This document shows positions 1 through 64,000 of a stretch of 64,000 nucleotides of DNA, piece after piece (the first letter of the stretch is position 1; every line of letters starts with the position of its first letter). Under the pieces are notes generated by a model. The model searched no databases, was not told the DNA's origin, and worked only from the letters and a program-made list of their open reading frames with translations. Source of the DNA: Mesorhizobium sp. AR10 (GTDB lineage Bacteria; Pseudomonadota; Alphaproteobacteria; Rhizobiales; Rhizobiaceae); NCBI RefSeq assembly GCF_024746795.1, contig NZ_CP080524.1, positions 930,001-994,000 of the forward strand, read 5' to 3'. The position numbers and the translations under genes are program-made.

Positions 1-67
1 AGTTCATGGCGTTTTCTCCTCTGGGTTCAAAATTGGTGGATCACAAATTCGGTGCGTTCAGCGGTGC

Positions 68-433
68 TCAGTCGCTGGCAATCACCATGCGGTTGCCCTC
101 GCTGTCGCGGAACTCGGCGACGGTGCGGCCCGGCTGCCACGGCGCCTCCTGCGGCTCAGTGATGATTTCGACGCCGCGTGCTTTCAAGGAAGCGACCGTC
201 GCCTCGACATCCCCGTCGACCAGCACCAGCACGGGCTCCAAAGCCGCCGCATCATCGGCGCGCCTGGCGAAGTGCAGGTTGGTCACGGCGCCGGGAAATG
301 TCAGCTCGATCCAGCGCCAGCCGCCATCGCCCATCGGCTGATCGGCCGCGACATGGCAGGCGAGGTGATCGGTATAGAACGCCTTGGCGCGGTCCTGGTC
401 GAACACCGGCAGCTCGGCAAACTGGATGTGCAT
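68..433 (-). CDS. VOC (glyoxalase/bleomycin-resistance fold) family protein
   Basis: A 121-residue single-module VOC protein. It begins MHIQFAELPVFDQDRAKAFY, the usual beta-strand then helix opening of this fold, and ends FRDSEGNRMVIASD, the typical last strand carrying a possible metal-binding Glu region. The frame runs open upstream to 568, but the ATG at 433 is chosen because an AGGAGAG ribosome site lies just ahead of it and similarity starts there. VOC proteins bind or convert small electrophiles or antibiotics; the substrate cannot be read here. It is divergent from the ABM-like gene and sigma factor at 583-1796, suggesting a shared stress or detoxification module. Fold assignment is firm, function open. 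Confidence 0.85.
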   Translation of the reverse strand: MHIQFAELPVFDQDRAKAFYTDHLACHVAADQPMGDGGWRWIELTFPGAVTNLHFARRADDAAALEPVLVLVDGDVEATVASLKARGVEIITEPQEAPWQPGRTVAEFRDSEGNRMVIASD

Positions 434-582
434 GACAAGTCTCTCTCCTCTCTTTGATGGCTGCGGCGCAGCCCCGATCAAGTAAAAGACGATGCAGGCG
501 ACCAGAAAGATTCTCAGGGGTGCTAATCTTTTCGGCGCCGCCAAGCGTCCTTTGTGCAGGTCAACCAATCAGGAGACAGGCG

Positions 583-888
583 ATGGACTACACAGTCATT
601 CGCTACGGCGTGAAAGACGGCGAGCTGGACGCGAACCGCGCGCTGGTGACAAAGGTGTTCGAGGCGCTGGGCGAGGCGGCGCCGCCGGCCATGCGCTATC
701 TCGTGCTGGAGCTGGACGACGGCGAGTTCATCCACATCGTCAGCCAGGACAAGGATAGCTCCGCGATCACCGGGCTCGCGGCGTTCAAGGCTTTCAGCGA
801 AACTCATGCGCAGAGGCGCTCGACGCCTGTCAGGCGATCGCCTGTCAAGATCATCGGCAATTACCGTATGCTGGCCGCCACCGAGTAG
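583..888 (+). CDS. small hypothetical protein, antibiotic-biosynthesis-monooxygenase-like
   Basis: A 101-residue protein beginning MDYTVIRYGVKDGELDANRA. The pattern (strand YTVIRY, helix with ANRALVTKVFEAL, strand RYLVLELDDGEFIHIV, helix with FKAF) resembles a dimeric alpha/beta barrel as in ABM/YgiN proteins, so a small oxidoreductase or ligand binder is possible; this is inferred from pattern only. The start is the ATG at 583 with AGGAG at 571-575; the frame is open upstream but lacks similarity there. Its stop is 14 nt ahead of the ATG of the sigma factor gene, so the two are almost certainly co-transcribed, and it may be the sigma factor's partner or target. Confidence 0.75.
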   Translation: MDYTVIRYGVKDGELDANRALVTKVFEALGEAAPPAMRYLVLELDDGEFIHIVSQDKDSSAITGLAAFKAFSETHAQRRSTPVRRSPVKIIGNYRMLAATE

Positions 889-902
889 ACTTGGTTAAGA
901 GA

Positions 903-1796
903 ATGGACGCCATGAGAAAACTCGACCGGCCGGCACTGGAAGCCATGCTGGCCGGGCTGCGGCCGAAGCTGCACCGCTACTGCGCCCGCATGGCCGGCTC
1001 GGTGATCGACGGCGAGGACATCGTCCAGGAAACGATGCTGAAGGCGCTGCAGGCTGTCGATGCGCATGCGGCGGTCGAACGCCCCGAGCAATGGCTGTTT
1101 CGCATCGCCCACAATGCCGCGCAGGATCATCTGCGCCGGCGCAATCGCGAAAGATTGCGTATCACCGAGGCCGACATGACGACGATCGAGGACCTCTCCA
1201 GCAGCGCCGACGCGAGGCTCGCCACTGCGACCGGCCTGCGCAGCTTCATGCAGCTTTCGCTGGCGCAGCGCAGCGCCGTGATCCTGGTCGACGTGCTTGG
1301 CCTCAGCCTGCACGAGACCTGCGAGGTCTCAGGGGCGACACTGGCCGCGACCAAGGCGACGCTGCATCGCGGGCGGGCGCAGCTTCGCTTGCTGGCATCG
1401 GAGCCCGAACAGGCGGTCGTGCCCCGGCTCGATCCCGACGACGAGCGGCGCTTGCGCCGCTATGTCGACCTGTTCAACGCGCGCGACTTCGACGCCGTGC
1501 GGGCGCTGATTGCCGAGGATATCCAGCTTGAGGTCGTCAACCGCACCCGGCTGCGCGGCAAGGCGCAGGCGTCGACCTATTTCGGCAATTACGACCGCGT
1601 CAGCGACTGGGCACTGTCGCTCGGTTTTGTCGAGGACAGGCCGGCTATCCTGATCCGCGACCCGCAGGCGCCGGAGAGCGGCGTGCGCGGCTTCATGCTG
1701 GTCGAATGGCTTGAAGAACAGGTCATCCAGATCCGCGATTTCCGCTACGCGCCCTATTGTGTCGTCGACGCAGATATCCGCTTCATTGACGGTTGA
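903..1796 (+). CDS. ECF sigma factor with C-terminal SnoaL-like domain
   Basis: A 297-residue sigma factor. Residues 1-160 hold sigma region 2 (DGEDIVQETMLKALQ, then WLFRIAHNAAQDHLRRR) and region 4 (SLHETCEVSGATLAATKATL, then HRGRAQLR). Residues about 180-297 form an NTF2/SnoaL-like extension (RRYVDLFNARDFDAVRALIA). Sigma factors of the SigJ/ECF41 type carry such a tail instead of relying on a separate anti-sigma factor. The DGGGK signature typical of ECF41 is not visible here; RLRGKAQASTYF stands in its place, so this may be another SnoaL-fused group. The start is ATG 903 or ATG 912; AAGAGA at 897-902 spaces better to 912. It follows the ABM-like gene closely and faces the divergent VOC gene. 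Confidence 0.88.
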   Translation: MDAMRKLDRPALEAMLAGLRPKLHRYCARMAGSVIDGEDIVQETMLKALQAVDAHAAVERPEQWLFRIAHNAAQDHLRRRNRERLRITEADMTTIEDLSSSADARLATATGLRSFMQLSLAQRSAVILVDVLGLSLHETCEVSGATLAATKATLHRGRAQLRLLASEPEQAVVPRLDPDDERRLRRYVDLFNARDFDAVRALIAEDIQLEVVNRTRLRGKAQASTYFGNYDRVSDWALSLGFVEDRPAILIRDPQAPESGVRGFMLVEWLEEQVIQIRDFRYAPYCVVDADIRFIDG

Positions 1797-1889
1797 GCGG
1801 AACGTCGAGCGGAGTGGGCATCGATGGCACCATCTCGCCGCGGCTCTTCACCGAACGGCGTGGCGATTTCCATCCGGCGAGTCGCAAGA

Positions 1890-2420
1890 TCAAGCAGGAA
1901 CGTAGGTCAACCTGATCACATCCTCGCCAATCCGATCATTAGTCACAAGGCGGAGCGGCGGCCGGGCTCCGGCGAAATATGGCTTGCCGTGACCAAGCAC
2001 GACGGGGTGTAGGTAGATTCGATACTCATCGATCAAGCCAAGTTCGGTGAGGCTTTGCGCCAAGTCCGGACCAGCAACCTCGATCTCCCCGGCGCTCTCG
2101 GCCTTCAGCTTGCGGATCGCGCCCTCAAGATCATCCGCAACAAGCGTGGCGTTGGGACCGACCGACTTCAACGAGCGCGAGACGACCCATTTCGGCTGGT
2201 TCCGCCACGCCGCCGCGAAGGCGTGTCGCTCTGCATCCCATTCAGGATGATCGTCGTCCCAGTAACGCATGACCTCATACATTCGGCGACCGTACACACT
2301 GCCCACCTGCCCCTGAGCCTCCTCGATGAAGTGGCGGAAGAGGGTGGGGCTTGGCGCAAACGTCATATGGTCGACGTAGCCGTCCAGGGACTGGTTCATT
2401 CCGAACACGAGCTTGGCCAT
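1890..2420 (-). CDS. dihydrofolate-reductase-family protein (RibD C-terminal domain)
   Basis: A 176-residue protein starting MAKLVFGMNQSLDGYVD, the typical opening of small RibD_C/DHFR-like reductases (YyaP/YwjB group). Other conserved parts are YGRRMYEVMRYW, WVVSRSLKSVGPNATLV, the EIEVAGPDLAQSL nucleotide-binding segment and DEYRIYLHPVVLGHGKPYF. These proteins bind NADPH, but their physiological substrates are mostly unknown; no true folate role is implied. The start at 2420 has GGAAG seven bases ahead; the frame is open to 2474 without similarity. It stands alone, convergent with the sigma factor gene, at the edge of the AT-richer patch. Confidence 0.88.
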   Translation of the reverse strand: MAKLVFGMNQSLDGYVDHMTFAPSPTLFRHFIEEAQGQVGSVYGRRMYEVMRYWDDDHPEWDAERHAFAAAWRNQPKWVVSRSLKSVGPNATLVADDLEGAIRKLKAESAGEIEVAGPDLAQSLTELGLIDEYRIYLHPVVLGHGKPYFAGARPPLRLVTNDRIGEDVIRLTYVPA

Positions 2421-2476
2421 CCCGCTTCCTTTCCTCACGCGGCACATCCGCACGGTTCTGATTGATTTATGCAATC

Positions 2477-2513
2477 GGTTGTAAGCTAGATCGGAGGTTG
2501 TAAGCTAGATCGG
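2477..2513. repeat. tandem 18-bp direct repeat
   Basis: GGTTGTAAGCTAGATCGG occurs at 2477-2494 and again at 2496-2513 with a single base between, a 19-bp period. The two copies are identical. The unit contains TAGCTTAC/GTAAGCTA, a partial palindrome. It lies about 57 bp upstream of the start codon of the RibD-like gene (- strand), so it could be a duplicated regulator site or a slippage product. Confidence 0.75.
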
Positions 2514-2976
2514 TCGCCGCTTGGCGCGGCACGGGCGCGATCGTTTCCCTCAAGCGAAGGTTTGAAGGTTGGCTTCCTGAAGCCTGGAGCCGGCAAGCAA
2601 AGCTTCGAGCACCTGCTTTTTGAGAAAGAGGCATTGCGAAACGCGCAAGTTTGGCGATGCCGGAAACTTCAGCCACCTCGCAGGCAAGCACCAATTCCTT
2701 TTGCTGAGAGATGATCAACTGGGTGAGGTCGCGCGATTTGAATCCGAGAACAGCAGGAAAAATTGCGAGTCCGAACCCTGTGCGGCTCAACTTCATCAAG
2801 CTATTAAACAGATGGAATAGAAATGCGCGCCGGGAGAAGACGAAACCGGAACTCGTATGTCATTGTTTTTGTTTTAGTTGCGAAAGAGGAGCGCTCCTGA
2901 ATGTTTCGGAATCGCTATCAACTGGTATGCCCCTAATCCCTTCGGACTATCCCTCTTATGGACTAGATCCAAATTG

Positions 2977-3005
2977 TTGACAGGGGCGCAGATAGGCGAA
3001 ATATT
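2977..3005 (+). promoter_or_regulatory. candidate sigma-70 promoter for the DUF535 gene
   Basis: A perfect TTGACA at 2977-2982 is followed after 17 bases by AATATT at 3000-3005, about 70 bp ahead of the GTG start at 3076. The strong E. coli-like -35 fits an acquired AT-richer segment. Confidence 0.5.
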
Positions 3006-3075
3006 TTGGTGCTGAAGTCTACGTCTCGAGTTGACAGCTCAACCTTCCGGAACTGTGCGGTGGCAGGAGGAATTT

Positions 3076-4098
3076 GTGGATGTCCTATCCTCTCAGGAAG
3101 GAGAAATTCCTGTGTCGCTAGACACGCAGCTGCGGGACCGACGCTCCTTTGAAGTAGACGATTTCAAAACAGTTTCGAATTTGGACCTATGGATGCTGAT
3201 TACCAGGATCGGAATGTCGAAGGCATTCTTCGAGGGTCCAGCTCTTATAAGATATCTGCGCCTGGCAAAGCTATATCTGAAATGTTTGTCAAACTGGCCT
3301 CGCCTGCGGGACTGGCATGAGAAGCATTCGGGTACGAAAAGTTCCGAAATCCTGAGACGGCACCCCCTTTTGCCAGCTCTGAGCGACCGGCCTTACATCA
3401 ATGTGTCATGGTCGCAGCAAAAGTCACAACACGTCATCGAGACCCACTACCGGCTCATTCAAGATTTCACGGAATTAATGGGCTTTCCGAGTGGAAGTGG
3501 CGTTGCGCTGGCGTACCTCCGGACGGAAGTAGCCGGCCTGGAGATCGTGCTGGACAAACCAAACTGGTTTCAAGACGAGGGTGAGGTCGTGTTGAACCTC
3601 TTCTTGGAGCAGAAGCGCATCTGCTCTCTGGCGTTCACGTTAGGTCGCGAGCGCACACATACCGTTGCCTATATTGGAGCGCTACAGGGCGGCGAGCACG
3701 GTGAGGAAGCATTGGAGCGCAACCGCCTGATTACGCGCGGCGCATTCGGAATGCGCCCCCGCGACCTGACGATCGCGGCATTCCGACTCCTATGCGCCCA
3801 CCTGAAGGTCGACAAGATACTCGCGCCGATGGACCGTGACTGCGTTGCGCGCAGCAGCTATTTCGCAGGCAGAATCGACAGGATTCACTTTAGACATGAC
3901 GCCACATGGATCGAACACGGTGCAAGTGTCTCCCCCTCCCATTCGATGTTCGACCTTCCTGTAGCGGTTCCCTTTCGCACGCCGTCCGAGATGCCTCCGC
4001 GCAAAAGAGCAATGTACAGGCGTCGATACGAGATGCTTCAACTCCTCAATGCTGACATCGGCCGGTCGGTTCAAGTGAATAGCGCTAACACCACCTGA
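3076..4098 (+). CDS. VirK/YbjX family protein (DUF535)
   Basis: About 340 residues. The middle and C-terminal parts (ICSLAFTLGRERTHTVAYIGALQGG, then RDLTIAAFRLLCAHLKVDKILAP, then YMRRRYEML-like YRRRYEML) match the DUF535 pattern of VirK and YbjX, proteins linked in enterobacteria to resistance to cationic peptides and virulence; the biochemical role is unknown. The frame is open from a TTG at 3031, but AGGAGG at 3065-3070 sits five bases before GTG 3076, which I take as the start. Codon use is more AT-rich than the flanking backbone. A SAM methyltransferase follows 33 bp downstream, probably in the same transcript. No signal peptide or membrane segment is visible. Confidence 0.8.
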   Translation: MDVLSSQEGEIPVSLDTQLRDRRSFEVDDFKTVSNLDLWMLITRIGMSKAFFEGPALIRYLRLAKLYLKCLSNWPRLRDWHEKHSGTKSSEILRRHPLLPALSDRPYINVSWSQQKSQHVIETHYRLIQDFTELMGFPSGSGVALAYLRTEVAGLEIVLDKPNWFQDEGEVVLNLFLEQKRICSLAFTLGRERTHTVAYIGALQGGEHGEEALERNRLITRGAFGMRPRDLTIAAFRLLCAHLKVDKILAPMDRDCVARSSYFAGRIDRIHFRHDATWIEHGASVSPSHSMFDLPVAVPFRTPSEMPPRKRAMYRRRYEMLQLLNADIGRSVQVNSANTT

Positions 4099-4131
4099 GC
4101 TATCGACAGAGGCTCAATCCGAGGCTTTCGA

Positions 4132-4779
4132 ATGCGTGGAGGATTGCTCAACATACTCAAAGGCAGTGGTTGGAAAACCCGACTTCTCAACCCAGTCGAT
4201 GAGTTTTGGGATCGTCGACTCGGAATCTCGACATTCGGCTACACCCCGGCGATCGGAGACAAAGACTCTCTTGATCTGCGTATGCACTACGAACCGACCC
4301 CCTATCGTGTGATCTTCAAGATACTCAAGCATCTTGGCGCCGGCCCCGACGATGTCTTCGTCGACTTTGGATCGGGCATGGGGCGCACAACATTTGCTGC
4401 TTGCTGGGCTGGATGTGGGCGGAGCGTCGGTGTCGAAATCGACCCTTCGCTTTATCGCCATGCTTGTATGAACCTGGAAAAAAGCGCTGTCTCGGATCGA
4501 CAAATACAGTTCATCTGTACTCCGGCGCAGCGATACGATCCAAGCGGAACGACAATCGTCTATCTGTTCCATCCGTTTGGCCCAGGAACCTTGCAGTTGG
4601 TAGTCGCCAACCTGCAACGTGACATCTTGGACAACCCACGAGATGTTAAGATCGCTTACAACAATCCGGTCTTTCCAGAAACATTGGATGCGTCCGGACT
4701 TTTCAGAAAGACCGGCGAGTGGGCAGCCGAAGGCACAAAGCTTCCTTATCGAGTGGCATTTTGGCAGACTGCACTGTAG
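4132..4779 (+). CDS. class I SAM-dependent methyltransferase
   Basis: A 215-residue protein with a clear class I SAM-binding motif I, VFVDFGSGMGRTTFAA (about residues 75-90), followed by VGVEIDPSLYRHA (motif II, acidic residue contacting the ribose). The later IVYLFHPFGP occupies the place of the catalytic motif IV; it is not the NPPY of N6-adenine methylases, so the acceptor is unknown. The first 60 residues (FWDRRLGISTFGY, DLRMHYEPTPY) are a conserved lead-in seen in uncharacterised bacterial methyltransferases. It is 33 bp behind the DUF535 gene, shares its lower GC, and is likely co-transcribed. The start is ATG 4132. Confidence 0.82.
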   Translation: MRGGLLNILKGSGWKTRLLNPVDEFWDRRLGISTFGYTPAIGDKDSLDLRMHYEPTPYRVIFKILKHLGAGPDDVFVDFGSGMGRTTFAACWAGCGRSVGVEIDPSLYRHACMNLEKSAVSDRQIQFICTPAQRYDPSGTTIVYLFHPFGPGTLQLVVANLQRDILDNPRDVKIAYNNPVFPETLDASGLFRKTGEWAAEGTKLPYRVAFWQTAL

Positions 4780-4966
4780 CAGTACGAGCAGTTCTGTCGT
4801 CGCTATGAACCGCATCTGCTCAATTTGACGTATGGCCCGCCTGCCGGCTTTTCGAACACGCAGTTGAGCCAACGTCGTTCAACCATTCGGTTGGCGCTAT
4901 TGCCATCCGTCTCCTAAGGCACAATCGGGTACCTTATGACTGCGGGTCGCGCGGGAGGATAGTAGT

Positions 4967-5043
4967 TGGCGCGCCCGAAGAGATTCGAACTCCTGACCCC
5001 CAGATTCGTAGTCTGGTGCTCTATCCAGCTGAGCTACGGGCGC
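4967..5043 (-). tRNA. tRNA-Arg (anticodon ACG)
   Basis: On the minus strand a complete cloverleaf is present: acceptor GCGCCCG/CGGGCGC, D stem GCTC/GAGC, anticodon stem CCAGA/TCTGG with loop CTACGAA (anticodon ACG), T stem AGGAG/CTCTT with loop TTCGAAT, discriminator G and encoded CCA (4967-4969). Length is 77 nt. The A34 is normally deaminated to inosine by TadA to read CGU/CGC/CGA. It borders the low-GC DUF535/methyltransferase patch, and tRNA-Arg genes are frequent integration sites, though no direct repeat of its 3' end was found in the window. Confidence 0.96.
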
Positions 5044-5191
5044 GCAACAGGCCATGCTTTGCATAGCCCCGCAGTCCGATCCTGACGACCGGCCGCGACA
5101 AGACGTGTTCCCTAGCGACTGAATTTCGGAAAAGCAAGCCGATCCGGCAAAAGTTTTGCGTGTCCTTGCGCAAGGCTGCTCTTTGTTCCGC

Positions 5192-5291
5192 GCAATCGCG
5201 GACGGAAAACCGCTGCACACTTTTCCTGGAATTGCTTTTTGTTCTGCGCAATTCCGGACGGAAAACCACTGCGCACTTTTCCTGGAATTGC
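5192..5291. repeat. two tandem copies of a 44-bp palindromic intergenic repeat
   Basis: Copy 1 spans 5192-5235 and copy 2 spans 5248-5291, a 56-bp period. Copy 2 has perfect 8-bp inverted ends, GCAATTCC at 5248-5255 and GGAATTGC at 5284-5291, around a GGACGGAAAACC core; copy 1 differs mainly in the left end (GCAATCGC). I recall this sequence class as a dispersed repeat in Mesorhizobium chromosomes. It ends 6 bp from the stop codon of the sensor kinase, so it could fold at the 3' end of that mRNA. Confidence 0.75.
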
Positions 5292-5297
5292 TCCGGA

Positions 5298-6785
5298 TCA
5301 GGCCGGGCGGCGTAGGCCGTTGCGAGCTTGATCGAGCCGAACCGGCTGGTCGGGAATGGTGACCGCGAAGGTGGTGTTGCCGCCAATGCTTTCGACCAGC
5401 TCCACCGTGCCGCCATGGGCGCGGATCAATTCATAGGCGATTGCCAGGCCAAGGCCGGTGCCGCCGCTGCGGGCAGAGCCGCGGAACGCCGCGAACAGGT
5501 TCTCACGCGCCTTTGGCGGCAGGCCGGGACCGGTGTCGGTGACGACGATGCGGCTGACGCTGCCCAGGCGAACGGCCGACACCGCCAATCGGCGCACGAG
5601 CGCACTTTCGGTGTCTGCCGCCATCGCCTGCACGGCGTTGCGGCAGAGATTGGTGAGCACGCGGAACAACTGGTCGGAATCGGCATCCACCTCGAACGTC
5701 AGATCGACGGCATTGACGAACTCGATGCCGTCTTCGATGTCGAGCAGACCGTGGACGTCCTCGACCAGTTGGCGCAACCGCAGCCTGCGGCGCGATGGCG
5801 GCGGCTCCTGGGTGCGGCCATAGGAAAGCACTCCCTCCGAATAGGACACGGCACGATCGAGCGCGCGCAGCAGCTTCGGCGCGAAGGCTTGCACGGTCGG
5901 GTCCTTGACCTGGCGCAGCCGGTCCGACATCAGCTGCGCCGAGGCCAGGATGTTGCGCATATCGTGGTTGATCTTGGAGACGGCGAGGCCAAGGTCGGCG
6001 AGGTGCTTCTGCTCGGACAGCATCTTCTGCAACCGCTCCTGCATCAACGACAGCTCGCGCTCGGCGACGCCGATCTCGTCGGCGCGGGCGGCCGGGCGGA
6101 TGATTCGCCCGGGATCGTCCGGCGCCTCGGAAAAAGCCAGCATCGAACGCGTCATCGTCCTGATCGGGCCGATCATGATCAGGTCAATCGCGGCATAGAC
6201 CAGCATGGCGGTGAACAGCGAGATCAGCAGCGAGACGAAGGCGACGTTGCGCGAATAGATGAGCATGGCCTTGCGCAGGGAGTGGTCGGGCATGATCAGC
6301 TCGAATTCCTTGTCGCTGTCGCCAACCGGTCCAAACACGCGCAGCATGCGCTTGCCGCCGAAAAACAGCGTGTCCAGGGCGCCGGTCATGCCTTTGATCA
6401 TGCCGACACTGGCAATATCGATATGTTCATCGACCTGCGGCGGCATCTCGGCCACGACCAAAAGCCGCGAGACGCCGCCGTCGCGCACGGCAATCGCCTT
6501 GGCGCCGATCGCCATCAGCACGTCGTTCTGGGCGGCGCGGGAGAGCGAATTGGGTTCGCCCTGCACCAGGACGATCGACACGGCCGCCGCCGTGCTCAGC
6601 CGCTCCTTCAGCCAGCTCAGCCGGTAGCTGGCAATCCAGGGCAGGAAAATGAGGACTTCGGCCAAGAGCACGAAGACGATGGTGAGCAGCAGGAGCTTCG
6701 TCGACAGCCCGCGCGCCAAAGGCACCGTACGGACGGGGGCTTTCGCCGGTCCGGTGCTTTCATCCGCGGGTGGAACTTCGCTCAT
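5298..6785 (-). CDS. membrane sensor histidine kinase (HAMP, HisKA-like, HATPase)
   Basis: A 495-residue inner-membrane kinase. TM1 is at about 30-50 and TM2 at about 183-205, with a periplasmic sensing region between them. A HAMP-like linker follows (GPIRTMTRSMLAFSE). The phospho-accepting His is about residue 274 in KINHDMRNILASAQ. The ATP-binding domain shows the N box (LCRNAVQAM), G1 (DTGPGLP) and G2 (GGTGLGLAI). The start ATG at 6785 has AGGGT just upstream. No response regulator gene lies next to it, so it is an orphan kinase whose partner and signal cannot be read. The HDMRN dimerisation motif is a variant of the usual HELR/HDLR. Confidence 0.92.
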   Translation of the reverse strand: MSEVPPADESTGPAKAPVRTVPLARGLSTKLLLLTIVFVLLAEVLIFLPWIASYRLSWLKERLSTAAAVSIVLVQGEPNSLSRAAQNDVLMAIGAKAIAVRDGGVSRLLVVAEMPPQVDEHIDIASVGMIKGMTGALDTLFFGGKRMLRVFGPVGDSDKEFELIMPDHSLRKAMLIYSRNVAFVSLLISLFTAMLVYAAIDLIMIGPIRTMTRSMLAFSEAPDDPGRIIRPAARADEIGVAERELSLMQERLQKMLSEQKHLADLGLAVSKINHDMRNILASAQLMSDRLRQVKDPTVQAFAPKLLRALDRAVSYSEGVLSYGRTQEPPPSRRRLRLRQLVEDVHGLLDIEDGIEFVNAVDLTFEVDADSDQLFRVLTNLCRNAVQAMAADTESALVRRLAVSAVRLGSVSRIVVTDTGPGLPPKARENLFAAFRGSARSGGTGLGLAIAYELIRAHGGTVELVESIGGNTTFAVTIPDQPVRLDQARNGLRRPA

Positions 6786-7084
6786 GCTACCCTGTCTTCA
6801 CGATCGCTTGATCGCCCGAGATTAGGCGATTGCGGCTTTTTTGCCAATTTCATCCTTGCTCGGAAAGCGGCAGCGGCGCAGAACATCGCGTCCATCGGCC
6901 CGACCGCGCCGAGACGAACAGGTCGTTCGCTCTGGATTGACTCCCAAAAGCCTTCTTTCTATAAGCCGCTCACGCTCGGGCCATTCGTCCCGGCGCGGTT
7001 TCGATCGCGCCAAACCGGCCCGGCAAAGCTCCTGTTACACAGTGACAGAATCAAGAAGGGCCGCACCCCGCGGTATTAAAACAA

Positions 7085-7219
7085 ATGAAGCGTACCTACC
7101 AACCGTCTAAACTCGTCCGCAAGCGGCGTCACGGCTTCCGTGCCCGCATGGCCACCAAGGGTGGTCGCGGCGTCGTCGCAGCCCGCCGCAACCGCGGCCG
7201 CAAGCGGCTCAGCGCCTGA
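7085..7219 (+). CDS. rpmH: 50S ribosomal protein L34
   Basis: A 44-residue, extremely Arg/Lys-rich protein beginning [18 protein letters not shown], with [20 protein letters not shown] in the middle and RLSA at the end. This is a full-length bacterial L34 (usual length 44-46), a late-assembling protein of the large subunit. It is the first gene of the conserved rpmH-rnpA-yidC block: rnpA starts 16 bp after its stop. Confidence 0.98.
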
Positions 7220-7235
7220 ACGGAAGACGAGATCG

Positions 7236-7589
7236 TTGCCCGCACCCGGCAAGCCAGTGGGACCAAATCCCAAGCGGCTTCTGAAGCGCGCGGAATTCCT
7301 GGCCGTCCGCCGTGGTGAAAAGCGGCGCGGGCGGCTTTTTCTCGTTGAAGTTCTCGACCGCGGCGACGGGTTGTCGCCACGCGTCGGCTATACCGTCACC
7401 AAGAAAGTCGGCAATGCGGTCGTGCGCAACCGCGTCCGGCGACGGCTGCGAGAGGCCGTCCGCACGCATGCGGCGGATGACATGGCGCCTGGCAATGACT
7501 ATGTCATCGTCGGGCGCGAAGACGTGCTTACCATTCCGTTCGGCCAGTTGAAGGCCGAACTCTCCCGCCGACTGCGCGGAACACGATAG
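7236..7589 (+). CDS. rnpA: ribonuclease P protein component
   Basis: About 117 residues from a TTG start at 7236 ([21 protein letters not shown]). Conserved parts are [32 protein letters not shown] and the RNR-box [13 protein letters not shown]. The protein assists the RnpB ribozyme in maturing tRNA 5' ends. The same frame is open back to an ATG at 7140 inside rpmH, which would give 149 residues, but those extra residues look like out-of-frame L34 code. The start is therefore uncertain; GGAAG at 7222-7226 supports the TTG. Confidence 0.93.
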
Positions 7590-7603
7590 GCCAAGGGCTT
7601 TCG

Positions 7604-9415
7604 ATGGAAAACAACCGGAACTTCTTCATCACCATCGCGCTGTCGGTGCTGATCCTGGCGCTGTGGCAGTATTTTTACGTGCTGCCGCGCAGCGAGCAGC
7701 AGCGCGAGGCGGCCCGCATAGAAGAGCAGCGGGCGGCGGAGCAGAAGAAGGCAGCCGAGGCCGCCAAACCCGGCGATACCGGAGCGCCCGCAACGCCAGG
7801 CGCCATCCCCAGCACGCCGGGCACCGACGGCGTAACGCCGGCCGGCCGCGAGCAGGCGCTGGCGGCGAACAAGCGCGTCAAGATCGACACGCCGAGCCTC
7901 GAAGGCTCGATCAACCTCACCGGCGCACGTCTCGACGACCTCAAGCTCAAGCAGTACACCGAGACGGTCGATAAAAACTCGCCCAAGATCGAACTGCTCA
8001 ACCCGGCGGCGCTGCCCAATGGCTACTATGCCGAGATCGGCTTTGTCGGCAACGACAAGACCGGCACCGTGCCGGGCCCTGAAACGGCATGGACCGTCGA
8101 CGGCAATGCGGCGCTGACGCCTGCGACGCCAGTGACGCTGACCTACGCCAACGACAAGGGCCTGACCTTCAAGCGCACCTTCTCGGTCGACAGCGACTAC
8201 ATGTTCACCGTTTCCGACACCGTGCAGAATTCGGGTGCTGCCTCTGTCTCGCTGTCCAACTATGGCCGTGTCACCCGCTTCGACAAACCGGCCATTGCCA
8301 GCACCTATGTGCTGCATGAAGGCTTGATCGGCTTCACCGGGACGGAAGGCCTGCAGGAACACAAATACGCGTCCATCGAATCGGACAAGCAGTTCATGCC
8401 GGGCAAGTCGACCGATGGCTGGCTGGGCATCACCGACAAGTACTGGGCGGTGACGCTGGTGCCGACCGAGAAGCAGCCGTTCCAGCCGCGCTACGCCTTT
8501 TTCGAGGATGGCCGCCACCGCTACCAGTCCGACTTCCTCACCGACCCGATCGCCGTTGACGCCGGTCAATCGGCGACGGTGGAGAGCGAAATCTTCGCTG
8601 GTGCCAAGGAGGTCGGCAAGATCAACGCCTATGCAGAAGACCGCCACATCAAGCGCTTCGACCTGCTGATCGACTGGGGCTGGTTCCACTTCATCACCAA
8701 GCCGATGTTCTGGCTGATCGACACACTCTACAAATTCTTCGGCAATTTCGGCCTGGCCATCCTCGCCACCACCGTCGTCGTCAAGGCCGCCTTCTTCCCG
8801 CTTGCCAACAAGTCCTACGCGTCGATGGCGAACATGAAGAAGGTGCAGCCCAAGATGCTTGAGATCCGCGAGAAATACGCGGACGACAAGATGGCGCAGC
8901 AAAAGGCGATGATGGAGCTCTACAAGACGGAGAAGATCAATCCGATCGCCGGCTGCTGGCCGGTAGCGCTGCAAATCCCGGTGTTCTTCGCGCTCTACAA
9001 GGTGCTCTACATCACCATCGAGATGCGCCACGCCCCGTTCTTCGGCTGGATCCAGGATCTGGCGGCGCCCGATCCGACATCGCTGTTCAACCTGTTCGGC
9101 CTCATTCCGATCACGCTGCCGCATGTGTTGATGATCGGCGTGTGGCCGCTGATCATGGGCGTCACCATGTTCCTGCAAATGCGCATGAACCCGACGCCGC
9201 CGGACCCGACGCAGGCGGCGATCTTCACCTGGATGCCGGTGATCTTCACCTTCATGATGGCGGGTTTTCCGGCCGGCCTCGTCATCTACTGGGCCTGGAA
9301 CAACACGCTCTCCATTCTCCAGCAGGGCCTGATCATGAAGCGCCAGGGCGCCAAGATCGAATTGTGGGATAATCTGGTCGCACTGTTCCGCAAGAAACCG
9401 TCGCCGGCGGAATAG
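7604..9415 (+). CDS. yidC: membrane protein insertase YidC
   Basis: A 603-residue YidC of the Gram-negative type. An N-terminal anchor (about 6-23, FFITIALSVLILALWQYFYV) is followed by a Pro/Ala-rich linker, the large periplasmic beta domain (about 90-350), then five C-terminal TM segments beginning near FHFITKPMFWLIDTLYKFFG. The cytoplasmic helical hairpin is seen at KKVQPKMLEIREKYADDKM. The protein inserts and folds inner-membrane proteins alone or with SecYEG. It starts 14 bp after rnpA and is followed by a strong intrinsic terminator at 9439-9469, which closes the rpmH operon. Confidence 0.98.
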   Translation: MENNRNFFITIALSVLILALWQYFYVLPRSEQQREAARIEEQRAAEQKKAAEAAKPGDTGAPATPGAIPSTPGTDGVTPAGREQALAANKRVKIDTPSLEGSINLTGARLDDLKLKQYTETVDKNSPKIELLNPAALPNGYYAEIGFVGNDKTGTVPGPETAWTVDGNAALTPATPVTLTYANDKGLTFKRTFSVDSDYMFTVSDTVQNSGAASVSLSNYGRVTRFDKPAIASTYVLHEGLIGFTGTEGLQEHKYASIESDKQFMPGKSTDGWLGITDKYWAVTLVPTEKQPFQPRYAFFEDGRHRYQSDFLTDPIAVDAGQSATVESEIFAGAKEVGKINAYAEDRHIKRFDLLIDWGWFHFITKPMFWLIDTLYKFFGNFGLAILATTVVVKAAFFPLANKSYASMANMKKVQPKMLEIREKYADDKMAQQKAMMELYKTEKINPIAGCWPVALQIPVFFALYKVLYITIEMRHAPFFGWIQDLAAPDPTSLFNLFGLIPITLPHVLMIGVWPLIMGVTMFLQMRMNPTPPDPTQAAIFTWMPVIFTFMMAGFPAGLVIYWAWNNTLSILQQGLIMKRQGAKIELWDNLVALFRKKPSPAE

Positions 9416-9438
9416 CCGGCGCTCCCTTCTGCGAAATC

Positions 9439-9469
9439 AAAAAGCCCCGGTTCACCCGGGGCTTTTTTT
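9439..9469 (+). terminator. intrinsic terminator after yidC
   Basis: AAAGCCCCGG, loop TTCA, CCCGGGGC and then a run of seven T. It lies 24 bp past the yidC stop codon. The leading A run makes it potentially bidirectional. Confidence 0.92.
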
Positions 9470-9911
9470 GCCGGAAAATCCCGTTCCTATTTCTGGCGAA
9501 ACTTTGGCTTGCCGCGCGTCCTAACTACGCGTTGCCATTCCCGTGGCGAAGCTTCGGCACGCCTTTGGGACATGGGTTTTGGCGTCGTACGGGACCATCG
9601 CGTTTTTGCGGCGCCGGCAAGATACCTTGCCAAGACGGCTTCCGGCGCAAAGACGCCGGTGTTTGGGAGGCCGTTAGGCAGACCGGGGTCCTGCAGACCT
9701 TCGCAGGACCCCGGTTTATCTGGACCCAGCGTTTTCAGGACAATTTGGCTCTGCTGGACGCAGCCGCGGCACATCCCTATGAGTTCCATCTCGTTTCAGG
9801 AGCGCTCCCTCGATCAACAGGTAACGATGATTCGTTCCGTACACCGTTGGTGCTGCCTGGCGATCACGCTACTTTGGCCTTGCCTGCCACAAGATTTGAC
9901 GGAGCCAGACC
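9470..9911. other. 442-bp stretch without a credible gene
   Basis: Open frames across this stretch on both strands (for example 9487-9789 minus, 9532-9975 plus) show no recognisable similarity, conflict with one another, and run into the acetyltransferase gene in the wrong frame. Its main content is a cluster of three hairpins at 9616-9715, listed separately. Nothing else was identified. Confidence 0.55.
9616..9715 (+). ncRNA. candidate structured RNA: three consecutive hairpins
   Basis: Hairpin 1 is GGCAAG (9616-9621), loop ATAC, CTTGCC. Hairpin 2 is CCGGCG (9642-9647), loop CAAAGA, CGCCGG. Hairpin 3 is a perfect 13-bp stem, ACCGGGGTCCTGC (9682-9694) with GCAGGACCCCGGT (9703-9715) and an 8-nt loop. 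Three stems in 100 bases are more than chance usually gives, even at this GC. A small RNA or a 5' leader element of the acetyltransferase are both possible; no promoter was identified and the last stem is followed only by TTATC. The strand is a guess. Confidence 0.3.
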
Positions 9912-10550
9912 ATGGTCGGACCCAACCCCAACATCAAGCATCCGATCCCGATGCATATGCGCGTCGGTTTCCTGAAGGGACTGGTCACCGCGCCGAACAT
10001 CGAGATCGGCGATTTCACCTATTATGACGATCCCGACGGGCCCGACAAATTCGCCGAAAGATGCGTGCTGCATCACTATCCGTTCATTGGCGACAGGCTG
10101 ATCATCGGCAAGTTCTGCGCCATCGCCGAGGGCGCACGGTTTATCATGAACGGCGCCAATCATGCCATGTCCGGCTTTTCCACCTACCCGTTCAATATTT
10201 TCGGCCACGGCTGGGAAGAGGGCTTCGACCCGGATACCTGGTCGAAGGAATTGCGGGGCGACACCGTGCTCGGCAATGATGTATGGATCGGCATGGAGGC
10301 GGTGGTCCTGCCGGGTGTCGAAATCGGCCATGGCGCCATCGTCGCGGCAAAATCGGTGGTGACGCACGACGTGCCGCCCTATGCGATCGTCGCCGGCAAT
10401 GCGGCCAAGGTGGTGAAGATGCGCTTTGACGACAGGACCATCCGGCGGCTTCTGGCGGTGGCCTGGTGGGACTGGCCGGTGGAAAAGATCAGCCGCAACC
10501 TCAATGCCATTCGTGGCGCCAATATTTCCCTTCTGGAGGCAGCGGTTTGA
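9912..10550 (+). CDS. CatB/Vat-type hexapeptide-repeat O-acetyltransferase
   Basis: A 212-residue left-handed beta-helix acyltransferase of the xenobiotic (type B chloramphenicol / streptogramin) class. Seen are [24 protein letters not shown], with the His that serves as general base in this class, the Pro-rich loop [13 protein letters not shown], then [49 protein letters not shown], and the C-terminal WWDWP signature. It would transfer acetyl from acetyl-CoA to a hydroxyl of a small molecule; the natural substrate and any real drug resistance are unknown. Its TGA overlaps the TTG start of engB, so the two genes are translationally coupled. Confidence 0.92.
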
Positions 10551-11206
10551 ACGCGTTGAACAAGACTGTGATCGGTACCGAACTGTTTACGCGGGCGTGG
10601 ATCTTCATCCGCGGCGTGCCGGCGATGAAGTTCCTGCCCCCGGAAGGGCCGCCGGAGATCGCCTTTGCCGGCCGCTCGAATGTCGGCAAGTCGTCGCTGA
10701 TCAACGCGCTGGTCAACCAGAAAGGGCTGGCGCGCACGTCCAACACGCCGGGGCGCACGCAAGAGCTCAACTATTTCGTGCCGGATGGATTTTCAGGCGA
10801 AGGCGCCGACCTGCCGCCAATGGCGCTGGTCGACATGCCGGGCTACGGCTACGCGACCGCGCCCAAGGAGAAGGTCGACGAGTGGACGAAGCTCGTCTTC
10901 GACTATCTCAAGGGCCGCGTCACGCTGAAGCGCGTCTATGTGCTGATCGACGCCCGCCACGGCATCAAGGCCAAGGACGATGAGGTGCTGTCGCTGCTCG
11001 ACAAGGCCGCAGTGTCCTACCAGATCGTGCTGACCAAGACCGACAAGATCAAGGCGGCCGGGGTCCCGCGATTGATCGAAGAGACGCTTCTGAAAATCAA
11101 GAAGCGGCCGGCGGCGTTCCCCTTCGTTCTCGCCACGTCGTCGGAAAAGAGCGAGGGCCTCGACGAATTGCGCGCGGCGATCGTGCTCGCCGCCAATGGT
11201 GGTTAA
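10547..11206 (+). CDS. engB: ribosome biogenesis GTPase YsxC/EngB
   Basis: About 219 residues from a TTG at 10547, chosen because GGAGG (10536-10540) precedes it; the frame is open to 10466 but that part lies inside the acetyltransferase gene. G1 is GRSNVGKSS (about 42-50), the switch region has [16 protein letters not shown]3 is DMPGYGYA, G4 is LTKTDKI and the G5 region is ATSSEKSEG. EngB is an essential assembly factor for the 50S subunit. It overlaps the preceding stop by 4 bp. In related genomes it commonly follows yidC and precedes argB; here about 9 kb of accessory genes separates it from argB. Confidence 0.95.
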
Positions 11207-11934
11207 GGCTTCGCCTTGAGTGCAATCACCTGGTGACTTTCTTCCGCAGCGAGCCTTTCGGTGCCGTAAGCCTTCAGGAACATGCCGACGCCCGACCTGA
11301 CGATGTGGTCGATTTCATCCTGGCTCGGGGCTTCCGTGCGGTAGGCGAATATGCACTGACGGAACAGACCGGCCAGGCACAGTTCGGTGAACTGGTAGGC
11401 GGCAAGATCGACATCGTCGATCCGCAGCAGGCCGCGCTCGATGGCGGCATTGAGAAACGCCACAACCTTGTCATGACCGCGTTTGGGCCCGCGTTCGTAA
11501 AAACGCGCACCCATGTCGGGTATCCTGTCGGACGCGCCGATCACTGTGCGCTGCGCCTGGATGACCTTGGCCGACGTGATCTTGACGGACAGCACCTTGC
11601 CGAACTTCACCAGTGTCTCGCGCAGGTCGTCGGCGCGGTCGAGCATATCGTACATGTTCTTGAAGATGGTGCCGCGCTCTTCCTCGATCAGCGCTTCGAA
11701 CAGTTCTTCCTTGTTGGCGAAATAGACATAGATCGTGCCCTTGGAAACGCCGGCCTCGCGGGTGATGTCGTTCATCGACGCCGCTTCAAAACCCTTGTCG
11801 ATGAAGACACGACGCGCGCCTTCGATGATCTGGCTGCGTTTGACGGGATCCTGTCCCGCTGCAGGGCGGCCGCGACGCAGGCTGTCCAGCAGATCGCACT
11901 GGTCCTTGCCGTCGTCGGGTACTGTCTCGGTCAT
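11203..11934 (-). CDS. TetR family repressor of the adjacent efflux operon
   Basis: A 243-residue TetR-type regulator. The HTH is near residues 40-85: [25 protein letters not shown] and then [22 protein letters not shown]. The rest is a helical ligand-binding domain. The ATG at 11934 is chosen over 11964 because similarity begins after a short variable leader. It is divergent from the HlyD/MFS operon, and the 140-bp gap holds two copies of a GAACC-N4-GGTTC palindrome, the natural operator candidates. The gene thus probably represses both itself and the pump until a drug-like inducer binds. Its 3' end overlaps the engB stop by 4 bp, tail to tail. Confidence 0.93.
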
Positions 11935-11957
11935 AAGGTCACACCTCGAAATAATTC

Positions 11958-11971
11958 GAACCAACCGGTTC
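11958..11971. promoter_or_regulatory. candidate TetR operator 1
   Basis: GAACCAACCGGTTC has half sites GAACC and GGTTC around a 4-bp spacer. It lies 24 bp upstream of the TetR start codon (- strand) and matches operator 2 at 12021-12034 in both half sites and spacing. Confidence 0.7.
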
Positions 11972-12020
11972 GATTGCCCTTGATATGGGCCTCTTCCCGC
12001 GCTAAGTCAATGTCCCTGTC

Positions 12021-12034
12021 GAACCGAACGGTTC
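12021..12034. promoter_or_regulatory. candidate TetR operator 2
   Basis: GAACCGAACGGTTC carries the same GAACC-N4-GGTTC half sites as operator 1, 63 bp away centre to centre (six helical turns). It lies 41 bp ahead of the HlyD gene start. Confidence 0.7.
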
Positions 12035-12074
12035 AGTATGACTAGTCCAGCATGATTTAATTTAGAGAGATATC

Positions 12075-13256
12075 ATGTCCTCCAACGTGCCCGCCACCGC
12101 CGAAGTTCGCCCCTTCCCCAATGCCAAGGTCGCACCGGCGATCGAGGCGCCAAATACACCGGTCGAGCCTGCAACCGGCACGCCAACCGAGGCGCCTGCC
12201 AAGAAGAAGCGGTCGGCGCGCTCGCTGCTGCTGCCCATCATCGCGCTCGGCCTGCTGGGCGCCGGCGCCTGGTACGGCTACCACTACTGGACCGACGGGC
12301 GCTTCATGATCTCGACAGACGACGCCTATGTCCAGGCCGACATGGCGTTCATTTCGCCGAAGATTTCCGGCTATGTCGACCAGGTCAAGGTGACCGAGAA
12401 CCAACAGGTGAAGGCCGGAGATCCGCTGCTGATCGTCGATGACGGCGACTACAAGATTGCGGTCGCCCAGGCCGAGGCGCAGATCGCCACCTTGAGCAAG
12501 ACGCTCGACCGCATCGACGCCCAGACCGAAGCGGCGCGCGCCTCGCTCAGCCAAGCCCAGGCGCAGAAGACTGCCGATAAGGCTACGGCCGACAATGCGG
12601 CGCGTGCGCAAGTGCGTGCCGCTCAACTGCTCAAGACCCATGTCGGCACGCAGGCGCAGCTGGACGACGCCCAGACCGCAGTCGACCAGGCCAACGCCGC
12701 GCTTGTCGGCGCCGCCGCGCAGATCGCCGCCGCGCAGGCCAATATCGGCGTGCTGCAGGCGCAGCGCGCAGAATCGGCGAGCACGCTGGCGTCGCTGCAG
12801 CTCAGCCACGACAAGGCGGCGCGCGATCTTTCCTTTACCGTGCTGCGCGCGCCCTATGACGGCGTCGTCGGCAACCGCTCCGTCGAGCAGGGCGACCTGA
12901 TCAGCCCCGGGCAAAAGCTCGCCGTCATCGTGCCGATGGACAAGCTTTATATCGTCGCCAACTTCAAGGAGACGCAGCTTGCCCGGCTGGTGCCTGGAGA
13001 AAAGGTCAGGGTGTCGGTCGATGCGACCGACGGCCACGATTTCGAGGGAACCGTGTCGTCGCTGGCGCCAGCCTCGGGTGCGGTGTTTTCGCTGCTGCCG
13101 CCGGAGAACGCCACCGGCAATTTCACCAAGGTGGTGCAGCGCGTCCCGGTTCGCATTGACGTACCGGCGGATGTGCTGAAGGCAGGCAGGCTGCGCGCGG
13201 GCCTCAGCGTCGTCGTCGCCGTCGACAGCCGCACGGCGCCTTCCGCGTCGAAGTAA
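12075..13256 (+). CDS. HlyD/EmrA family membrane fusion protein
   Basis: A 393-residue periplasmic adaptor. A cytoplasmic Pro/Ala-rich start is followed by one TM segment (about 53-72, SLLLPIIALGLLGAGAWYGY). Then come a first lipoyl half (YVQADMAFISPKISGYVDQV), a long Ala/Gln-rich coiled coil (about 135-250), a second lipoyl half (RAPYDGVVGNRSVEQGDL) and a beta barrel. EmrA-like proteins bridge an inner-membrane MFS pump to an outer-membrane channel. It sits 20 bp ahead of its MFS partner and is probably controlled by the divergent TetR through operator 2. No outer-membrane factor gene is nearby, so a TolC encoded elsewhere is likely used. Confidence 0.94.
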   Translation: MSSNVPATAEVRPFPNAKVAPAIEAPNTPVEPATGTPTEAPAKKKRSARSLLLPIIALGLLGAGAWYGYHYWTDGRFMISTDDAYVQADMAFISPKISGYVDQVKVTENQQVKAGDPLLIVDDGDYKIAVAQAEAQIATLSKTLDRIDAQTEAARASLSQAQAQKTADKATADNAARAQVRAAQLLKTHVGTQAQLDDAQTAVDQANAALVGAAAQIAAAQANIGVLQAQRAESASTLASLQLSHDKAARDLSFTVLRAPYDGVVGNRSVEQGDLISPGQKLAVIVPMDKLYIVANFKETQLARLVPGEKVRVSVDATDGHDFEGTVSSLAPASGAVFSLLPPENATGNFTKVVQRVPVRIDVPADVLKAGRLRAGLSVVVAVDSRTAPSASK

Positions 13257-13276
13257 GCGGACCCCGGAGCAACGTC

Positions 13277-14872
13277 ATGGCGACCGCAACCCTGACAGCA
13301 GGATCGGCCCCGGCAATGCCGGCGGTGCCCGACACCATCTCGACGCGGCGTGTCATCGCCTTTCTGGCGATGGTGTTCGGCATGTTCATGGCCATCCTGG
13401 ACATTCAGATCGTCTCGGCCTCGCTGGCCGAGATCCAGGCCGGCCTGAGCGCCAGTTCCGACGAAATCCCGTGGGTTCAGACCGCCTATTTGATTGCCGA
13501 AGTCATCATGATTCCGCTTTCCGGCTTCCTCAGCCGGATGCTGTCGACGCGGGTGCTGTTCACGATTTCAGCGGCAGGCTTCACCGCCGCCAGCGCACTG
13601 GCAGCAACCGCCACCAACATCGACCAGATGATCGTCTACCGCGCCGTCCAGGGGTTCATCGGCGGCGGCATGATCCCGAGCGTCTTTGCCGCAGCCTTCA
13701 CCATCTTCCCGCCGTCGCGCCGCGCCGTGGTGTCACCGATGATCGGCCTGGTGGCGACGCTGGCGCCGACGATTGGCCCGACGGTTGGCGGCTACATCAG
13801 CCATGCCATGTCCTGGCACTGGCTGTTTCTCGTCAACGTCGTACCCGGTATCCTAGTGACGGCGGCAGCCTGGTCGCTGATCGACTTCGACAAGCCCAAC
13901 CTCAAGCTGTTCAGCAAATTCGACTGGTGGGGCCTTGCCGGCATGGCAGCCTTCCTTGGCTGCATGGAATATGTGCTCGAGGAAGGCCCGAACAACGACT
14001 GGCTGCAGGACCAGGCGGTGCTGATCTGCGCCGTCGTCATGACCATTGGCGGAGTGCTGTTCTTCTGGCGCGTCTTCACCGCCGAGGAACCGATCGTCGA
14101 CCTGAAGGCGTTCCGCAATGTCAATTTTGCCTTCGGCTCGCTGTTTTCCTTCGTCATCGGCATCGGCCTCTACGGCCTGACCTATCTCTATCCAGTGTTC
14201 CTCGGGCGCATCCGCGGCTACGATTCGATGATGATCGGCGAGGCGCTGTTCGTCAGCGGCCTGGCCATGTTCTTCACCGCGCCCATCTCCGGCATCCTGT
14301 CGGGCAAGATGGACCCGCGCTTGATGATGATGATCGGCTTCTTCGGCTTCGCCACGGGAACCTGGTGGATGACGCATCTCACCGCCGATTGGGACTTCTA
14401 TGAACTGCTGATCCCGCAGATCCTGCGCGGCTGTTCGATGATGCTGTGCATGGTGCCGATCAACAACATTGCGCTCGGCACCTTGCCGCCCGACCGGTTG
14501 AAGAACGCGTCGGGCCTGTTCAACCTCACCCGCAATCTCGGCGGCGCCGTCGGCCTTGCCATCATCAACACGGTGCTGATCGACCGCAATGCCTTCCACT
14601 ACGCAAGGCTGGCCGAGCATGTGCAATGGGGCAGCGAGGCGGCGCAGACCAAGCTGCAGAACATGACGCTCACCTTCGAACAGAGTGTCGGCCTGGACGC
14701 ATCCAAGGCGGCGATCTCCAAACTGTCCGGCATGGTCCAGCAACAGGCGGCGCTGCTGTCCTTCATGGACGTGTTCTACCTGCTGACGGTGCTGTTCGCG
14801 ACGCTGGGGCTCTTCACCATGATGATCCGCAAACCTGTCGCCGCCGGCGGTGGCGGTGGCGGCGGGCACTGA
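13277..14872 (+). CDS. DHA2-family (EmrB/QacA) MFS multidrug transporter
   Basis: A 531-residue, 14-TM major facilitator. Recognisable are the first TM with FGMFMAILDIQIVSASLAEI (motif D1 of 14-TM drug/H+ antiporters), WVQTAYLIAEVIMIPLSGFLSRML (motif A region) and the conserved motif C stretch GLVATLAPTIGPTVGGYI in TM5. The C terminus ends in a run of Gly (about 525-530) and His. With the HlyD protein it should form an EmrAB-type tripartite efflux system driven by protons. Substrates cannot be read. It follows the adaptor gene by 20 bp. Confidence 0.95.
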   Translation: MATATLTAGSAPAMPAVPDTISTRRVIAFLAMVFGMFMAILDIQIVSASLAEIQAGLSASSDEIPWVQTAYLIAEVIMIPLSGFLSRMLSTRVLFTISAAGFTAASALAATATNIDQMIVYRAVQGFIGGGMIPSVFAAAFTIFPPSRRAVVSPMIGLVATLAPTIGPTVGGYISHAMSWHWLFLVNVVPGILVTAAAWSLIDFDKPNLKLFSKFDWWGLAGMAAFLGCMEYVLEEGPNNDWLQDQAVLICAVVMTIGGVLFFWRVFTAEEPIVDLKAFRNVNFAFGSLFSFVIGIGLYGLTYLYPVFLGRIRGYDSMMIGEALFVSGLAMFFTAPISGILSGKMDPRLMMMIGFFGFATGTWWMTHLTADWDFYELLIPQILRGCSMMLCMVPINNIALGTLPPDRLKNASGLFNLTRNLGGAVGLAIINTVLIDRNAFHYARLAEHVQWGSEAAQTKLQNMTLTFEQSVGLDASKAAISKLSGMVQQQAALLSFMDVFYLLTVLFATLGLFTMMIRKPVAAGGGGGGGH

Positions 14873-14902
14873 TTGGTGGCCTGAATTCAACATGGAACCG
14901 AT

Positions 14903-15718
14903 GTGACGACGAGCCAAATCCTGAACCGCGTTGCCATTGTGACAGGCGCAGGCCGCGGTCTCGGCCGGGCAATGGTCCTGGGACTTGCGCAGGCTGGAAT
15001 CCATGTGGTTGCGACTGCGGCGCGCGAGCGCACCGAGATCGAAGCCGTCGCAGAAGAGGTGCGTCAGAGGTGTAGAGAGTCTCGGGTTCTTCCGCTTGTC
15101 GCCGACGTCACGCAGGAAGACGACTGCGCCGAGGTTGTCGATGCCGCAGTCAAGCGGTTCGGGCGGCTCGATATTTTGGTGAACAATGCCGCCCGCGGCA
15201 TGAAGTACGTCAGCAATGAGTTCCTGACCGAACCGACGCGCTTCTGGGAAGTCGCACCGGAAACGTGGCGCATGGTGATCGACACCAACGTGAACGGCCC
15301 CTTCATGATGGCAAGACACGCGGTTCCCATGATGCTGAAGGCGGGCTGGGGACGGATCGTCAATGTTTCGGTGAGCCAAGGGACCATGCGCCGACGCGGC
15401 TTTTCTCCCTATGGTCCTTCGAAGGCAGCACTCGAATCGGAGACGATCATCTGGGCGCAGGATCTCGATGGCACGGGTATTACCGTGAACGCGCTGCTGC
15501 CTGGAGGAGCCACCCTTACCGGCATGGTCCCGCAGACCGTGTCGGAGACGGCGAAATCAGCAATGCTCGATCCCTCGATCATGGTCCCACCGTTGCTTTG
15601 GCTCGTGTCGCCGGAAGCCGATTGGATGACGGGCCGTCGTTTGGTGGCGACCAAATGGCAGGCTGGGGGCGATGGTAAATCGGCCGCAGAAGCGGCGATC
15701 GAACAGGCAGGCTGGTAG
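14903..15718 (+). CDS. SDR family NAD(P)-dependent oxidoreductase
   Basis: A 271-residue classical short-chain dehydrogenase. The cofactor motif is VTGAGRGLGRAM (about 15-26), then NNAARG, the catalytic Ser in VNVSVSQG and the YGPSK active-site Tyr/Lys. The insertion around KYVSNEFLTEPTRFWEV is unusual, and the segment following YxxxK has LPGGATLTGM. It starts at a GTG (14903), 30 bp after the MFS gene, so it may be the last gene of the TetR-controlled operon and might detoxify a pump substrate, which is inference. Substrate unknown. Confidence 0.9.
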   Translation: MTTSQILNRVAIVTGAGRGLGRAMVLGLAQAGIHVVATAARERTEIEAVAEEVRQRCRESRVLPLVADVTQEDDCAEVVDAAVKRFGRLDILVNNAARGMKYVSNEFLTEPTRFWEVAPETWRMVIDTNVNGPFMMARHAVPMMLKAGWGRIVNVSVSQGTMRRRGFSPYGPSKAALESETIIWAQDLDGTGITVNALLPGGATLTGMVPQTVSETAKSAMLDPSIMVPPLLWLVSPEADWMTGRRLVATKWQAGGDGKSAAEAAIEQAGW

Positions 15719-15789
15719 GATAACGGACTCTGGTGCAAGAATCCGCAGACATCCGCGCCTGGAACCTATAGAAGCGCTCGTTCTGCAGC

Positions 15790-16293
15790 TCAGGCGCTGG
15801 CCGGCTTGAAGGTCAAGGCGACGCCGTTGATGCAATGGCGCAAGCCGGTCGGTGGCGGACCGTCGTCGAAGACATGGCCGAGATGGCCGCCGCAACGGCG
15901 GCAGTGGACCTCGGTGCGGGTCATGCCCAAAGACCGGTCTTCGGTCTTGCCGACGGCGTTGGCAATCTCCTGCCAGAAACTCGGCCAGCCGGTGCCGGAC
16001 TCGAACTTCGTTTCGGAGGAATAGACCGGCAGGTCGCAGCCGGCGCAGGCAAAGATGCCCTTGCGGTGTTCGTTGAGCAGCGGGCTGGTGCCGGGATATT
16101 CGGTGCCTTCCTTGCGCAGCACGTTGAAGGCTTCATCGGACAGGATGGCGTGCCACTCGGCGTCGGTCTTGGTGACTTCAAACTTTTCCGCTGCCCGTGC
16201 GTCCTGCGGTCCGCCCATGCGCAGCATTGCTGTCGTGCCTGCCAGCAATGCTACGGCCGCGGCACCGCTCCAAAGAAGATTGCGACGATTCAT
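15790..16293 (-). CDS. msrB: peptide-methionine (R)-S-oxide reductase, exported
   Basis: A 167-residue MsrB with an N-terminal export signal: MNRRNLLWSGAAAVALLAG, a twin-arginine start with a hydrophobic core, ending near ARA at about 34. The zinc pairs are CAGC and CRRC; the catalytic Cys is in GLRHCINGVAL near the C terminus, and GTGWPSF is conserved. It reduces methionine-R-sulfoxide in proteins; the signal suggests periplasmic repair. ATG 16293 is chosen over ATG 16299 because AGGAGG is too close to the latter. It stands alone between the SDR and fasciclin genes, and is probably oxidative-stress related. Confidence 0.95.
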   Translation of the reverse strand: MNRRNLLWSGAAAVALLAGTTAMLRMGGPQDARAAEKFEVTKTDAEWHAILSDEAFNVLRKEGTEYPGTSPLLNEHRKGIFACAGCDLPVYSSETKFESGTGWPSFWQEIANAVGKTEDRSLGMTRTEVHCRRCGGHLGHVFDDGPPPTGLRHCINGVALTFKPASA

Positions 16294-16396
16294 GGCCATT
16301 CCTCCTGCTGTCCTTTGCCAAATTCGACCGTCGCACGGAAATCAAAATGCCGGGTGACGGCCAGAGCCATGGAACTGGCTCTTTGTTTGAGCCCTG

Positions 16397-16449
16397 AAAA
16401 ACGGACACTCCGCAACGGCTCCGCGCTTGGAGCGGACGGTGCGGAGTGT
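16397..16449 (-). terminator. large inverted repeat with T run, terminator for fasciclin gene
   Basis: ACACTCCGCA (16405-16414) pairs perfectly with TGCGGAGTGT (16440-16449), with an inner GCTCC/GGAGC stem. Read on the minus strand it is followed by CCGTTTTTC, as in a rho-independent terminator, 90 bp past the fasciclin stop codon and before msrB. Confidence 0.65.
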
Positions 16450-16538
16450 ACGCTTGTCGATTGCGCGGGTCACGGGGGACGCCAGCCGCGCAATCAGCAT
16501 GGACCCTTGCCCATACTTCGCTGGCAGCGAAGCCTTTG

Positions 16539-17096
16539 TTACATCTTCGGCAGAAGAACCTTGTCGATGACGTGGATGACGCCGTTCGACTGTTCGACGT
16601 CGGCGATCGTCACATTTGCGACGCCGCCGCTCTCGTCGGTCACGGTGACCTTGCCGCCGTCAGCCTTGAGCCACAGCTCGCAGCCGCCAACGGTCTTCAC
16701 CTTGTGCGTGCCGCCATCGTCCTTGGCCATCTTGGCCACATCCGCCGCCAGCGCCTTGGCGCCGATGACGTGACAGGTCAGGATCTTGACCAGCTTGTCC
16801 TTGTTCTCGGGCTTGAGCAGCGTTTCGACCGTGCCGGCCGGAAGTGCGGCAAAGGCCTCGTTGGTCGGCGCGAACACGGTGAAGGGACCGGCGGTCTGCA
16901 GCGTGTCGACCAGGTCGCCGGCCTTGACGGCCGCAACCAGCGTCGTGTGATCCTTCGAATTGACGGCGTTCTCGACAATGTTCTTGGTGGCATACATTGC
17001 GGCGCCGCCAACCATCGGATTTTCGGCATAGGCAGTGGTGGCGAGCGCAGAAACGGCGAGCGTACTGGCAAGCAAAAGGGTGGCGTATTTGCGCAT
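16539..17096 (-). CDS. secreted fasciclin (FAS1) domain protein
   Basis: A 185-residue protein with a Sec signal peptide (about 1-24, MRKYATLLLASTLAVSALAT, cleavage near TAYA-EN). One FAS1 domain follows: IVENAVNSKDHTTLVAAVKA, then the H1-like box GPFTVFAPTNEAFAALPAGTV and the H2 box GVIHVIDKVLLPKM. FAS1 proteins are extracytoplasmic adhesion or stress proteins. It lies next to an ECF sigma/anti-sigma pair of the SigK/RskA kind; in other bacteria such pairs control secreted FAS1 proteins (for example MPT70/MPT83 under SigK), so it is a plausible target. Confidence 0.93.
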   Translation of the reverse strand: MRKYATLLLASTLAVSALATTAYAENPMVGGAAMYATKNIVENAVNSKDHTTLVAAVKAGDLVDTLQTAGPFTVFAPTNEAFAALPAGTVETLLKPENKDKLVKILTCHVIGAKALAADVAKMAKDDGGTHKVKTVGGCELWLKADGGKVTVTDESGGVANVTIADVEQSNGVIHVIDKVLLPKM

Positions 17097-17322
17097 GATG
17101 TCTAACTCCTCGGGTTATCGTTCCCTTTTTTGGGACGCGAGGGAGATACGGAATACAAATGCGTGAGTTTCACGATGTCAGGGAGAAATTTTATTTTTGC
17201 TCGCCAACGCACGGCACTTTTCTTACATTTCTCTTTGCTGGCTCACACGCTTTCGCATGCAATCCGATAAGAGAGTGGTCTTGCGATATTCTTTATGCGG
17301 GATACTGACGCCGAGAGCCCTA

Positions 17323-18066
17323 TCAAATGCTCTTCAGATCGCCCGCCGCAACCACCGGTCCGGTCGGCTGGCCGGTCGGCGAACCGCCTGATGGCTCGAC
17401 GCTGACGGCAAGCACGGCGCCTTGAGCAAGTTTTTCCTGCACGGCCGGCGTGATGGTCAGATGCGTGGACGCGCCGGCGGGGATGACGCCCATCGAAACC
17501 GGGGGATTCTTGCCCTCGATCATCCACAGTTCGAAGTCCTTGCCGGCAGCGCGCTCGCCAGAGACATGCGACAGGCCGACATCGTGTTTGGCGGCGTCAT
17601 AGACGACCAGATATTTGACATCGCTGCCGTCGGCAGCCAGCGAGGCGACGAGCCGTGTCTGCGGCTGTTCGACAGGCGGGTTGATGTAGGGCACGGCAAT
17701 GTAGATCGCCAGCGCCGCGACAGCCGCAGTGGCAAGACCGCGCCAGAAGGCCAGGCTGGACCACAGGCCGGCGCTGGGTTGCGCGGTGGCGGTGGAGGTT
17801 GTTGCGGTGGAGGCGAACAGCCGGCGATCGACCGCGACCTTGACCGTCGCCGGAGGCTGTACTTCCGGATAGGCGACGCCCAGCGGCGAAAAGTGCACCT
17901 CCCAGCCATCGACAAGGCGGGCGAATCCGGTTTCCGCGTCGATACGGCCGGAGACGATCTGGCGTTCGTCCGCTGCCAGCACGCCAAGAACGTATTCGGC
18001 GGCGAGCAGGTCGTCGCCTCCACGTTCCGGTCCGTTTTCCTGTGCCAGCGTCATCTCTCCAGACAT
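17323..18066 (-). CDS. anti-sigma factor (RskA/ChrR-less anti-sigma-K type)
   Basis: A 247-residue single-pass membrane protein. The N-terminal sigma-binding helix bundle has LLAAEYVLGVLAADERQIVSGRI; a TM segment sits at about 109-128 (GLATAAVAALAIYIAVPYI); the periplasmic RskA domain ends with FELWMIEGKNPPVSMGVIPA and AVSVEPSGGSPTGQPTGPVV, both conserved in this family. It should hold the ECF sigma factor at the membrane until a periplasmic signal triggers release. It overlaps the sigma gene by 16 bp (start 18066, alternative ATG 18054), giving a coupled operon. Confidence 0.93.
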   Translation of the reverse strand: MSGEMTLAQENGPERGGDDLLAAEYVLGVLAADERQIVSGRIDAETGFARLVDGWEVHFSPLGVAYPEVQPPATVKVAVDRRLFASTATTSTATAQPSAGLWSSLAFWRGLATAAVAALAIYIAVPYINPPVEQPQTRLVASLAADGSDVKYLVVYDAAKHDVGLSHVSGERAAGKDFELWMIEGKNPPVSMGVIPAGASTHLTITPAVQEKLAQGAVLAVSVEPSGGSPTGQPTGPVVAAGDLKSI

Positions 18067-18590
18067 TCTCTAAGTTTCAACAGGCTGCGCCGCAGCCAGG
18101 TCCGCATCGTGTTCAACGGCACGCTATGGCGCTCCGCCAACTCGGCATAACTTTCGCCATTGAGATAGGCGCCCCGGACGGCCGCCGCCCGGTCCTGTTC
18201 CAATTCATCGAGACACCGATAGACGCGTTCGGATTCACCGCCCGCTACAACCATCGCCTCAGGTCCAGGCGCCGGATCGGCCACGTCAAGCGCGGCATCG
18301 ATATCGGCAGCAGGCTTGCGCCGCGCCCTGATGCGATCGATCGCGTGATTGCGGGCGATTGCTACCAGCCAGGAGATCGGACTGAGATCCGAGACAGCGA
18401 AACGGTCCGCCTTCGTCCATATCTTCACGAAGACCTCTTGTAGCGCCTCTTCCGCATCTCCCCGGTCCCTCAATACACGAAGGCAGACGCCGAAAAGTTT
18501 CGCGCTGGTCTGCCGGTAGAGCAGGTCGAACGCAGCCCGGTCCTTCATTGAAGTCCGGACAATCAGCGTGGTGATGTCCTGCGGCGTCAT
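18051..18590 (-). CDS. ECF sigma factor paired with the RskA-type anti-sigma factor
   Basis: A 179-residue two-domain sigma factor. Region 2 is seen in AFDLLYRQTSAKLFGVCLRVL, DAEEALQEVFVKIW and SWLVAIARNHAIDRIRARR; region 4 is AYLNGESYAELAERHSVPL followed by NTMRTWLRRSLLKLRECL. The ATG at 18590 begins MTPQDITTLIV; the frame is open to 18698 but that part is not sigma-like. No strong Shine-Dalgarno is visible. Gene order sigma, anti-sigma, then the secreted FAS1 protein on the same strand suggests one regulon responding to envelope or redox stress. I could not find a shared promoter motif with confidence. Confidence 0.93.
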   Translation of the reverse strand: MTPQDITTLIVRTSMKDRAAFDLLYRQTSAKLFGVCLRVLRDRGDAEEALQEVFVKIWTKADRFAVSDLSPISWLVAIARNHAIDRIRARRKPAADIDAALDVADPAPGPEAMVVAGGESERVYRCLDELEQDRAAAVRGAYLNGESYAELAERHSVPLNTMRTWLRRSLLKLRECLER

Positions 18591-18717
18591 GCAGAACAAA
18601 TTAGGCGATTGCCATGTATTTGCAACGGCGGAAAGGTCGCTGTCCACGCAAACGTCGTTAGACAACTGCCTTGCCAGGACGCGACCATCGATTGCCAAAG
18701 AAATCGCCTGTCGCTAG

Positions 18718-18752
18718 CCTTTCGGAAAGCTGGGAAGCACCTTTGCGAAAGG
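18718..18752 (+). promoter_or_regulatory. inverted repeat in the amidase leader
   Basis: CCTTTCGGAAAG (18718-18729) and CTTTGCGAAAGG (18741-18752) are complementary at 11 of 12 positions around an 11-bp loop. It ends 14 bp before the amidase ATG and abuts the GGGGGAAG ribosome site, so a hairpin here could affect translation, or the site may bind a regulator. Confidence 0.4.
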
Positions 18753-18766
18753 TGGGGGAAGCCAAA

Positions 18767-20260
18767 ATGTCGGTTGAACGGGTTCTGTGGGAGCAAGATG
18801 CAACCGGGCTGGCCGCTCTTGTGCAAAAGGGAGATATCTCGCCGCTGGAGCTTGTCGACGCGGCGATCGGGCGAGCCGATGCAACCCGCGCCGACATCAA
18901 CGCCATCGTCGAACCGCTCTACGACGCGGCGCGGACGCGCGCCAAAACCGTCGACCGCAAGCTGCCGCTTGCCGGCGTGCCGTTTGCGCTGAAGGATCTC
19001 GGCATCGCCATGAAGGGCGTTCCGGTACACACCGGCAGCCGCATCCCGGCCTTCACGGCCGATTTCAACTCGGTGATGACCGAGCGCTATCTCGCTGCCG
19101 GCCTCATTCCGATCGCCACCAGCACTTCGCCCGAACACGGGCTGCGGCTGATGACCGAATCGGCCGCCTTCGGCATCACCCGCAATCCGTGGAACACGGC
19201 GCACACCAGCGGCGGCTCATCGGGTGGTGCGGCGGCGCTGGTCGCTGCCGGAGTGGTGCCCACCGCGCATGCCGCGGATGGTGGCGGCTCGATCAGGGTG
19301 CCTGCGGCCTGCACGGGGCTGGTCGGCCTGAAGACGTCACGCGGCCGCGTGCCGCAGACGCCGCTGGTCAGCGAAAGCTGGTACGGCATGGTGGTCGATC
19401 ATGCCGTCTCCCGCTCGGTCCGCGATTGCGCCTTGCTGCTCGACCTGACCCACGGCCCCGATCTGCTGGCGCCCTACGCCGCGCCAACGCCGAAAGGCCG
19501 TTTCACTACTGCGGCAGGACGCGATCCAGGCAAGCTCAAGCTTGCCATCTACCGAAAATCGCCGCTTGGCATGCCGATATCGGCCGAGACGCTGCAGGCG
19601 CTGGACACAGCGGTGGCATTGGCGCGCGAAGGCGACCACACGGTCCAGGAAATCGACCTGCCCTATATCGATCGCGATTTCATGGCCGATTTCGCCAGGA
19701 CCGTCGCCTCGGCGGTGGCCGGCACGATGCGCACCGAGGCCTTGCGTGTCGGCCGCTCCGTTTTGGGCGACCTCGAGCGCGCCACGCGCATCATCGCGCG
19801 CTTCGGCGAGATCGCCTCGGCCGGCGAGATCTATGCCGGCCTGCAGCGGCTCAATGCCACCTCGCGCCGACTGATCACTGACACCGCGCAATACGACGCC
19901 GTGCTGATGCCTGTCATCGCGCACCCGCCGCTCGCCTGTGGCGCCATGGACCCGAGAGGCACCGACGAACTCATCGAGAACGTGCTCGACAAATTGCGTC
20001 TCACGCGCCTGCTGAAGCTCAAGCCGCTGTTCGGGCAGCTGATGGACAAGAGCCTGTGGTTCACCCACTGGCCGGCGATCCAGAATGTCAGCGGCCAGCC
20101 ATCGATCGCACTGCCTGTCCATGTCACCGATGCCGGCCTGCCGCTCGGCATCCAGGCCGCTGGCCGGCCCGGCGACGAAGAGACCCTTTTGTCGCTTGCC
20201 GCGCAGATGGAAAAGATCTCGGGGTGGCAGGCGCGCCGCGCACCGCTGAGGGTGCCTTAA
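18767..20260 (+). CDS. amidase signature family hydrolase
   Basis: A 497-residue amidase (GatA/AmiE-signature superfamily). The Ser-cisSer-Lys triad is visible: Lys in GVPFALKDLG (about 74), then TSGGSSGGAAALVAAG with both serines (about 146-155). The glycine-rich DGGGSIRVPAACTGLVGLK follows. A role as GatA is unlikely because no gatB/gatC are adjacent. The enzyme would hydrolyse an aliphatic or aromatic amide; the substrate is unknown. ATG 18767 follows GGGGGAAG; the frame extends to 18671 but overlaps the divergent sigma gene leader. An imperfect 12-bp inverted repeat lies in the leader. Confidence 0.93.
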   Translation: MSVERVLWEQDATGLAALVQKGDISPLELVDAAIGRADATRADINAIVEPLYDAARTRAKTVDRKLPLAGVPFALKDLGIAMKGVPVHTGSRIPAFTADFNSVMTERYLAAGLIPIATSTSPEHGLRLMTESAAFGITRNPWNTAHTSGGSSGGAAALVAAGVVPTAHAADGGGSIRVPAACTGLVGLKTSRGRVPQTPLVSESWYGMVVDHAVSRSVRDCALLLDLTHGPDLLAPYAAPTPKGRFTTAAGRDPGKLKLAIYRKSPLGMPISAETLQALDTAVALAREGDHTVQEIDLPYIDRDFMADFARTVASAVAGTMRTEALRVGRSVLGDLERATRIIARFGEIASAGEIYAGLQRLNATSRRLITDTAQYDAVLMPVIAHPPLACGAMDPRGTDELIENVLDKLRLTRLLKLKPLFGQLMDKSLWFTHWPAIQNVSGQPSIALPVHVTDAGLPLGIQAAGRPGDEETLLSLAAQMEKISGWQARRAPLRVP

Positions 20261-20314
20261 CACGGGGCAAGGCCAAGGCCTTGAAAGTTGGTCATCCTGC
20301 ACAATCTTTGCGGA

Positions 20315-20512
20315 ATGACCGAGCATCCCGGCTTGCCAGAAAACGTCCGAAACGCAATCCTCGCCCTGATCGATCAGCATCAGGAGCGCGGGTCCATCAC
20401 AGTCGACGAACTCAATGCAGCGTTTCCGAATGCATATTATGCGAGCTCGCGGGATATCGAGGATGCCTTGCAATTGATTACCGAAGCCGGTCTGCAGATC
20501 GAATGGGAGTAA
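20315..20512 (+). CDS. stand-alone sigma-70 region 1.1 domain protein
   Basis: A 65-residue protein whose entire length resembles the region 1.1 domain of housekeeping sigma factors: VRNAILALIDQHQERGSITVDELNAAF, then DIEDALQLITEAGLQIEWE. In RpoD this domain masks DNA-binding parts of sigma until it joins core polymerase. A free copy might mimic that effect or be a minor regulator, but its role is unknown. ATG 20315 is preferred over TTG 20288; neither has a strong ribosome site. It lies between the amidase and argB genes. Confidence 0.75.
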   Translation: MTEHPGLPENVRNAILALIDQHQERGSITVDELNAAFPNAYYASSRDIEDALQLITEAGLQIEWE

Positions 20513-20605
20513 TCGATCGGATCGGACATGACGTTCGCCGAACCATTTGCCCCTTGCCCCAATTCCCGCTAAGACGCCGCCGTCCTTTCCAGTAAGCCGG
20601 GAACC

Positions 20606-21505
20606 ATGCCGATGACGGAGATCGCCGCCACCGCCGAAATGCAGGCTGCGCTGCTTTCGCGAGCGCTGCCCTATATGCAGCGCTACGAGAACAAGACGGT
20701 CGTGGTGAAATATGGCGGCCACGCCATGGGCGATATCGAACTCGGCAAGGCCTTCGCCCGCGACATCGCGCTGTTGAAGCAGTCCGGCGTCAATCCGATC
20801 GTCGTCCATGGCGGCGGCCCGCAGATCGGCGCCATGCTGGCCAAGATGGGCATCGAATCGAAGTTCGAGGGCGGCTTGCGCGTCACCGACCAGAAGACCG
20901 TCGAGATCGTCGAGATGGTGCTGGCCGGTTCGATCAACAAGGAGATCGTGGCGCTGATCAATGCCGAGGGCGAGTGGGCGATCGGCCTGTGCGGTAAGGA
21001 CGGCAACATGGTTTTCGCCGAAAAGGCGCGCAAGACCATGATCGATCCGGACTCCAACATCGAGCGGGTGCTCGATCTCGGCTTCGTCGGCGAGCCGGTC
21101 GAGGTCGACCGCACCTTGCTCGATCTGCTGGCGCGGTCCGAAATGATCCCGGTGCTGGCGCCGGTGGCGCCCGGCCGCGACGGCCACACTTACAACATCA
21201 ATGCCGACACCTTTGCCGGCGCCATTGCCGGCGCCTGCCAGGCGACGCGGCTGTTGTTCCTGACCGACGTGCCCGGCGTGCTCGACAAGAACAAAAAGCT
21301 GATCGATGAACTGACCGTGGCCGAGGCCAAGGCGTTGATCAAGGACGGCACCGTGTCCGGCGGCATGATCCCCAAGGTCGAGACCTGCATCGAGGCGATC
21401 GAGCGCGGCGTCGAAGGCGTCGTCATCCTCAACGGCAAGACGCCGCATGCGGTGCTGCTGGAACTGTTCACCGAACACGGCGCCGGCACGCTGATCGTGC
21501 CCTGA
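20606..21505 (+). CDS. argB: acetylglutamate kinase
   Basis: A 299-residue ArgB, catalysing the second step of arginine synthesis (phosphorylation of N-acetylglutamate). Motifs: [12 protein letters not shown] (about 32-43), [15 protein letters not shown], the [24 protein letters not shown] substrate-binding region, [27 protein letters not shown] and the C-terminal [15 protein letters not shown]. The N-terminal helix ([20 protein letters not shown]) is that of arginine-inhibited hexameric enzymes, so feedback by arginine is likely. Start ATG 20606 or 20612. It belongs to the conserved engB-argB-dapD backbone. Confidence 0.98.
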
Positions 21506-21526
21506 GCAGCGGCAGCCGATAGCGCC

Positions 21527-23074
21527 TCAGGCGCCCGGCGAAATCATGATCTCGGGCGCGGCCGGCTTGCGGGCTGGACGCGCAAATCTCATCGATTCCT
21601 CTTCCTCGTCCTGCGGCGCGCCCCAGAATTCGGCCAGCGTCGGACCGCCCTGGACCCGACGGTCGCGGACCAGAAAGCCCCAGACTTCGCGGAACCAGAC
21701 GCGGCGGCCCATCTGCGTGTACCAGCGCATCAAATGGCGCTGTTCGGGGTCCTTGTGGAACAGGATGCGCGCCAGGGCTTTTGGCCGCGACTGCACCGCC
21801 ACTTCTATCAGCTTGACGCTGAAGAACAGCATCCAGGGGTTCAGCCGCGTCATCTGCAGCACCTGGTGCTTGTAGTCCCACAGGCGGGCGTCCTTCTGGA
21901 TCACCTTGCGGTCCCGGGCGATGCGGAAGAACGGGGTCCAGCGATGCGGGGTGACGTAGAGTGCCTGGATCTGGTCCGGGTCGTAGGCGATGAGTTGGCG
22001 GAAGCCGCGCCAGAGATCGCGCAGGCCTTCGTCCTCGAAGCCCGCCACCCAGGTCGCCATCGAAAGGATGCCGTGCTTGCGCAGCAGCCGGATCCCCTCG
22101 CGGTCGGATGAGGTGCTGCCGCCCTTGCGGATCAATTGAAGCGTCTGCTCGTCGGTGTTTTCCATGCCGAGCAGCCAGCGGATGATTCCGGCTTTGCGGT
22201 AGAGATGCAGGATGTCGGCGTCGCGAACGATGTCGTCCGCGCGGGTGGAACCGACGATCATTACCGGCACATTCTCGGCGATCATCGCATCGAGAAAGGC
22301 GCGCCATGCCTTCTTCGAAACCGTCGGATTCTCGTCGGCGAGGTTGATGAGTTCGACGCCGTGCTCGCGGTGCAGCCAGGCGATCTCCTGTGCGAACTTT
22401 TTTGGATCGCGATGCCGCCAGCGCGTCCAGAAACCACGCTGGCCGCAATAGTTGCACAGATGCGGGCAGCCTCGCGAAAACTGCATGACCACGGCGCGCT
22501 TGCCGCCCCAATAGCTGTATCGGCGATGGTCTATCAATTCCCAGCCGACGCGATAGTCATCGAGGGTTGCGATCGTCCGCGCCGGTTGGGTGGCGAAGGG
22601 GCGGCGCAGATCGTTGCGAAAGGCGATACCCGCCACATCGGACAACGGCTGACGCCTTTCCAGCGCCTCGATCAGCGCGACGATGGTCGCCTCACCCTCG
22701 CCGCGCACGACGAAGTCGAAGACATCCGTTGCGGAGAGAATGTCGCGCCAGTGATAGGTCGGGAAGACACCGCCATAGATCACCATCGTCTCAGGGCCGA
22801 GGGTTTTGATCATCCGCGCGATCTCCAGGGCTGTCGGATGCGCCGAGGTCGAACCGGAATGGCCGATCAGGATGCAATCAGGCTGATTGCTCAAGGCGTC
22901 GCGGACGAGCGAAGCGAGCGGCATCGGCCCGAATTCGGCGTCGACCAGCCGCACGTCATGGCCCGCATCGATCAGCGGGCCGCCGAGCGCCAGCAAGCCG
23001 AGAGGCGGCAGATGGTCGTCCGGCACGCGGCTGCCGATGGCGGTGTGCGGCGGATTGACCAGGACGATTTTCAT
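21527..23074 (-). CDS. B12-binding-domain radical SAM protein, BchE-like
   Basis: A 515-residue protein. Residues 1-150 form a cobalamin-binding-like Rossmann domain (MKIVLVNPPHTAIGSRVPDD, GHSGSTSAHPTALEIARMIK, YGGVFPTYHW, VRGEGE). The radical SAM domain has the cluster motif SRGCPHLCNYC (CxxxCxxC, about 205-215), then LADENPTVSKKAWRAFL and LLGMENTDEQTLQLIRKG. A C-terminal region (about 350-515) resembles the BchE anaerobic cyclase group of bacteriochlorophyll synthesis. No chlorophyll gene is nearby, so the true substrate is unknown. It sits alone, convergent to argB, near a divergent-looking Lrp/phhA pair. Confidence 0.85.
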   Translation of the reverse strand: MKIVLVNPPHTAIGSRVPDDHLPPLGLLALGGPLIDAGHDVRLVDAEFGPMPLASLVRDALSNQPDCILIGHSGSTSAHPTALEIARMIKTLGPETMVIYGGVFPTYHWRDILSATDVFDFVVRGEGEATIVALIEALERRQPLSDVAGIAFRNDLRRPFATQPARTIATLDDYRVGWELIDHRRYSYWGGKRAVVMQFSRGCPHLCNYCGQRGFWTRWRHRDPKKFAQEIAWLHREHGVELINLADENPTVSKKAWRAFLDAMIAENVPVMIVGSTRADDIVRDADILHLYRKAGIIRWLLGMENTDEQTLQLIRKGGSTSSDREGIRLLRKHGILSMATWVAGFEDEGLRDLWRGFRQLIAYDPDQIQALYVTPHRWTPFFRIARDRKVIQKDARLWDYKHQVLQMTRLNPWMLFFSVKLIEVAVQSRPKALARILFHKDPEQRHLMRWYTQMGRRVWFREVWGFLVRDRRVQGGPTLAEFWGAPQDEEEESMRFARPARKPAAPEIMISPGA

Positions 23075-23175
23075 GACGGACCTTTCGCAATGCGGTCCGC
23101 ATGTCGTAGTCGGCAATTCAAACTTGGAATTGGGCCCTGTCCAGCAGTTTGCGTGCAGCTTTTCCGCAGAAATGC

Positions 23176-23652
23176 CTAGCGCCGGAGATGCGCTAGCGGC
23201 ACATGGCCCGGCCCCTTGATGTTCTGCAGCACGAGCTGGGTGTGGACATCACGCACGCCCTCGAGCCGCATCAGCCGGTGCATGACAAAGGCGTTGAGCT
23301 CGTCGACCGACGGCACCATGACATGCAACAGGAAATCATGGTCGCCGGTCATCGTCCAGCATGAGGACACTTCGTCCATGCGCTGCACGGCGGCGATGAA
23401 GGTTTCAGGCGAACCATCGCTGTGGCTGGTGAGCCGCACCTCGATGAACACCTCGACCATCAGCCCGACAGCGCGGCGACTGAGCACGGCAGCAAAGCCC
23501 TTGATAATGCCGGTGTCCTGAAGCGCCTCGAAGCGCCGCGCGCACGGCGTCGTCGAGAGGCCGATCTCCTGCGCCAGTTCGGACACCGGCTTGCGCCCGT
23601 CGCGCTGCAGGATGTCGAGCATCCTGATCTCGAAATCATCAAACTGAGGCAT
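23176..23652 (-). CDS. Lrp/AsnC family regulator, divergent from phhA
   Basis: A 158-residue Lrp-type regulator. N-terminal HTH: DFEIRMLDILQRDGRKPVSELA, then EIGLSTTPCARRFEAL; C-terminal RAM ligand domain: VEVFIEVRLTSHSDG and TGDHDFLLHVMVPSVDELNAF. ATG 23652 is chosen because GGGAG lies properly ahead of it, while the GTG at 23658 would touch it. It is divergent from the phenylalanine hydroxylase gene with a 141-bp shared gap, so it probably activates that gene in response to phenylalanine or tyrosine, as PhhR-like or Lrp-like regulators do elsewhere; this is inference. Confidence 0.93.
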   Translation of the reverse strand: MPQFDDFEIRMLDILQRDGRKPVSELAQEIGLSTTPCARRFEALQDTGIIKGFAAVLSRRAVGLMVEVFIEVRLTSHSDGSPETFIAAVQRMDEVSSCWTMTGDHDFLLHVMVPSVDELNAFVMHRLMRLEGVRDVHTQLVLQNIKGPGHVPLAHLRR

Positions 23653-23793
23653 TTTCACTCCCAGATAGCTTTTCCAAAGTGTTGTTTACCTCAAATCCTG
23701 CCTTCGAGCCACCATCAAAGCTGATTTGCCTCGCTGTCTCAGGTTACCCTTGGGAGAGAAATTCACCGGTGATGATTTGCGAGGAGAACAGCC

Positions 23794-24627
23794 ATGACGA
23801 TGAGCGTTGCCGACTATGCCCGCGACTGCGCGGCACAAGGTCTTCGCGGCGACTATTCAGTCTGCCGTGCCGATTTCACCGTGGCGCAGGGCTACGACTA
23901 CAGCGCCGCAGAACAGGCCGTGTGGCGCACGCTGTGCGACCGTCAGACGAAGCTGACGCAGAAGCTGGCTCACCATTCTTATCTCGACGGCGTTGCAGCG
24001 CTTGGCCTGCTCGACAAGATTCCGGATTTCGGTGCAGTCAGCGAAAAGCTGCGCAAGCTTACCGGCTGGGAAATTGTCGCCGTGCCTGGCCTCATTCCCG
24101 CCGCACCGTTCTTCGACCATCTCGCCAATCGCCGATTCCCGGTCACCAACTGGCTGCGGACCAGGGAAGAGCTCGACTATATCGTCGAGCCGGACATGTT
24201 CCACGACTTCTTCGGCCACGTGCCGATCCTGACGCAGCCGGTGTTTGCCGATTTCATGCAGATGTACGGCCAGAAGGCCGAGGACGTGATTGCTTTGGGT
24301 GGCGACGAGATGATCACCCGCCTCTACTGGTACACGGCCGAGTATGGGCTGATGCAGGAACCCGGCCAGCCACTCAAGGCTTTCGGCGCCGGGTTGATGT
24401 CGTCCTTCACCGAATTGCAGTTCGCGGTTGCGAGCCCGGATGCCCATCACGTCCCCTTCGACCTGGAAACGGTGATGCGCACCAGCTACGAGATCGACAA
24501 GTTCCAGCGTGCCTATTTCGTGCTGCCGTCCTTCGACGTGCTGCGCGACGCGTTCCAGACCGCCGACATGGCTGGCATCGTCGGACGCCACAAGGGCAAG
24601 CCGGCGCTCGACCCGGCGGCCATCTGA
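23794..24627 (+). CDS. phhA: phenylalanine 4-monooxygenase
   Basis: A 277-residue monomeric bacterial phenylalanine hydroxylase. The iron ligands are His137 and His142 (MFHDFFGHVP) and Glu183 (YWYTAEYGL); the pterin loop and core are seen in TGWEIVAVPGLIPAAPFFDHLA and NRRFPVTNWLRTREELDYI. It converts phenylalanine to tyrosine using tetrahydrobiopterin, feeding tyrosine catabolism. GAGGAG lies 9 bp before the ATG. No pterin carbinolamine dehydratase (phhB) is adjacent. The divergent Lrp gene is the likely regulator. Confidence 0.97.
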   Translation: MTMSVADYARDCAAQGLRGDYSVCRADFTVAQGYDYSAAEQAVWRTLCDRQTKLTQKLAHHSYLDGVAALGLLDKIPDFGAVSEKLRKLTGWEIVAVPGLIPAAPFFDHLANRRFPVTNWLRTREELDYIVEPDMFHDFFGHVPILTQPVFADFMQMYGQKAEDVIALGGDEMITRLYWYTAEYGLMQEPGQPLKAFGAGLMSSFTELQFAVASPDAHHVPFDLETVMRTSYEIDKFQRAYFVLPSFDVLRDAFQTADMAGIVGRHKGKPALDPAAI

Positions 24628-24631
24628 CCGC

Positions 24632-25114
24632 TCAGCCGGCCTCGGCCTTCAGACGGGCAAGCTGCTCGCGCCGCAGGTCGAGTGCCGCGGTGGTGAAGCG
24701 CAATATCGCGGCCAGCTCGGCATCGCTGAAGCCGGCCATCATTTTTTGCCCCTCCTGCGCGATGGCACCGTAGTAGCGCGCCGACAGGTCCCGCGTCAGA
24801 TCGGTTGCCTCTATGACCACCTTGCGCCTGTCCTCGAGACTGCGCGTGCGGGTCAGCAGGCCGCGTGCCTCCAGCCGGTCGATCAGCGCGGTGACGGCGG
24901 CCGGCGTCAGCCCCGTCACTACCGCGACGGCGCCAGCCGATTGCGGGCCGCCATAGAGCAGCCCGAGGCAATGGCGTTCCGCAGTGTTCAGCCCGAGTTT
25001 CGTACCCACCGCCTCGTCATAGGCCTGCGTCGCGTCCTGCCATTGCATGATGGCGAGGCCGATGGCCGTCGTCATCTCGGCACGATTCAGGCTTGACGGA
25101 TTTATTTCGATCAT
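24632..25114 (-). CDS. MarR family transcriptional regulator
   Basis: A 160-residue winged-helix MarR protein: LNTAERHCLGLLYGGPQSAGAVAVV, then TGLTPAAVTALIDRLEARGL (recognition helix) and RTRSLEDRRKVVIEAT (wing with the DRR signature). Only 4 bp separate its stop from the phhA stop, tail to tail. ATG 25114 has no Shine-Dalgarno and ATG 25075 only a weak one, so a leaderless transcript is possible. A direct repeat of TCTAAC spans its start, in a likely autoregulatory spot, and the small membrane protein gene is divergent. Confidence 0.92.
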   Translation of the reverse strand: MIEINPSSLNRAEMTTAIGLAIMQWQDATQAYDEAVGTKLGLNTAERHCLGLLYGGPQSAGAVAVVTGLTPAAVTALIDRLEARGLLTRTRSLEDRRKVVIEATDLTRDLSARYYGAIAQEGQKMMAGFSDAELAAILRFTTAALDLRREQLARLKAEAG

Positions 25115-25135
25115 CTAACTATCAATCTGTCTAAC
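25114..25135. promoter_or_regulatory. direct TCTAAC repeats at the MarR start
   Basis: TCTAAC occurs at 25114-25119 and 25130-25135, a 16-bp period, in the gap between the MarR gene and the divergent small protein gene. It could be part of the regulator's binding site; the evidence is only the repeat and its place. Confidence 0.3.
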
Positions 25136-25209
25136 ATTACGACGATTGCAGCAATATGCGACTGTGGCCCGCACAAGGCAAGGACCAGTCGCCGACAAGG
25201 AGTGAAAAA

Positions 25210-25374
25210 ATGAGCTTGATACAGCGCAACCCCCTCACGCATGAGGAGGAATTCAAATACGCCAAGCTGGCAATGGAATGGTATGGCTGGGGCTCGCCCA
25301 TCGGCCTCGGCATCCTGCTGGTGGCGCTGGCCGCCGCCGCCGTGCTGGTGCGCATCGCCGTCTACGGCCTGTAA
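25210..25374 (+). CDS. 54-residue single-pass membrane protein
   Basis: A short protein beginning MSLIQRNPLTHEEEFKYAKL, with an amphipathic N-terminal half and one TM segment (about 28-50, GSPIGLGILLVALAAAAVLV). AAGGAG lies 8 bp ahead of the ATG, a good ribosome site. The frame is open to 25156 without similarity. It resembles small conserved rhizobial membrane proteins of unknown role. It is divergent from the MarR gene, and a GC-rich hairpin follows it at 25405, so it is probably a monocistronic MarR target, which is inference. Confidence 0.75.
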   Translation: MSLIQRNPLTHEEEFKYAKLAMEWYGWGSPIGLGILLVALAAAAVLVRIAVYGL

Positions 25375-25404
25375 GTCAAAACAATCTTCCCAAAGGCGCG
25401 CCAA

Positions 25405-25447
25405 GGCGGCGCCGGCTCCTGTCACAGGCGCCGGCGCCGCCTGCTTT
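25405..25447 (+). terminator. GC-rich hairpin after the small membrane protein gene
   Basis: GGCGGCGCCGGC (25405-25416) pairs with GCCGGCGCCGCC (25430-25441), followed by TGCTTTT. The stem is very stable and the T run weak. It lies 30 bp past the stop codon and before the convergent GMC gene. Confidence 0.65.
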
Positions 25448-25472
25448 TGGACTTAAGACGGCGATGACTGCG

Positions 25473-26912
25473 TCACACAGTGATGATCTTGCTGAGATGC
25501 TCGCCCAGCCGGCAGGCCAATGCGGTGATCGTCGTCGTCGGATTGCATTCACCCGAGGTGCAGAACACCGAGGAGCCGCCGATATAGAGATTGTCCATGC
25601 CGTGCACCTTCGAGTTGCTGTCGACCACGCTTTTGGTCACGTCGGTGCCCATGCGCGTGCCACCCATGTGATGATGGCCGGCCAGTTCCTCATTGGTCGG
25701 ATAGTCTCCACCATTGGTAAGCCAGTCGGCGATGCGCACTCGCCCGAGATCCTTCTGGATTAGCGTCGTACCGAACAGCTTCAGTCCCTCCAGGAGGGTG
25801 CGGTGTTCCAACTCCGATTTTTTCCAATGCAGTTCGATGCGCGGCACGCCGGCATGGTCGACCTCGGTTTTCGACAGTTCGATCTGGTTCGAGGCCTGCG
25901 GTGCCTGCTCCCAGGCGACATAGAGCTGGGCAGCGCAGCGCAGGTTCTGGCTGAGTTGATAGGCCACCCATTCAGCCGCGTCGGGGGCTGTGCAAGCGAG
26001 GTCGGCGATCAGGCTTTTGATGCCGGCATAAGGCGTTTCGATCAGCCTGATGCCAAAATTCATGATCTGCAGCCGCTCCATCGCGGCAAGCGACGGCGAG
26101 AAGAAGGCCTCGTTGGTGGCATCGACTTCGAACTCACTGTAGTCGGCGAGGATGGCGTTGCCGCCCTCGAAGGTCGGATGCTCCATCCAGTAGCGGCCGA
26201 GAGCCGTGGCGTTCGGCACCACGCCGCCGTTCGAGCGCTGGTTCGACCACAGAAGCAAGCGCGAGTTTTCCAGCCCGCCGGTGCAGACGATGAAATAGTC
26301 GGCGGTGAAGGAGCCGGCATCCTGTCCGTTCGACCATAGTTTGGCGCCGGTCACTCGTCTGCCGTCACCGGCAAGCTCGGTGGCATAGGTGTTGAGCACC
26401 ACGGCGATGTGGCGGCTCTTGTCGAGCTCGTCGGCGAATTTTTCGCCGAAACGCACCGCCGGGCTCTTGATCAGCTGCACCCAGCGAATGTCGTCCGAGA
26501 TCACCACATCCGGGCGGAAATCGGACAGTTCGAGGATGTCGTGGACTTCCGGCAGAAAGGGTTCGATGTCGGCACGGCTGATCGGCCAGCCGGTATCCGG
26601 CGCCCAGGCCTTGGGCTCGAAATCCTGGCTGTCCAGCACCCGGCACCAGCCGGCCCAGTGATTGGAGCTGCCACCCATGAAGCGCAGCCGGGTGATGTCG
26701 AGATCGAAATAGGGATCGCCGACCGTGGTGCCGCGGTAGAAATCCTGTGACTCATCGCTGAACTCGCGGGAGCCCGCCTCCAGCACCACAACCGGAATGC
26801 CGGCAGCGCCAAGCTTCCTGGCGATTGTGATGCCGGCAGGCCCAGAGCCAAGGATGCAGACCTTGGCGGTAAAGTTCGCCGCGCCAAACGCCGCGTAGCT
26901 GTCGAAGATCAT
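25473..26912 (-). CDS. GMC family oxidoreductase (FAD-dependent)
   Basis: A 479-residue flavoenzyme. The N-terminal Rossmann FAD motif is VCILGSGPAGITIARKLG (about 18-35); other conserved parts are RLRFMGGSSNHWAGWCRVLD, VCTGGLENSRLLL and the C-terminal HHHMGGTRMG and SGECNPTTTITALA. These match the choline dehydrogenase/gluconate dehydrogenase large subunit class acting on alcohols or sugars. It has no signal of its own. It overlaps by ATGA the stop of a 55-residue protein with a twin-arginine signal, suggesting joint export of a folded FAD enzyme. No cytochrome subunit gene is adjacent, and the substrate is unknown. Confidence 0.93.
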   Translation of the reverse strand: MIFDSYAAFGAANFTAKVCILGSGPAGITIARKLGAAGIPVVVLEAGSREFSDESQDFYRGTTVGDPYFDLDITRLRFMGGSSNHWAGWCRVLDSQDFEPKAWAPDTGWPISRADIEPFLPEVHDILELSDFRPDVVISDDIRWVQLIKSPAVRFGEKFADELDKSRHIAVVLNTYATELAGDGRRVTGAKLWSNGQDAGSFTADYFIVCTGGLENSRLLLWSNQRSNGGVVPNATALGRYWMEHPTFEGGNAILADYSEFEVDATNEAFFSPSLAAMERLQIMNFGIRLIETPYAGIKSLIADLACTAPDAAEWVAYQLSQNLRCAAQLYVAWEQAPQASNQIELSKTEVDHAGVPRIELHWKKSELEHRTLLEGLKLFGTTLIQKDLGRVRIADWLTNGGDYPTNEELAGHHHMGGTRMGTDVTKSVVDSNSKVHGMDNLYIGGSSVFCTSGECNPTTTITALACRLGEHLSKIITV

Positions 26913-27076
26913 GCCAGGTCGCTCCTCTTGAGGATCCAACCATTGACCTCGACGATCTCATCTGGATCGGCATGGGAGGGATCGGCATCAGGCAAACTGC
27001 GAAACAGCGACAGGGCCGGCAATGCGATCAGCGCCTGCACGATCGCGCGGCGCGATATTTTCTTGAAGAAACTCAT
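26909..27076 (-). CDS. 55-residue twin-arginine-signal protein coupled to the GMC oxidoreductase
   Basis: MSFFKKISRRAIVQALIALP is a Tat-like start: a basic region with twin Arg at 9-10, then a hydrophobic stretch to about 27. After it only about 28 residues remain (PDADPSHADPDEIVEVNGWI and a short tail). Its TGA overlaps the ATG of the GMC gene, so the two are translationally coupled. It may be a minimal small subunit that carries the oxidoreductase through the Tat system, as the small subunits of some membrane-bound sugar dehydrogenases do, but it is far shorter than those (usually over 150 residues). ATG 27076 is preferred over 27241. Confidence 0.7.
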   Translation of the reverse strand: MSFFKKISRRAIVQALIALPALSLFRSLPDADPSHADPDEIVEVNGWILKRSDLA

Positions 27077-27248
27077 GACACGTCTCTCGATTTGGCTTCG
27101 ATCCAACGCATGGCGTTCCCTGAACGGCACACGTGCCCAGGAGAAGCCAGACTCGTGCCAAGCCTTAGCCTGAAACCTGCTTTCAACCGGGTAAACGGCA
27201 TGGCTGAGCGAAAACAAGGTTAGGAATTTCTTACCGGCCACGGGCGCT

Positions 27249-28010
27249 TCAGGCGGCTTCGGAAATGTCCCGATCGAGGATCGACAGATTGCGGCCCCGA
27301 TGCTTGGCCTCGTAGAGCCGCCGGTCGGCGGCGCGCATCAGTTCCGACACATTGGCGTCTTCGCCGCAGGTGATGCCGCCGATGCTGACGGTCAACGGAA
27401 CCGTTCGCTCGTCGACGGGACGGAAACGGATCAGTTCGACTTCGCGGCGGATGCGCTCGGCGACACGTTTGGCTTCCTGTTCGGTGGCGCCGACCAGAAA
27501 CGCGCCGAATTCCTCGCCGCCGATGCGACCGAGCACGTCACCGCCGCGCACGCCGCGCTGGATCGCGCTGGCGATCAGCAGCAGCGCGTCATCGCCGGTC
27601 AGATGACCGTAGCTGTCGTTGATGGCCTTGAAATGATCGGCATCGACGATCAGCAGCGCGCCGCGATCGGATTTGCGCCGGGAGCCGTCGAGCGCTGCAA
27701 AGAAGCTCTCGCGGTTGAGCATGCCGGTCATGTCGTCGCGGCTCGCCTTTTCCGACAGGCGCCGGTGCGCGGCAGCAAGCTGGGCGTGGGCGCGGGCAAG
27801 TTCGCGATGCGCGCTTTTCAGCCTGTCGCTCTGCCAGACGGTGCTGGCGGTGGCGATCCAGGCGAGGGCCAGCGGACAGACCGTCGATGTCAGCCAGATG
27901 GTGCGGTTGATCGGGAAGCCCATTGCCGGAACGATGATCAGCGTCAACAGAAGCGAGACTGCGACGGAGGCGAAAGCGATGGCGGCGGACTTTAGAAATA
28001 TGCGATTCAT
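27249..28010 (-). CDS. diguanylate cyclase (GGDEF domain) with two TM segments
   Basis: A 253-residue protein: TM segments at about 10-30 and 38-57, a short coiled coil (about 62-90), then a GGDEF domain. The active site is IGGEEFGAF (164-168, GGEEF, an active variant), and RGGD at 155-158 is a proper inhibitory I-site five residues upstream, so product feedback is expected. DDMTGMLNRESFF and DADHFKAINDSYGH are the substrate and metal motifs. It makes cyclic-di-GMP from two GTP. ATG 28010 follows GGGAG; the longer frame to 28118 is rejected. Confidence 0.94.
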   Translation of the reverse strand: MNRIFLKSAAIAFASVAVSLLLTLIIVPAMGFPINRTIWLTSTVCPLALAWIATASTVWQSDRLKSAHRELARAHAQLAAAHRRLSEKASRDDMTGMLNRESFFAALDGSRRKSDRGALLIVDADHFKAINDSYGHLTGDDALLLIASAIQRGVRGGDVLGRIGGEEFGAFLVGATEQEAKRVAERIRREVELIRFRPVDERTVPLTVSIGGITCGEDANVSELMRAADRRLYEAKHRGRNLSILDRDISEAA

Positions 28011-28184
28011 CGCTGGCTCCCACTGAACCGTCTCTGTGCCAGCAAGCCCTGAAGGTCCCCTTTCGGCGATGCCTAAAATTTGAATCGTGGCGCCATTTTT
28101 GCGACTTTTGTCGCGCATAAGTTGTGGATAACCCGCTGCCAGAAAACGGTTCGAACCCTAATTGTTTCGTGCCATAAGGAACGC

Positions 28185-28892
28185 ATGACCACGCTGCCCG
28201 ATCCCGCCCGCTTCGCCCATGTCACCGACTGGGTGTTCGATCTCGACAACACGCTTTATCCGCACCATTCGAACCTGTTTTCGCAGATCGACGTCAAGAT
28301 GACCGCCTATATCGGGGAGCTGCTGACGCTGCCGCGCGACGATGCGCGCAAGCTGCAGAAGGAACTCTACCTGGAGTATGGCACGACGCTGAACGGGCTG
28401 ATGACGCGCCATGGCATCGACCCCGACGACTTTCTCGAGAAGGTCCATGACATCGATTATTCATGGCTGGTGCCCGATCCTGTGCTCGGCACCGCGATCC
28501 GCCAGCTTCCCGGCCGCAAGTTCATCTTTACCAATGGCGACCGTAGGCATGCCGAACGCACCGCGCGCCAGCTCGGCATACTCGACCATTTCGACGACAT
28601 CTTCGATATCGTCGCCGCCGGGATGAACCCCAAGCCGGCGCGCCAGACCTACGAAAAGTTTGCCGAACTCCACGCCGTCACTGGCCACAATGCGGTGATG
28701 TTCGAGGATCTCGCTCGCAACCTGTCGGTGCCGAAATCACTCGGCATGACCACGGTGCTCGTCGTGCCGCGCAACTTCGAGCCGACTTTTTCGGAAATCT
28801 GGGAGCGCGACCCGGGCGATAAGGACGACGTGGATTTCGTCACCGACGACCTCGCAGGCTTCCTAACGACAATCGTCGAAGTTGTGGCCTGA
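28185..28892 (+). CDS. HAD-family pyrimidine 5'-nucleotidase
   Basis: A 235-residue haloacid-dehalogenase-like phosphatase. Motif I is WVFDLDNTLYPHHSNLF (catalytic Asp pair near 16-18), motif II KFIFTNGDRRHAERTARQLG, motif III Lys in GMNPKPARQTYEKF, and motif IV VMFEDLARNL. The DxDNTLYP form and TNGDxxHA are those of the SDT1/PHM8 pyrimidine nucleotidase group. AAGGA lies 7 bp before ATG 28185. It sits between argB and dapD, a place where related alphaproteobacteria commonly carry it. Role: dephosphorylation of UMP/CMP or overflow metabolites. Confidence 0.92.
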   Translation: MTTLPDPARFAHVTDWVFDLDNTLYPHHSNLFSQIDVKMTAYIGELLTLPRDDARKLQKELYLEYGTTLNGLMTRHGIDPDDFLEKVHDIDYSWLVPDPVLGTAIRQLPGRKFIFTNGDRRHAERTARQLGILDHFDDIFDIVAAGMNPKPARQTYEKFAELHAVTGHNAVMFEDLARNLSVPKSLGMTTVLVVPRNFEPTFSEIWERDPGDKDDVDFVTDDLAGFLTTIVEVVA

Positions 28893-28916
28893 GGCGATCC
28901 GCAGACAGCCGACATC

Positions 28917-29768
28917 TCAGCCCGGCTCTCCCAACTTGTAGAAGCGGCTGATGATCCCCCAGGCCTCGTCGGCGGTGTCGACGAAATCGATGATGTCCTG
29001 GTCGCCGGGCGTGATCGTGCCTTGCTCGGCAAGGAAATCCAGGTCGATTGCCCGTTTCCAGAAGGCCTTGCCGAACAGGATCACCGGCACACGCTCCATG
29101 CGGCCGGTCTGGATCAAGGTCAGCGTCTCGAAAAATTCGTCCATCGTGCCGAAGCCGCCCGGGAACACCGCAACGGCCTTGGCGCGCATGACGAAATGCA
29201 TCTTGCGGATGGCGAAATAGTGGAAATTGAAACAGAGTTCCGGCGTCACATAGGCGTTCGGCGCCTGCTCGTGCGGCAGCACGATGTTGAGGCCGATCGA
29301 CGGTGCGCCGACATCGTCGGCACCGCGATTGCCGGCCTCCATGACGCCGGGCCCGCCACCGGTGATCACGACGAATTCGCGATAATAGGAGGCGGCCGAT
29401 TGCTGCGAGCAAAGACGGGCGAACTTGCGCGCCTCTTCGTAGTATTTGCTGTTCTCCTCGAGGTTCTTCTTCTGCGTCTCGTTCTTGGCCGCCCAAGCTT
29501 CGCCGCCGGGCTCGGGGATGCGCGCGCCGCCGAACAGGATCACCGTCGAGCGGATGCCGCGTTCGGCCAGGATCATCTCCGGCTTCAGGAGTTCGAGCTG
29601 CAGCCGCACCGCGCGCAACTCGCGCCGTGTCATGAAATCCGGGTCGTTCCAGGCCAGCCGATAGGTTTCAGCGCGCGTCTGCGGCGTGTCCGGCACGCTT
29701 TTCGAGCGCTCCAGATCCTCGTCCGAATGCGGCAGCGGCGTCCACCCCGCCTTTTCCATAGGAGTCAT
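28917..29768 (-). CDS. LOG family protein (TIGR00730-type Rossmann)
   Basis: A 283-residue protein with the two LOG signatures: VITGGGPGVMEAGNRGADD, with the PGGxGTxxE counterpart AVFPGGFGTMDEFFE. Such proteins are cytokinin riboside 5'-monophosphate phosphoribohydrolases or nucleotide 5'-monophosphate nucleosidases; this longer form with about 80 N-terminal residues before the Rossmann domain belongs to the nucleosidase-like (PpnN-related) group more than the short plant-type LOGs. The frame begins at TTG 29786, but ATG 29768 is preferred. It is convergent with the nucleotidase gene, both acting on nucleotides. Confidence 0.9.
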   Translation of the reverse strand: MTPMEKAGWTPLPHSDEDLERSKSVPDTPQTRAETYRLAWNDPDFMTRRELRAVRLQLELLKPEMILAERGIRSTVILFGGARIPEPGGEAWAAKNETQKKNLEENSKYYEEARKFARLCSQQSAASYYREFVVITGGGPGVMEAGNRGADDVGAPSIGLNIVLPHEQAPNAYVTPELCFNFHYFAIRKMHFVMRAKAVAVFPGGFGTMDEFFETLTLIQTGRMERVPVILFGKAFWKRAIDLDFLAEQGTITPGDQDIIDFVDTADEAWGIISRFYKLGEPG

Positions 29769-29913
29769 ATGCTTTACCCGTCCCAATAATTCACTTGCGC
29801 CGTCCCATGGCGCACGCGCGATTGACCCCCAATTCGCCTTAACATAGGGTCCGCGCGACTTTCAAAACAGGTTAAGGCGCTGCCCCTTAACAGCTTGGTA
29901 ACGGAGCGAAATC

Positions 29914-30768
29914 ATGTCGAAGCCCGATCTGGCGAGCCTCGAAAGGACCATCGAGAAGGCCTTCGAAGAACGTGACACGATTTCGACCGCCACGCGCGGC
30001 GAAACGCGCGATGCCATCCAGTCGGCGCTCGACCTGCTCGACCGGGGCACCGCCCGCGTCGCCGAGCGCCAGGAGGACGGCAAGTGGCACGTCAACCAGT
30101 GGCTGAAGAAGGCGGTGCTGCTGTCGTTCCGGCTCAATCCGATGGAGATCATCAAGGGTGGCCCCGGCGAGGCGGTGTGGTGGGACAAGGTGCCGTCGAA
30201 ATTCGACGGCTGGAGCGCTGTCGATTTCGAGAAGGCAGGGTTCCGCGCGGTGCCGTCATCGATCGTTCGCCGCTCCGCCTATGTCGCGCCGGGCGCCGTG
30301 CTGATGCCGTCCTTCGTCAATGTCGGCGCCTATGTCGACAGCGGCACCATGGTCGACACATGGGCTTCCGTCGGCTCCTGCGCCCAGATCGGCAAGAACG
30401 TGCATCTGTCGGGCGGCGTCGGCATCGGCGGCGTGCTGGAGCCGATGCAGGCCGGCCCGACCATCATCGAGGACAATTGTTTCATCGGCGCGCGCTCCGA
30501 AGTGGTCGAAGGCTGCATCGTGCGCGAAGGCTCGGTGCTCGGCATGGGTGTCTTCATCGGCCAGTCGACCAAGATCGTCGACCGCGCCACCGGCGAGGTT
30601 TTCTACGGCGAAGTGCCGCCCAATTCGGTGGTTGTGGCCGGCACGATGCCGGGCAATAACGTGCCGGGCGAAAACTGGGGCCCCAGCCTCTACTGCGCCG
30701 TCATCGTCAAGCGCGTCGACGCCAAGACGCGTTCGAAGACTTCGATCAACGAGCTGCTGCGCGATTGA
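29914..30768 (+). CDS. dapD: 2,3,4,5-tetrahydropyridine-2,6-dicarboxylate N-succinyltransferase
   Basis: A 284-residue DapD. The N-terminal helical domain ([50 protein letters not shown]) is followed by the left-handed beta helix: [54 protein letters not shown], and the C-terminal NELLRD. It succinylates tetrahydrodipicolinate with succinyl-CoA in the lysine/diaminopimelate pathway. dapE, a later step, is 2.6 kb downstream on the same strand. The ATG has a weak GGAG-like site (ACGGAG). Confidence 0.98.
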
Positions 30769-30844
30769 TCTTTCCTGAAAACAGACGCACCTTCCGCCAG
30801 CGCGACAATGCGTCGCGCCTGGACGTCAATCTTGGAGGGGTGAC

Positions 30845-31198
30845 ATGGACTGGAAATATCTGCTGACAAGCTATGAGGGCCGTATCAATCGCGGCAAGTT
30901 CTGGGCGTGCATTGGTGTCATATTCGCCGGCGCTATTATCGCGATGATCATCGACAACATAATCGGCACGACATTCAATGGCGTGCCATATGGTTTCGTC
31001 TATGTGTTATACGGGCTGGCCATGATCTATTCGGTCTTTGCCGTCTATGCCAAGCGCTGGCATGACCGCGACAAGTCAGGCTGGTGGTCGCTGATCGGGC
31101 TCGTACCGGTCATCGGCGCAATCTGGCTGCTGGTAGAACTCGGCATTCTCGAAGGCACCAGAGGTGCCAATCAATATGGACCGGACCCGCTTGCCTGA
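30845..31198 (+). CDS. DUF805 membrane protein 1
   Basis: A 117-residue inner-membrane protein of the DUF805 family: MDWKYLLTSYEGRINRGKFW (the family opening with GRINR), three or four TM segments, the YAKRWHDRDKSGWWSLI signature and the ending EGTRGANQYGPDPL (PNxYGPDP-like). Function unknown. GGAGGGG lies 8 bp before the ATG. Its end overlaps the start of a second DUF805 gene by about 23 bp, so they form a pair. A 7-bp stem hairpin (30800-30818, GCGCGAC/GTCGCGC) precedes it. Confidence 0.92.
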   Translation: MDWKYLLTSYEGRINRGKFWACIGVIFAGAIIAMIIDNIIGTTFNGVPYGFVYVLYGLAMIYSVFAVYAKRWHDRDKSGWWSLIGLVPVIGAIWLLVELGILEGTRGANQYGPDPLA

Positions 31199-31568
31199 CA
31201 GACCAGATCTCACTTGGCTTTTCTTCAAAACCTCGGGCCGCGTCAGCCGCGCGGCCTATTTTCTTGGCGGATTGCTCGTCGCCATCATCCAGGCCTTCCC
31301 GCTCTATCGCTTCACGCTGGTGCCCGAAGGCACGACCGAGAGCAACATGTGGTCGTTCATCTTCTTCATCGCCTTCATCGCCTCGCTATGGTCGAACGTG
31401 GTGCTGGCGGTGAAGCGGCTGCACGACCTCGACAAGCCGGGCATCGCAGCGCTGGTGCTGTTCGTGCCGGTTGTCTCGATCGTCGCCTTCCTTGTGCTTT
31501 GCCTGTTCCCAGGGCAGCCCGGGCCCAACCGCTACGGCAAACGCACCAACGCACCAGCTGATTCCTAA
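31176..31568 (+). CDS. DUF805 membrane protein 2
   Basis: A second DUF805 protein of about 130 residues: WLFFKTSGRVSRAAYFLGGL (GRxSRxxY signature), four hydrophobic segments, VVLAVKRLHDLDKPGIAALV (the RLHDxxKxG signature) and GQPGPNRYGK at the end. ATG 31176 or 31164; both lie inside the end of the first DUF805 gene, in another frame. The tandem, overlapping arrangement suggests the two proteins act together. No function is known for the family. Confidence 0.9.
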   Translation: MDRTRLPDRPDLTWLFFKTSGRVSRAAYFLGGLLVAIIQAFPLYRFTLVPEGTTESNMWSFIFFIAFIASLWSNVVLAVKRLHDLDKPGIAALVLFVPVVSIVAFLVLCLFPGQPGPNRYGKRTNAPADS

Positions 31569-31589
31569 GGGCCGATCGGACACCTCGCC

Positions 31590-32354
31590 ATGCGCTACCG
31601 CACGCTTGATCCGAAACTGATCATCGAGACCGCCGAACGGCTGGAGGAGCGCGTCGCCGCGCGTTTTCCCGATGCCGGCCTGCGCGGCGTCGCCGCCGAA
31701 CTCGTGTCGCTGTCGCGCGATCTGACCAAGGCGGCAAAGGCGCTGGAAGCGCCGATCTGGTGGCTGCGCGGCATCATCGTCGCCATCTTTGTCGCCGGCG
31801 CGCTGATGTTCCTGTTCGTCGGCACCATCCTGCCGCTCTCCCAGGCCGACGATGCGGTGCAGTCGGTGCAAAGCATCGAAGCTTCGATCAATATGATCAT
31901 ACTTGCCGTTCTCGGCTTCCTGGCCTTGATCCGCGCCGAGGAGCGCATCAAGCGCAAGCGGGTCTTTCGTCAGCTTCACGGCCTGCGTTCATTGATCCAC
32001 GTCATCGACATGCACCAGCTGACCAAGGATCCGGCAGCGCTTTCAGCCAATTTCAAGCCGACATCGCATTCGCCTGCCCGCATCACCAACGCCGCGGACC
32101 TGGCGCGCTACCTCGACTATTGCTCCGAAATGCTGTCGATTACCGGCAAGATCGCCGCGCTGTTCGCCCAGTCGGTCAATGACGACGTGGTCATCGACGG
32201 CGTCAACGACATCGAAAACCTGGCGTCCAACCTGTCGCGAAAAATCTGGCAGAAGATCACGCTGATCGAAAGCCACCCGGCGGCGCAACCTGCTCCGGCG
32301 CCAGGCCCGGTGAGCCAAGCCGCGCCGTCTCCGCGGCGCGCACCAAAGCGGTGA
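31590..32354 (+). CDS. hypothetical protein with two TM segments
   Basis: A 254-residue protein not recognised. An N-terminal helical part (MRYRTLDPKLIIETAERLEE) is followed by two TM segments (about 58-82, WLRGIIVAIFVAGALMFLFV, and 98-115, INMIILAVLGFLALI). A soluble C-terminal part (120-235) includes RLHGLRSLIHVIDMHQLTKD-like RQLHGLRSLIHVIDM and LARYLDYCSEMLSITGKIAALF, and a Pro/Ala-rich tail closes it. It follows the second DUF805 gene by 21 bp and could be in the same transcript. The last 98 bp overlap the convergent ketopantoate reductase gene; the overlap covers just the low-complexity tail. Confidence 0.75.
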   Translation: MRYRTLDPKLIIETAERLEERVAARFPDAGLRGVAAELVSLSRDLTKAAKALEAPIWWLRGIIVAIFVAGALMFLFVGTILPLSQADDAVQSVQSIEASINMIILAVLGFLALIRAEERIKRKRVFRQLHGLRSLIHVIDMHQLTKDPAALSANFKPTSHSPARITNAADLARYLDYCSEMLSITGKIAALFAQSVNDDVVIDGVNDIENLASNLSRKIWQKITLIESHPAAQPAPAPGPVSQAAPSPRRAPKR

Positions 32355-33297
32355 CGCTGTTCAGCAGAGGCGCCGGCGTGCCTGCCTTTTGAGCCAGGCC
32401 GAGCACCGCCCCCTGCAGTTCGCCGATCTCGGTCGTCCGGCCGCGCTGGAGATCGTCCCACATCGAAGAGCGCGCTTGAGGATCGATGGCAAGCATGCGC
32501 CGCGCCAAGAGCTTGAACAGCCAGTCCGGCAGCCTGAGCAGGCTTGGCAGCAGCGCAGGAGGCAGGCCAGCAATCCGCGCGGGCTCGACGCCCGATGCCT
32601 TCATTGCCGCCAGCGCCTCGTCGATCTGGCCGGCCAGGATCAGCCGCCAGCGGCGGTCGGCAAGTTCCGCCGCCAGCGGCAGACCGGAAAGCGCCACCAG
32701 CGCATTGTTCAAATTGAGCAGCAGCTTGCCCCACAGCACCGCTGTCATGTCGCCATGTGTTCCGGCCGCAAGCCCTTCGACATCGAGGAGATCGACAAGG
32801 CCGGGCACTCCATCTTCGATCATCACCTTGCCCGCGCTGGCGCGATGCACGCGAAGCGGCAATTCGCTGCCCGGTGACTGGACCACGTTGAATGGCACCA
32901 TGCCCGCCAGCACCCGCGGCCCAGTGAGCGTGGCGCGCAGCCTGTCGGCATTATCGACGCCGTTCTGCAAACTGACCACCACAACGTCCGACCGAGCGTG
33001 GGCGGCAATCAGCGCTGCCATCTCTTCCGTCGCGCCGCTCTTGACCGTCACCAGGATCACATCGGCTCCTGGCAATGCGACCGCCGGTTCGGCGGTGACC
33101 GATAGCCCATCCGGCTTGATGAGGCGGTCGTGGCCATCAAGATCGGTGATGCGCAATCCGTCTTTGCGCAACGCCGAATCGATGCGCGGCCGCGCCAGCA
33201 GAATCACCTGCCGGCCAGCCAGCGCCAGACAGCCGCCGACGTAACAGCCGATGCTGCCGGCGCCGGCAATGGCGATTGTTTTAACCCCCTTGGCCAT
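32257..33297 (-). CDS. 2-dehydropantoate 2-reductase family protein
   Basis: A 346-residue ketopantoate reductase-like enzyme. The N-terminal NADPH motif is IAIAGAGSIGCYVGGCLALAG (about 8-28), then VILVTVKSGATEEMA and VVVSLQNGVDNADRL (conserved Asn). In the C-terminal helical domain the catalytic Lys is in VLWGKLLLNLNNALVAL, and SSMWDDLQRGRTTEIGELQG is the conserved SMxxDxxxGRxTExD-like motif. It would reduce ketopantoate to pantoate in coenzyme A synthesis, or a related 2-ketoacid. ATG 33297 is chosen. It is tail-to-tail with the previous gene with a 98-bp overlap. Confidence 0.92.
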   Translation of the reverse strand: MAKGVKTIAIAGAGSIGCYVGGCLALAGRQVILLARPRIDSALRKDGLRITDLDGHDRLIKPDGLSVTAEPAVALPGADVILVTVKSGATEEMAALIAAHARSDVVVVSLQNGVDNADRLRATLTGPRVLAGMVPFNVVQSPGSELPLRVHRASAGKVMIEDGVPGLVDLLDVEGLAAGTHGDMTAVLWGKLLLNLNNALVALSGLPLAAELADRRWRLILAGQIDEALAAMKASGVEPARIAGLPPALLPSLLRLPDWLFKLLARRMLAIDPQARSSMWDDLQRGRTTEIGELQGAVLGLAQKAGTPAPLLNSVTALVRAAETARLGSPGLAPEQVAPPGGFRSA

Positions 33298-33414
33298 TCG
33301 ATAGTCCCGCCTTGGCCTGCAACTATACGGCATGAAAACCATAATGTCGGCGGCATGGCCGGTCTTCATGTCCGGCCGTGACAGGCCTTCCGCTTTGGAC
33401 TATCGCTTTTGCCC

Positions 33415-34614
33415 ATGACGCTGCCGACCGACCCCGCCGCAAACCTCGCCGCCCTCATCCGCTGCGCCTCCGTAACACCCGCCGAGGGCGGTGCACTGAG
33501 CGCGCTGGAAGACATGCTGAAGCCGCTCGGCTTTTCCATCGAACGCCCGGTGTTTTCCGAGGACGGCACGCCGGACATCGAGAACCTTTACGCACGGCGC
33601 TCCGGCAACGGCCCGCATCTGATGTTTGCCGGCCACACCGATGTGGTGCCGGTCGGCGATGAAGCCTCGTGGACCCACCCGCCCTTTGCCGCCGAGATCG
33701 CCAAGGGCGAGATGTTCGGCCGCGGCGCCGTCGACATGAAGGGCGGCATCGCCTGTTTCATCGCCGCGGTGGCGCGCCATGTCTCGCAGAAGGGCGGCCC
33801 GAAGGGCTCGGTCTCGCTGCTGATCACCGGCGACGAAGAAGGCCCGGCCATCAACGGCACGACGAAGCTTCTCGAATGGGCGGCGGCCAAGGGCGAAAAA
33901 TGGGATGCCTCGATTGTCGGCGAGCCGACCAACCCGGAGGCGCTCGGCGACATGATCAAGATCGGCCGGCGTGGCTCCTTGTCCGGCAGCATCACCGTCA
34001 ACGGCCGCCAGGGCCATGTCGCCTACCCGCAGCTCGCCGACAATCCAGTGCGCGGGCTGATGACCCTGGTCGATGCCTTGCTACACCCGGTCTTCGACAA
34101 GGGGACGAAGGATTTCCAGCCGACCAATCTGGAGGTGACCTCCATCGACGTCGGCAATCCGGCCAGCAACGTCATTGCGGCGAAGGCGACGGCCATTTTC
34201 AACATCCGCTTCAACGACACGTGGACGGCCGAGACCATCCAGGCGGAAATCCACAACCGCCTCGACCAGGCGGCCAAGCGCAAGAAATACCGGACGGGGA
34301 AGAAGACGCCGGTCGACTACGAGCTCGTCTGGCGCGACCGGCCGAGCCATGTCTTCCTCACCCGCGACGACAGGCTGATCGAAACGCTCAGCCAATCGGT
34401 CAAGGCTGCGATCGGCAGGAAGCCGGCGCTGTCGACATCCGGAGGTACCTCAGACGCGCGTTTCATCAAGGACTATTGCCCGGTGGTCGAATTCGGGCTG
34501 GTCGGCAAGACCATGCATATGGTCGACGAACGCGTCGCGCTTGCCGACCTGGAGACGCTGACCCAGATCTATCAGCGATTCATCGAAGACTGGTTCGAGC
34601 GAGGCGTAGCGTAA
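33415..34614 (+). CDS. dapE: succinyl-diaminopimelate desuccinylase
   Basis: A 399-residue M20 family zinc enzyme. Motifs: [16 protein letters not shown] (metal His and catalytic Asp, about 67-82), [14 protein letters not shown] (bridging Asp), [13 protein letters not shown] (catalytic Glu pair), [28 protein letters not shown] (dimerisation-domain His), [15 protein letters not shown] and a final metal His in [10 protein letters not shown]. It removes succinate from N-succinyl-LL-diaminopimelate in lysine and peptidoglycan synthesis. ATG 33415 is chosen over TTG 33409. Its TAA directly abuts the ATG of the next gene. Confidence 0.97.
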
Positions 34615-35220
34615 ATGCTTTCAGCGGATGAAACCTACGCTTCGCTGGCTGGCGCTTGGCGGCTGATGCTCGGCAAGGCCGACGGACTGCGCCTGCTCGA
34701 CCTCTCGGCGGACGGGTTCTGGAATTCCTTCTTCGCCATCGTCGTGGCGGCGCCGGCGCTGATCGTCGGCTGGGTCGGTCTTGCCAACGAGATCGGCGAT
34801 CCGGACGCGTTCGCCGGACGCTTCGGCATGCTGATCCGCCTGGCAACGGTCGACATCGGCTCGTGGGTGCTGCCGCTCGTCGCTCTGGCTTTGGTCGCGC
34901 CGCGCGCCGGCATCGGCGGCCGGTTCGTCCACTATGTCGTCGCCAGCAACTGGGCGTCGGCGATCATCGCCTGGATGATGCTGCCTTCGGCGCTGATCAG
35001 GCTTTTCGTGCCTTCCACCAACGGCCTCGCCGGACTGGTGTCGCTGTTTCTGTTTGCCCTGTCGATGGCGCTGACCTGGCGGATGACCAACGCCACCATC
35101 GGCAAGGGTGCGGCTGTCGGCACCGCTGTCTTCGCCGGTATGTTCGTGGTGTCGCTGGCCGTGCTGTTCGCCCTGCAAGCACTGCTCGGCATCAGCATAC
35201 CGAGCAGTGCTGCATCCTAG
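34615..35220 (+). CDS. hypothetical polytopic membrane protein
   Basis: A 201-residue protein with about five hydrophobic segments (near 40-57, 72-102, 112-130, 137-150 and 168-192). The N-terminal helix reads [23 protein letters not shown]. It starts on the base right after the dapE stop, so translation is likely coupled to dapE. Homologues in this same position next to dapE/truA are, as I recall, common in rhizobia and annotated only as hypothetical transporter-related proteins. Function unknown. Its stop overlaps the truA stop by 4 bp, tail to tail. Confidence 0.8.
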
Positions 35221-35972
35221 AGCCCTTCAGGATAGTCAACGCCGACGAGAAACAGCCCATCGGGGGGTGCCACCTGGCCGCAGGCGGCGCGATCCCGCGC
35301 GTCGAGCGCGGCCTTGAGGTCGGCAATAGTCCAGCCGCCTTCGCCGACGCGCTTCAGCGAGCCGACCATCGAGCGCACCTGATTGTGCAGGAACGAGCGC
35401 GCCGAGGCTCTCACCTCGATCAGATCGTCGACCCGACTGACGTCCAGACGTTCGAGCGTGCGGAGCGGACTGTCGGCCTGGCACTGGGTCGAGCGGAAGG
35501 TGGTGAAATCGTGCCGTCCGAGCAGCACCTTTGCCGCCTCGTGCATGGCACCGGCGTCGAGACGCTTCGGCACCCACCACACCTTGCCCCGGTCGAGTGC
35601 CGCCGGCGCGCGCCGGTTGACGATGCGGTACAGATAATGGCGGCCAGTCGCCGAGAAGCGCGCGTCGAAGCCGTCCGGCACGGCGGCGGCCTTGAGAATG
35701 GCGATGCGCGCGCCGGCCATCTGCAGATGGGCGTTGACGGCGTCGCGCACCTTGTCGTCCGGCCACGCCTTGGCGAGATCGACATGCGCCACCTGTCCGG
35801 TGGCGTGGACGCCGGCATCGGTACGGCCGGCGCCGCGCAGCGAGACCTGCTCGCCACAGAAGCTCTCGATCGCCTGCTCAATCGCCTGCTGCACCGAAGG
35901 CTGGTCCGCCTGGCGCTGCCAGCCGGCGAAAAGGCTGCCGTCATATTCGATATCGAGACGAAAACGCGGCAT
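35217..35972 (-). CDS. truA: tRNA pseudouridine(38-40) synthase
   Basis: A 251-residue TruA. The catalytic Asp is in [20 protein letters not shown] (about 52), the N terminus is [18 protein letters not shown], and [14 protein letters not shown] and [14 protein letters not shown] are further family motifs. It converts uridines 38-40 in the anticodon arm to pseudouridine. It is the last gene of a minus-strand block def, fmt, GNAT, truA, with 20 bp between the GNAT stop and its start. Confidence 0.97.
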
Positions 35973-35992
35973 GCAAGGTTGCTTGACCGCGC

Positions 35993-36502
35993 CTAGGCGG
36001 CGAGAGCGGAGCTGAAGGCCGAAGCGTAGACCAACTTGCCAGCCTCGGGCGCCTCGCCCCAGGTCAGTGCCTGCAGCGCTTCACCCTGGTATTCGCTTTC
36101 GAATTTTTCGGCGCGGCCGTGGCTATACCCAAAACGGCCGTAATAGGCCGGCTCGCCCAGCACCACCGCCAGCGTCTCGCCGGCGTCCTTGAGGCGGATA
36201 TGCGCCTCGCGGATCAGCGCACCGCCAATGCCCGAGCCATGGAACGACGGCTCGACCGCCAGAGGCGCCAGCGCCACCGCCGCAAAGCTTTTGCCGCCAT
36301 TCTGGACGAACAGCCGCGAAAACAGGATGTGGCCAACCACTTGCCCGTCTTCTTCCGCCACCAGTTCGACGACGGCATCGCCGCCGGTGACCAGCGCGTC
36401 GACCAGTCCGGCCTCCGCCTGCTGGCCGAATGCGTGTTCCTCGACAAGGCGGATCGCCTCGCGATCCCGCGGCGTCGCCGCGCGTATTGACATCATGCTC
36501 AT
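35993..36502 (-). CDS. GNAT family N-acetyltransferase
   Basis: A 169-residue GNAT enzyme: [20 protein letters not shown] start, [25 protein letters not shown] with the acetyl-CoA pyrophosphate loop (Q/RxxGxG/A form, here FHGSGIGG), and [21 protein letters not shown], the signature of the YhbS-like predicted acetyltransferase group. Substrate unknown. It begins at ATG 36502, overlapping the fmt stop by 4 bp (ATGA), so it is coupled to fmt. Alternative starts are at 36496 and 36493. Confidence 0.92.
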
Positions 36503-37434
36503 GAGAATTTCATTCCTTTTTCGAGCTTGGCTCCGCGCAAAAACTCCTGCACGGCAGCGGGCCTTCCGCCCGCTCGTTGAACTTCGACCAGCCTGACCGC
36601 GCCTGACCCACAGGCGACCGTCAGTTGGTCATCGAGAATTCCTCCCGACTCGCCAGCGCCATCTGAAAGCGTCGAGCGAAGCAGTTTCAGCCGTTCTGTG
36701 CGGCCACCAATTTCAGTTTCGCACCATGCGCCGGGAAAGGGCGACAGGCCGCGAATATGATTGTGGACTTCGGCGGCAGGCCGTGTCCAGTCCACGCGCG
36801 TCTCCGATTTATCGATTTTTTTGGCGTAGGTCACCCCCACCATCGCCTGCGTGGTAAATGTCAGGGTGTTTGTCTCCAGCCGCGCCAGCGCTTCTACCAT
36901 CAGCGCAGCGCCAATGCTCATCAACCTGTCGTGCAGGTCGCCGGCCGTCATATCGGGTCCGATGGCGCATTTTTCAACCATTGCCACCGGACCGGTGTCC
37001 AGACCTTCCTCCATCCGCATGACCATCATGCCGGTTTCGCTATCACCGGCCATGATGGCGCGCTGGATGGGTGCAGCGCCGCGCCAACGCGGCAACAGCG
37101 ACGCGTGGCCGTTGAGGCAACCGAGCCGCGTCGCCCCGAGAACGGGTTTGGGCAACAGCAATCCGTAGGCGACGACCACGGCGACATCGGCCTGTAAGGC
37201 GTGGAATGCCTGCTGTTCGGCCTCACCTTTCAGCGATATCGGCGTGCGCGTCTCGATGCCCAGCCGCTCCGCCTCGCGCTGGACAGGCGACGGCGTGAGT
37301 TCCAGCCCACGGCGGCCCGCGGCGCGCGGCGGCTGCGTGTAGACAGCTGATATCTCGTGCTCGGCCTCGGCGATTGCCCGCAGCGTCGGCACGGAGAATT
37401 CCGGGGTGCCCATGAAGATGACGCGAAGGGGCAT
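36499..37434 (-). CDS. fmt: methionyl-tRNA formyltransferase
   Basis: A 311-residue Fmt. [20 protein letters not shown] start, the catalytic stretch [20 protein letters not shown] (Asn and His of the N-x-H site), [14 protein letters not shown] (catalytic Asp), and the C-terminal OB-like domain ([12 protein letters not shown]). It formylates initiator Met-tRNA with 10-formyl-THF. It follows def by 10 bp on the same strand; deformylase and formyltransferase are a classic pair. Confidence 0.98.
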
Positions 37435-37444
37435 TTTTCGACCC

Positions 37445-37975
37445 CTATCCCACCAGCTTGCCCGGCGCCTTGTCCCTGGCGAGCTTCTTGAATTTCTTGA
37501 CCACCATATCGCGCTTCAGCTTCGAGATGTGGTCGATGAACAGCACGCCGTTGAGGTGGTCGATCTCATGCTGCAGACAGGTCGCCATCAGGCCTTCGGC
37601 CTCGATCTCCTGCAGCTTGCCGTCACGGTCGAGATACTTCACCCGAACGGCAGCCGGGCGCTCGACCTCGGCATAGTAATCCGGGATCGACAGGCAGCCT
37701 TCCTCATAGACCGAGCGCTGATCGGCGCTTTCGAGGATTTCGGGATTGATGAAGACTTGCGGCGCCGGTGTCTCGTCTTCCTTGGCAAGGTCGATCACCA
37801 GCATGCGCAGCGGTTCGCCGATCTGTATCGCCGCCAGACCGATGCCCGGCGCGTCATACATGGTGTCCAGCATGTCGCCGGCGAGTTTGCGCAAAGGCCC
37901 GTCGACGCGCTCGACGGGTTTTGAAACCTGGCGCAGGACGGGGTCGGGAAGGATGATAAGCGGCTTGATCGACAT
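37445..37975 (-). CDS. def: peptide deformylase
   Basis: A 176-residue class I deformylase. The three motifs are GIGLAAIQ (about 47-54), EGCLSIP with the metal Cys (about 95), and QHEIDHLNG with metal His pair and catalytic Glu (about 138-146). It removes the formyl group from nascent proteins. It is the first gene of the def-fmt-GNAT-truA block; the rmuC gene is divergent, with a 103-bp gap that should hold both promoters. Confidence 0.98.
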
Positions 37976-38078
37976 GGCGTCTCACCTAAGACGTCGCGCG
38001 AAAAGCGTCAACGGGGGCAGTCCAAGGCCGTTCACGTTTTGATCTGTGCCGGCAGGCCGAATCATCTATGGTGCTGGC

Positions 38079-39347
38079 ATGAATGACCTGACCGCCGTCC
38101 TGTCCGAACCCGTCGCCCGGCTCGGCGCCACCACGATCACGCTCGGCCACGCACTGGTTTTCGGCGCGATCCTGTTTCTTGGCCTGTTCGTGGCCCTCGT
38201 CGTCGCCCTGTGGCGGTCGGCCAAGGCACGTGCGGTGGCAGCCGCGGAAGCCGCCGACCATGCTCGCGATGCCGAGGCGCGGATGGCCGGCATCCTGCAA
38301 AGCCAGGCCGAGATGAAAGGCAGCATGGGCGCCATCGCCGAAGTGTTCGGGGCGCGGCAAGCCGAATTGACGCAGTCAATCGGCCAGCGCCTCGACGCCA
38401 TGACCGGCCGTCTCGGCCAGACAATGACCGAGCAGACGAAATCGACGCATGAGAGCCTTGCCAAATTGCAGGAGCGGCTGGCGATCATCGATGTTGCGCA
38501 AGGCAATATCCAATCGCTTGCCGGCCAGGTCGTGCAGTTGCAGGCGATCCTCTCCAACAAGCAGACGCGCGGCGCCTTCGGCCAGTCGCGCATGGAGGCG
38601 ATCGTCGCCGACGGCCTGCCGCACGGCGCCTACGAATTCCAGGCGACCTTGTCGAATGGCAGCCGGCCCGACTGCCTGGTGAAGATGCCGAACGGCGCGC
38701 CGTCGCTGGCCATCGACGCCAAATTTCCGCTGGAAGCCTGGAACGCCATCCGCGCCGCCGACGGCACCGACCTGCAGAAAATTGCCGCGCAAGCCTTTCG
38801 CCGCGACATCGAGATCCATGTCCGCGATATATCCGAGAAATATCTGATCCAGGGCGAGACGCAGGACACCGCCTTCATGTTCGTGCCGTCGGAATCGGTG
38901 TTCGCCGAGATCCATGAAAATTTCGAGGCGATCGTCCACAAGGCGCACCGCGCCCGCATCGTCATCGTCTCGCCATCGCTGCTGATGCTGTCGATCCAGG
39001 TCATCCAGGCGATCCTCAAGGATGCCCGGATGCGCGAGCAGGCGCACCTGATCCAGGGCGAGGTCATCCGGCTGATGGAGGATGTCGAACGGCTCGACGA
39101 GCGGGTGCGCAAGCTGCAGACGCATTTCGGCCAGTCGGCCAAGGACATCGACGATATCCTCGTCTCGGCGTCGAAGGTGACCAAGCGCGGCCAGAAGATC
39201 GAGGCACTGGAGTTTGGTGTGCAGCCGGGCGAGGGCGATGCCGGCACCACTGAGACTGCACGTCCGGCCGTTGCGAAAGCCGAAACGCGCGTCGCCGACT
39301 CCAAGACAGGGCAACTAAGACTACGGGTCGTCGAAGGCGACGACTGA
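38079..39347 (+). CDS. rmuC: RmuC family DNA recombination protein
   Basis: A 422-residue protein. One TM segment at about 23-44 (GHALVFGAILFLGLFVALVV) is followed by a coiled coil (about 50-155) and the RmuC nuclease-like domain: RGAFGQSRMEAIVADGLPHG, PDCLVKMPNGAPSLAIDAKF (PD-(D/E)xK-like core), then EKYLIQGETQDTAFMFVPSE and the C-terminal coiled coil RVRKLQTHFGQSAKDIDDIL. RmuC limits inversions at short repeats in E. coli and has been linked to phage restriction in other settings. ATG 38079 is chosen; no strong ribosome site. Confidence 0.95.
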   Translation: MNDLTAVLSEPVARLGATTITLGHALVFGAILFLGLFVALVVALWRSAKARAVAAAEAADHARDAEARMAGILQSQAEMKGSMGAIAEVFGARQAELTQSIGQRLDAMTGRLGQTMTEQTKSTHESLAKLQERLAIIDVAQGNIQSLAGQVVQLQAILSNKQTRGAFGQSRMEAIVADGLPHGAYEFQATLSNGSRPDCLVKMPNGAPSLAIDAKFPLEAWNAIRAADGTDLQKIAAQAFRRDIEIHVRDISEKYLIQGETQDTAFMFVPSESVFAEIHENFEAIVHKAHRARIVIVSPSLLMLSIQVIQAILKDARMREQAHLIQGEVIRLMEDVERLDERVRKLQTHFGQSAKDIDDILVSASKVTKRGQKIEALEFGVQPGEGDAGTTETARPAVAKAETRVADSKTGQLRLRVVEGDD

Positions 39348-39362
39348 GGCGCCGCTCCTGCG

Positions 39363-39767
39363 CTACTGCTCTTCGATGGTCGTCATAGCCTGAAATTCCG
39401 GCAGCCAATGCAGCGCCGAGCGGTGCCAAACCTGTTTTCTCGGGACCAGTTCCTCGCGCTGCCGCGCCGTGCCGACCCTGACGCCATAGATTTTTGGCCC
39501 GTCGCCAACCGAGGTGGCGTAGAGATGCGAACCGCAGTTGGCGCAAAACGCCTGGGCGCGCTTGGCGCCGCTGGACCCGGTTTTGATATAGATCTTCGGT
39601 GTACCCTGGGTGACCCGGTAGTCGCTTTCCGGGGCCGGGACCGTCACGCGAAACGCCGTTCCGGTCAGTTGCTGGCAATCGATGCAGTGGCAGATCGAGA
39701 CCTTTTCGGGATCGACCTCCGCCTCGTAGGTGATGGCGCCGCAATGACATCCGCCCTCGATCTTCAT
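39363..39767 (-). CDS. GFA family (CENP-V/GFA domain) protein
   Basis: A 134-residue zinc protein with the GFA pattern: EGGCHCGAITYEAEVDPEKV (CxC), SICHCIDCQQLTGTAFRV (CHCxxC) and AQAFCANCGSHLYATSV (CxxCG). It begins MKIEGGCHCGA. Members were named after glutathione-dependent formaldehyde-activating enzyme, but most have no proven activity; several bind glutathione adducts. It is convergent with rmuC, 15 bp apart. Confidence 0.93.
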   Translation of the reverse strand: MKIEGGCHCGAITYEAEVDPEKVSICHCIDCQQLTGTAFRVTVPAPESDYRVTQGTPKIYIKTGSSGAKRAQAFCANCGSHLYATSVGDGPKIYGVRVGTARQREELVPRKQVWHRSALHWLPEFQAMTTIEEQ

Positions 39768-39833
39768 CTTGCTTCTCCCGAAATCCGTCCCGCGATCTTA
39801 GCGCGGGATCTGCACACCTTGCAACGGCGAGCG

Positions 39834-40796
39834 CTATCCCGACTCGCCTGCTGCCGCCTCGACCGCCTTGCGCCGCCGCTCCCAGGTCCCACTCGTCTGC
39901 GGCTTGACGAGCAACCGCGTAATCTCTGGCATCTCCGTCTTCAGCCGCGCCTCGAGGCGCTCGACACAGGCCTCGATCTCGGGCGCCGATAGATGATCCT
40001 CGAACTCGATGCTCAGGCCGGCGACGATCTCTTCCGGCCCCAGGTGAACGGTCAGAGCGCCGTTCGCCCGCTGCACCGCTGGGTCCTGTTGAGCGATGGC
40101 CAGCAGCTTCTTCTGCACTTCCGGCGATGCCGTTTCGCCCAGCAGCAGGCCCTTGCTTTCGCGCGCCAGGAAGATCGCGGTCGCACCCAGGATCAGCGAG
40201 ATGCCGATCGAGGCGGAACCGTCGAGTTGGGGCATGTCGAAAACCTCCGCAGCCAATATGCCGGCGAAGGCGACGACCAGGCCGAGAAGGGCTGCACTGT
40301 CCTCGAACAGGATCGTGTAGACGCTCGGATCCTTGCTGAGCTGTACCGCCTTGAGCCAGCCGAGCCCGCCCTTTTGCTTGCGGAATTCCTTCAGCGCCAC
40401 CCACCACGAACTGCCTTCGAACAGGAACGCGAGGCCGAGCACGATATAGTTCACCTTGACGTTGGCGACCGGCTCGGGCGCCATGATGTGGACCACGCCT
40501 TCGTAGAACGACACGCCGGCGCCGAGCGCAAAGACCAGAAGCGCGACGATGAAGCTCCAGAAGTACAGCTCGCGGCCATGGCCAAGCGGATGCATGCGGT
40601 CGGCCGGGTGGGCGGCGCGATGCATGCCGTAGAGCAGCAAGCCGCCATTGCCGGTGTCGACCAGCGAGTGCACGCCTTCCGACAGCATCGCCGAACTGCC
40701 GGTGAAGAAGGCGGCGGCGAATTTGGTCAGCGCGATGGCAAGATTGCCGGCGAGCGCTGCGTAGATGACCTTTTTCGACCCGCCATGCGCCGCCAT
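39834..40796 (-). CDS. cation diffusion facilitator family transporter
   Basis: A 320-residue CDF transporter with six TM segments and a cytoplasmic C-terminal domain. TM2 has AMLSEGVHSLVDTGNGGLLL (HxxxD metal site) and TM5 has YTILFEDSAALLGLVVAF (ExxxD-like site, differing from the HxxxD of zinc transporters). The GHGRELYFWSFI and HPADRMHPLGHG loop is conserved in the SLC30A9-like group. It exports divalent metal, probably zinc or manganese, against protons. The altered TM5 site suggests a selectivity different from ZitB. Confidence 0.92.
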   Translation of the reverse strand: MAAHGGSKKVIYAALAGNLAIALTKFAAAFFTGSSAMLSEGVHSLVDTGNGGLLLYGMHRAAHPADRMHPLGHGRELYFWSFIVALLVFALGAGVSFYEGVVHIMAPEPVANVKVNYIVLGLAFLFEGSSWWVALKEFRKQKGGLGWLKAVQLSKDPSVYTILFEDSAALLGLVVAFAGILAAEVFDMPQLDGSASIGISLILGATAIFLARESKGLLLGETASPEVQKKLLAIAQQDPAVQRANGALTVHLGPEEIVAGLSIEFEDHLSAPEIEACVERLEARLKTEMPEITRLLVKPQTSGTWERRRKAVEAAAGESG

Positions 40797-40894
40797 GGTG
40801 TGCTGCCCTGGTTGATGACTGAGCTTAGCGGAGCCTTCGCCCAGGCTCCACAGACATCACAACGCGCGAATTGCTCAACCGTTCAAAGGTGGCG

Positions 40895-41704
40895 CTACTC
40901 GACGATTTCGTCGGTCCACACTTTGAAACCGGTCAGCGTGCCCGGGCCGAAAATGTGGGTGAGCGGGACATCTGCAGCGTCGCGGCCGGAGGCGATCAGG
41001 ATACGGCCGATGCGCGGCGCGTTGTTGCGCGGGTCGAAAGCGTGCCAGCGGCCGCCGAGATAGACTTCCATCCAGGCGGCGAAATCCATGCTCGCCCACG
41101 GTTTTGGCAGGCCGATGTCGCTGATGTAGCCGGTGCAATAGCGGGTCGGGATATTCAAGGCCCGGCAGAAGGTGACGGCGAGATGCGCGAAGTCGCGGCA
41201 GACGCCGCTTTGTTCGCGATAGGCTTCGGCTGCCGTGCGTGTCGGCCGTGCATTGCCATAGCTGAAGACGATATGGTTGTGGACGAAATCGCAGACCGCC
41301 TGCACCCGTGCAATGCCGAGAGGCGTGTGGCCGAACAGCCGCCATGCCTCGTTCGCCAACAGATCGCTCTCGCAAAAGCGGCTGGGCAGCAGGAACAGCA
41401 GCGTGTCCGACGGCAGGTCGCGCACTTCATGCTGCCATGCCATCAGGTCACCTATCTCGAAAGTGCCGGGGTCGCGAATCACCGCGTCGGTGCCGAAGGT
41501 GAAACGTCCGGGCGGGGCGACAAAACGATTGCACCAGTTGCCGAAACTGTCGCGGTAGCTCTGGATGGGCACCGGCGGATTGGAGGTCAGGAAATCCGGC
41601 CGCTCGAGATCGGAGGCACGGGAATAGTGGACATTGAGCATCGCGATCAGCGGCGTTTCCTGCGGAAAGTCGAAGCTCATCTCGCAGCCAATGTGGATTC
41701 GCAT
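40895..41704 (-). CDS. transglutaminase-like protein with a replaced active-site His
   Basis: A 269-residue protein of the bacterial transglutaminase-like group. The N-terminal domain starts MRIHIGCEMSFDFPQETPLI. The core has the nucleophile Cys in YREQSGVCRDFAHLAVTFCR, then GYISDIG. The second segment reads MDFAAWMEVYLGGRWHAFDP: the expected His of HAWxE is Ala, while the final Asp (FDP) is present. The fold is clear, but classical Cys-His-Asp catalysis is doubtful unless another His serves. It may cleave or bind peptides in the periplasm or cytoplasm; no signal peptide is seen. Confidence 0.9.
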   Translation of the reverse strand: MRIHIGCEMSFDFPQETPLIAMLNVHYSRASDLERPDFLTSNPPVPIQSYRDSFGNWCNRFVAPPGRFTFGTDAVIRDPGTFEIGDLMAWQHEVRDLPSDTLLFLLPSRFCESDLLANEAWRLFGHTPLGIARVQAVCDFVHNHIVFSYGNARPTRTAAEAYREQSGVCRDFAHLAVTFCRALNIPTRYCTGYISDIGLPKPWASMDFAAWMEVYLGGRWHAFDPRNNAPRIGRILIASGRDAADVPLTHIFGPGTLTGFKVWTDEIVE

Positions 41705-41916
41705 CTTTGTCCTGACCGGCCTGCCTGATCATCACCCGGCGAAAGCATGGGCACATGCTGCAGTGCGAAGACGACCATGACACGGACCGGCGCAGTTTAC
41801 GAGGGGATTAGAAAGGCGTTGACAGCCCCAGGCCAGCACCATCGAGGGGCAACAGCCTCTTGCGGTCTGGCCAATCTCTTGTTTCACTTCGCTGCCACCA
41901 ATTGGAGGAACGAATC

Positions 41917-42042
41917 ATGGCTAAAGGTGCGATGAAGGCGGGCAAGGAAGCCCGCAAACCGAAGAAGGACGCGAAGAAACCCGCCGCGGCCCCGGCCCTG
42001 AAGGCACCGCCGGTCAAGGCGATGAAGCTGAAGGACAAGTAA
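41917..42042 (+). CDS. 41-residue Lys/Ala-rich small basic protein
   Basis: MAKGAMKAGKEARKPKKDAK, then a Pro/Ala-rich part and MKLKDK at the end. Almost all residues are Lys, Ala or Pro, as in small nucleic-acid-binding or linker-histone-tail-like proteins. GGAGG sits 8 bp before the ATG, the best evidence that it is translated. The open frame to 41860 is not supported. No function can be assigned. Confidence 0.65.
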   Translation: MAKGAMKAGKEARKPKKDAKKPAAAPALKAPPVKAMKLKDK

Positions 42043-42152
42043 GGCCTCGGCGAATCCGTTTCGGGGTAGATTTTGACCGGCAGCATCGGGTTGTGACCTG
42101 ATGCCGCCGGCGTTACTGTTGATTGGTGCACGAAAACTTCTATATCCACCTG

Positions 42153-42199
42153 GCGAGGACGACTTCGCGCTTTCCTAAAAATGGCAGGGACGACCCGCC
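42153..42199 (+). promoter_or_regulatory. guanidine-II (mini-ykkC) riboswitch
   Basis: Two short hairpins each carry an ACGA loop, the hallmark of guanidine-II (ACGR loops). P1 is GCGAGG-ACGA-CTTCGC (42153-42168) and P2 is GGCAGGG-ACGA-CCCGCC (42183-42199, one bulged A), with a 14-nt linker. It lies upstream of an SMR family gene of the Gdx/SugE type, the commonest gene under this riboswitch, and guanidinium should raise its expression. The distance to the start codon (75 nt) is enlarged by a 48-bp palindromic repeat. Confidence 0.85.
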
Positions 42200-42210
42200 G
42201 ATCTTTGATT

Positions 42211-42258
42211 GAGCATCGGATTGTCCGAAAACCGGATTGCACTTTCGGTCCGATGCTC
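42211..42258. repeat. 48-bp palindromic repeat between riboswitch and gdx
   Basis: Perfect 10-bp inverted ends: GAGCATCGGA (42211-42220) and TCCGATGCTC (42249-42258). A nested pair CCGAAA (42225-42230) and TTTCGG (42243-42248) makes the whole element fold into one hairpin. The composition and CCGAAAACCGG core are like the dispersed intergenic repeats of rhizobia. It stops 4 bp before the gdx ribosome site (GGAG at 42263). Confidence 0.8.
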
Positions 42259-42273
42259 TGATGGAGCGTTGCG

Positions 42274-42588
42274 ATGCCGTGGATTCTTCTCTTCTTTGCC
42301 GGCCTGTTCGAGATCGGCTGGGCGATCGGCCTCAAATATGCGGACGGCTTCTCGAAGCCGCTGCCGACCGTTCTGACCATTGCCTCGATGATCGTCAGCC
42401 TGGCCTTGCTCGGCCTGGCGCTGAAGGCGCTGCCTGTCGGCACGGCCTATGCGGTGTGGACCGGCATCGGCACTGTCGGCACGGCGCTGCTCGGCATCTG
42501 GTTGCTGGGCGAGCCGGCGACCGCGATCAGGCTGGGCTGCATTGCTCTCATCGTCTGCGGCATCGCGGGACTGAAGCTCGCCGCCTAG
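42274..42588 (+). CDS. gdx: SMR family guanidinium exporter Gdx/SugE
   Basis: A 104-residue, four-TM small multidrug resistance protein. [20 protein letters not shown] holds the essential Glu of TM1 (about residue 13) in the [12 protein letters not shown] context typical of the Gdx (SugE) subtype rather than the promiscuous EmrE subtype. [20 protein letters not shown] in TM3 is the other subtype signature. It exports guanidinium in exchange for protons as an antiparallel dimer. The guanidine-II riboswitch upstream agrees with this role. GGAG lies 7 bp before the ATG. Confidence 0.95.
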
Positions 42589-42664
42589 TTTCCGGGACAA
42601 ACGCATTCAGGGCCGCTGAAGGCGACCCTGATTTCCCGATTGTTCGGGCCACGCCCTGGAAGCG

Positions 42665-43093
42665 CTAGCGGGCGGAAAAGCCCGGAGGCGTCCTGCCGGT
42701 GCGCTGCTTGCGCGCCGCATAACGCGCGTCGCGCTTGGCCTTGCGTTCGGCTTCGTCGGCGAGCAAACGGGCGATACGCTCGTTCTCGTCGGCTTCCCGG
42801 ATCTTTGCTTCCGCTTGTGCCGCCTCTTCAGCGGCGAGACGCGCCGCTTCAGCAGCTGCCTCGCGCTCGGCCTTTTCGACCGCTTCGCGTGCCAGCTTTT
42901 CCTGCTTCAGCCGGGCCTTTTCAGCCTCACGCTTTTCACGGGCCTCGAGGATCGCCTTGCGTTCGGCCTGTCGCGCCAGCACTGCAGGATCGTCTGCTGC
43001 CGGCTTTGACTTGAAGCGCTCCAGAAGCGCCTTCTTTGCCTCGTTTGCGGCGTTGCGCCGCTCGAAAACGTCTTTTTCCCTGTAAATAGCCAA
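42665..43093 (-). CDS. coiled-coil DUF6481-type protein
   Basis: A 142-residue, highly charged protein. The N-terminal motif AIYREKDVFERRNAANEAKK is conserved; then a long Ala/Glu/Lys/Arg coiled coil (about 40-125, for example AREAVEKAEREAAAEAARLA), and a basic C-terminal end (KRDARYAARKQRTGRTPPGF). Members are small rhizobial proteins of unknown function that I recall under DUF6481. The start is TTG 43093 or GTG 43099; AGGGA spacing favours the TTG. It stands alone, convergent with gdx. Confidence 0.78.
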   Translation of the reverse strand: MAIYREKDVFERRNAANEAKKALLERFKSKPAADDPAVLARQAERKAILEAREKREAEKARLKQEKLAREAVEKAEREAAAEAARLAAEEAAQAEAKIREADENERIARLLADEAERKAKRDARYAARKQRTGRTPPGFSAR

Positions 43094-43315
43094 GTCCACT
43101 TCCCTGAAGTCAATTCGCGACGCTTACATACGCGTGAAAACCGAGAGTTCAAGCGCCAAAACGGCATGGCAGCCATGAAATTGTTGGCTGTTGCAGCCGG
43201 GAGACGCCTTTTCGCCCGAAACCCGACATGCACTGTTCACCGTCCAGCCCTCTGGCGGCGCGCTGGACGGATGGCTACCTCTAGCGCGAAAAGCAACACA
43301 TCAGGATGACATGTC

Positions 43316-44377
43316 ATGGAACTCGGTCTCTATACTTTCGCTGACGTCAGCCCCGAACCGGGTCCCGGCGCCATCGGCCCGCATCAGCGGCTGCGCAATT
43401 TGATCGAGGAGATCGAGCTGGCCGACCAGGTCGGCCTCGATGTCTTCGGGCTGGGGGAGCATCACCGTCCCGACTATGCCGCATCCGCGCCGGTCGTGGC
43501 GCTCGCTGCAGCTGCCGAACGCACCAAGCGCATCAAGCTGACCAGCGCGGTCACCGTGCTGTCCTCAGACGACCCGGTTCGCGTCTTCCAGCAGTTTGCG
43601 ACGCTCGATCTTTTGTCGGGCGGCCGCGCCGAGATCATGGCCGGGCGCGGCTCGTTCATCGAATCCTTTCCGCTGTTCGGCTACAATCTCGAAGACTATG
43701 ACGAGCTGTTTGCCGAAAAGCTCGACCTGCTGCTCGCCATCCGCGACAGCGTCAAGGTGACCTGGTCCGGCAATCTGCGCGCAGCGATCAACGGTCGCGG
43801 CGTCTATCCCCGCCCCTTCCAGGACAAGTTGCCGATCTGGATCGCGATTGGTGGGACGCCACAGTCTGCCGCCCGCGCGGGTGCACTCGGCCTGCCGCTG
43901 GCGCTCGCCATCATCGGCGGCGAGCCGGCGCGGTTCGCGCCGCTGTTTGACATCTACCGCGAAGCCGCAAATCGGGCCGGCAACAATCCGGCGGATCTCG
44001 CCACCAGCATCAACGTTCACGGCTTCATCGCCGAGACCACCGACCAGGCGGCCAACGACTTTTACGGGCCGCAGGCCGAGGTGATGAACCGTATCGGCCG
44101 CGAGCGCGGCTGGGGTCCGACGTCGCGAGCGCATTTCGACCAGTCGCGCGGCCCGAACGGCGCGCTGTTCGTCGGCAATCCCGAACAGGTGGCCGAAAAG
44201 ATCGTCGCCCAGCACAGGATCTTCGGCAATGACCGTTTCCTGCTGCAGATGGCGATCGGCATCATGCCGCATGCAAAGGTCATGAAGGCGATCGAACTCT
44301 ACGGTACCAGGGTGGCGCCGATCGTGCGCAAGGAAACGGCGAAGGCGGTTGCTGCGGTAGCAGCGCCTGTAGCCTGA
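43316..44377 (+). CDS. LLM class flavin-dependent oxidoreductase 1
   Basis: A 353-residue luciferase-like monooxygenase (TIM barrel, FMN). [20 protein letters not shown] start, [20 protein letters not shown] (conserved GEHH/R motif), [40 protein letters not shown], and [20 protein letters not shown] near the end. It would use reduced flavin to oxidise a small molecule. A second LLM gene of another subgroup lies at 47516. The ATG has AGGATG upstream. Substrate unknown. Confidence 0.93.
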
Positions 44378-44416
44378 GCGGCGGACGGCTCGTCCGCGCA
44401 GCCTGGCGGTTGCGCG

Positions 44417-45247
44417 CTACGGGTTGCCAGCGGCCGCCATCATCTCGGCATGATGGATCTCGGTCGCCTCGTCCGCCGGAAACATGCACTCAATGCGCAA
44501 TTCCTGGGCGGCAACGGTTTGAGGCGTGCCCACGGTGGTGACCATCGAAAAGTAGTTGAGAACCCGATCCCCCATGACGAAACCAAGCGGAATGGTGGGC
44601 ATGAAGCCGATCGCCACGGGGTTTTTCCAGTCACTTTTCACGTCCGGATAAGCGAGCAGATCGGCCAGCAAGGCCTTGGTCTTTTCATCGACGACGCGGC
44701 CGATGGATTCGCGATAAACACGCTCGAACAAACTCCTCGCCACATCGTCCCAATTGGCGACGAACGGGCGCATGCCCTGAGGATCGAACATCAGGTGCAG
44801 AATGTTGCGCGGTCCCTGGCGAGCGTCCATGTCGAGGAAACAGCCGAAGAAGCGCGGTGCGGCTTCATTGGTCATGAGCACGTTCCAGTATCGATCCATG
44901 ACCACGGCGGGAAACGGCTCCTGCTGCCGCAGCATGCGCCTCAGGGCATTGGTCACGCTTGTCATCTCTTCGGAATCCCACGCGCTCTCGGAAAACATTG
45001 GCGCGTATCCTGCCGCCAGCAGCAACGTGTTGCGGTCGCGCAAGGGCATATCGAGCGCCTGGGCAATAGTCATCAAGGTCTGGCGGCTGGGAACGCTGCG
45101 GCCGCTTTCGACGAAACTGATCTGCTTTTGCGAAATGCCCGTATCCAGCGATAGGTCGAGTTGGCTTCTGCCACGCAGATCACGCCAGTGGCGCAGGAGC
45201 ACGCCCAGGTTCGGCATCATGTTGGTCGTGAGTTTCGCCGATTTCAT
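44417..45247 (-). CDS. XRE family regulator with MmyB-like ligand domain
   Basis: A 276-residue regulator. HTH (about 13-70): LGVLLRHWRDLRGRSQLDLS, then ISQKQISFVESGRSVPSRQTL. The C-terminal MmyB-like PAS-type domain has VVMDRYWNVLMTNEAAPRFF, HLMFDPQGMRPFVANWDDVA and MFPADEATEIHHAEM. MmyB proteins bind fatty-acid-like ligands and usually repress a neighbouring redox gene. The AhpD-like gene is just upstream on the same strand (104 bp gap), so both may be one operon, with a 17-bp palindrome upstream of the first gene as possible operator. Confidence 0.92.
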   Translation of the reverse strand: MKSAKLTTNMMPNLGVLLRHWRDLRGRSQLDLSLDTGISQKQISFVESGRSVPSRQTLMTIAQALDMPLRDRNTLLLAAGYAPMFSESAWDSEEMTSVTNALRRMLRQQEPFPAVVMDRYWNVLMTNEAAPRFFGCFLDMDARQGPRNILHLMFDPQGMRPFVANWDDVARSLFERVYRESIGRVVDEKTKALLADLLAYPDVKSDWKNPVAIGFMPTIPLGFVMGDRVLNYFSMVTTVGTPQTVAAQELRIECMFPADEATEIHHAEMMAAAGNP

Positions 45248-45351
45248 TGCTCATATCCTCGCAGCCCAACCTGCACCATACGGCGACCGGCAGCGTCTGA
45301 TGCCCGACGGCGCATGGATGGCATCGGCCAATCCATGCGCCGTCGATTGGT

Positions 45352-45906
45352 TCAGGCCGCCGCGGACCACGCCTGGGGCCGGAGGCGTTCCTCGACCGGC
45401 GTGCCGGCCATATTGGTGGTGGTTGCCGCCACGGTGGAAACGCCGATACCGGTCACCACTTCCAGGATCTGGGCCTTCGAATAGCCCGCCGACATAAACG
45501 CGTCGACATCCGCATCGCTCACGTTTCCTTTGTTCTCGATCAGCGCTTTCGTCAGCGTCGAGAGTGCCGCATATCTGGGATCTCTCGGCAACCGGCCATC
45601 ACGGATCGCCTGGACCTCGCTTTCGGCGATCCCGTCTTCAATGGCAAACGTCGAATGCGCGGCAACGGTCCAGGGACATTTGATCGTGACCGCGTTGGTA
45701 AGCAGCAGAACCTGCTTTTCGATCTCGTCAAAGCTGCCGCCATGAAAACTGCCGAAGATGCCGACGAACCCGTTGAGAAGAACCGGATTGTTCGCCATCG
45801 TCGCCAGCGCATTCGGGAGGAAGCCAAATCTCTCTTCCAACGCCTTTAGCGCAGGCCTGGATTTTTCCGGCGCCGATTCGATTGTCTGAAGGTTGAATCT
45901 CTGCAT
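45352..45906 (-). CDS. carboxymuconolactone-decarboxylase/AhpD-like protein
   Basis: A 184-residue all-alpha protein of the AhpD/CMD fold: RFGFLPNALATMANNPVLLN, GIFGSFHGGSFDEIEKQVLLLTNAV, then IKCPWTVAAHSTFAIEDG, where the AhpD active site would read CxxC followed by AAHS. Only the first Cys (about residue 77) and the His are kept; Thr replaces the second Cys, so peroxidase-type disulfide chemistry is doubtful. VVTGIGVSTVAATTTNMAGT is the conserved C-terminal helix. AGAGGA precedes the ATG. It is probably co-transcribed with the MmyB-type regulator downstream. Confidence 0.9.
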   Translation of the reverse strand: MQRFNLQTIESAPEKSRPALKALEERFGFLPNALATMANNPVLLNGFVGIFGSFHGGSFDEIEKQVLLLTNAVTIKCPWTVAAHSTFAIEDGIAESEVQAIRDGRLPRDPRYAALSTLTKALIENKGNVSDADVDAFMSAGYSKAQILEVVTGIGVSTVAATTTNMAGTPVEERLRPQAWSAAA

Positions 45907-46212
45907 TTCTAACGTCCTCTTCCAAGATCAGTTTCCGATTGCACGCAAACCTTCGCGTTGCGCTATAGGGGTGTTCGGTCATTGCTTCCTTCTGGCTCCG
46001 CGAAAGCCTGCCTGTATTAGGCTTGTGGAAGGCGTGGCCTCAATTACATCAAATGTAATATTTCGACCGATGCGCCCCGCATTGCCGTCTGGTTCCCGCC
46101 GAGCCCGTACAAGCGCTTCATTCCGGAAGCCGGCTCATGGAACCTGCGCCGTGACGCTGCGTTTCGTCCAGGCAATTGCCGACCGCCGAGGGGCGCCGGC
46201 TCGAGGGCGAGC
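45907..46212. promoter_or_regulatory. 306-bp divergent promoter region with a 17-bp palindrome
   Basis: The gap separates the AhpD-like gene (-) from the AI-2E transporter gene (+). ATTACAT-CAA-ATGTAAT at 46043-46059 is a perfect 7-bp inverted repeat with 3-bp spacer, AT-rich in a GC-rich genome, typical of a repressor site. AAGCCT/AGGCTT at 46004-46024 is a second, weaker inverted repeat. The adjacent MmyB-type regulator is the first candidate to bind. No gene was found in the gap. Confidence 0.5.
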
Positions 46213-47388
46213 ATGAAAACCGAACCCACTGCCTTGGGCCAAGCCGTTGCCGACGAGTCGGATCCGCGCGTCGAAGCCCGCGCTGACACGCGTCTGATGC
46301 GGTCGCTGCTGATCGGCATTTTCATCCTGATGATCATCTACGCGTTGTATTTTGCCCGCGCCTTCTTCATGCCGGTCATCCTCGCCTTCCTGCTGACGCT
46401 GACGCTGACGCCGATCGTGCGCTTCCTGCGCAAGCACGGCGTGTCCGAAATGGTGTCGGCGACACTCTTGGTGCTGCTGTCGGTCGCCATCTTCGCCAGC
46501 GCCGGCTATCTGCTCAGCGGCCCGGTCATCGACCTCATCAACAACACCTCGTCGATCGGCCAACAGCTGACCGAGCGTCTGGCGCAGCTGCGTCCTCCTT
46601 TCGAAAAGATCATGCAGATCGCTCATGAACTGGAAGGGCTGACCAACACCGGGCAAGAGTCCGACGTGCAAAGAGTCGTGGTGTCGCAGTCCGGCATCCT
46701 GTCGCAAGCCGCCGGCAACATATTGTCGGCGGGCACCAGCCTGACCATCATCTTCGTGCTGACGCTTTTCCTGCTCGCCTCGGGCACGATGTTTTATGAA
46801 AAGATCATCCAGTCCTTCGCCAGCCTCAGCGAAAAGAAGCGGGCGCTGCGCGTCGTCTATGACGTCGAGCGCGAAATCTCGCACTATCTGCTTACCGTCG
46901 CCGTCATCAATGCCGGCCTCGGCACGGTCATCGGCCTTGGCCTGTGGGCGCTTGGCATGCCCAATCCGCTGGTCTGGGGCGCGGCCGCAGCCCTGCTCAA
47001 TTTCCTGCCCTATGTCGGCGCGCTGATCACCATCGTGCTGGTCACCGTCATAGCCCTGATCAGCTTCGACAGCGTCACCTACGCGCTGCTGGCACCGGCC
47101 TTCCTGCTGTTGTGCGATATCGTCGAAGGCCAGTTCGTGACGCCGATGGTGGTCGGTCGCCGGCTCGAGATCAACGCCGTGGCCATCTTCATCGCCATTG
47201 CCTTCTGGTCCTGGCTGTGGGGCTTCGTCGGCGCGCTGATGGCGGTGCCGCTGCTGGTCGTCATCAAGGTGTTCTGCGATCATTTCGACGGCCTCAGCCA
47301 TGTCGGCAATTTTTTGGCGGCGCAGCAGACGGCGGTGGTCGAGGACGAGGACGAGGAAATTTCCGGAACAGAGAAAACGGCGGGCTAG
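46213..47388 (+). CDS. AI-2E family transporter
   Basis: A 391-residue protein of the AI-2E transporter (TqsA/PerM/YdiK) superfamily with seven or eight TM segments: [59 protein letters not shown], a cytoplasmic helical loop ([20 protein letters not shown]), [20 protein letters not shown] and the conserved [20 protein letters not shown] and [20 protein letters not shown]. Members export diverse small solutes or autoinducers, or act as Na+/H+ antiporters; the cargo is not predictable. The C terminus is acidic ([10 protein letters not shown]). Confidence 0.92.
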
Positions 47389-47515
47389 CGCAGATTCAAA
47401 GTATTGGAGCGCCCTTTGCGCGTCCTACCGGACGCAGCGGCGTTCGCATCAATTTTTTGAATTTGCGGCCTTGGCGGTCGGTTCCTACATCCGGTCCGTA
47501 CACAGGATTCCGCCG

Positions 47516-48517
47516 ATGACCGCCCTTTCCGTTCTCGACCTGTCGCCAATCGTCGAAGGCAGCAATGCTTCACAGTCGCTGGCCAATTCGCTCGACCTCG
47601 CCCGCCATGCCGAGCGCCTCGGTTACAAGCGCTACTGGCTGGCCGAGCATCACAACATGCCGGGCATCGCCAGTGCGGCCACAGCGGTGGTCATTGCCCA
47701 TGTCGCCGGCGGCACCAAAACCATCCGCGTCGGCGCCGGCGGCATCATGCTGCCCAACCATTCACCTTTGGTCATCGCCGAGCAATTCGGCACGCTGGCC
47801 GCTTTGTACCCCGGCCGCATCGACCTCGGCCTCGGCCGCGCGCCCGGCACCGACATGGGCACGGCACGGGCGCTGCGCCGCAATCTCGATGCCGGCGCCG
47901 ACAATTTCCCGCAGGATGTCGTCGAACTGATGGGCTATTTCCAGCCGGCCGAGGAAGGTCAACGCATCCGCGCCGTCCCCGGTGAGGGCCAGCAGGTGCC
48001 CGTCTGGATTCTCGGCTCCAGCCTCTATGGCGCGCAGCTCGCCGCCATGCTCGGTCTACCCTATGCATTTGCCTCGCATTTCGCGCCGGCCGAGCTCGAC
48101 CATGCGCTGGAGATCTATCGCTCGCGCTTCCAGCCGTCGGAACAGCTCGACAAGCCGTATGTCATGCTGGGCCTCAACGTCTTCGCGGCACCGACAGATG
48201 CCGAGGCGCGGTTGTCGTTCACCTCATTGCAGCAGGCCTTCGTCAATCTGCGCACCGGCCGGCCCGGCCGGTTGCCGCCGCCGGTCGAGGATTATGAGCG
48301 CGACCTCGACCCGATGGCCAAGACCATGCTTGGCCAGGCGCTATCCTGCGCTGTCGTCGGCGCCCCGGAAACGGTTCGCCAAGGCATCGATGCCTTCGTG
48401 CGCCGCACCGGCGCCGACGAATTGATGGTCACCGCGCAGATTTTCGACCATGTGGCGCGGATACGGTCGTTCGAGATTCTGGCCGAGGCCCACAAATCAC
48501 TGTCGAAAGCAGCCTGA
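47516..48517 (+). CDS. LLM class flavin-dependent oxidoreductase 2
   Basis: A 333-residue luciferase-like protein of the YhbW/MsnO8 type: [20 protein letters not shown] start, [60 protein letters not shown] and [20 protein letters not shown], all standard in this group. The start is ATG 47516; the open frame back to 47300 overlaps the transporter gene. FMN-dependent monooxygenase activity is likely but the substrate is unknown. The gene stands alone. Confidence 0.94.
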
Positions 48518-48828
48518 GGCTGCCGGGTGGCGCTTTTGCAGGCGTTCAGGCCCGCATAAGCGATATTTTTTCGATGGGTGCGTGATGCCTTTTGGCGATC
48601 GACGCTGATTTCGGACGCGGGGAAGGCGCCACATGGCCGCACCCCCGGTCAACGTCGGTGGACGCCTTGCGCAGAATGCTTGCGCGCCGCGCGGCCTGTT
48701 CTTATATACGCGCCAAGCCGCTCAGTGCCGGAATGCCGGTTGCCGGAGCGGAATTTCTTGTGAACAGGGGCTTTCGTCGGAACGCCTGTACGGGTCCTGA
48801 GAGCCTGCTTAGCGGAGAGACTAGAAAA
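48518..48828. other. 311-bp leader region of dnaK
   Basis: No gene; the open frame from 48592 is an upstream extension of dnaK without similarity. The stretch holds the candidate heat-shock promoter at 48679-48708 and a leader of about 110 nt to the dnaK ATG, ending in GGAGAGA. Confidence 0.7.
48679..48708 (+). promoter_or_regulatory. candidate RpoH (sigma-32) promoter of dnaK
   Basis: CTTGCG at 48679-48684 and CTTATATA at 48701-48708, 16 bases apart, fit the alphaproteobacterial RpoH pattern (CTTG and C(T/C)TATNT). It is 121 bp upstream of the dnaK ATG and is the only such pair seen in the gap. Confidence 0.55.
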
Positions 48829-50745
<1,917 letters not shown>

Positions 50746-50770
50746 ACCGGTTGACGGCAAATTAATGCAG

Positions 50771-50798
50771 AAAGCCCGGCGCAAAGCCGGGCTTTTTT
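50771..50798 (+). terminator. intrinsic terminator after dnaK
   Basis: AAAGCCCGGC, loop GCAAA, GCCGGGC and six T, 25 bp past the dnaK stop. It separates dnaK from dnaJ, so dnaJ needs read-through or its own promoter. Confidence 0.92.
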
Positions 50799-50957
50799 GC
50801 AACCCTTTGCCAAAAAAATACGGACGTCGCCGAAAAAATGCGGGCAAACCCGCACTGAGACTGGCATCGCGGCTCTATCGCACCTAAATCGAGGCGACGT
50901 GCCGGCAAACGACGCAAGAAAACTTCAAGACGTTGAATATCCGGACAGCGGGAAAAG

Positions 50958-52088
50958 ATGAAAGCCGATTTCTACGAAACGCTGGGCGTGCAAAAGGGCG
51001 CCGACGAGAAGGAGCTCAAGAGCGCTTTCCGCAAGCTCGCCATGCAGTTCCATCCCGACCGCAACCCCGGCGACCATTCCTGCGAGCACAAGTTCAAGGA
51101 AATCAACGAGGCCTACGAGACGCTGAAGGATCCGCAGAAGCGCGCGGCCTATGATCGTTTCGGTCACGCCGCCTTCGAACAGGGCGGCATGAATGGCGGC
51201 GCGCAAGGGTTTGGCGGCGGCGGCTTCGCCGACATCTTCGAGGACATTTTCGGCGACATGATGGGCGGGCGCCAGCGCCGCTCATCGGGCGGCCGTGAGC
51301 GCGGCGCCGATCTGCGCTACAATATGGAAATCTCGCTGGAAGAAGCCTTCGCGGGAAAGACCGCGCAGATCCGCGTGCCGGCTTCGATCTCCTGCTCGGA
51401 ATGCTCGGGCAACGGCGCCAAGCCCGGCACCCAGCCCGCCACCTGCGCGATGTGCAACGGCCACGGCAAGGTGCGGGCCACGCAAGGCTTCTTCTCGATC
51501 GAACGCACCTGCCCGCAGTGCCAAGGCCGCGGCCAGACGATCAAGGACCCGTGCCCGAAATGCGCCGGCCAGGGTCGCGTCGTCGAGGAGCGCTCGCTGT
51601 CGGTCAATATCCCCGCCGGCATCGAGGACGGCACCCGCATCCGGCTTGCCAATGAGGGCGAGGCCGGCCTGCGCGGTGGTCCTTCGGGCGATCTTTATAT
51701 TTTCCTGGCGGTGAAGCCGCACGAATTCTTCCAGCGCGACGGTGCTGATCTCTACTGCAAGGTGCCAATCTCGATGACGACGGCCGCACTTGGCGGTTCG
51801 TTCGAGGTGGCGACGCTGGACGGCACCCAGACGAAGGTGAAGGTGCCGGAAGGCACCCAGAACGGCCGCCAGTTCCGGCTCAAGGGCAAGGGCATGCCGG
51901 TCCTGCGCCAGCCCAATATAGGCGACCTTTACATCCAGACCGCGGTCGAGACGCCGCAGAACCTGTCGCGCCGCCAACGCGAGCTGCTGGAAGAGTTCGA
52001 GCAGCTTTCGTCGCAGGACAACTCGCCCCAGTCGAGCGGCTTTTTCGCCCGCATGAAGGACTTTTTCGAATCCTTCGGCGAGCGCTGA
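50958..52088 (+). CDS. dnaJ: chaperone protein DnaJ (Hsp40)
   Basis: A 376-residue type I J protein. The J domain has HPD at 32-34 ([13 protein letters not shown]); a Gly/Phe-rich region follows ([20 protein letters not shown]); the zinc domain has four CxxCxGxG modules ([32 protein letters not shown], about 147-212); then the client-binding C-terminal domains. It delivers substrates to DnaK and stimulates its ATPase. The ATG follows GGGAAAAG. Confidence 0.99.
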
Positions 52089-52201
52089 CGCTGGTTCTCG
52101 ATACGCTTCCCAAACGTCATCAACATCTTATACTCGGGTTGCGCCTTGCCTTGGACCCGGTAGCTGCTAAGTAGCACCGGGGGAGCGTTAGGAGAACTTG
52201 C

Positions 52202-52807
52202 ATGGCACGTGGTCCGGGATTGCGGAAGGCGCTGGCGGAAAAGTTCGACGACGAGCTGAAATTCTTCAAGGGCTGGATCGACAAGCCGAAGGCTGTCGGT
52301 TCGATCGTGCCGACCAGTTCCATCACCGCGCGCAAGATGGCTTCGATCGTCAATCCGAAGTCCGGCCTGCCAGTGCTCGAAGTCGGCCCCGGCACCGGTG
52401 TCATCACCCGCGCCATCCTCGCCCAGGGCGTGAAGCCCGAAAATCTCTATGCGGTTGAATATTCCACTGATTTCGTCCGCCATCTGCGCCAGCTCTATCC
52501 GGGCGTCCACGTCATCGAAGGCGACGCGTTCAATCTCGATGCCACGCTCGGCGACAAAAGCGGCATGATCTTCGATTCGGTCGTGTCGGGCGTGCCGCTG
52601 CTCAACTTCCCGGTCGCCCAGCGCGTCGCCTATATCGAAAGCCTGCTCGACCGCATCCCGGCCGGCCGGCCGATCGTGCAGCTGACCTACGGTCCGCTGT
52701 CGCCGATACCGCCCGGCCGCGGCGACTACACGGTCGAGCATTTCCAGTTCGTCATCCGCAACATCCCGCCGACGCAGCTCTGGATCTACCGCCGCAAGGC
52801 GCATTGA
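52202..52807 (+). CDS. pmtA: phospholipid N-methyltransferase
   Basis: A 201-residue SAM methyltransferase of the rhizobial PmtA group: an N-terminal amphipathic helix region (EKFDDELKFFKGWIDKPKAV, membrane-associating), GSIVPTSSITARKMASIVNP, motif I VLEVGPGTGVITRAILAQG (about 58-76), then VEYSTDFVRHLRQLYPGV and VSGVPLLNFPVAQRVAYIES. It methylates phosphatidylethanolamine stepwise to phosphatidylcholine at the inner membrane, important in plant-associated rhizobia. AGGAG lies 9 bp before the ATG. It stands downstream of dnaJ by 113 bp. Confidence 0.93.
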   Translation: MARGPGLRKALAEKFDDELKFFKGWIDKPKAVGSIVPTSSITARKMASIVNPKSGLPVLEVGPGTGVITRAILAQGVKPENLYAVEYSTDFVRHLRQLYPGVHVIEGDAFNLDATLGDKSGMIFDSVVSGVPLLNFPVAQRVAYIESLLDRIPAGRPIVQLTYGPLSPIPPGRGDYTVEHFQFVIRNIPPTQLWIYRRKAH

Positions 52808-52871
52808 TCAGATCAGGGCTTGGGATTTGAGCGGCACTTGGCCTATATCTGCCCACTGACAAGAGTGGCCA

Positions 52872-53468
52872 ATGCCAGTGATCCCCAAAATTCTCGTCTT
52901 TGCCGGTTCAGTCCGTACCGGCGCCTACAGCGGCAGGACCGCCGATGTGGCGCAAAAAGAGCTGGCCATGCAGGGCGCCGAGGTGACCCGCATCTCGCTC
53001 GCCGACTATCCGTTGCCGATCCTGGACGAGGATCTGGAGAAGGAAAAAGGCGTTCCCGAAAACGCCGTGAACCTCGGCCGGCTGATCGCCGCCCATGACG
53101 GGCTGCTGATCGCAACACCCGAATACAACGGCTCCATCCCGCCGCTGCTCAAGAACACAATCGACTGGGTGAGCCGGGTGCGCAAGGATGGCGGCCGGTC
53201 GCTCAGGCCGCTTGCCGGCAAGGTCGCCGGCCTCTGTTCGTCTTCCAACGGACACTTCGCCGGGATACGCTGCATCAACCATCTGCGCGCCGTGCTGGTG
53301 CGCTGCCGGATGGAGGTGGTGACGCCGGAGTGCTCGGTCCCGGAGGGTGGCAATTCCTTCGACGACGCCGGGAATTTCAGGGACGAGAGACTGCACAAAT
53401 CGATGGAGCATCTATGCCGCACGCTGATCGAAACCTCGCGTTTGCTGTCGACCCGGATCGGGACATGA
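52872..53468 (+). CDS. NADPH-dependent FMN reductase family protein
   Basis: A 198-residue flavodoxin-like reductase: [20 protein letters not shown] (phosphate loop), [40 protein letters not shown] (TPEYN signature) and [11 protein letters not shown]. It belongs to the chromate/quinone reductase (ChrR/YieF, ArsH-like) group and would transfer electrons from NAD(P)H to flavin or quinones. Its stop overlaps an ATG (53465, ATGA) in the pyrF frame, so the two genes form an operon. Confidence 0.93.
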
Positions 53469-53485
53469 TCCGCGCGGAAGACTCC

Positions 53486-54169
53486 ATGCGGGACAGGTTG
53501 ATCGTCGGCCTCGACGTGCCGACGCTGAAGCAAGCCGAGGAGACGGTGCGCGAGCTCGAAGGTGTCGTCTCCTTCTACAAGATCGGCTATCAGCTCGCCT
53601 TTGCCGGCGGGCTCGACTTCGCCCGCGAACTCGCCCAAGGCGGGACGAAGGTCTTCCTCGACATGAAGCTCCTCGACATCGACAACACGGTGGCCAAGGG
53701 CGTCGAGAACATCGTCAGGATGGGTGTAACCATGCTGACTCTGCATGCCTATCCGAAGACGATGAGGGCGGCGGTGGAAGCCGCCAAGGGCAGCGATCTT
53801 TGTCTGCTTGGCGTCACCGTGCTGACGTCCATGGACGAGCAGGACGTGATCGACGCCGGTTATGAGTATGACCCGCATACGCTGGTGCTGCGGCGCTCGG
53901 AACAGGCGCTGCATGCCGGCATGGGTGGCATCGTCTGCTCGGCCGAGGAAGCCGAAGCGGTGCGCCGGATCGTCGGCCCCAACATGGCTGTGGTCACGCC
54001 GGGAATACGGCCCAAGGGCAGCGACCATGGCGACCAGAAACGCGTGGTGACGCCGGCGCAAGCGATCCGCAACGGTTCCAGCCATCTTGTCGTTGGCCGG
54101 CCGATCGTCGCCGCGCCCGACAGGCGGGCGGTGGCGGAAGCCATTCTTGATGAGATGCGCTCGGCATAA
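53486..54169 (+). CDS. pyrF: orotidine 5'-phosphate decarboxylase
   Basis: A 227-residue TIM barrel. [20 protein letters not shown] start, [20 protein letters not shown], the catalytic [20 protein letters not shown] (DxKxxDI with Lys and two Asp, about 57-64), [20 protein letters not shown] and [19 protein letters not shown]. It makes UMP, the last step of pyrimidine synthesis. ATG 53486 follows GGAAG with 5-bp spacing; ATG 53465, overlapping the preceding stop, is the alternative. Confidence 0.97.
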
Positions 54170-54199
54170 TTTCCCCACGATCAATCTCGGAGAAAAGAA

Positions 54200-54487
54200 A
54201 TGCCCAAGGGATACTGGATCGCCCGCGTCGATGTGCGCGACGCGGAAGGCTATAAGGACTATGTTGCCGCCGCCAAGCTGGCCTTCGACCGCTTCGACGT
54301 GAAATTCCTGGCACGCGGCGGCGAACATGAAAAAGCCGAAGGCCCAGGTCGCGCACGCAACGTGATCATCGAGTTTCCGTCACTCGCCGCAGCGCATGAC
54401 TGCTACCACTCACCGGAATATCAGCGCGCCGTCGCCATCCGCCAGAAGGTGGCCGACGGCGAAATCGTGCTGGTCGAGGGGACCTGA
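54200..54487 (+). CDS. DUF1330 domain protein
   Basis: A 95-residue ferredoxin-like-fold protein of the DUF1330 family: MPKGYWIARVDVRDAEGYKD, YVAAAKLAFDRFDVKFLARG and RNVIIEFPSLAAAHDCYHSP, EYQRAVAIRQKVADGEIVLV. No activity is established for the family. GGAGAAAAG precedes the ATG. It follows pyrF by 30 bp and probably ends the FMN-reductase/pyrF operon. The IS630 element begins 14 bp past its stop. Confidence 0.93.
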   Translation: MPKGYWIARVDVRDAEGYKDYVAAAKLAFDRFDVKFLARGGEHEKAEGPGRARNVIIEFPSLAAAHDCYHSPEYQRAVAIRQKVADGEIVLVEGT

Positions 54488-54501
54488 GGCAGGTTGCTCT
54501 A

Positions 54502-55548
54502 GAGAGCATTTCATGTTTTGACGGAAGCGTATCCCGCATTTTCGAAGTAGTTCTTGCATTCGGCTGCCTCGATGGTTTCGACGAGGTGGCCGATGTGGCG
54601 CCAAGTTTCCTCGACAGTGCGTTTCTGAGCCTGGCGCATCCAGTGTTTGATCTTGGCGAAGGCCTGCTCAATCGGATTGAGGTCCGGAGAGTAAGGCGGC
54701 AGGTACCAAAGCCTGGCGCCGGCAGCCTTGATCATCTGCCTGATGGCCGCCGACTTATGACTTCCCAGATTATCCATGACGACGATGTCGCCGGGCTTCA
54801 GAACGGTGACGAGCTGCTGCTCGACATAAGCGCGGAAGCATTGGCCGTTGATCGGTCCGTCGAAGACACAAGGTGCTGCGAGCCGATCCCAGCGCAGCGC
54901 GCCAAGGAAGGTCAGCGTGCGCCAGTGGCCGTGCGGCGCCAGGCCGCGCAGCCGCTTGCCCTTCGGCCCCCAACCGCGCAGCGGAGCCATGTTGGTCTTG
55001 ATCCAGGTCTCATCGATGAAGACCAGGCACTGTGGATCGAGACCGGTCTGCCAAGATCGCCATCGCTGGCGCCTGCGGGCAATATCAGCGCGGGCCTGCT
55101 CAAGGGCGAACAGTGTTTTTTTTGAAGCTCAGGCCCTCGCGGCGCAGGAACATCCAGATCGTATTGTGCGAGACCTTGACCCCGCGCGCTTCCAACTCGT
55201 CTTTCAGCCTATGCAAACTCAGCTCAGAGGTCTGATTGATCCGCTCCACGATGAAGGCCCGATGCGGCTCAAGAATGCGCTTGCGATGTCCGCCCATCTT
55301 GCCCGGCGCCACCGAGCCGGTCGCTCGATAGCGCTGCGACCACTTCACGACAGAGGAAACTGCAACGCCAAAGCGCGATGCCACGGTACGGCAATTCTCG
55401 CCTGCGCCAACTGCTTCAACAACACGCTCACGAAGATCGTTTGAAAGCGCTCGCGTCATTAGATGCTGGCCTCCAACCCAGCCTGCGTCTTGAATCACAA
55501 ACAGCCTGATTTGGGAATCCTACGATTCTCTCAAAGTAGGAAACGCTC
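54502..55548 (-). mobile_element. IS630-family insertion sequence
   Basis: About 1.05 kb. Imperfect terminal inverted repeats (GAGCATTTCATGTTTTGA on the left, GAGCGTTTCCTACTTTGA on the right, read inward) enclose a two-frame transposase. TA dinucleotides (54500-54501 and 55549-55550) flank the element, the target duplication typical of this family. The left end carries two extra bases (GA). The element lies between the DUF1330 stop and the ltrA stop. Confidence 0.88.
54511..55459 (-). CDS. IS630 transposase, joined by a -1 programmed frameshift
   Basis: Frame A (55459-55100) holds the HTH part: MTRALSNDLRERVVEAVGAG, NCRTVASRFGVAVSSVVKWS and a KKNTVRP end. Frame B (to 54511) holds the DDE part: VFIDETWIKTNMAPLRGWGP (first Asp), GDIVVMDNLGSHKSAAIRQM (second Asp) and LPPYSPDLNPIEQAFAKIKH (Glu). 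The two frames meet at a run of eight A (minus strand, near 55118-55125), a slippery site where -1 slippage lets translation continue; no ATG in frame B lies ahead of the first catalytic Asp. Both frames are otherwise intact, so the element may be active. Confidence 0.88.
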
Positions 55549-55552
55549 TAGT

Positions 55553-56806
55553 CTATAGATCGTTGGCGAGCGCCTCGGCCTGATGGCGGTGTCCGAGCAA
55601 TTCGTAGCCGACGACCGTCACCGCCGGCGCGAGCATGAGAATGACAAGGCAAACCGTCATGTCGACGCCAGCAAGCGCGGCGAAAACGGCTGCCGCCACA
55701 ACCGCGGCGGTCGCGATCAGCAACCAGACGTGGAACGGGTCGAAGCGCGGAACAAGATAGTAGTAGAGCGCATAGACCAATCCCAGGAAAATACCCACGG
55801 GAACAGCGGTGGCAAGCAGCGTCGCAAGCGGGCCGATGTGAGCCTTGTGTTCGATGAAATAGGCCGCGACGTGGAGCCCGGCACCGGTCGCAACGATGGC
55901 GGTCACAATCAGCATCTGTCCATAGCCCCAGACGAAGGCGCGATTTCGGTGAGCATGAAGTATCCGCGCGGAAGGCAGTATGTAATAGACCCACCACATG
56001 CCGAAAGTGAGCCCGGTGCCGGCGATACAGACCAGTGCCGCATCCATGGTCCAGCCCTGCTCCTCGACCACGGCCGACAATGTCGCGACGGTGCCGACGA
56101 CCCCTTCGCCCAGCGCGATGATGGCGAACAGGCTATGGCGCTCGACTATATGATGGGCATGCCAGGGCGTTCCGCCATCCTTGCGCTCCGCGATCACCGG
56201 TCCCGCCAGTTCGATGGCTGCCAGGATGCAGGCGAGGATGAGGCTGACGCCGATCGGAAAATCAAAGACGATCTGCACCACCCAGCCGATCTGGGCAACC
56301 GAGACGGCGATGGCATAGGTCAGGCAGGCCCGGCGGCGGGCAGGGTCCTGCCTGACAGCGCGCAGCCATTGGAAAACCATGGCCAAGCGCATGATCACGT
56401 AGCCCAGCACCATGACCGAATTGTCGAGATGCGCGCCGTGTTCGATAGAGGCGAACATGCGCGGCAGACCGATCGCCAGCACCAGCACGCCGATCATCTG
56501 CACCATGGTAACGAGGCGGAAAATCCAGTCGTCGGTGTCATAGGCCGAGGAGAACCACGAGAAATTGACCCAGGCCCAGCAGATGGCGAAGCTTGCGAAA
56601 CCGAAGCCGAGCAGGGCGGCAGTGTATTGGCCTTCGGCCAGCGCATGGGCGAGTTGGGAAGACGCGAGGCTGAAAGTGGTCACGAAGGTCAAGTCGAACA
56701 GAAGTTCGAGCGGCGTCGCGACGCGATGCCCCTCATGCGGATCGCGCCCAGCCATGCGCCTGACATGATGGTGGAGGGTTTCGGAGCTGACAGGGGTGGT
56801 GTTCAT
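55553..56806 (-). CDS. low temperature requirement protein A family (LtrA)
   Basis: A 417-residue polytopic membrane protein with about 11 TM segments. The N-terminal signature is VATPLELLFDLTFVTTFSLA, and HIVERHSLFAIIALGEGVVG is the conserved ERxxLFxIIxLGE motif of LtrA proteins, named for growth of Listeria at low temperature; biochemical function unknown. The C terminus ends ALANDL and its stop codon is three bases from the IS630 end, so the original C terminus could have been altered by the insertion. Confidence 0.92.
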   Translation of the reverse strand: MNTTPVSSETLHHHVRRMAGRDPHEGHRVATPLELLFDLTFVTTFSLASSQLAHALAEGQYTAALLGFGFASFAICWAWVNFSWFSSAYDTDDWIFRLVTMVQMIGVLVLAIGLPRMFASIEHGAHLDNSVMVLGYVIMRLAMVFQWLRAVRQDPARRRACLTYAIAVSVAQIGWVVQIVFDFPIGVSLILACILAAIELAGPVIAERKDGGTPWHAHHIVERHSLFAIIALGEGVVGTVATLSAVVEEQGWTMDAALVCIAGTGLTFGMWWVYYILPSARILHAHRNRAFVWGYGQMLIVTAIVATGAGLHVAAYFIEHKAHIGPLATLLATAVPVGIFLGLVYALYYYLVPRFDPFHVWLLIATAAVVAAAVFAALAGVDMTVCLVILMLAPAVTVVGYELLGHRHQAEALANDL

Positions 56807-56920
56807 CGCGCGGCCTTTGCTAGGGGTCGTCGACCGACACTAGAGGCAAGGCTGAAGGCGTCAAGGCGCGGGCTGGTCTCTCAGCCGGGTCCGCTCTCGG
56901 TTGACGCGCGCGCGGCCGTT

Positions 56921-57994
56921 TCAGGCGTGCCGCTTTTGGTCGGTCAGCCGGTTCGCGGCGGTTTCGGCCATCGCATCGGCGAGGCCCATGCCCCATTGCG
57001 AGCGGCAATAGGCGCGAAAATCGAAGCATGGCAGCCCGGGGCAGACTTCGAACTCGATGAGATGGACATGATCGTCCGCCTCGACCCTGAGATCGATGGA
57101 AAACACGTCCCGTAAGCCAAGCCCGGCCCTCAGCCTCTCGGCAATGCGTCGAATTGTTGCGGCGGCTCCCGGCTGGGTGTCGGCAACCGGCAGCAGTACC
57201 GGCTCGGCATAGTGTCCTGCCGCCTTGGCCGCCTCGCCGGTGCCGCCATAGAGCGCCAGGCTGTCTGCCATGGTCTGGAAATCGGCGCCCGAATCGACAA
57301 AGGAGATGCCGAGTGCCTCCGCGCCGGTGTCCGGTTTCAGGCCGAGAAAACTCGCGCGCACATTGCGCCCAGCGACATAGGGTTGCACGACGACATCGTC
57401 GCGGTAGGCGGCGAAGACACGCCGGCTAAGCTCCAGCGCATTGCCGAGATCCTCGCAGCGCGAATCCTGCCAGATGCCGATCTTGGCGCCCAGCCGGTTC
57501 GGCTTGACGAACCAACCGGCAGCCGAGTCCGGCGGCTCGACCAGCCAGTGACCGTCGCGGGCGAGGCCTGCCTGCGGCACCGGCAGGCCGAGCGCGCCGA
57601 GCACGGCGCCGGATCGGAACTTGTCCTGGCAGAGCGCGAACAGAGAATCGTCGGCGCCAATGGTTTTCAGCCCGTTCAGCCTTGCCAGAGCCGGTGCCGC
57701 GCCACCGCGGAAATAGGAGACGCCGTCGGTCAGAGTCCACACCAACGTGGTCTCCGGATCGGCTTTTCCTAGCGCCGTCGCGGCATCGTCCAGTTCGACC
57801 GGCACGAAGGCCAGGCCGCGCCGCTCGCACGTCGCCGCGAGTTCATCGAATTCCGGCGAGAGATCGGTCGACTGCGCCAGATAGGACGAGATTTCCAGTG
57901 CACGCTCGGCAGGAAAACCATCGGCAACCAGCCGGTCGAAACAGGCCTTTTCCGGCTCGTGGACGAGGATCAGGGTCGGCATGTGTCTCGGCAT
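56921..57994 (-). CDS. ATP-grasp protein, D-Ala-D-Ala ligase-like
   Basis: A 357-residue protein with an ATP-grasp fold: PTLILVHEPEKACFDRLVAD, KTIGADDSLFALCQDKFRSG (start of the ATP-grasp), GWFVKPNRLGAKIGIWQDSR, VVVQPYVAGRNVRASFLGLK, and FSIDLRVEADDHVHLIEFEV with the metal-binding ExxxxP-like GLPCFDF. This resembles D-alanine-D-alanine ligases but lacks their usual N-terminal GGxSxE pattern, so another amino-acid ligase role is likely. GGAAG is ahead of ATG 57994. It is preceded on the same strand by the galactose operon but 113 bp apart. Confidence 0.82.
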   Translation of the reverse strand: MPRHMPTLILVHEPEKACFDRLVADGFPAERALEISSYLAQSTDLSPEFDELAATCERRGLAFVPVELDDAATALGKADPETTLVWTLTDGVSYFRGGAAPALARLNGLKTIGADDSLFALCQDKFRSGAVLGALGLPVPQAGLARDGHWLVEPPDSAAGWFVKPNRLGAKIGIWQDSRCEDLGNALELSRRVFAAYRDDVVVQPYVAGRNVRASFLGLKPDTGAEALGISFVDSGADFQTMADSLALYGGTGEAAKAAGHYAEPVLLPVADTQPGAAATIRRIAERLRAGLGLRDVFSIDLRVEADDHVHLIEFEVCPGLPCFDFRAYCRSQWGMGLADAMAETAANRLTDQKRHA

Positions 57995-58106
57995 GGATCA
58001 GGACTTCCGGTGATGCTGCCCCACCATCGCATGGCCGCTGTGATCGGCTTGCGCGAAACCGACCAGCGCCGGACGCCTGCGCGACAGCGGCGCCCGCCCC
58101 GAGCAA

Positions 58107-58991
58107 TCAGGCGATCAACACGCGCGGTTCGAAACGGCCCCTGACGGGGATGTCGAGCAGGAAGGTCATACCGGCCTGCGGGTCGAGCTTGCGCTGTTTG
58201 TCGTCCTTGCCCTTCCAGGCCGAGGTCACGGCCAGGCGGTCGGCCTTGGCGCCGACAAAGGCCGGGCAGGACGCCTGCGTCACCGGCATCGGAATTTCGC
58301 GCAGCAGAGCGCCTTCGGGCGAATAAGCCTTGACCGCCTTTCCACCCCAGACGGCGTTCCACAGCACGCCGTCGCGGTCGACCACGGAGCCGTCGACATA
58401 ACCCTTGGACGAGCGATGGTCGACAAACACTTTGGACTCGCCGACCGGCAGGCCCGTCGCCGGATCGCAAGCGACGCGCATCAACAAGCCGGTCGCGGTG
58501 TCGGTGTAATAAGCGATCGACCCGTCTTCCGAGAAACAAATCGAGTTCGACACGGTGATGTCGGAATACAGCTTGCGCAACTCGCCTTTGAAAAACCAGT
58601 AGATCGAGCCGGCGGCCTTAGCTTCATCCTTGGCCATCGTGCCGACCCAGAAGGCGCCGCAAGGGTGGACGCGCGAATCGTTGGAGCGCGTCAGCGCATT
58701 GTCGGCCTCGATTGCCGTATGCAGCGTTAGCTTGCCGGTTGCCACGTCGCGGATATGCAGGCCGGTCTCGGTGGCGATCAGCTGGAGCTGGTCGTCGATA
58801 GTGGCAAGTGCGCTGGCCATCTGGCCAAGTTCATGGATTTTCAGCGCGCCGGAGCCGACGCCCTGCTCCAGCAAAAGGCCGTTGACGATATCGAACCAGA
58901 ACAGCGCATCGATGGAGGGATCATAGCTTGGGCCCTCGCCGAGTTGGCAGATATGGTCGGAAAAGACAGAAACGGAGGTTTCGCTCATCAT
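58107..58991 (-). CDS. SMP-30/gluconolactonase family lactonase
   Basis: A 294-residue six-bladed propeller hydrolase. LGEGPSYDPSIDALFWFDIV has the metal Glu, ALTRSNDSRVHPCGAFWVGT the conserved N/D-x-x-R and Asn, SNSICFSEDGSIAYYTDTAT the second, and GYVDGSVVDRDGVLWNAVWG the metal Asp (YVDG). It opens sugar lactones, here probably galactono-lactone. Its ATG overlaps the dgoA stop (ATGA region at 58988-58991). It is the last gene of the overlapping galactose operon. Confidence 0.93.
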   Translation of the reverse strand: MMSETSVSVFSDHICQLGEGPSYDPSIDALFWFDIVNGLLLEQGVGSGALKIHELGQMASALATIDDQLQLIATETGLHIRDVATGKLTLHTAIEADNALTRSNDSRVHPCGAFWVGTMAKDEAKAAGSIYWFFKGELRKLYSDITVSNSICFSEDGSIAYYTDTATGLLMRVACDPATGLPVGESKVFVDHRSSKGYVDGSVVDRDGVLWNAVWGGKAVKAYSPEGALLREIPMPVTQASCPAFVGAKADRLAVTSAWKGKDDKQRKLDPQAGMTFLLDIPVRGRFEPRVLIA

Positions 58992-59626
58992 GCCACTCCA
59001 AACGCGATGTCCCAGGCGGCGACGGCGGCCTGCGCCCGCGTCGCCACCTCGTCAACGCTCATGCCGGGCTTGAACAGGCTGGAGCCGAGGCCAAAGACGC
59101 TGACGCCAGCCGATTTGTAGCCGGCAAAATCCTTTTCCGAAACGCCGCCGACCGCGCCGACCAGCGTCTGCGCCGGCAGCACGGCGCGCATTGCCGAAAT
59201 GCCCGCCGCACCCAGCACGCTTGCCGGGAAGAATTTCAGCGCCGAAGCGCCGAGCCTGATCGCCTGGAAGGCCTCGGTCGGCGTGAACACGCCGGGCATC
59301 GTCACCATGCCGTGATGCATGGCGCGGCCCATGACTTCGGCATCGATGTTGGGGCTGACCAGCAGCCTGCCGCCGGCCTTGTGCAGGCCGTCGACATCGG
59401 CTGATGTCAGTACCGTGCCGGCGCCGACCAATGCCGTCGAAGGAAGCACTTCGACGATTTTGGCGATCGACGCAAACGGCTCCGGCGAATTGAGCGGCAC
59501 TTCGATCGCTTCAATGCCGGCTTCGAACAGCGCCTGGCCGATGGCCACCGCCTCGTCTGGCTTCAGGCCGCGCAGGATGGCGACCAGGCCACGCCTAAGT
59601 TTCGGAAAAGGTGCGGTCTGGGTCAT
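58988..59626 (-). CDS. dgoA: 2-dehydro-3-deoxy-6-phosphogalactonate aldolase
   Basis: A 212-residue class I KDPG/KDPGal aldolase: LVAILRGLKPDEAVAIGQAL, AGIEAIEVPLNSPEPFASIA with Glu42, VGAGTVLTSADVDGLHKAGG, and the Schiff-base Lys131 in ALKFFPASVLG. The LNSP form is that of DgoA rather than Eda. It splits 2-keto-3-deoxy-6-phosphogalactonate into pyruvate and glyceraldehyde 3-phosphate. It overlaps dgoK upstream and the lactonase gene downstream, each by 4 bp. Confidence 0.95.
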   Translation of the reverse strand: MTQTAPFPKLRRGLVAILRGLKPDEAVAIGQALFEAGIEAIEVPLNSPEPFASIAKIVEVLPSTALVGAGTVLTSADVDGLHKAGGRLLVSPNIDAEVMGRAMHHGMVTMPGVFTPTEAFQAIRLGASALKFFPASVLGAAGISAMRAVLPAQTLVGAVGGVSEKDFAGYKSAGVSVFGLGSSLFKPGMSVDEVATRAQAAVAAWDIAFGVA

Positions 59627-60582
59627 GCGGCAACTCCGCTTTTGGCGATCATGCCATTCTCACGCGCGGCCTCGATCAGGCCGGATCGCACCGCCTCGTC
59701 GGCGTCGACAGTCCTGACCGCAAGTCCGGCAAGACCAAGCACCGCCTGATAAAGCGTCGCGAGGGCGCCGGAGGCAATCAGCACGATGGGGGCAGCGCTT
59801 GCGCCATAGCGGCGATTTGCCGAGGCAATCTCGCCGCCGATCAGCAGGCCGGACAGGCAAGCAGCAGCATCGTCTGGCTGCAGGTCCTGCAGCAGGCCGG
59901 CGGCGCGGATCGAGAACAGTCTTGAGGTGACATCACCGCCCTCGGCCAATGCTCTCCTGCACCAATCCTGGAAGAATGGATTGCCTGCTGTGACGGGCTT
60001 GGGCTGCTCGCCCAGCGAGTGGCGCAGGATCGAGTGCGCCGCCAGCACCGAAAACAGCTCGCCGGTCGGCCAAGTGCAAAAACCGGCGACCGTGCCGTCC
60101 TCGGCCAGCACCCATTTCGAGTGCGTGCCCGGCATGCAGACGAGGTGGCGGCCGTTTGCCGGCAAACCAGCGCCGGCAAGCTGCGTTTCCTCGCCGCGCA
60201 TCACGTCGGGCGCGTCGGCCTGACGCTGGGCGAGGCCAGGCACGATGCGGATGTCGCGACGCTGGCCGGGAATGCTGATCGCACCAGCGAGGATGGCGTC
60301 GATCGGCGACGGCACGGTCACGTAGGGCGCCTCGAGCCAGCCCTGGCGGGAGCCGGCCATGCCGCAGATGATGACCGGCAGCGCTTCCGGCGCGCCCATG
60401 GCCGCCAAATGGCCTTCGAGAATAGTTGAAAAGCCGACGGCTTGCGCGGTGATCAGCCCGTCGTCACCGCGACGCTCGGCAAGAACCTTGTCGGCTTCGT
60501 CGACCAGCCAGACCCGCATACGGGTGGTGCCCCAATCGACGACCGCGACAGACGGCGCCTTGTTTGCCGGAATCTGGCTCAC
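59623..60582 (-). CDS. dgoK: 2-dehydro-3-deoxygalactonokinase
   Basis: About 319 residues from a GTG at 60582. VAVVDWGTTRMRVWLVDEAD (phosphate 1), VIICGMAGSRQGWLEAPYVT, GEETQLAGAGLPANGRHLVC, MPGTHSKWVLAEDGTVAGFC and LLIGGEIASANRRYG are all DgoK signatures. It phosphorylates 2-keto-3-deoxygalactonate with ATP. The GTG is picked because GGAGG sits 6 bp ahead and it overlaps the stop of the SDR gene by 4 bp; the open frame to 60696 is inside that gene. Confidence 0.95.
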   Translation of the reverse strand: MSQIPANKAPSVAVVDWGTTRMRVWLVDEADKVLAERRGDDGLITAQAVGFSTILEGHLAAMGAPEALPVIICGMAGSRQGWLEAPYVTVPSPIDAILAGAISIPGQRRDIRIVPGLAQRQADAPDVMRGEETQLAGAGLPANGRHLVCMPGTHSKWVLAEDGTVAGFCTWPTGELFSVLAAHSILRHSLGEQPKPVTAGNPFFQDWCRRALAEGGDVTSRLFSIRAAGLLQDLQPDDAAACLSGLLIGGEIASANRRYGASAAPIVLIASGALATLYQAVLGLAGLAVRTVDADEAVRSGLIEAARENGMIAKSGVAA

Positions 60583-61346
60583 AGGAACCCTCCGTCGACG
60601 ATCAGCATCTGCGCTGTCAGCATGCGCGAGGCGTCGGACGCCAGGAATAGCACCGTTCCGACAATGTCTTCCGGCCGCATGACGTCCTTGATGCACTGCT
60701 TGGCGACATGGGCGGCGAGCCCCTGCTCGGTGACCCAGAGCTCCTTTTGCCGTTCGGTGATCACCCAGCCGGGCGCAAGCGCGTTGACGCGGATGCGGTC
60801 GGCGCCGAGCTTGCCGGCGAGCCCCTTGGTGAGGCCGAGGATGCCGGCCTTGGCGGCCGTATAGGCCGGCATGTCCGGGTGATTGATCAGGTAGGATGTC
60901 GAGGTGAAATTGATGATCGAACCGCCACCGGCCCGCTTCATGCCCGGCGCCACCGCCTGCGCGGTGAAGAAATGCGGGCGCAGATTGACCGCCTGGTTGT
61001 TGTCCCAGAACTCGACCGTGACGTCCTCGACGGCATGGCGGTCATCGAGCGCAGCGTTGTTGACCAGCACTGTGACATCGCCATGCGCCTCGGCAGCGCT
61101 CGCGGCTGAGACCCGCAGTGCTTCGATGTCGCGCAGGTCGGTCTTGAGGTAGAGCGGCCGCCGGCCAAGCTCTTTCTCGACGCGGTCGGCAAGTGCCGTG
61201 CTTGGGCCGTCGGCGATGTCGATGAAGGCGACTTTCGCTCCCTGGCGGACAAAGCCTTCGGTCAGTGCGGCGCCAATGCCGGACCCGCCGCCGGTGATCA
61301 GCACCGAGGCACCTTCGAGGTCGGCAAAATGCGCCGATGGCATCAT
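60579..61346 (-). CDS. SDR oxidoreductase, probable galactose 1-dehydrogenase
   Basis: A 255-residue SDR: SVLITGGGSGIGAALTEGFV cofactor motif, KTDLRDIEALRV, VLVNNAALDDRHAVEDVTVE, INFTSTSYLINHPDMPAYTA with catalytic Ser and YxxxK (YTAAK), and DRIRVNALAPGWVITERQKE. Its place as first gene of an operon with dgoK, dgoA and a lactonase points to the first step of the De Ley-Doudoroff pathway, oxidation of galactose to galactonolactone, or of a related sugar such as fucose or arabinose. GGGAG lies ahead of ATG 61346. Confidence 0.9.
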   Translation of the reverse strand: MMPSAHFADLEGASVLITGGGSGIGAALTEGFVRQGAKVAFIDIADGPSTALADRVEKELGRRPLYLKTDLRDIEALRVSAASAAEAHGDVTVLVNNAALDDRHAVEDVTVEFWDNNQAVNLRPHFFTAQAVAPGMKRAGGGSIINFTSTSYLINHPDMPAYTAAKAGILGLTKGLAGKLGADRIRVNALAPGWVITERQKELWVTEQGLAAHVAKQCIKDVMRPEDIVGTVLFLASDASRMLTAQMLIVDGGFL

Positions 61347-61492
61347 GATTTTTCTCCCGATCCGATCGGCGCGCATCCTAGCCAGCCAAGTCGGGGGAGC
61401 AAGGGCGAAAACGCGGATTTACCGGCTTATGTCTGACAAAAGACCGCTTGCGCCTCGGTAACGGCTTCAATCGAGATTGCGGATCCGCCCGA

Positions 61493-62842
61493 TCAGACCG
61501 CCTTGGCGTGCAAGGCGCCGCGATAGGAATCGCGGAGATAGCCAAGCGTGGCGTCGGCGTCGACAGGCCTGCCGAACAAATAACCCTGCCCGCCGGCGCA
61601 GCCGAACTGGACGAGACGGTCGGCCTGCGCCTCCTCCTCTATGCCTTCGGCGACCACGTCCATGCCGAGCCCCTCGCACATGGCGAGAATGGCTCGGATG
61701 ATGTGTTCCGACGGCCGGTCGTCGAGGATTGAGGAGACGAAGGCGCGGTCGATCTTGAGCTTGTCGAAATGGAATTCGCGCAGGCGGCCGAGCGATGACT
61801 GGCCGGTGCCGAAATCGTCAAGCGAGACACGGATGCCGACACGGCGCAGATCCTCGACGATCTGCGCGGCCGAGGCCGGGTCGTTCATCAGGCCGGTCTC
61901 GGTGATCTCGATCTCCAGCCGGCGCGGATCGAAACCGGTGCGGTCGAGGATCGCCAATATGTGCAGTCCGGTGTTCTGGTCGACGAGCTGCGACGGCGAC
62001 AGGTTGAAGGACAGGAACAGATCCTTCGGCCAGCTTCTGGCCGCCTCGGTGGCCTTGCGCAGCACCAGTTGCGACAGCGGGCCGATGATGCCGCGCTCTT
62101 CGGCGATGGGGATGAAGACCGTCGGCGGCACCGAGCCAAGGTCGCGGTCGGTCCAACGCGCCAGTGTCTCGAAGCCGATGGTCCGGCGGGTGTTCAAATC
62201 GACGATCGGCTGGAAATGCGGCTCCACCTCGCCGGCCGAGACGGCACGGCGCAGCGCCTGCTCGATGCGGGTGACGCGCTTGGCGGCTTCTTCCATCTCG
62301 CGGGTGTAGACGACAACCCGGCCGCGGCCCGAACGCTTGGCGTGATACAGGGCCGTTTCGGCCTTGTTGACCAGGATTTCCGTGGTTTCGTCGCCCGAGT
62401 AGAACAGCGAGCAGCCGACCGAGGCGGAAAGCCTGGCCGTGCGTTCGCCGACATCGTAGGGCGCCGAAAGAATTTCGATCAGCATGCGCGACTTTTCAGC
62501 CGCGGCCTCCTCGCTGAACACCATCGGATAGAGGAAGGCGAATTCGTCGGCGCCGATGCGGCAGACGGCGGAATGGCGGTCCATCGACGCGCGCAGCCGC
62601 ATCGCCACCTGGATCAGGATATCGTCGCCGGCCTTGTGCCCGAACAGGTCGTTGATCGGCTTGAAGCCGTCGAGGTCGAGAATGCCGACGGTGAACGGCG
62701 CCGGGTCCTCGGAACGATCGCTGATCAGGCGGTCGACCTTGTCGAAGAAGCGGCGGTGATTGCCAAGTCCGGTCAACGCATCTGTGAAGGCCAGATCCGT
62801 GCTTTCCCTGCTTGCCTGCCCGGTGCCAAACGTCGTTTGCAT
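61493..62842 (-). CDS. GGDEF-EAL protein, likely c-di-GMP phosphodiesterase
   Basis: About 449 residues. The GGDEF domain (about 20-175) reads DALTGLGNHRRFFDKVDRLI and VGILDLDGFKPINDLFGHKA, but its active site is GADEF (RIGADEFAF), so cyclase activity is doubtful. The EAL domain keeps the key residues: FETLARW (ExL), NLSPSQLVD, EIEITETGLM, LDDFGTGQSSLG, KIDRAFV and EGIEEEAQADRL with GGQGYLFGRP. It should degrade cyclic-di-GMP, with the first domain possibly a GTP sensor. No signal or TM is seen. ATG 62842 follows AGGGA; ATG 62872 is alternative. Confidence 0.93.
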   Translation of the reverse strand: MQTTFGTGQASRESTDLAFTDALTGLGNHRRFFDKVDRLISDRSEDPAPFTVGILDLDGFKPINDLFGHKAGDDILIQVAMRLRASMDRHSAVCRIGADEFAFLYPMVFSEEAAAEKSRMLIEILSAPYDVGERTARLSASVGCSLFYSGDETTEILVNKAETALYHAKRSGRGRVVVYTREMEEAAKRVTRIEQALRRAVSAGEVEPHFQPIVDLNTRRTIGFETLARWTDRDLGSVPPTVFIPIAEERGIIGPLSQLVLRKATEAARSWPKDLFLSFNLSPSQLVDQNTGLHILAILDRTGFDPRRLEIEITETGLMNDPASAAQIVEDLRRVGIRVSLDDFGTGQSSLGRLREFHFDKLKIDRAFVSSILDDRPSEHIIRAILAMCEGLGMDVVAEGIEEEAQADRLVQFGCAGGQGYLFGRPVDADATLGYLRDSYRGALHAKAV

Positions 62843-62942
62843 CGGTGTCCCTGTTTTGATGTCGGAATTCATGTCCAGACTGGCAGCAAACTCTTTAGGA
62901 AAAGTATTTCTGCATCATTTTTTTTCGCTAGCGAACAATTGT

Positions 62943-64000
62943 TCAGCCGCTGGGCCGGACGCGGTACAATTCGATCGGGTTTCCCCGGGTTTCCGCGATC
63001 GGTTCGAGCCATTCCGGCACGCTGCCGCGCATCAGCCCGGCAAGAAAGCCGTCCGGCGCCTTGGCGGCGAGAAGCTGGCTTTCCCCACTGCCGCGGCACA
63101 GTGCTACAAGGCCCACGTGATGATTTGCCAGGATTGTCCTGGCATCGTTGGCCGATCCCAGGAAAGCATCGAGCGCAAGCAGGTCTCCCGCGACGTTGCG
63201 ATGATAAGGCCCGGCGAAGACGCGGTGCCCGGAATAGGCCAGGATCGGCGATCCCAGGTTGGAAATGGCCAGCACAGTGGTGTTCGGCTGCTGGGCAAGC
63301 GGCGCAAAGGAGACCTTGCGCTCACAGGCCAAATCGGTGCCACTGCCCTTGGCCGCCGCCTTGTTGCCTTCGAAGGCAGTCGACGTCGCCGCCGCAGCGC
63401 CGGTCCAGACGGCGTTCACCGACACCAGCCAGACCGCGACCATGCGCAGCGATACACTGCGCGAGGGATTGGTTTGCGCCCGCTCACGCCATTTTGCGAT
63501 CCAGGCGGAAAGGGGGATCACCGCAAAGGCAATCGAGAATGTCGAGCCGCGGACCTGCCAGGCGCTGACGACGAACGCCACCGCAAGCAGCGCGCCGACA
63601 AGGGTTTCCTGGCGGCGCCAGGGTCCGCGACGAAGGCGAAGCGCCATCAGCACGATCGCCACCAGCGGCGTGGCATAGCGCGCCATCACCGAAGCCGGGT
63701 CTGCCATGATGAGATTGAGCAGCGACTGCGCCTCATCGATGTGGTCGAGCCACAACTCCTTGAGACGCGGATCGAGGTTGGCATAGGGGGCTGCCAGGCA
63801 TTGCGGGAACAGCGACACCACGACAGCGCCGAGCACGAGAGCGAGGAGACCAAGCGACATCAGGCGCCGCCGGCGCGTGTGGCCAGCCGCATCGACCGAA
63901 GCAATGGCCGCAAGGCCTGTTCCGGCGATCGCCGCCACCAAGAATTGCACGGTCGAGAACGCATCGCATTGTGCCTGACCCCAGGCCGACATCGGAATGG
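62943..64000 (-). CDS. polytopic membrane protein, cut by the window edge
   Basis: At least 349 residues; the frame stays open to the last base, so the N terminus is missing and the ATG at 63992 is probably internal. TM segments lie near 15-32, 43-65, 105-117, 128-145 and 150-165 of the visible part. Conserved features are SLFPQCLAAPYANLDPRLKE, LWLDHIDEAQSLLNLI and a C-terminal soluble domain (VSFAPLAQQPNTTVLAISNL, HRVFAGPYHRNVAGDLLALD). This resembles a GT-C-like, uncharacterised rhizobial membrane protein family. Function unknown. Confidence 0.75.
   Translation of the reverse strand, partial: IPMSAWGQAQCDAFSTVQFLVAAIAGTGLAAIASVDAAGHTRRRRLMSLGLLALVLGAVVVSLFPQCLAAPYANLDPRLKELWLDHIDEAQSLLNLIMADPASVMARYATPLVAIVLMALRLRRGPWRRQETLVGALLAVAFVVSAWQVRGSTFSIAFAVIPLSAWIAKWRERAQTNPSRSVSLRMVAVWLVSVNAVWTGAAAATSTAFEGNKAAAKGSGTDLACERKVSFAPLAQQPNTTVLAISNLGSPILAYSGHRVFAGPYHRNVAGDLLALDAFLGSANDARTILANHHVGLVALCRGSGESQLLAAKAPDGFLAGLMRGSVPEWLEPIAETRGNPIELYRVRPSG

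Follow-up and report, generated by a model that had tools for sequence, protein, structure and literature searches.

We analysed a 64,000-nucleotide window of the genome of Mesorhizobium sp. AR10, in which a gene on the forward strand (42274-42588, with its ATG at 42274) encodes a 104-residue SMR exporter. The product of this gene, gdx (sugE), matches the NCBIfam SugE model NF008512 at 131.6 bits, above the cut-off of 126, and is also matched by Pfam PF00893, which bears out the Gdx-type SMR gene named in an earlier reading of the sequence (hereafter the original prediction). Among solved chains the closest is 6wk5_B, which we take to be Gdx-Clo, at 99.9 bits, and the best chain named EmrE reaches 34.3 bits. 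By its sequence the exporter is of the Gdx/SugE subtype of SMR exporters, and it is predicted to transport guanidinium. Its downstream neighbour, on the opposite strand (42665-43099), encodes a DUF6481 protein (PF20089). Directly upstream is a small open reading frame (41917-42042), rich in lysine and alanine (MAKGAMKAGKEARKPKKDAKK...), with no Pfam or NCBIfam match at an E value of 0.001.

The gdx leader, on the same strand, contains two hairpins that we read directly from the sequence and that agree with the original prediction: P1 (GCGAGGACGACTTCGC, 42153-42168) and P2 (GGCAGGGACGACCCGCC, 42183-42199), each with an ACGA loop and the latter with a single bulged A. A 14-nt linker, delimited by alignment and pyrimidine-rich at its start, separates them (42169-42182). 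Downstream of P2 come an 11-nt T-rich spacer (GATCTTTGATT, 42200-42210), a 48-bp palindrome that we call P3 (42211-42258), a second spacer of 4 nt (42259-42262) and the ribosome-binding site GGAGCG (42263-42268), of which GGAG (42263-42266) is the Shine-Dalgarno word (SD); the palindrome and the ribosome site at 42263 had been read in the same way before. Along the chain, 63 nt separate P2 from the SD. If P3 folds, about 15 unpaired bases (11 + 4) would remain, which matches the number originally proposed. Upstream of P1 the sequence contains a candidate promoter (TGTTGA, 17 nt, CTATAT; 42117-42145). A CTATAT-like box (5-6 of 6 positions, the best in a 19-position stretch) stands exactly 13 nt 5' of P1 in 99 of 127 parsed leaders, and with CTATAT as the -10 box the RNA would start at about P1. 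A scan for the sigma-70 consensus found no promoter before P1.

Guanidine-II riboswitches consist of two hairpins with ACGR tetraloops (PMC5486947), joined by a linker of 7-40 nt (PMC7544219). The leader resembles this class (mini-ykkC, RF01068) in its two G+C-rich stems, both with ACGA loops, in its 14-nt linker and in its place before a gene for the efflux or metabolism of guanidine, here the SugE/Gdx exporter gene. The Rfam Guanidine-II model, with which the original prediction was to be checked, matches 42151-42197 (alignment also supporting P2) at 23.0 bits (E 0.029 for 901 bases searched), below the gathering score of 32 bits, which is a database criterion and not a structural feature. 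Applied at cut-off to the entire window, Rfam lists a tRNA and nothing else, and so misses this riboswitch. A covariance model built for the genus from 35 P1-P2 sequences (each third one in a set of 104 unique sequences, without that of the window) did recognize it, scoring the aptamer at 52.4 bits (E 1.9e-9 across the whole genome of the strain, 6.88 Mb in two contigs), with the second-best match in that genome at 17.6 bits (E 0.7). The score under the Rfam cut-off might be taken to mean that the two ACGA hairpins are a coincidence, but the E value from the genus model and the presence of the aptamer hairpins in the same position before gdx in relatives make this scarcely credible. An RF01068 element, MH_s35, is listed for Mesorhizobium huakuii in PMC5596092, where it is known as a table entry that may or may not be a gdx leader; the words 'repeat' and 'palindrom' are absent from the main text of that paper.

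The sequence of P3 recurs around the strain's genome as a dispersed, RIME-like repeat. Its outer 13 positions pair (two of them as G-T) and 15 of the 24 mirror positions are paired; an inverted-repeat search of 42100-42300 at default settings listed none, the arms being visible by direct comparison. Searches of the strain's own genome placed the palindrome at 19 or more sites at E<=1e-3, the window's counted (40 of 59 first-look candidates were scored), and the repeat core has 124 exact matches there, again with the window's, against 0 for a reversed control pattern. The element between P2 and the ribosome site thus has the many copies, the common core and the palindromic arms of a dispersed palindromic repeat, as had been proposed. 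By eye, the T-rich spacer before P3 also resembles the T-rich flank to the left of many dispersed copies. When 40 of the own-genome repeat loci were scanned at Rfam cut-offs, two matches (an ar15 sRNA and a tRNA) and no riboswitch were obtained.

We surveyed the same leader across 146 genomes of the genus. An SMR match was found in 144. In 134 of these there is a close orthologue of gdx, and we read its leader; in the other ten the best SMR match is distant (E 1.7e-26 or worse). P2 is recognizable in 131 of the 134 leaders (in L238 after re-parsing by hand), the three exceptions, L118, L129 and L240, being left out of the gap and aptamer-intact counts, and L131 was excluded as the same genome as L104. 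A word resembling the SD (the parser accepts GGAG, GAGG, AGGA and GGGG) lies at -10 to -13 in 133 of 134. The gap between P2 and the SD is bimodal: it measures 6-13 nt in 30 leaders and 29-88 nt in 101, with none at 14-28 nt (n=131). One of the long gaps, in L113, is by eye a duplicated SD region and counts as a long gap but not as P3; the other 100 hold an insert. The length and arms of P3 differ widely among leaders, and in many relatives the slot holds a shorter hairpin whose arms read AGCATC..GATGCT. P3 classes were assigned by gap length and eye, 'P3-AGCATC' being the default label of 91 long-gap leaders, given with no sequence test, and nine others being classed by eye.

We considered whether the insert was a lone accident in the window's strain and rejected this, given the long insert in 101 of 131 leaders. 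A repeat inside a riboswitch-controlled leader, originally described as unusual, is to that extent less so, a long insert being the rule in the genus, although the window's own copy looks separately inserted. As a group, guanidine-II riboswitches are variable in their distance to the ribosome site (PMC5486947). The window nevertheless differs from the usual arrangement in having a repeat-made hairpin between P2 and the SD, with 63 nt in place of the 6-13 nt of P3-less leaders in the genus. Outside the genus set, 50 of the best 80 of 584 loci have two ACGR hairpins by rule; five of these are named Mesorhizobium, and among the 45 others the P2-SD distance is at most 20 nt in 43 and 34 nt in one (L081), while one (L090) gave no SD.

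Inserts of a second repeat subfamily occupy the same slot in some relatives. The insert of L112 is 97% identical over 38 nt to a dispersed copy in the strain's own genome, and those of L116 and L102 match own-genome copies at 91% over 43 nt and 88% over 42 nt; of the nine leaders in the other class five were compared in this way, L179 giving a weak match and L223 none. The pattern of this subfamily has six exact matches in the strain's own genome (control 0). Since the inserts of the window and of the L112 type come from different repeat subfamilies, the slot appears to have been filled at least twice, by insertion or exchange, and by at least two subfamilies. The P3 state changes 12 times on the gdx tree, against a mean of 39.9 when shuffled, but this is a weak tree, with 15 of its 136 inner branches starred, and the total number of fillings, or gain as against loss, cannot therefore be read from it.

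The window's palindrome is closer to dispersed copies than to the inserts of other leaders. Its identity reaches 0.94 with copies from other genomes (ten compared, all fetched for being good matches) and 0.88, with a median of 0.79, with own-genome copies (52 loci, a few of them the same place), whereas its maximum among 100 other long leader inserts, that of L113 included, is 0.79 and the median 0.56. In addition L151, its sister on the weak gdx tree (support 80), has no P3. For these two reasons P3 in the window probably arose by a separate insertion, or else by exchange. A different history would make P3 an ancestral leader hairpin, converted to a repeat copy or exchanged for one by gene conversion, with no recent insertion. 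The shorter AGCATC..GATGCT hairpin in the same place in many relatives fits such a history, as does a tree too weak to separate gain from loss. Against it stand the P3-less sister, albeit weakly supported, and the greater similarity to dispersed copies, although conversion would give the same; we regard this history as distinctly improbable.

We then compared aptamer retention in leaders with and without the insert, as the original prediction had suggested. A strict rule finds both P1 and P2 intact in 94 of the 100 leaders that carry P3 and in 26 of the 31 that lack it, so leaders with an insert have not tended to lose the aptamer. This retention is the best evidence, of an indirect kind, that guanidine control persists in leaders with P3. 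It also bears on the proposal that, because of the insert, the aptamer no longer acts on the ribosome site, gdx now being constitutive and P1 and P2 relics. Such uncoupling would suit the 63-nt P2-SD distance, the window's 23 bits on the Rfam model, with which 113 of 146 genus genomes give at least one match of 32 bits or more (anywhere in the genome, gdx leader or not), and folding models that lack a clear ON state. It is nonetheless quite improbable, given that the aptamer is kept in the genus at least as well with P3 as without, that the window's aptamer scores 52.4 bits on the genus model, and that of the leaders lacking P2 two, L118 and L129, have no insert by eye, L240 being ambiguous. 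These three leaders, with a close gdx but an unrecognizable P2, are possibly natural losses of the switch.

P3 is predicted to fold on its own. For 71 of 96 unique long gaps (L113's included) the predicted fold is more stable than that of 95% of the dinucleotide shuffles (mean z -2.76), a few inserts (L112, L168 and L226) being drawn with two hairpins. In the full leader the mean pair probability of P3 is at least 0.5 in 78 of 98 leaders folded freely and in 70 of 98 with P1 and P2 forced. The corresponding values for the window, 0.96 and 0.87, uphold the expectation that the inserted repeat would fold into its own hairpin. The further suggestion that the repeat preserves the geometry of the switch is consistent with these folds but is not specific to them: the unpaired length outside hairpins has a median of 9.0 nt, and shuffled inserts leave 9.3 nt on average. 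We therefore rejected preserved effective spacing as evidence.

We next asked how the P3 stem has evolved, using two alignments (A1 and A2) of 38 and 48 unique inserts from 40 and 49 leaders, which exclude L101, L208, L210 and the other P3 class. Over nine stem pairs on the gdx tree, 32 of 59 changes in the long-insert set preserve pairing, against about 37% in neutral simulation, a count reached in 2 of 100 neutral runs (at the rate that came closest in number of changes); in the short-insert set the figures are 14 of 29 and about 35%, reached in 3 of 100. The better-paired stem columns alone give 28 of 43 (1 of 100 runs; seven of nine columns) and 9 of 15 (5 of 100; six of nine), but this subset was chosen after the covariation results and the signal is weaker with all nine pairs. 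The covariation score of P2 and P3 together was reached by none of 500 shuffles in the long set and by one of 500 in the short set, with the caution that applies to such statistics when sequences are related. In the short set, however, partners slid by one column give an equally high score (0.090 versus 0.084), with 21 versus 8 double-change cells. Such cells are significant in the long set only (2 of 500 shuffles, as against 66 of 500 in the short set), and stem pairs changed on both sides are significant in neither (43 and 141 of 500 shuffles). When all nine pairs are scored at the tips, pairing in the short set is no more frequent than neutral simulation gives, with 60-97 of 100 simulated runs reaching the observed level; in the long set 56, 28, 9 and 0 of 100 runs reach it, an excess of pairing appearing only at the higher rates. 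Taken across leaders, there is moderate support from these comparisons for conservation of P3 pairing. Dispersed copies of the repeat also have paired arms by eye, so the pairing may in part be a constraint of the element itself.

Guanidinium characteristically induces an interaction between the two loops in this class, with a response of the gene. In the mechanism proposed for the ON switch, the ligand joins P1 and P2 and frees the SD from an anti-SD (PMC7544219); an alternative proposal has the SD held by a stem-loop that overlaps P2 and the ribosome site (PMC5486947). We modelled the openness of the SD in 127 of the 131 leaders, those with a P1 by rule (L128, L242, L173 and L238 have none). 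Forcing P1 and P2 lowers mean SD openness, from 0.30 to 0.16 in leaders without P3 and from 0.29 to 0.24 and 0.40 to 0.32 in those with it. With the linker kept unpaired as well, openness rises in just 8 of 28, 36 of 89 and 2 of 9 leaders of the three classes. Across the genus, SD complementarity above shuffles was found for neither the linker nor the P2 flank (2 of 113 and 1 of 88). In the free fold of the window the SD is paired with the linker and the 3' strand of P1 (0.95), P1 not being formed, and the free fold of the P3-less L151 shows the same pairing (0.93), also without P1. This likeness fits the view that P3 is irrelevant to that pairing, within an energy model that charges little for the extra branch.

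Alternatively, P3 could be an active and hence selected part of the expression platform, its base or flanks competing for the SD, or the hairpin setting the switching threshold, providing a standby site or stabilizing the RNA. In the forced fold of the window the SD does pair with the P2-SD region, at 0.53, and in the drawn fold with the T-rich spacer; 100 of 131 leaders carry an insert, and the pairing-preserving changes give a moderate signal. No SD pairing is common to the leaders in free or forced folds, however, the length and arms of P3 vary widely, and 30 of 131 leaders do without it, with the aptamer intact in 26 of the 31 that lack P3. We consider an active role unlikely.

The explanation that we favour, as reasonably probable, is that P3 is a self-folding, tolerated spacer and that guanidine control has been retained. 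The leader would act at the level of translation, as a guanidine-II ON switch of a gene for a guanidine exporter, and the stretch from P2 to the ribosome site would have received a copy of the dispersed palindromic repeat. In the RNA this copy would form a third hairpin by itself, with the aptamer folded or unfolded, and with P3 folded the roughly 15 unpaired bases would join P2 to the ribosome site, so that the switch still works. Within the genus the slot would repeatedly have received, exchanged or kept folding inserts of more than one repeat subfamily. The grounds for a tolerated P3 in a working switch are comparative and not thermodynamic. Because most relatives carry an extra folding insert in the same slot, the inserts seem to be tolerated and to be no accident that broke the switch. 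We infer that translation still responds to guanidine and that P3 does no harm, being neutral or of slight use. Between the two outcomes that the original prediction had left side by side, a switch that might still work and a repeat that breaks control, the retention of the aptamer in related leaders with inserts argues for the first, although the folding models show no switching.

A broader reading is that the slot has been refilled repeatedly by different dispersed repeats, which survive as a co-evolving third helix and so form a recurrent source of parts for expression platforms. We hold this to be possible but doubtful. To it may perhaps be added a preference of the repeat for landing just 3' of a hairpin such as P2. 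The mean fold of 50 nt beside 50 own-genome copies is -15.3 upstream, -11.8 downstream and -14.2 far away, which is not convincing as a hairpin preference to the left of the copies. Be that as it may, the genus provides a natural series before the same gene, from no insert through a short hairpin to a whole repeat of two subfamilies. The series lets one ask directly how much sequence an expression platform can accommodate on the way from the aptamer to the ribosome site, and it also bears on whether mobile palindromes supply regulatory RNA parts.

The open-access literature that we searched yielded no report of a repeat lying between the aptamer of a guanidine-II riboswitch and the ribosome site. 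A review contains the speculation that MITEs could form riboswitches or terminators (PMC10969869). Upstream of the pneumococcal trp genes a BOX element lies between two T-box riboswitches; the parts of that leader are thought to fold largely independently, and control, judged by RNA-seq, is apparently kept (PMC3049150). The window is similar in having a dispersed repeat inside a riboswitch leader, for which the BOX element is, by analogy, a direct precedent. It differs in that the pneumococcal element sits between two T-boxes at one locus, whereas here the slot is between aptamer and ribosome site, is filled in leaders across the genus and holds more than one subfamily.

Many of the own-genome copies (for example around L009, L017 and L257) look by eye like mosaics, in which a left stem-loop with CATCCCGATGGAATCGGGATG or a close variant is followed by a T-rich spacer and then by the palindrome. 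Several arm types (GAGCATGATC, GAGCATCGGA, GCATGTCG and GCAATTCC) can be seen in these mosaics around one common core. RIME elements are reportedly the subject of work by Osteras in 1995. Rhizobium-specific intergenic mosaic elements, or RIME, are intergenic repeats of rhizobia with no assigned function (PMC2573895, PMC2245857), and the own-genome copies, often made of a left stem-loop, a T-rich spacer and a right palindrome, are likened to them by description and not by sequence. Of the parts of the mosaic copies, the window's leader contains just two, some of the T-rich spacer and the palindrome to its right. The asymmetric core of the repeat is strongly strand-biased along the strain's own chromosome (103 versus 21). 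The 15 minus-strand copies among the listed own-genome places (0.29-5.25 Mb) are spread out, with no visible switch of sign, and a GC-skew sample of this genome was too weak for placing the origin, terminus or replichores. A strand bias of the core (p<0.01) is also present in 17 of 18 other genomes of the genus tested (from a set of 19, G061 with its three copies being excluded), G093 being unbiased at 66:58.
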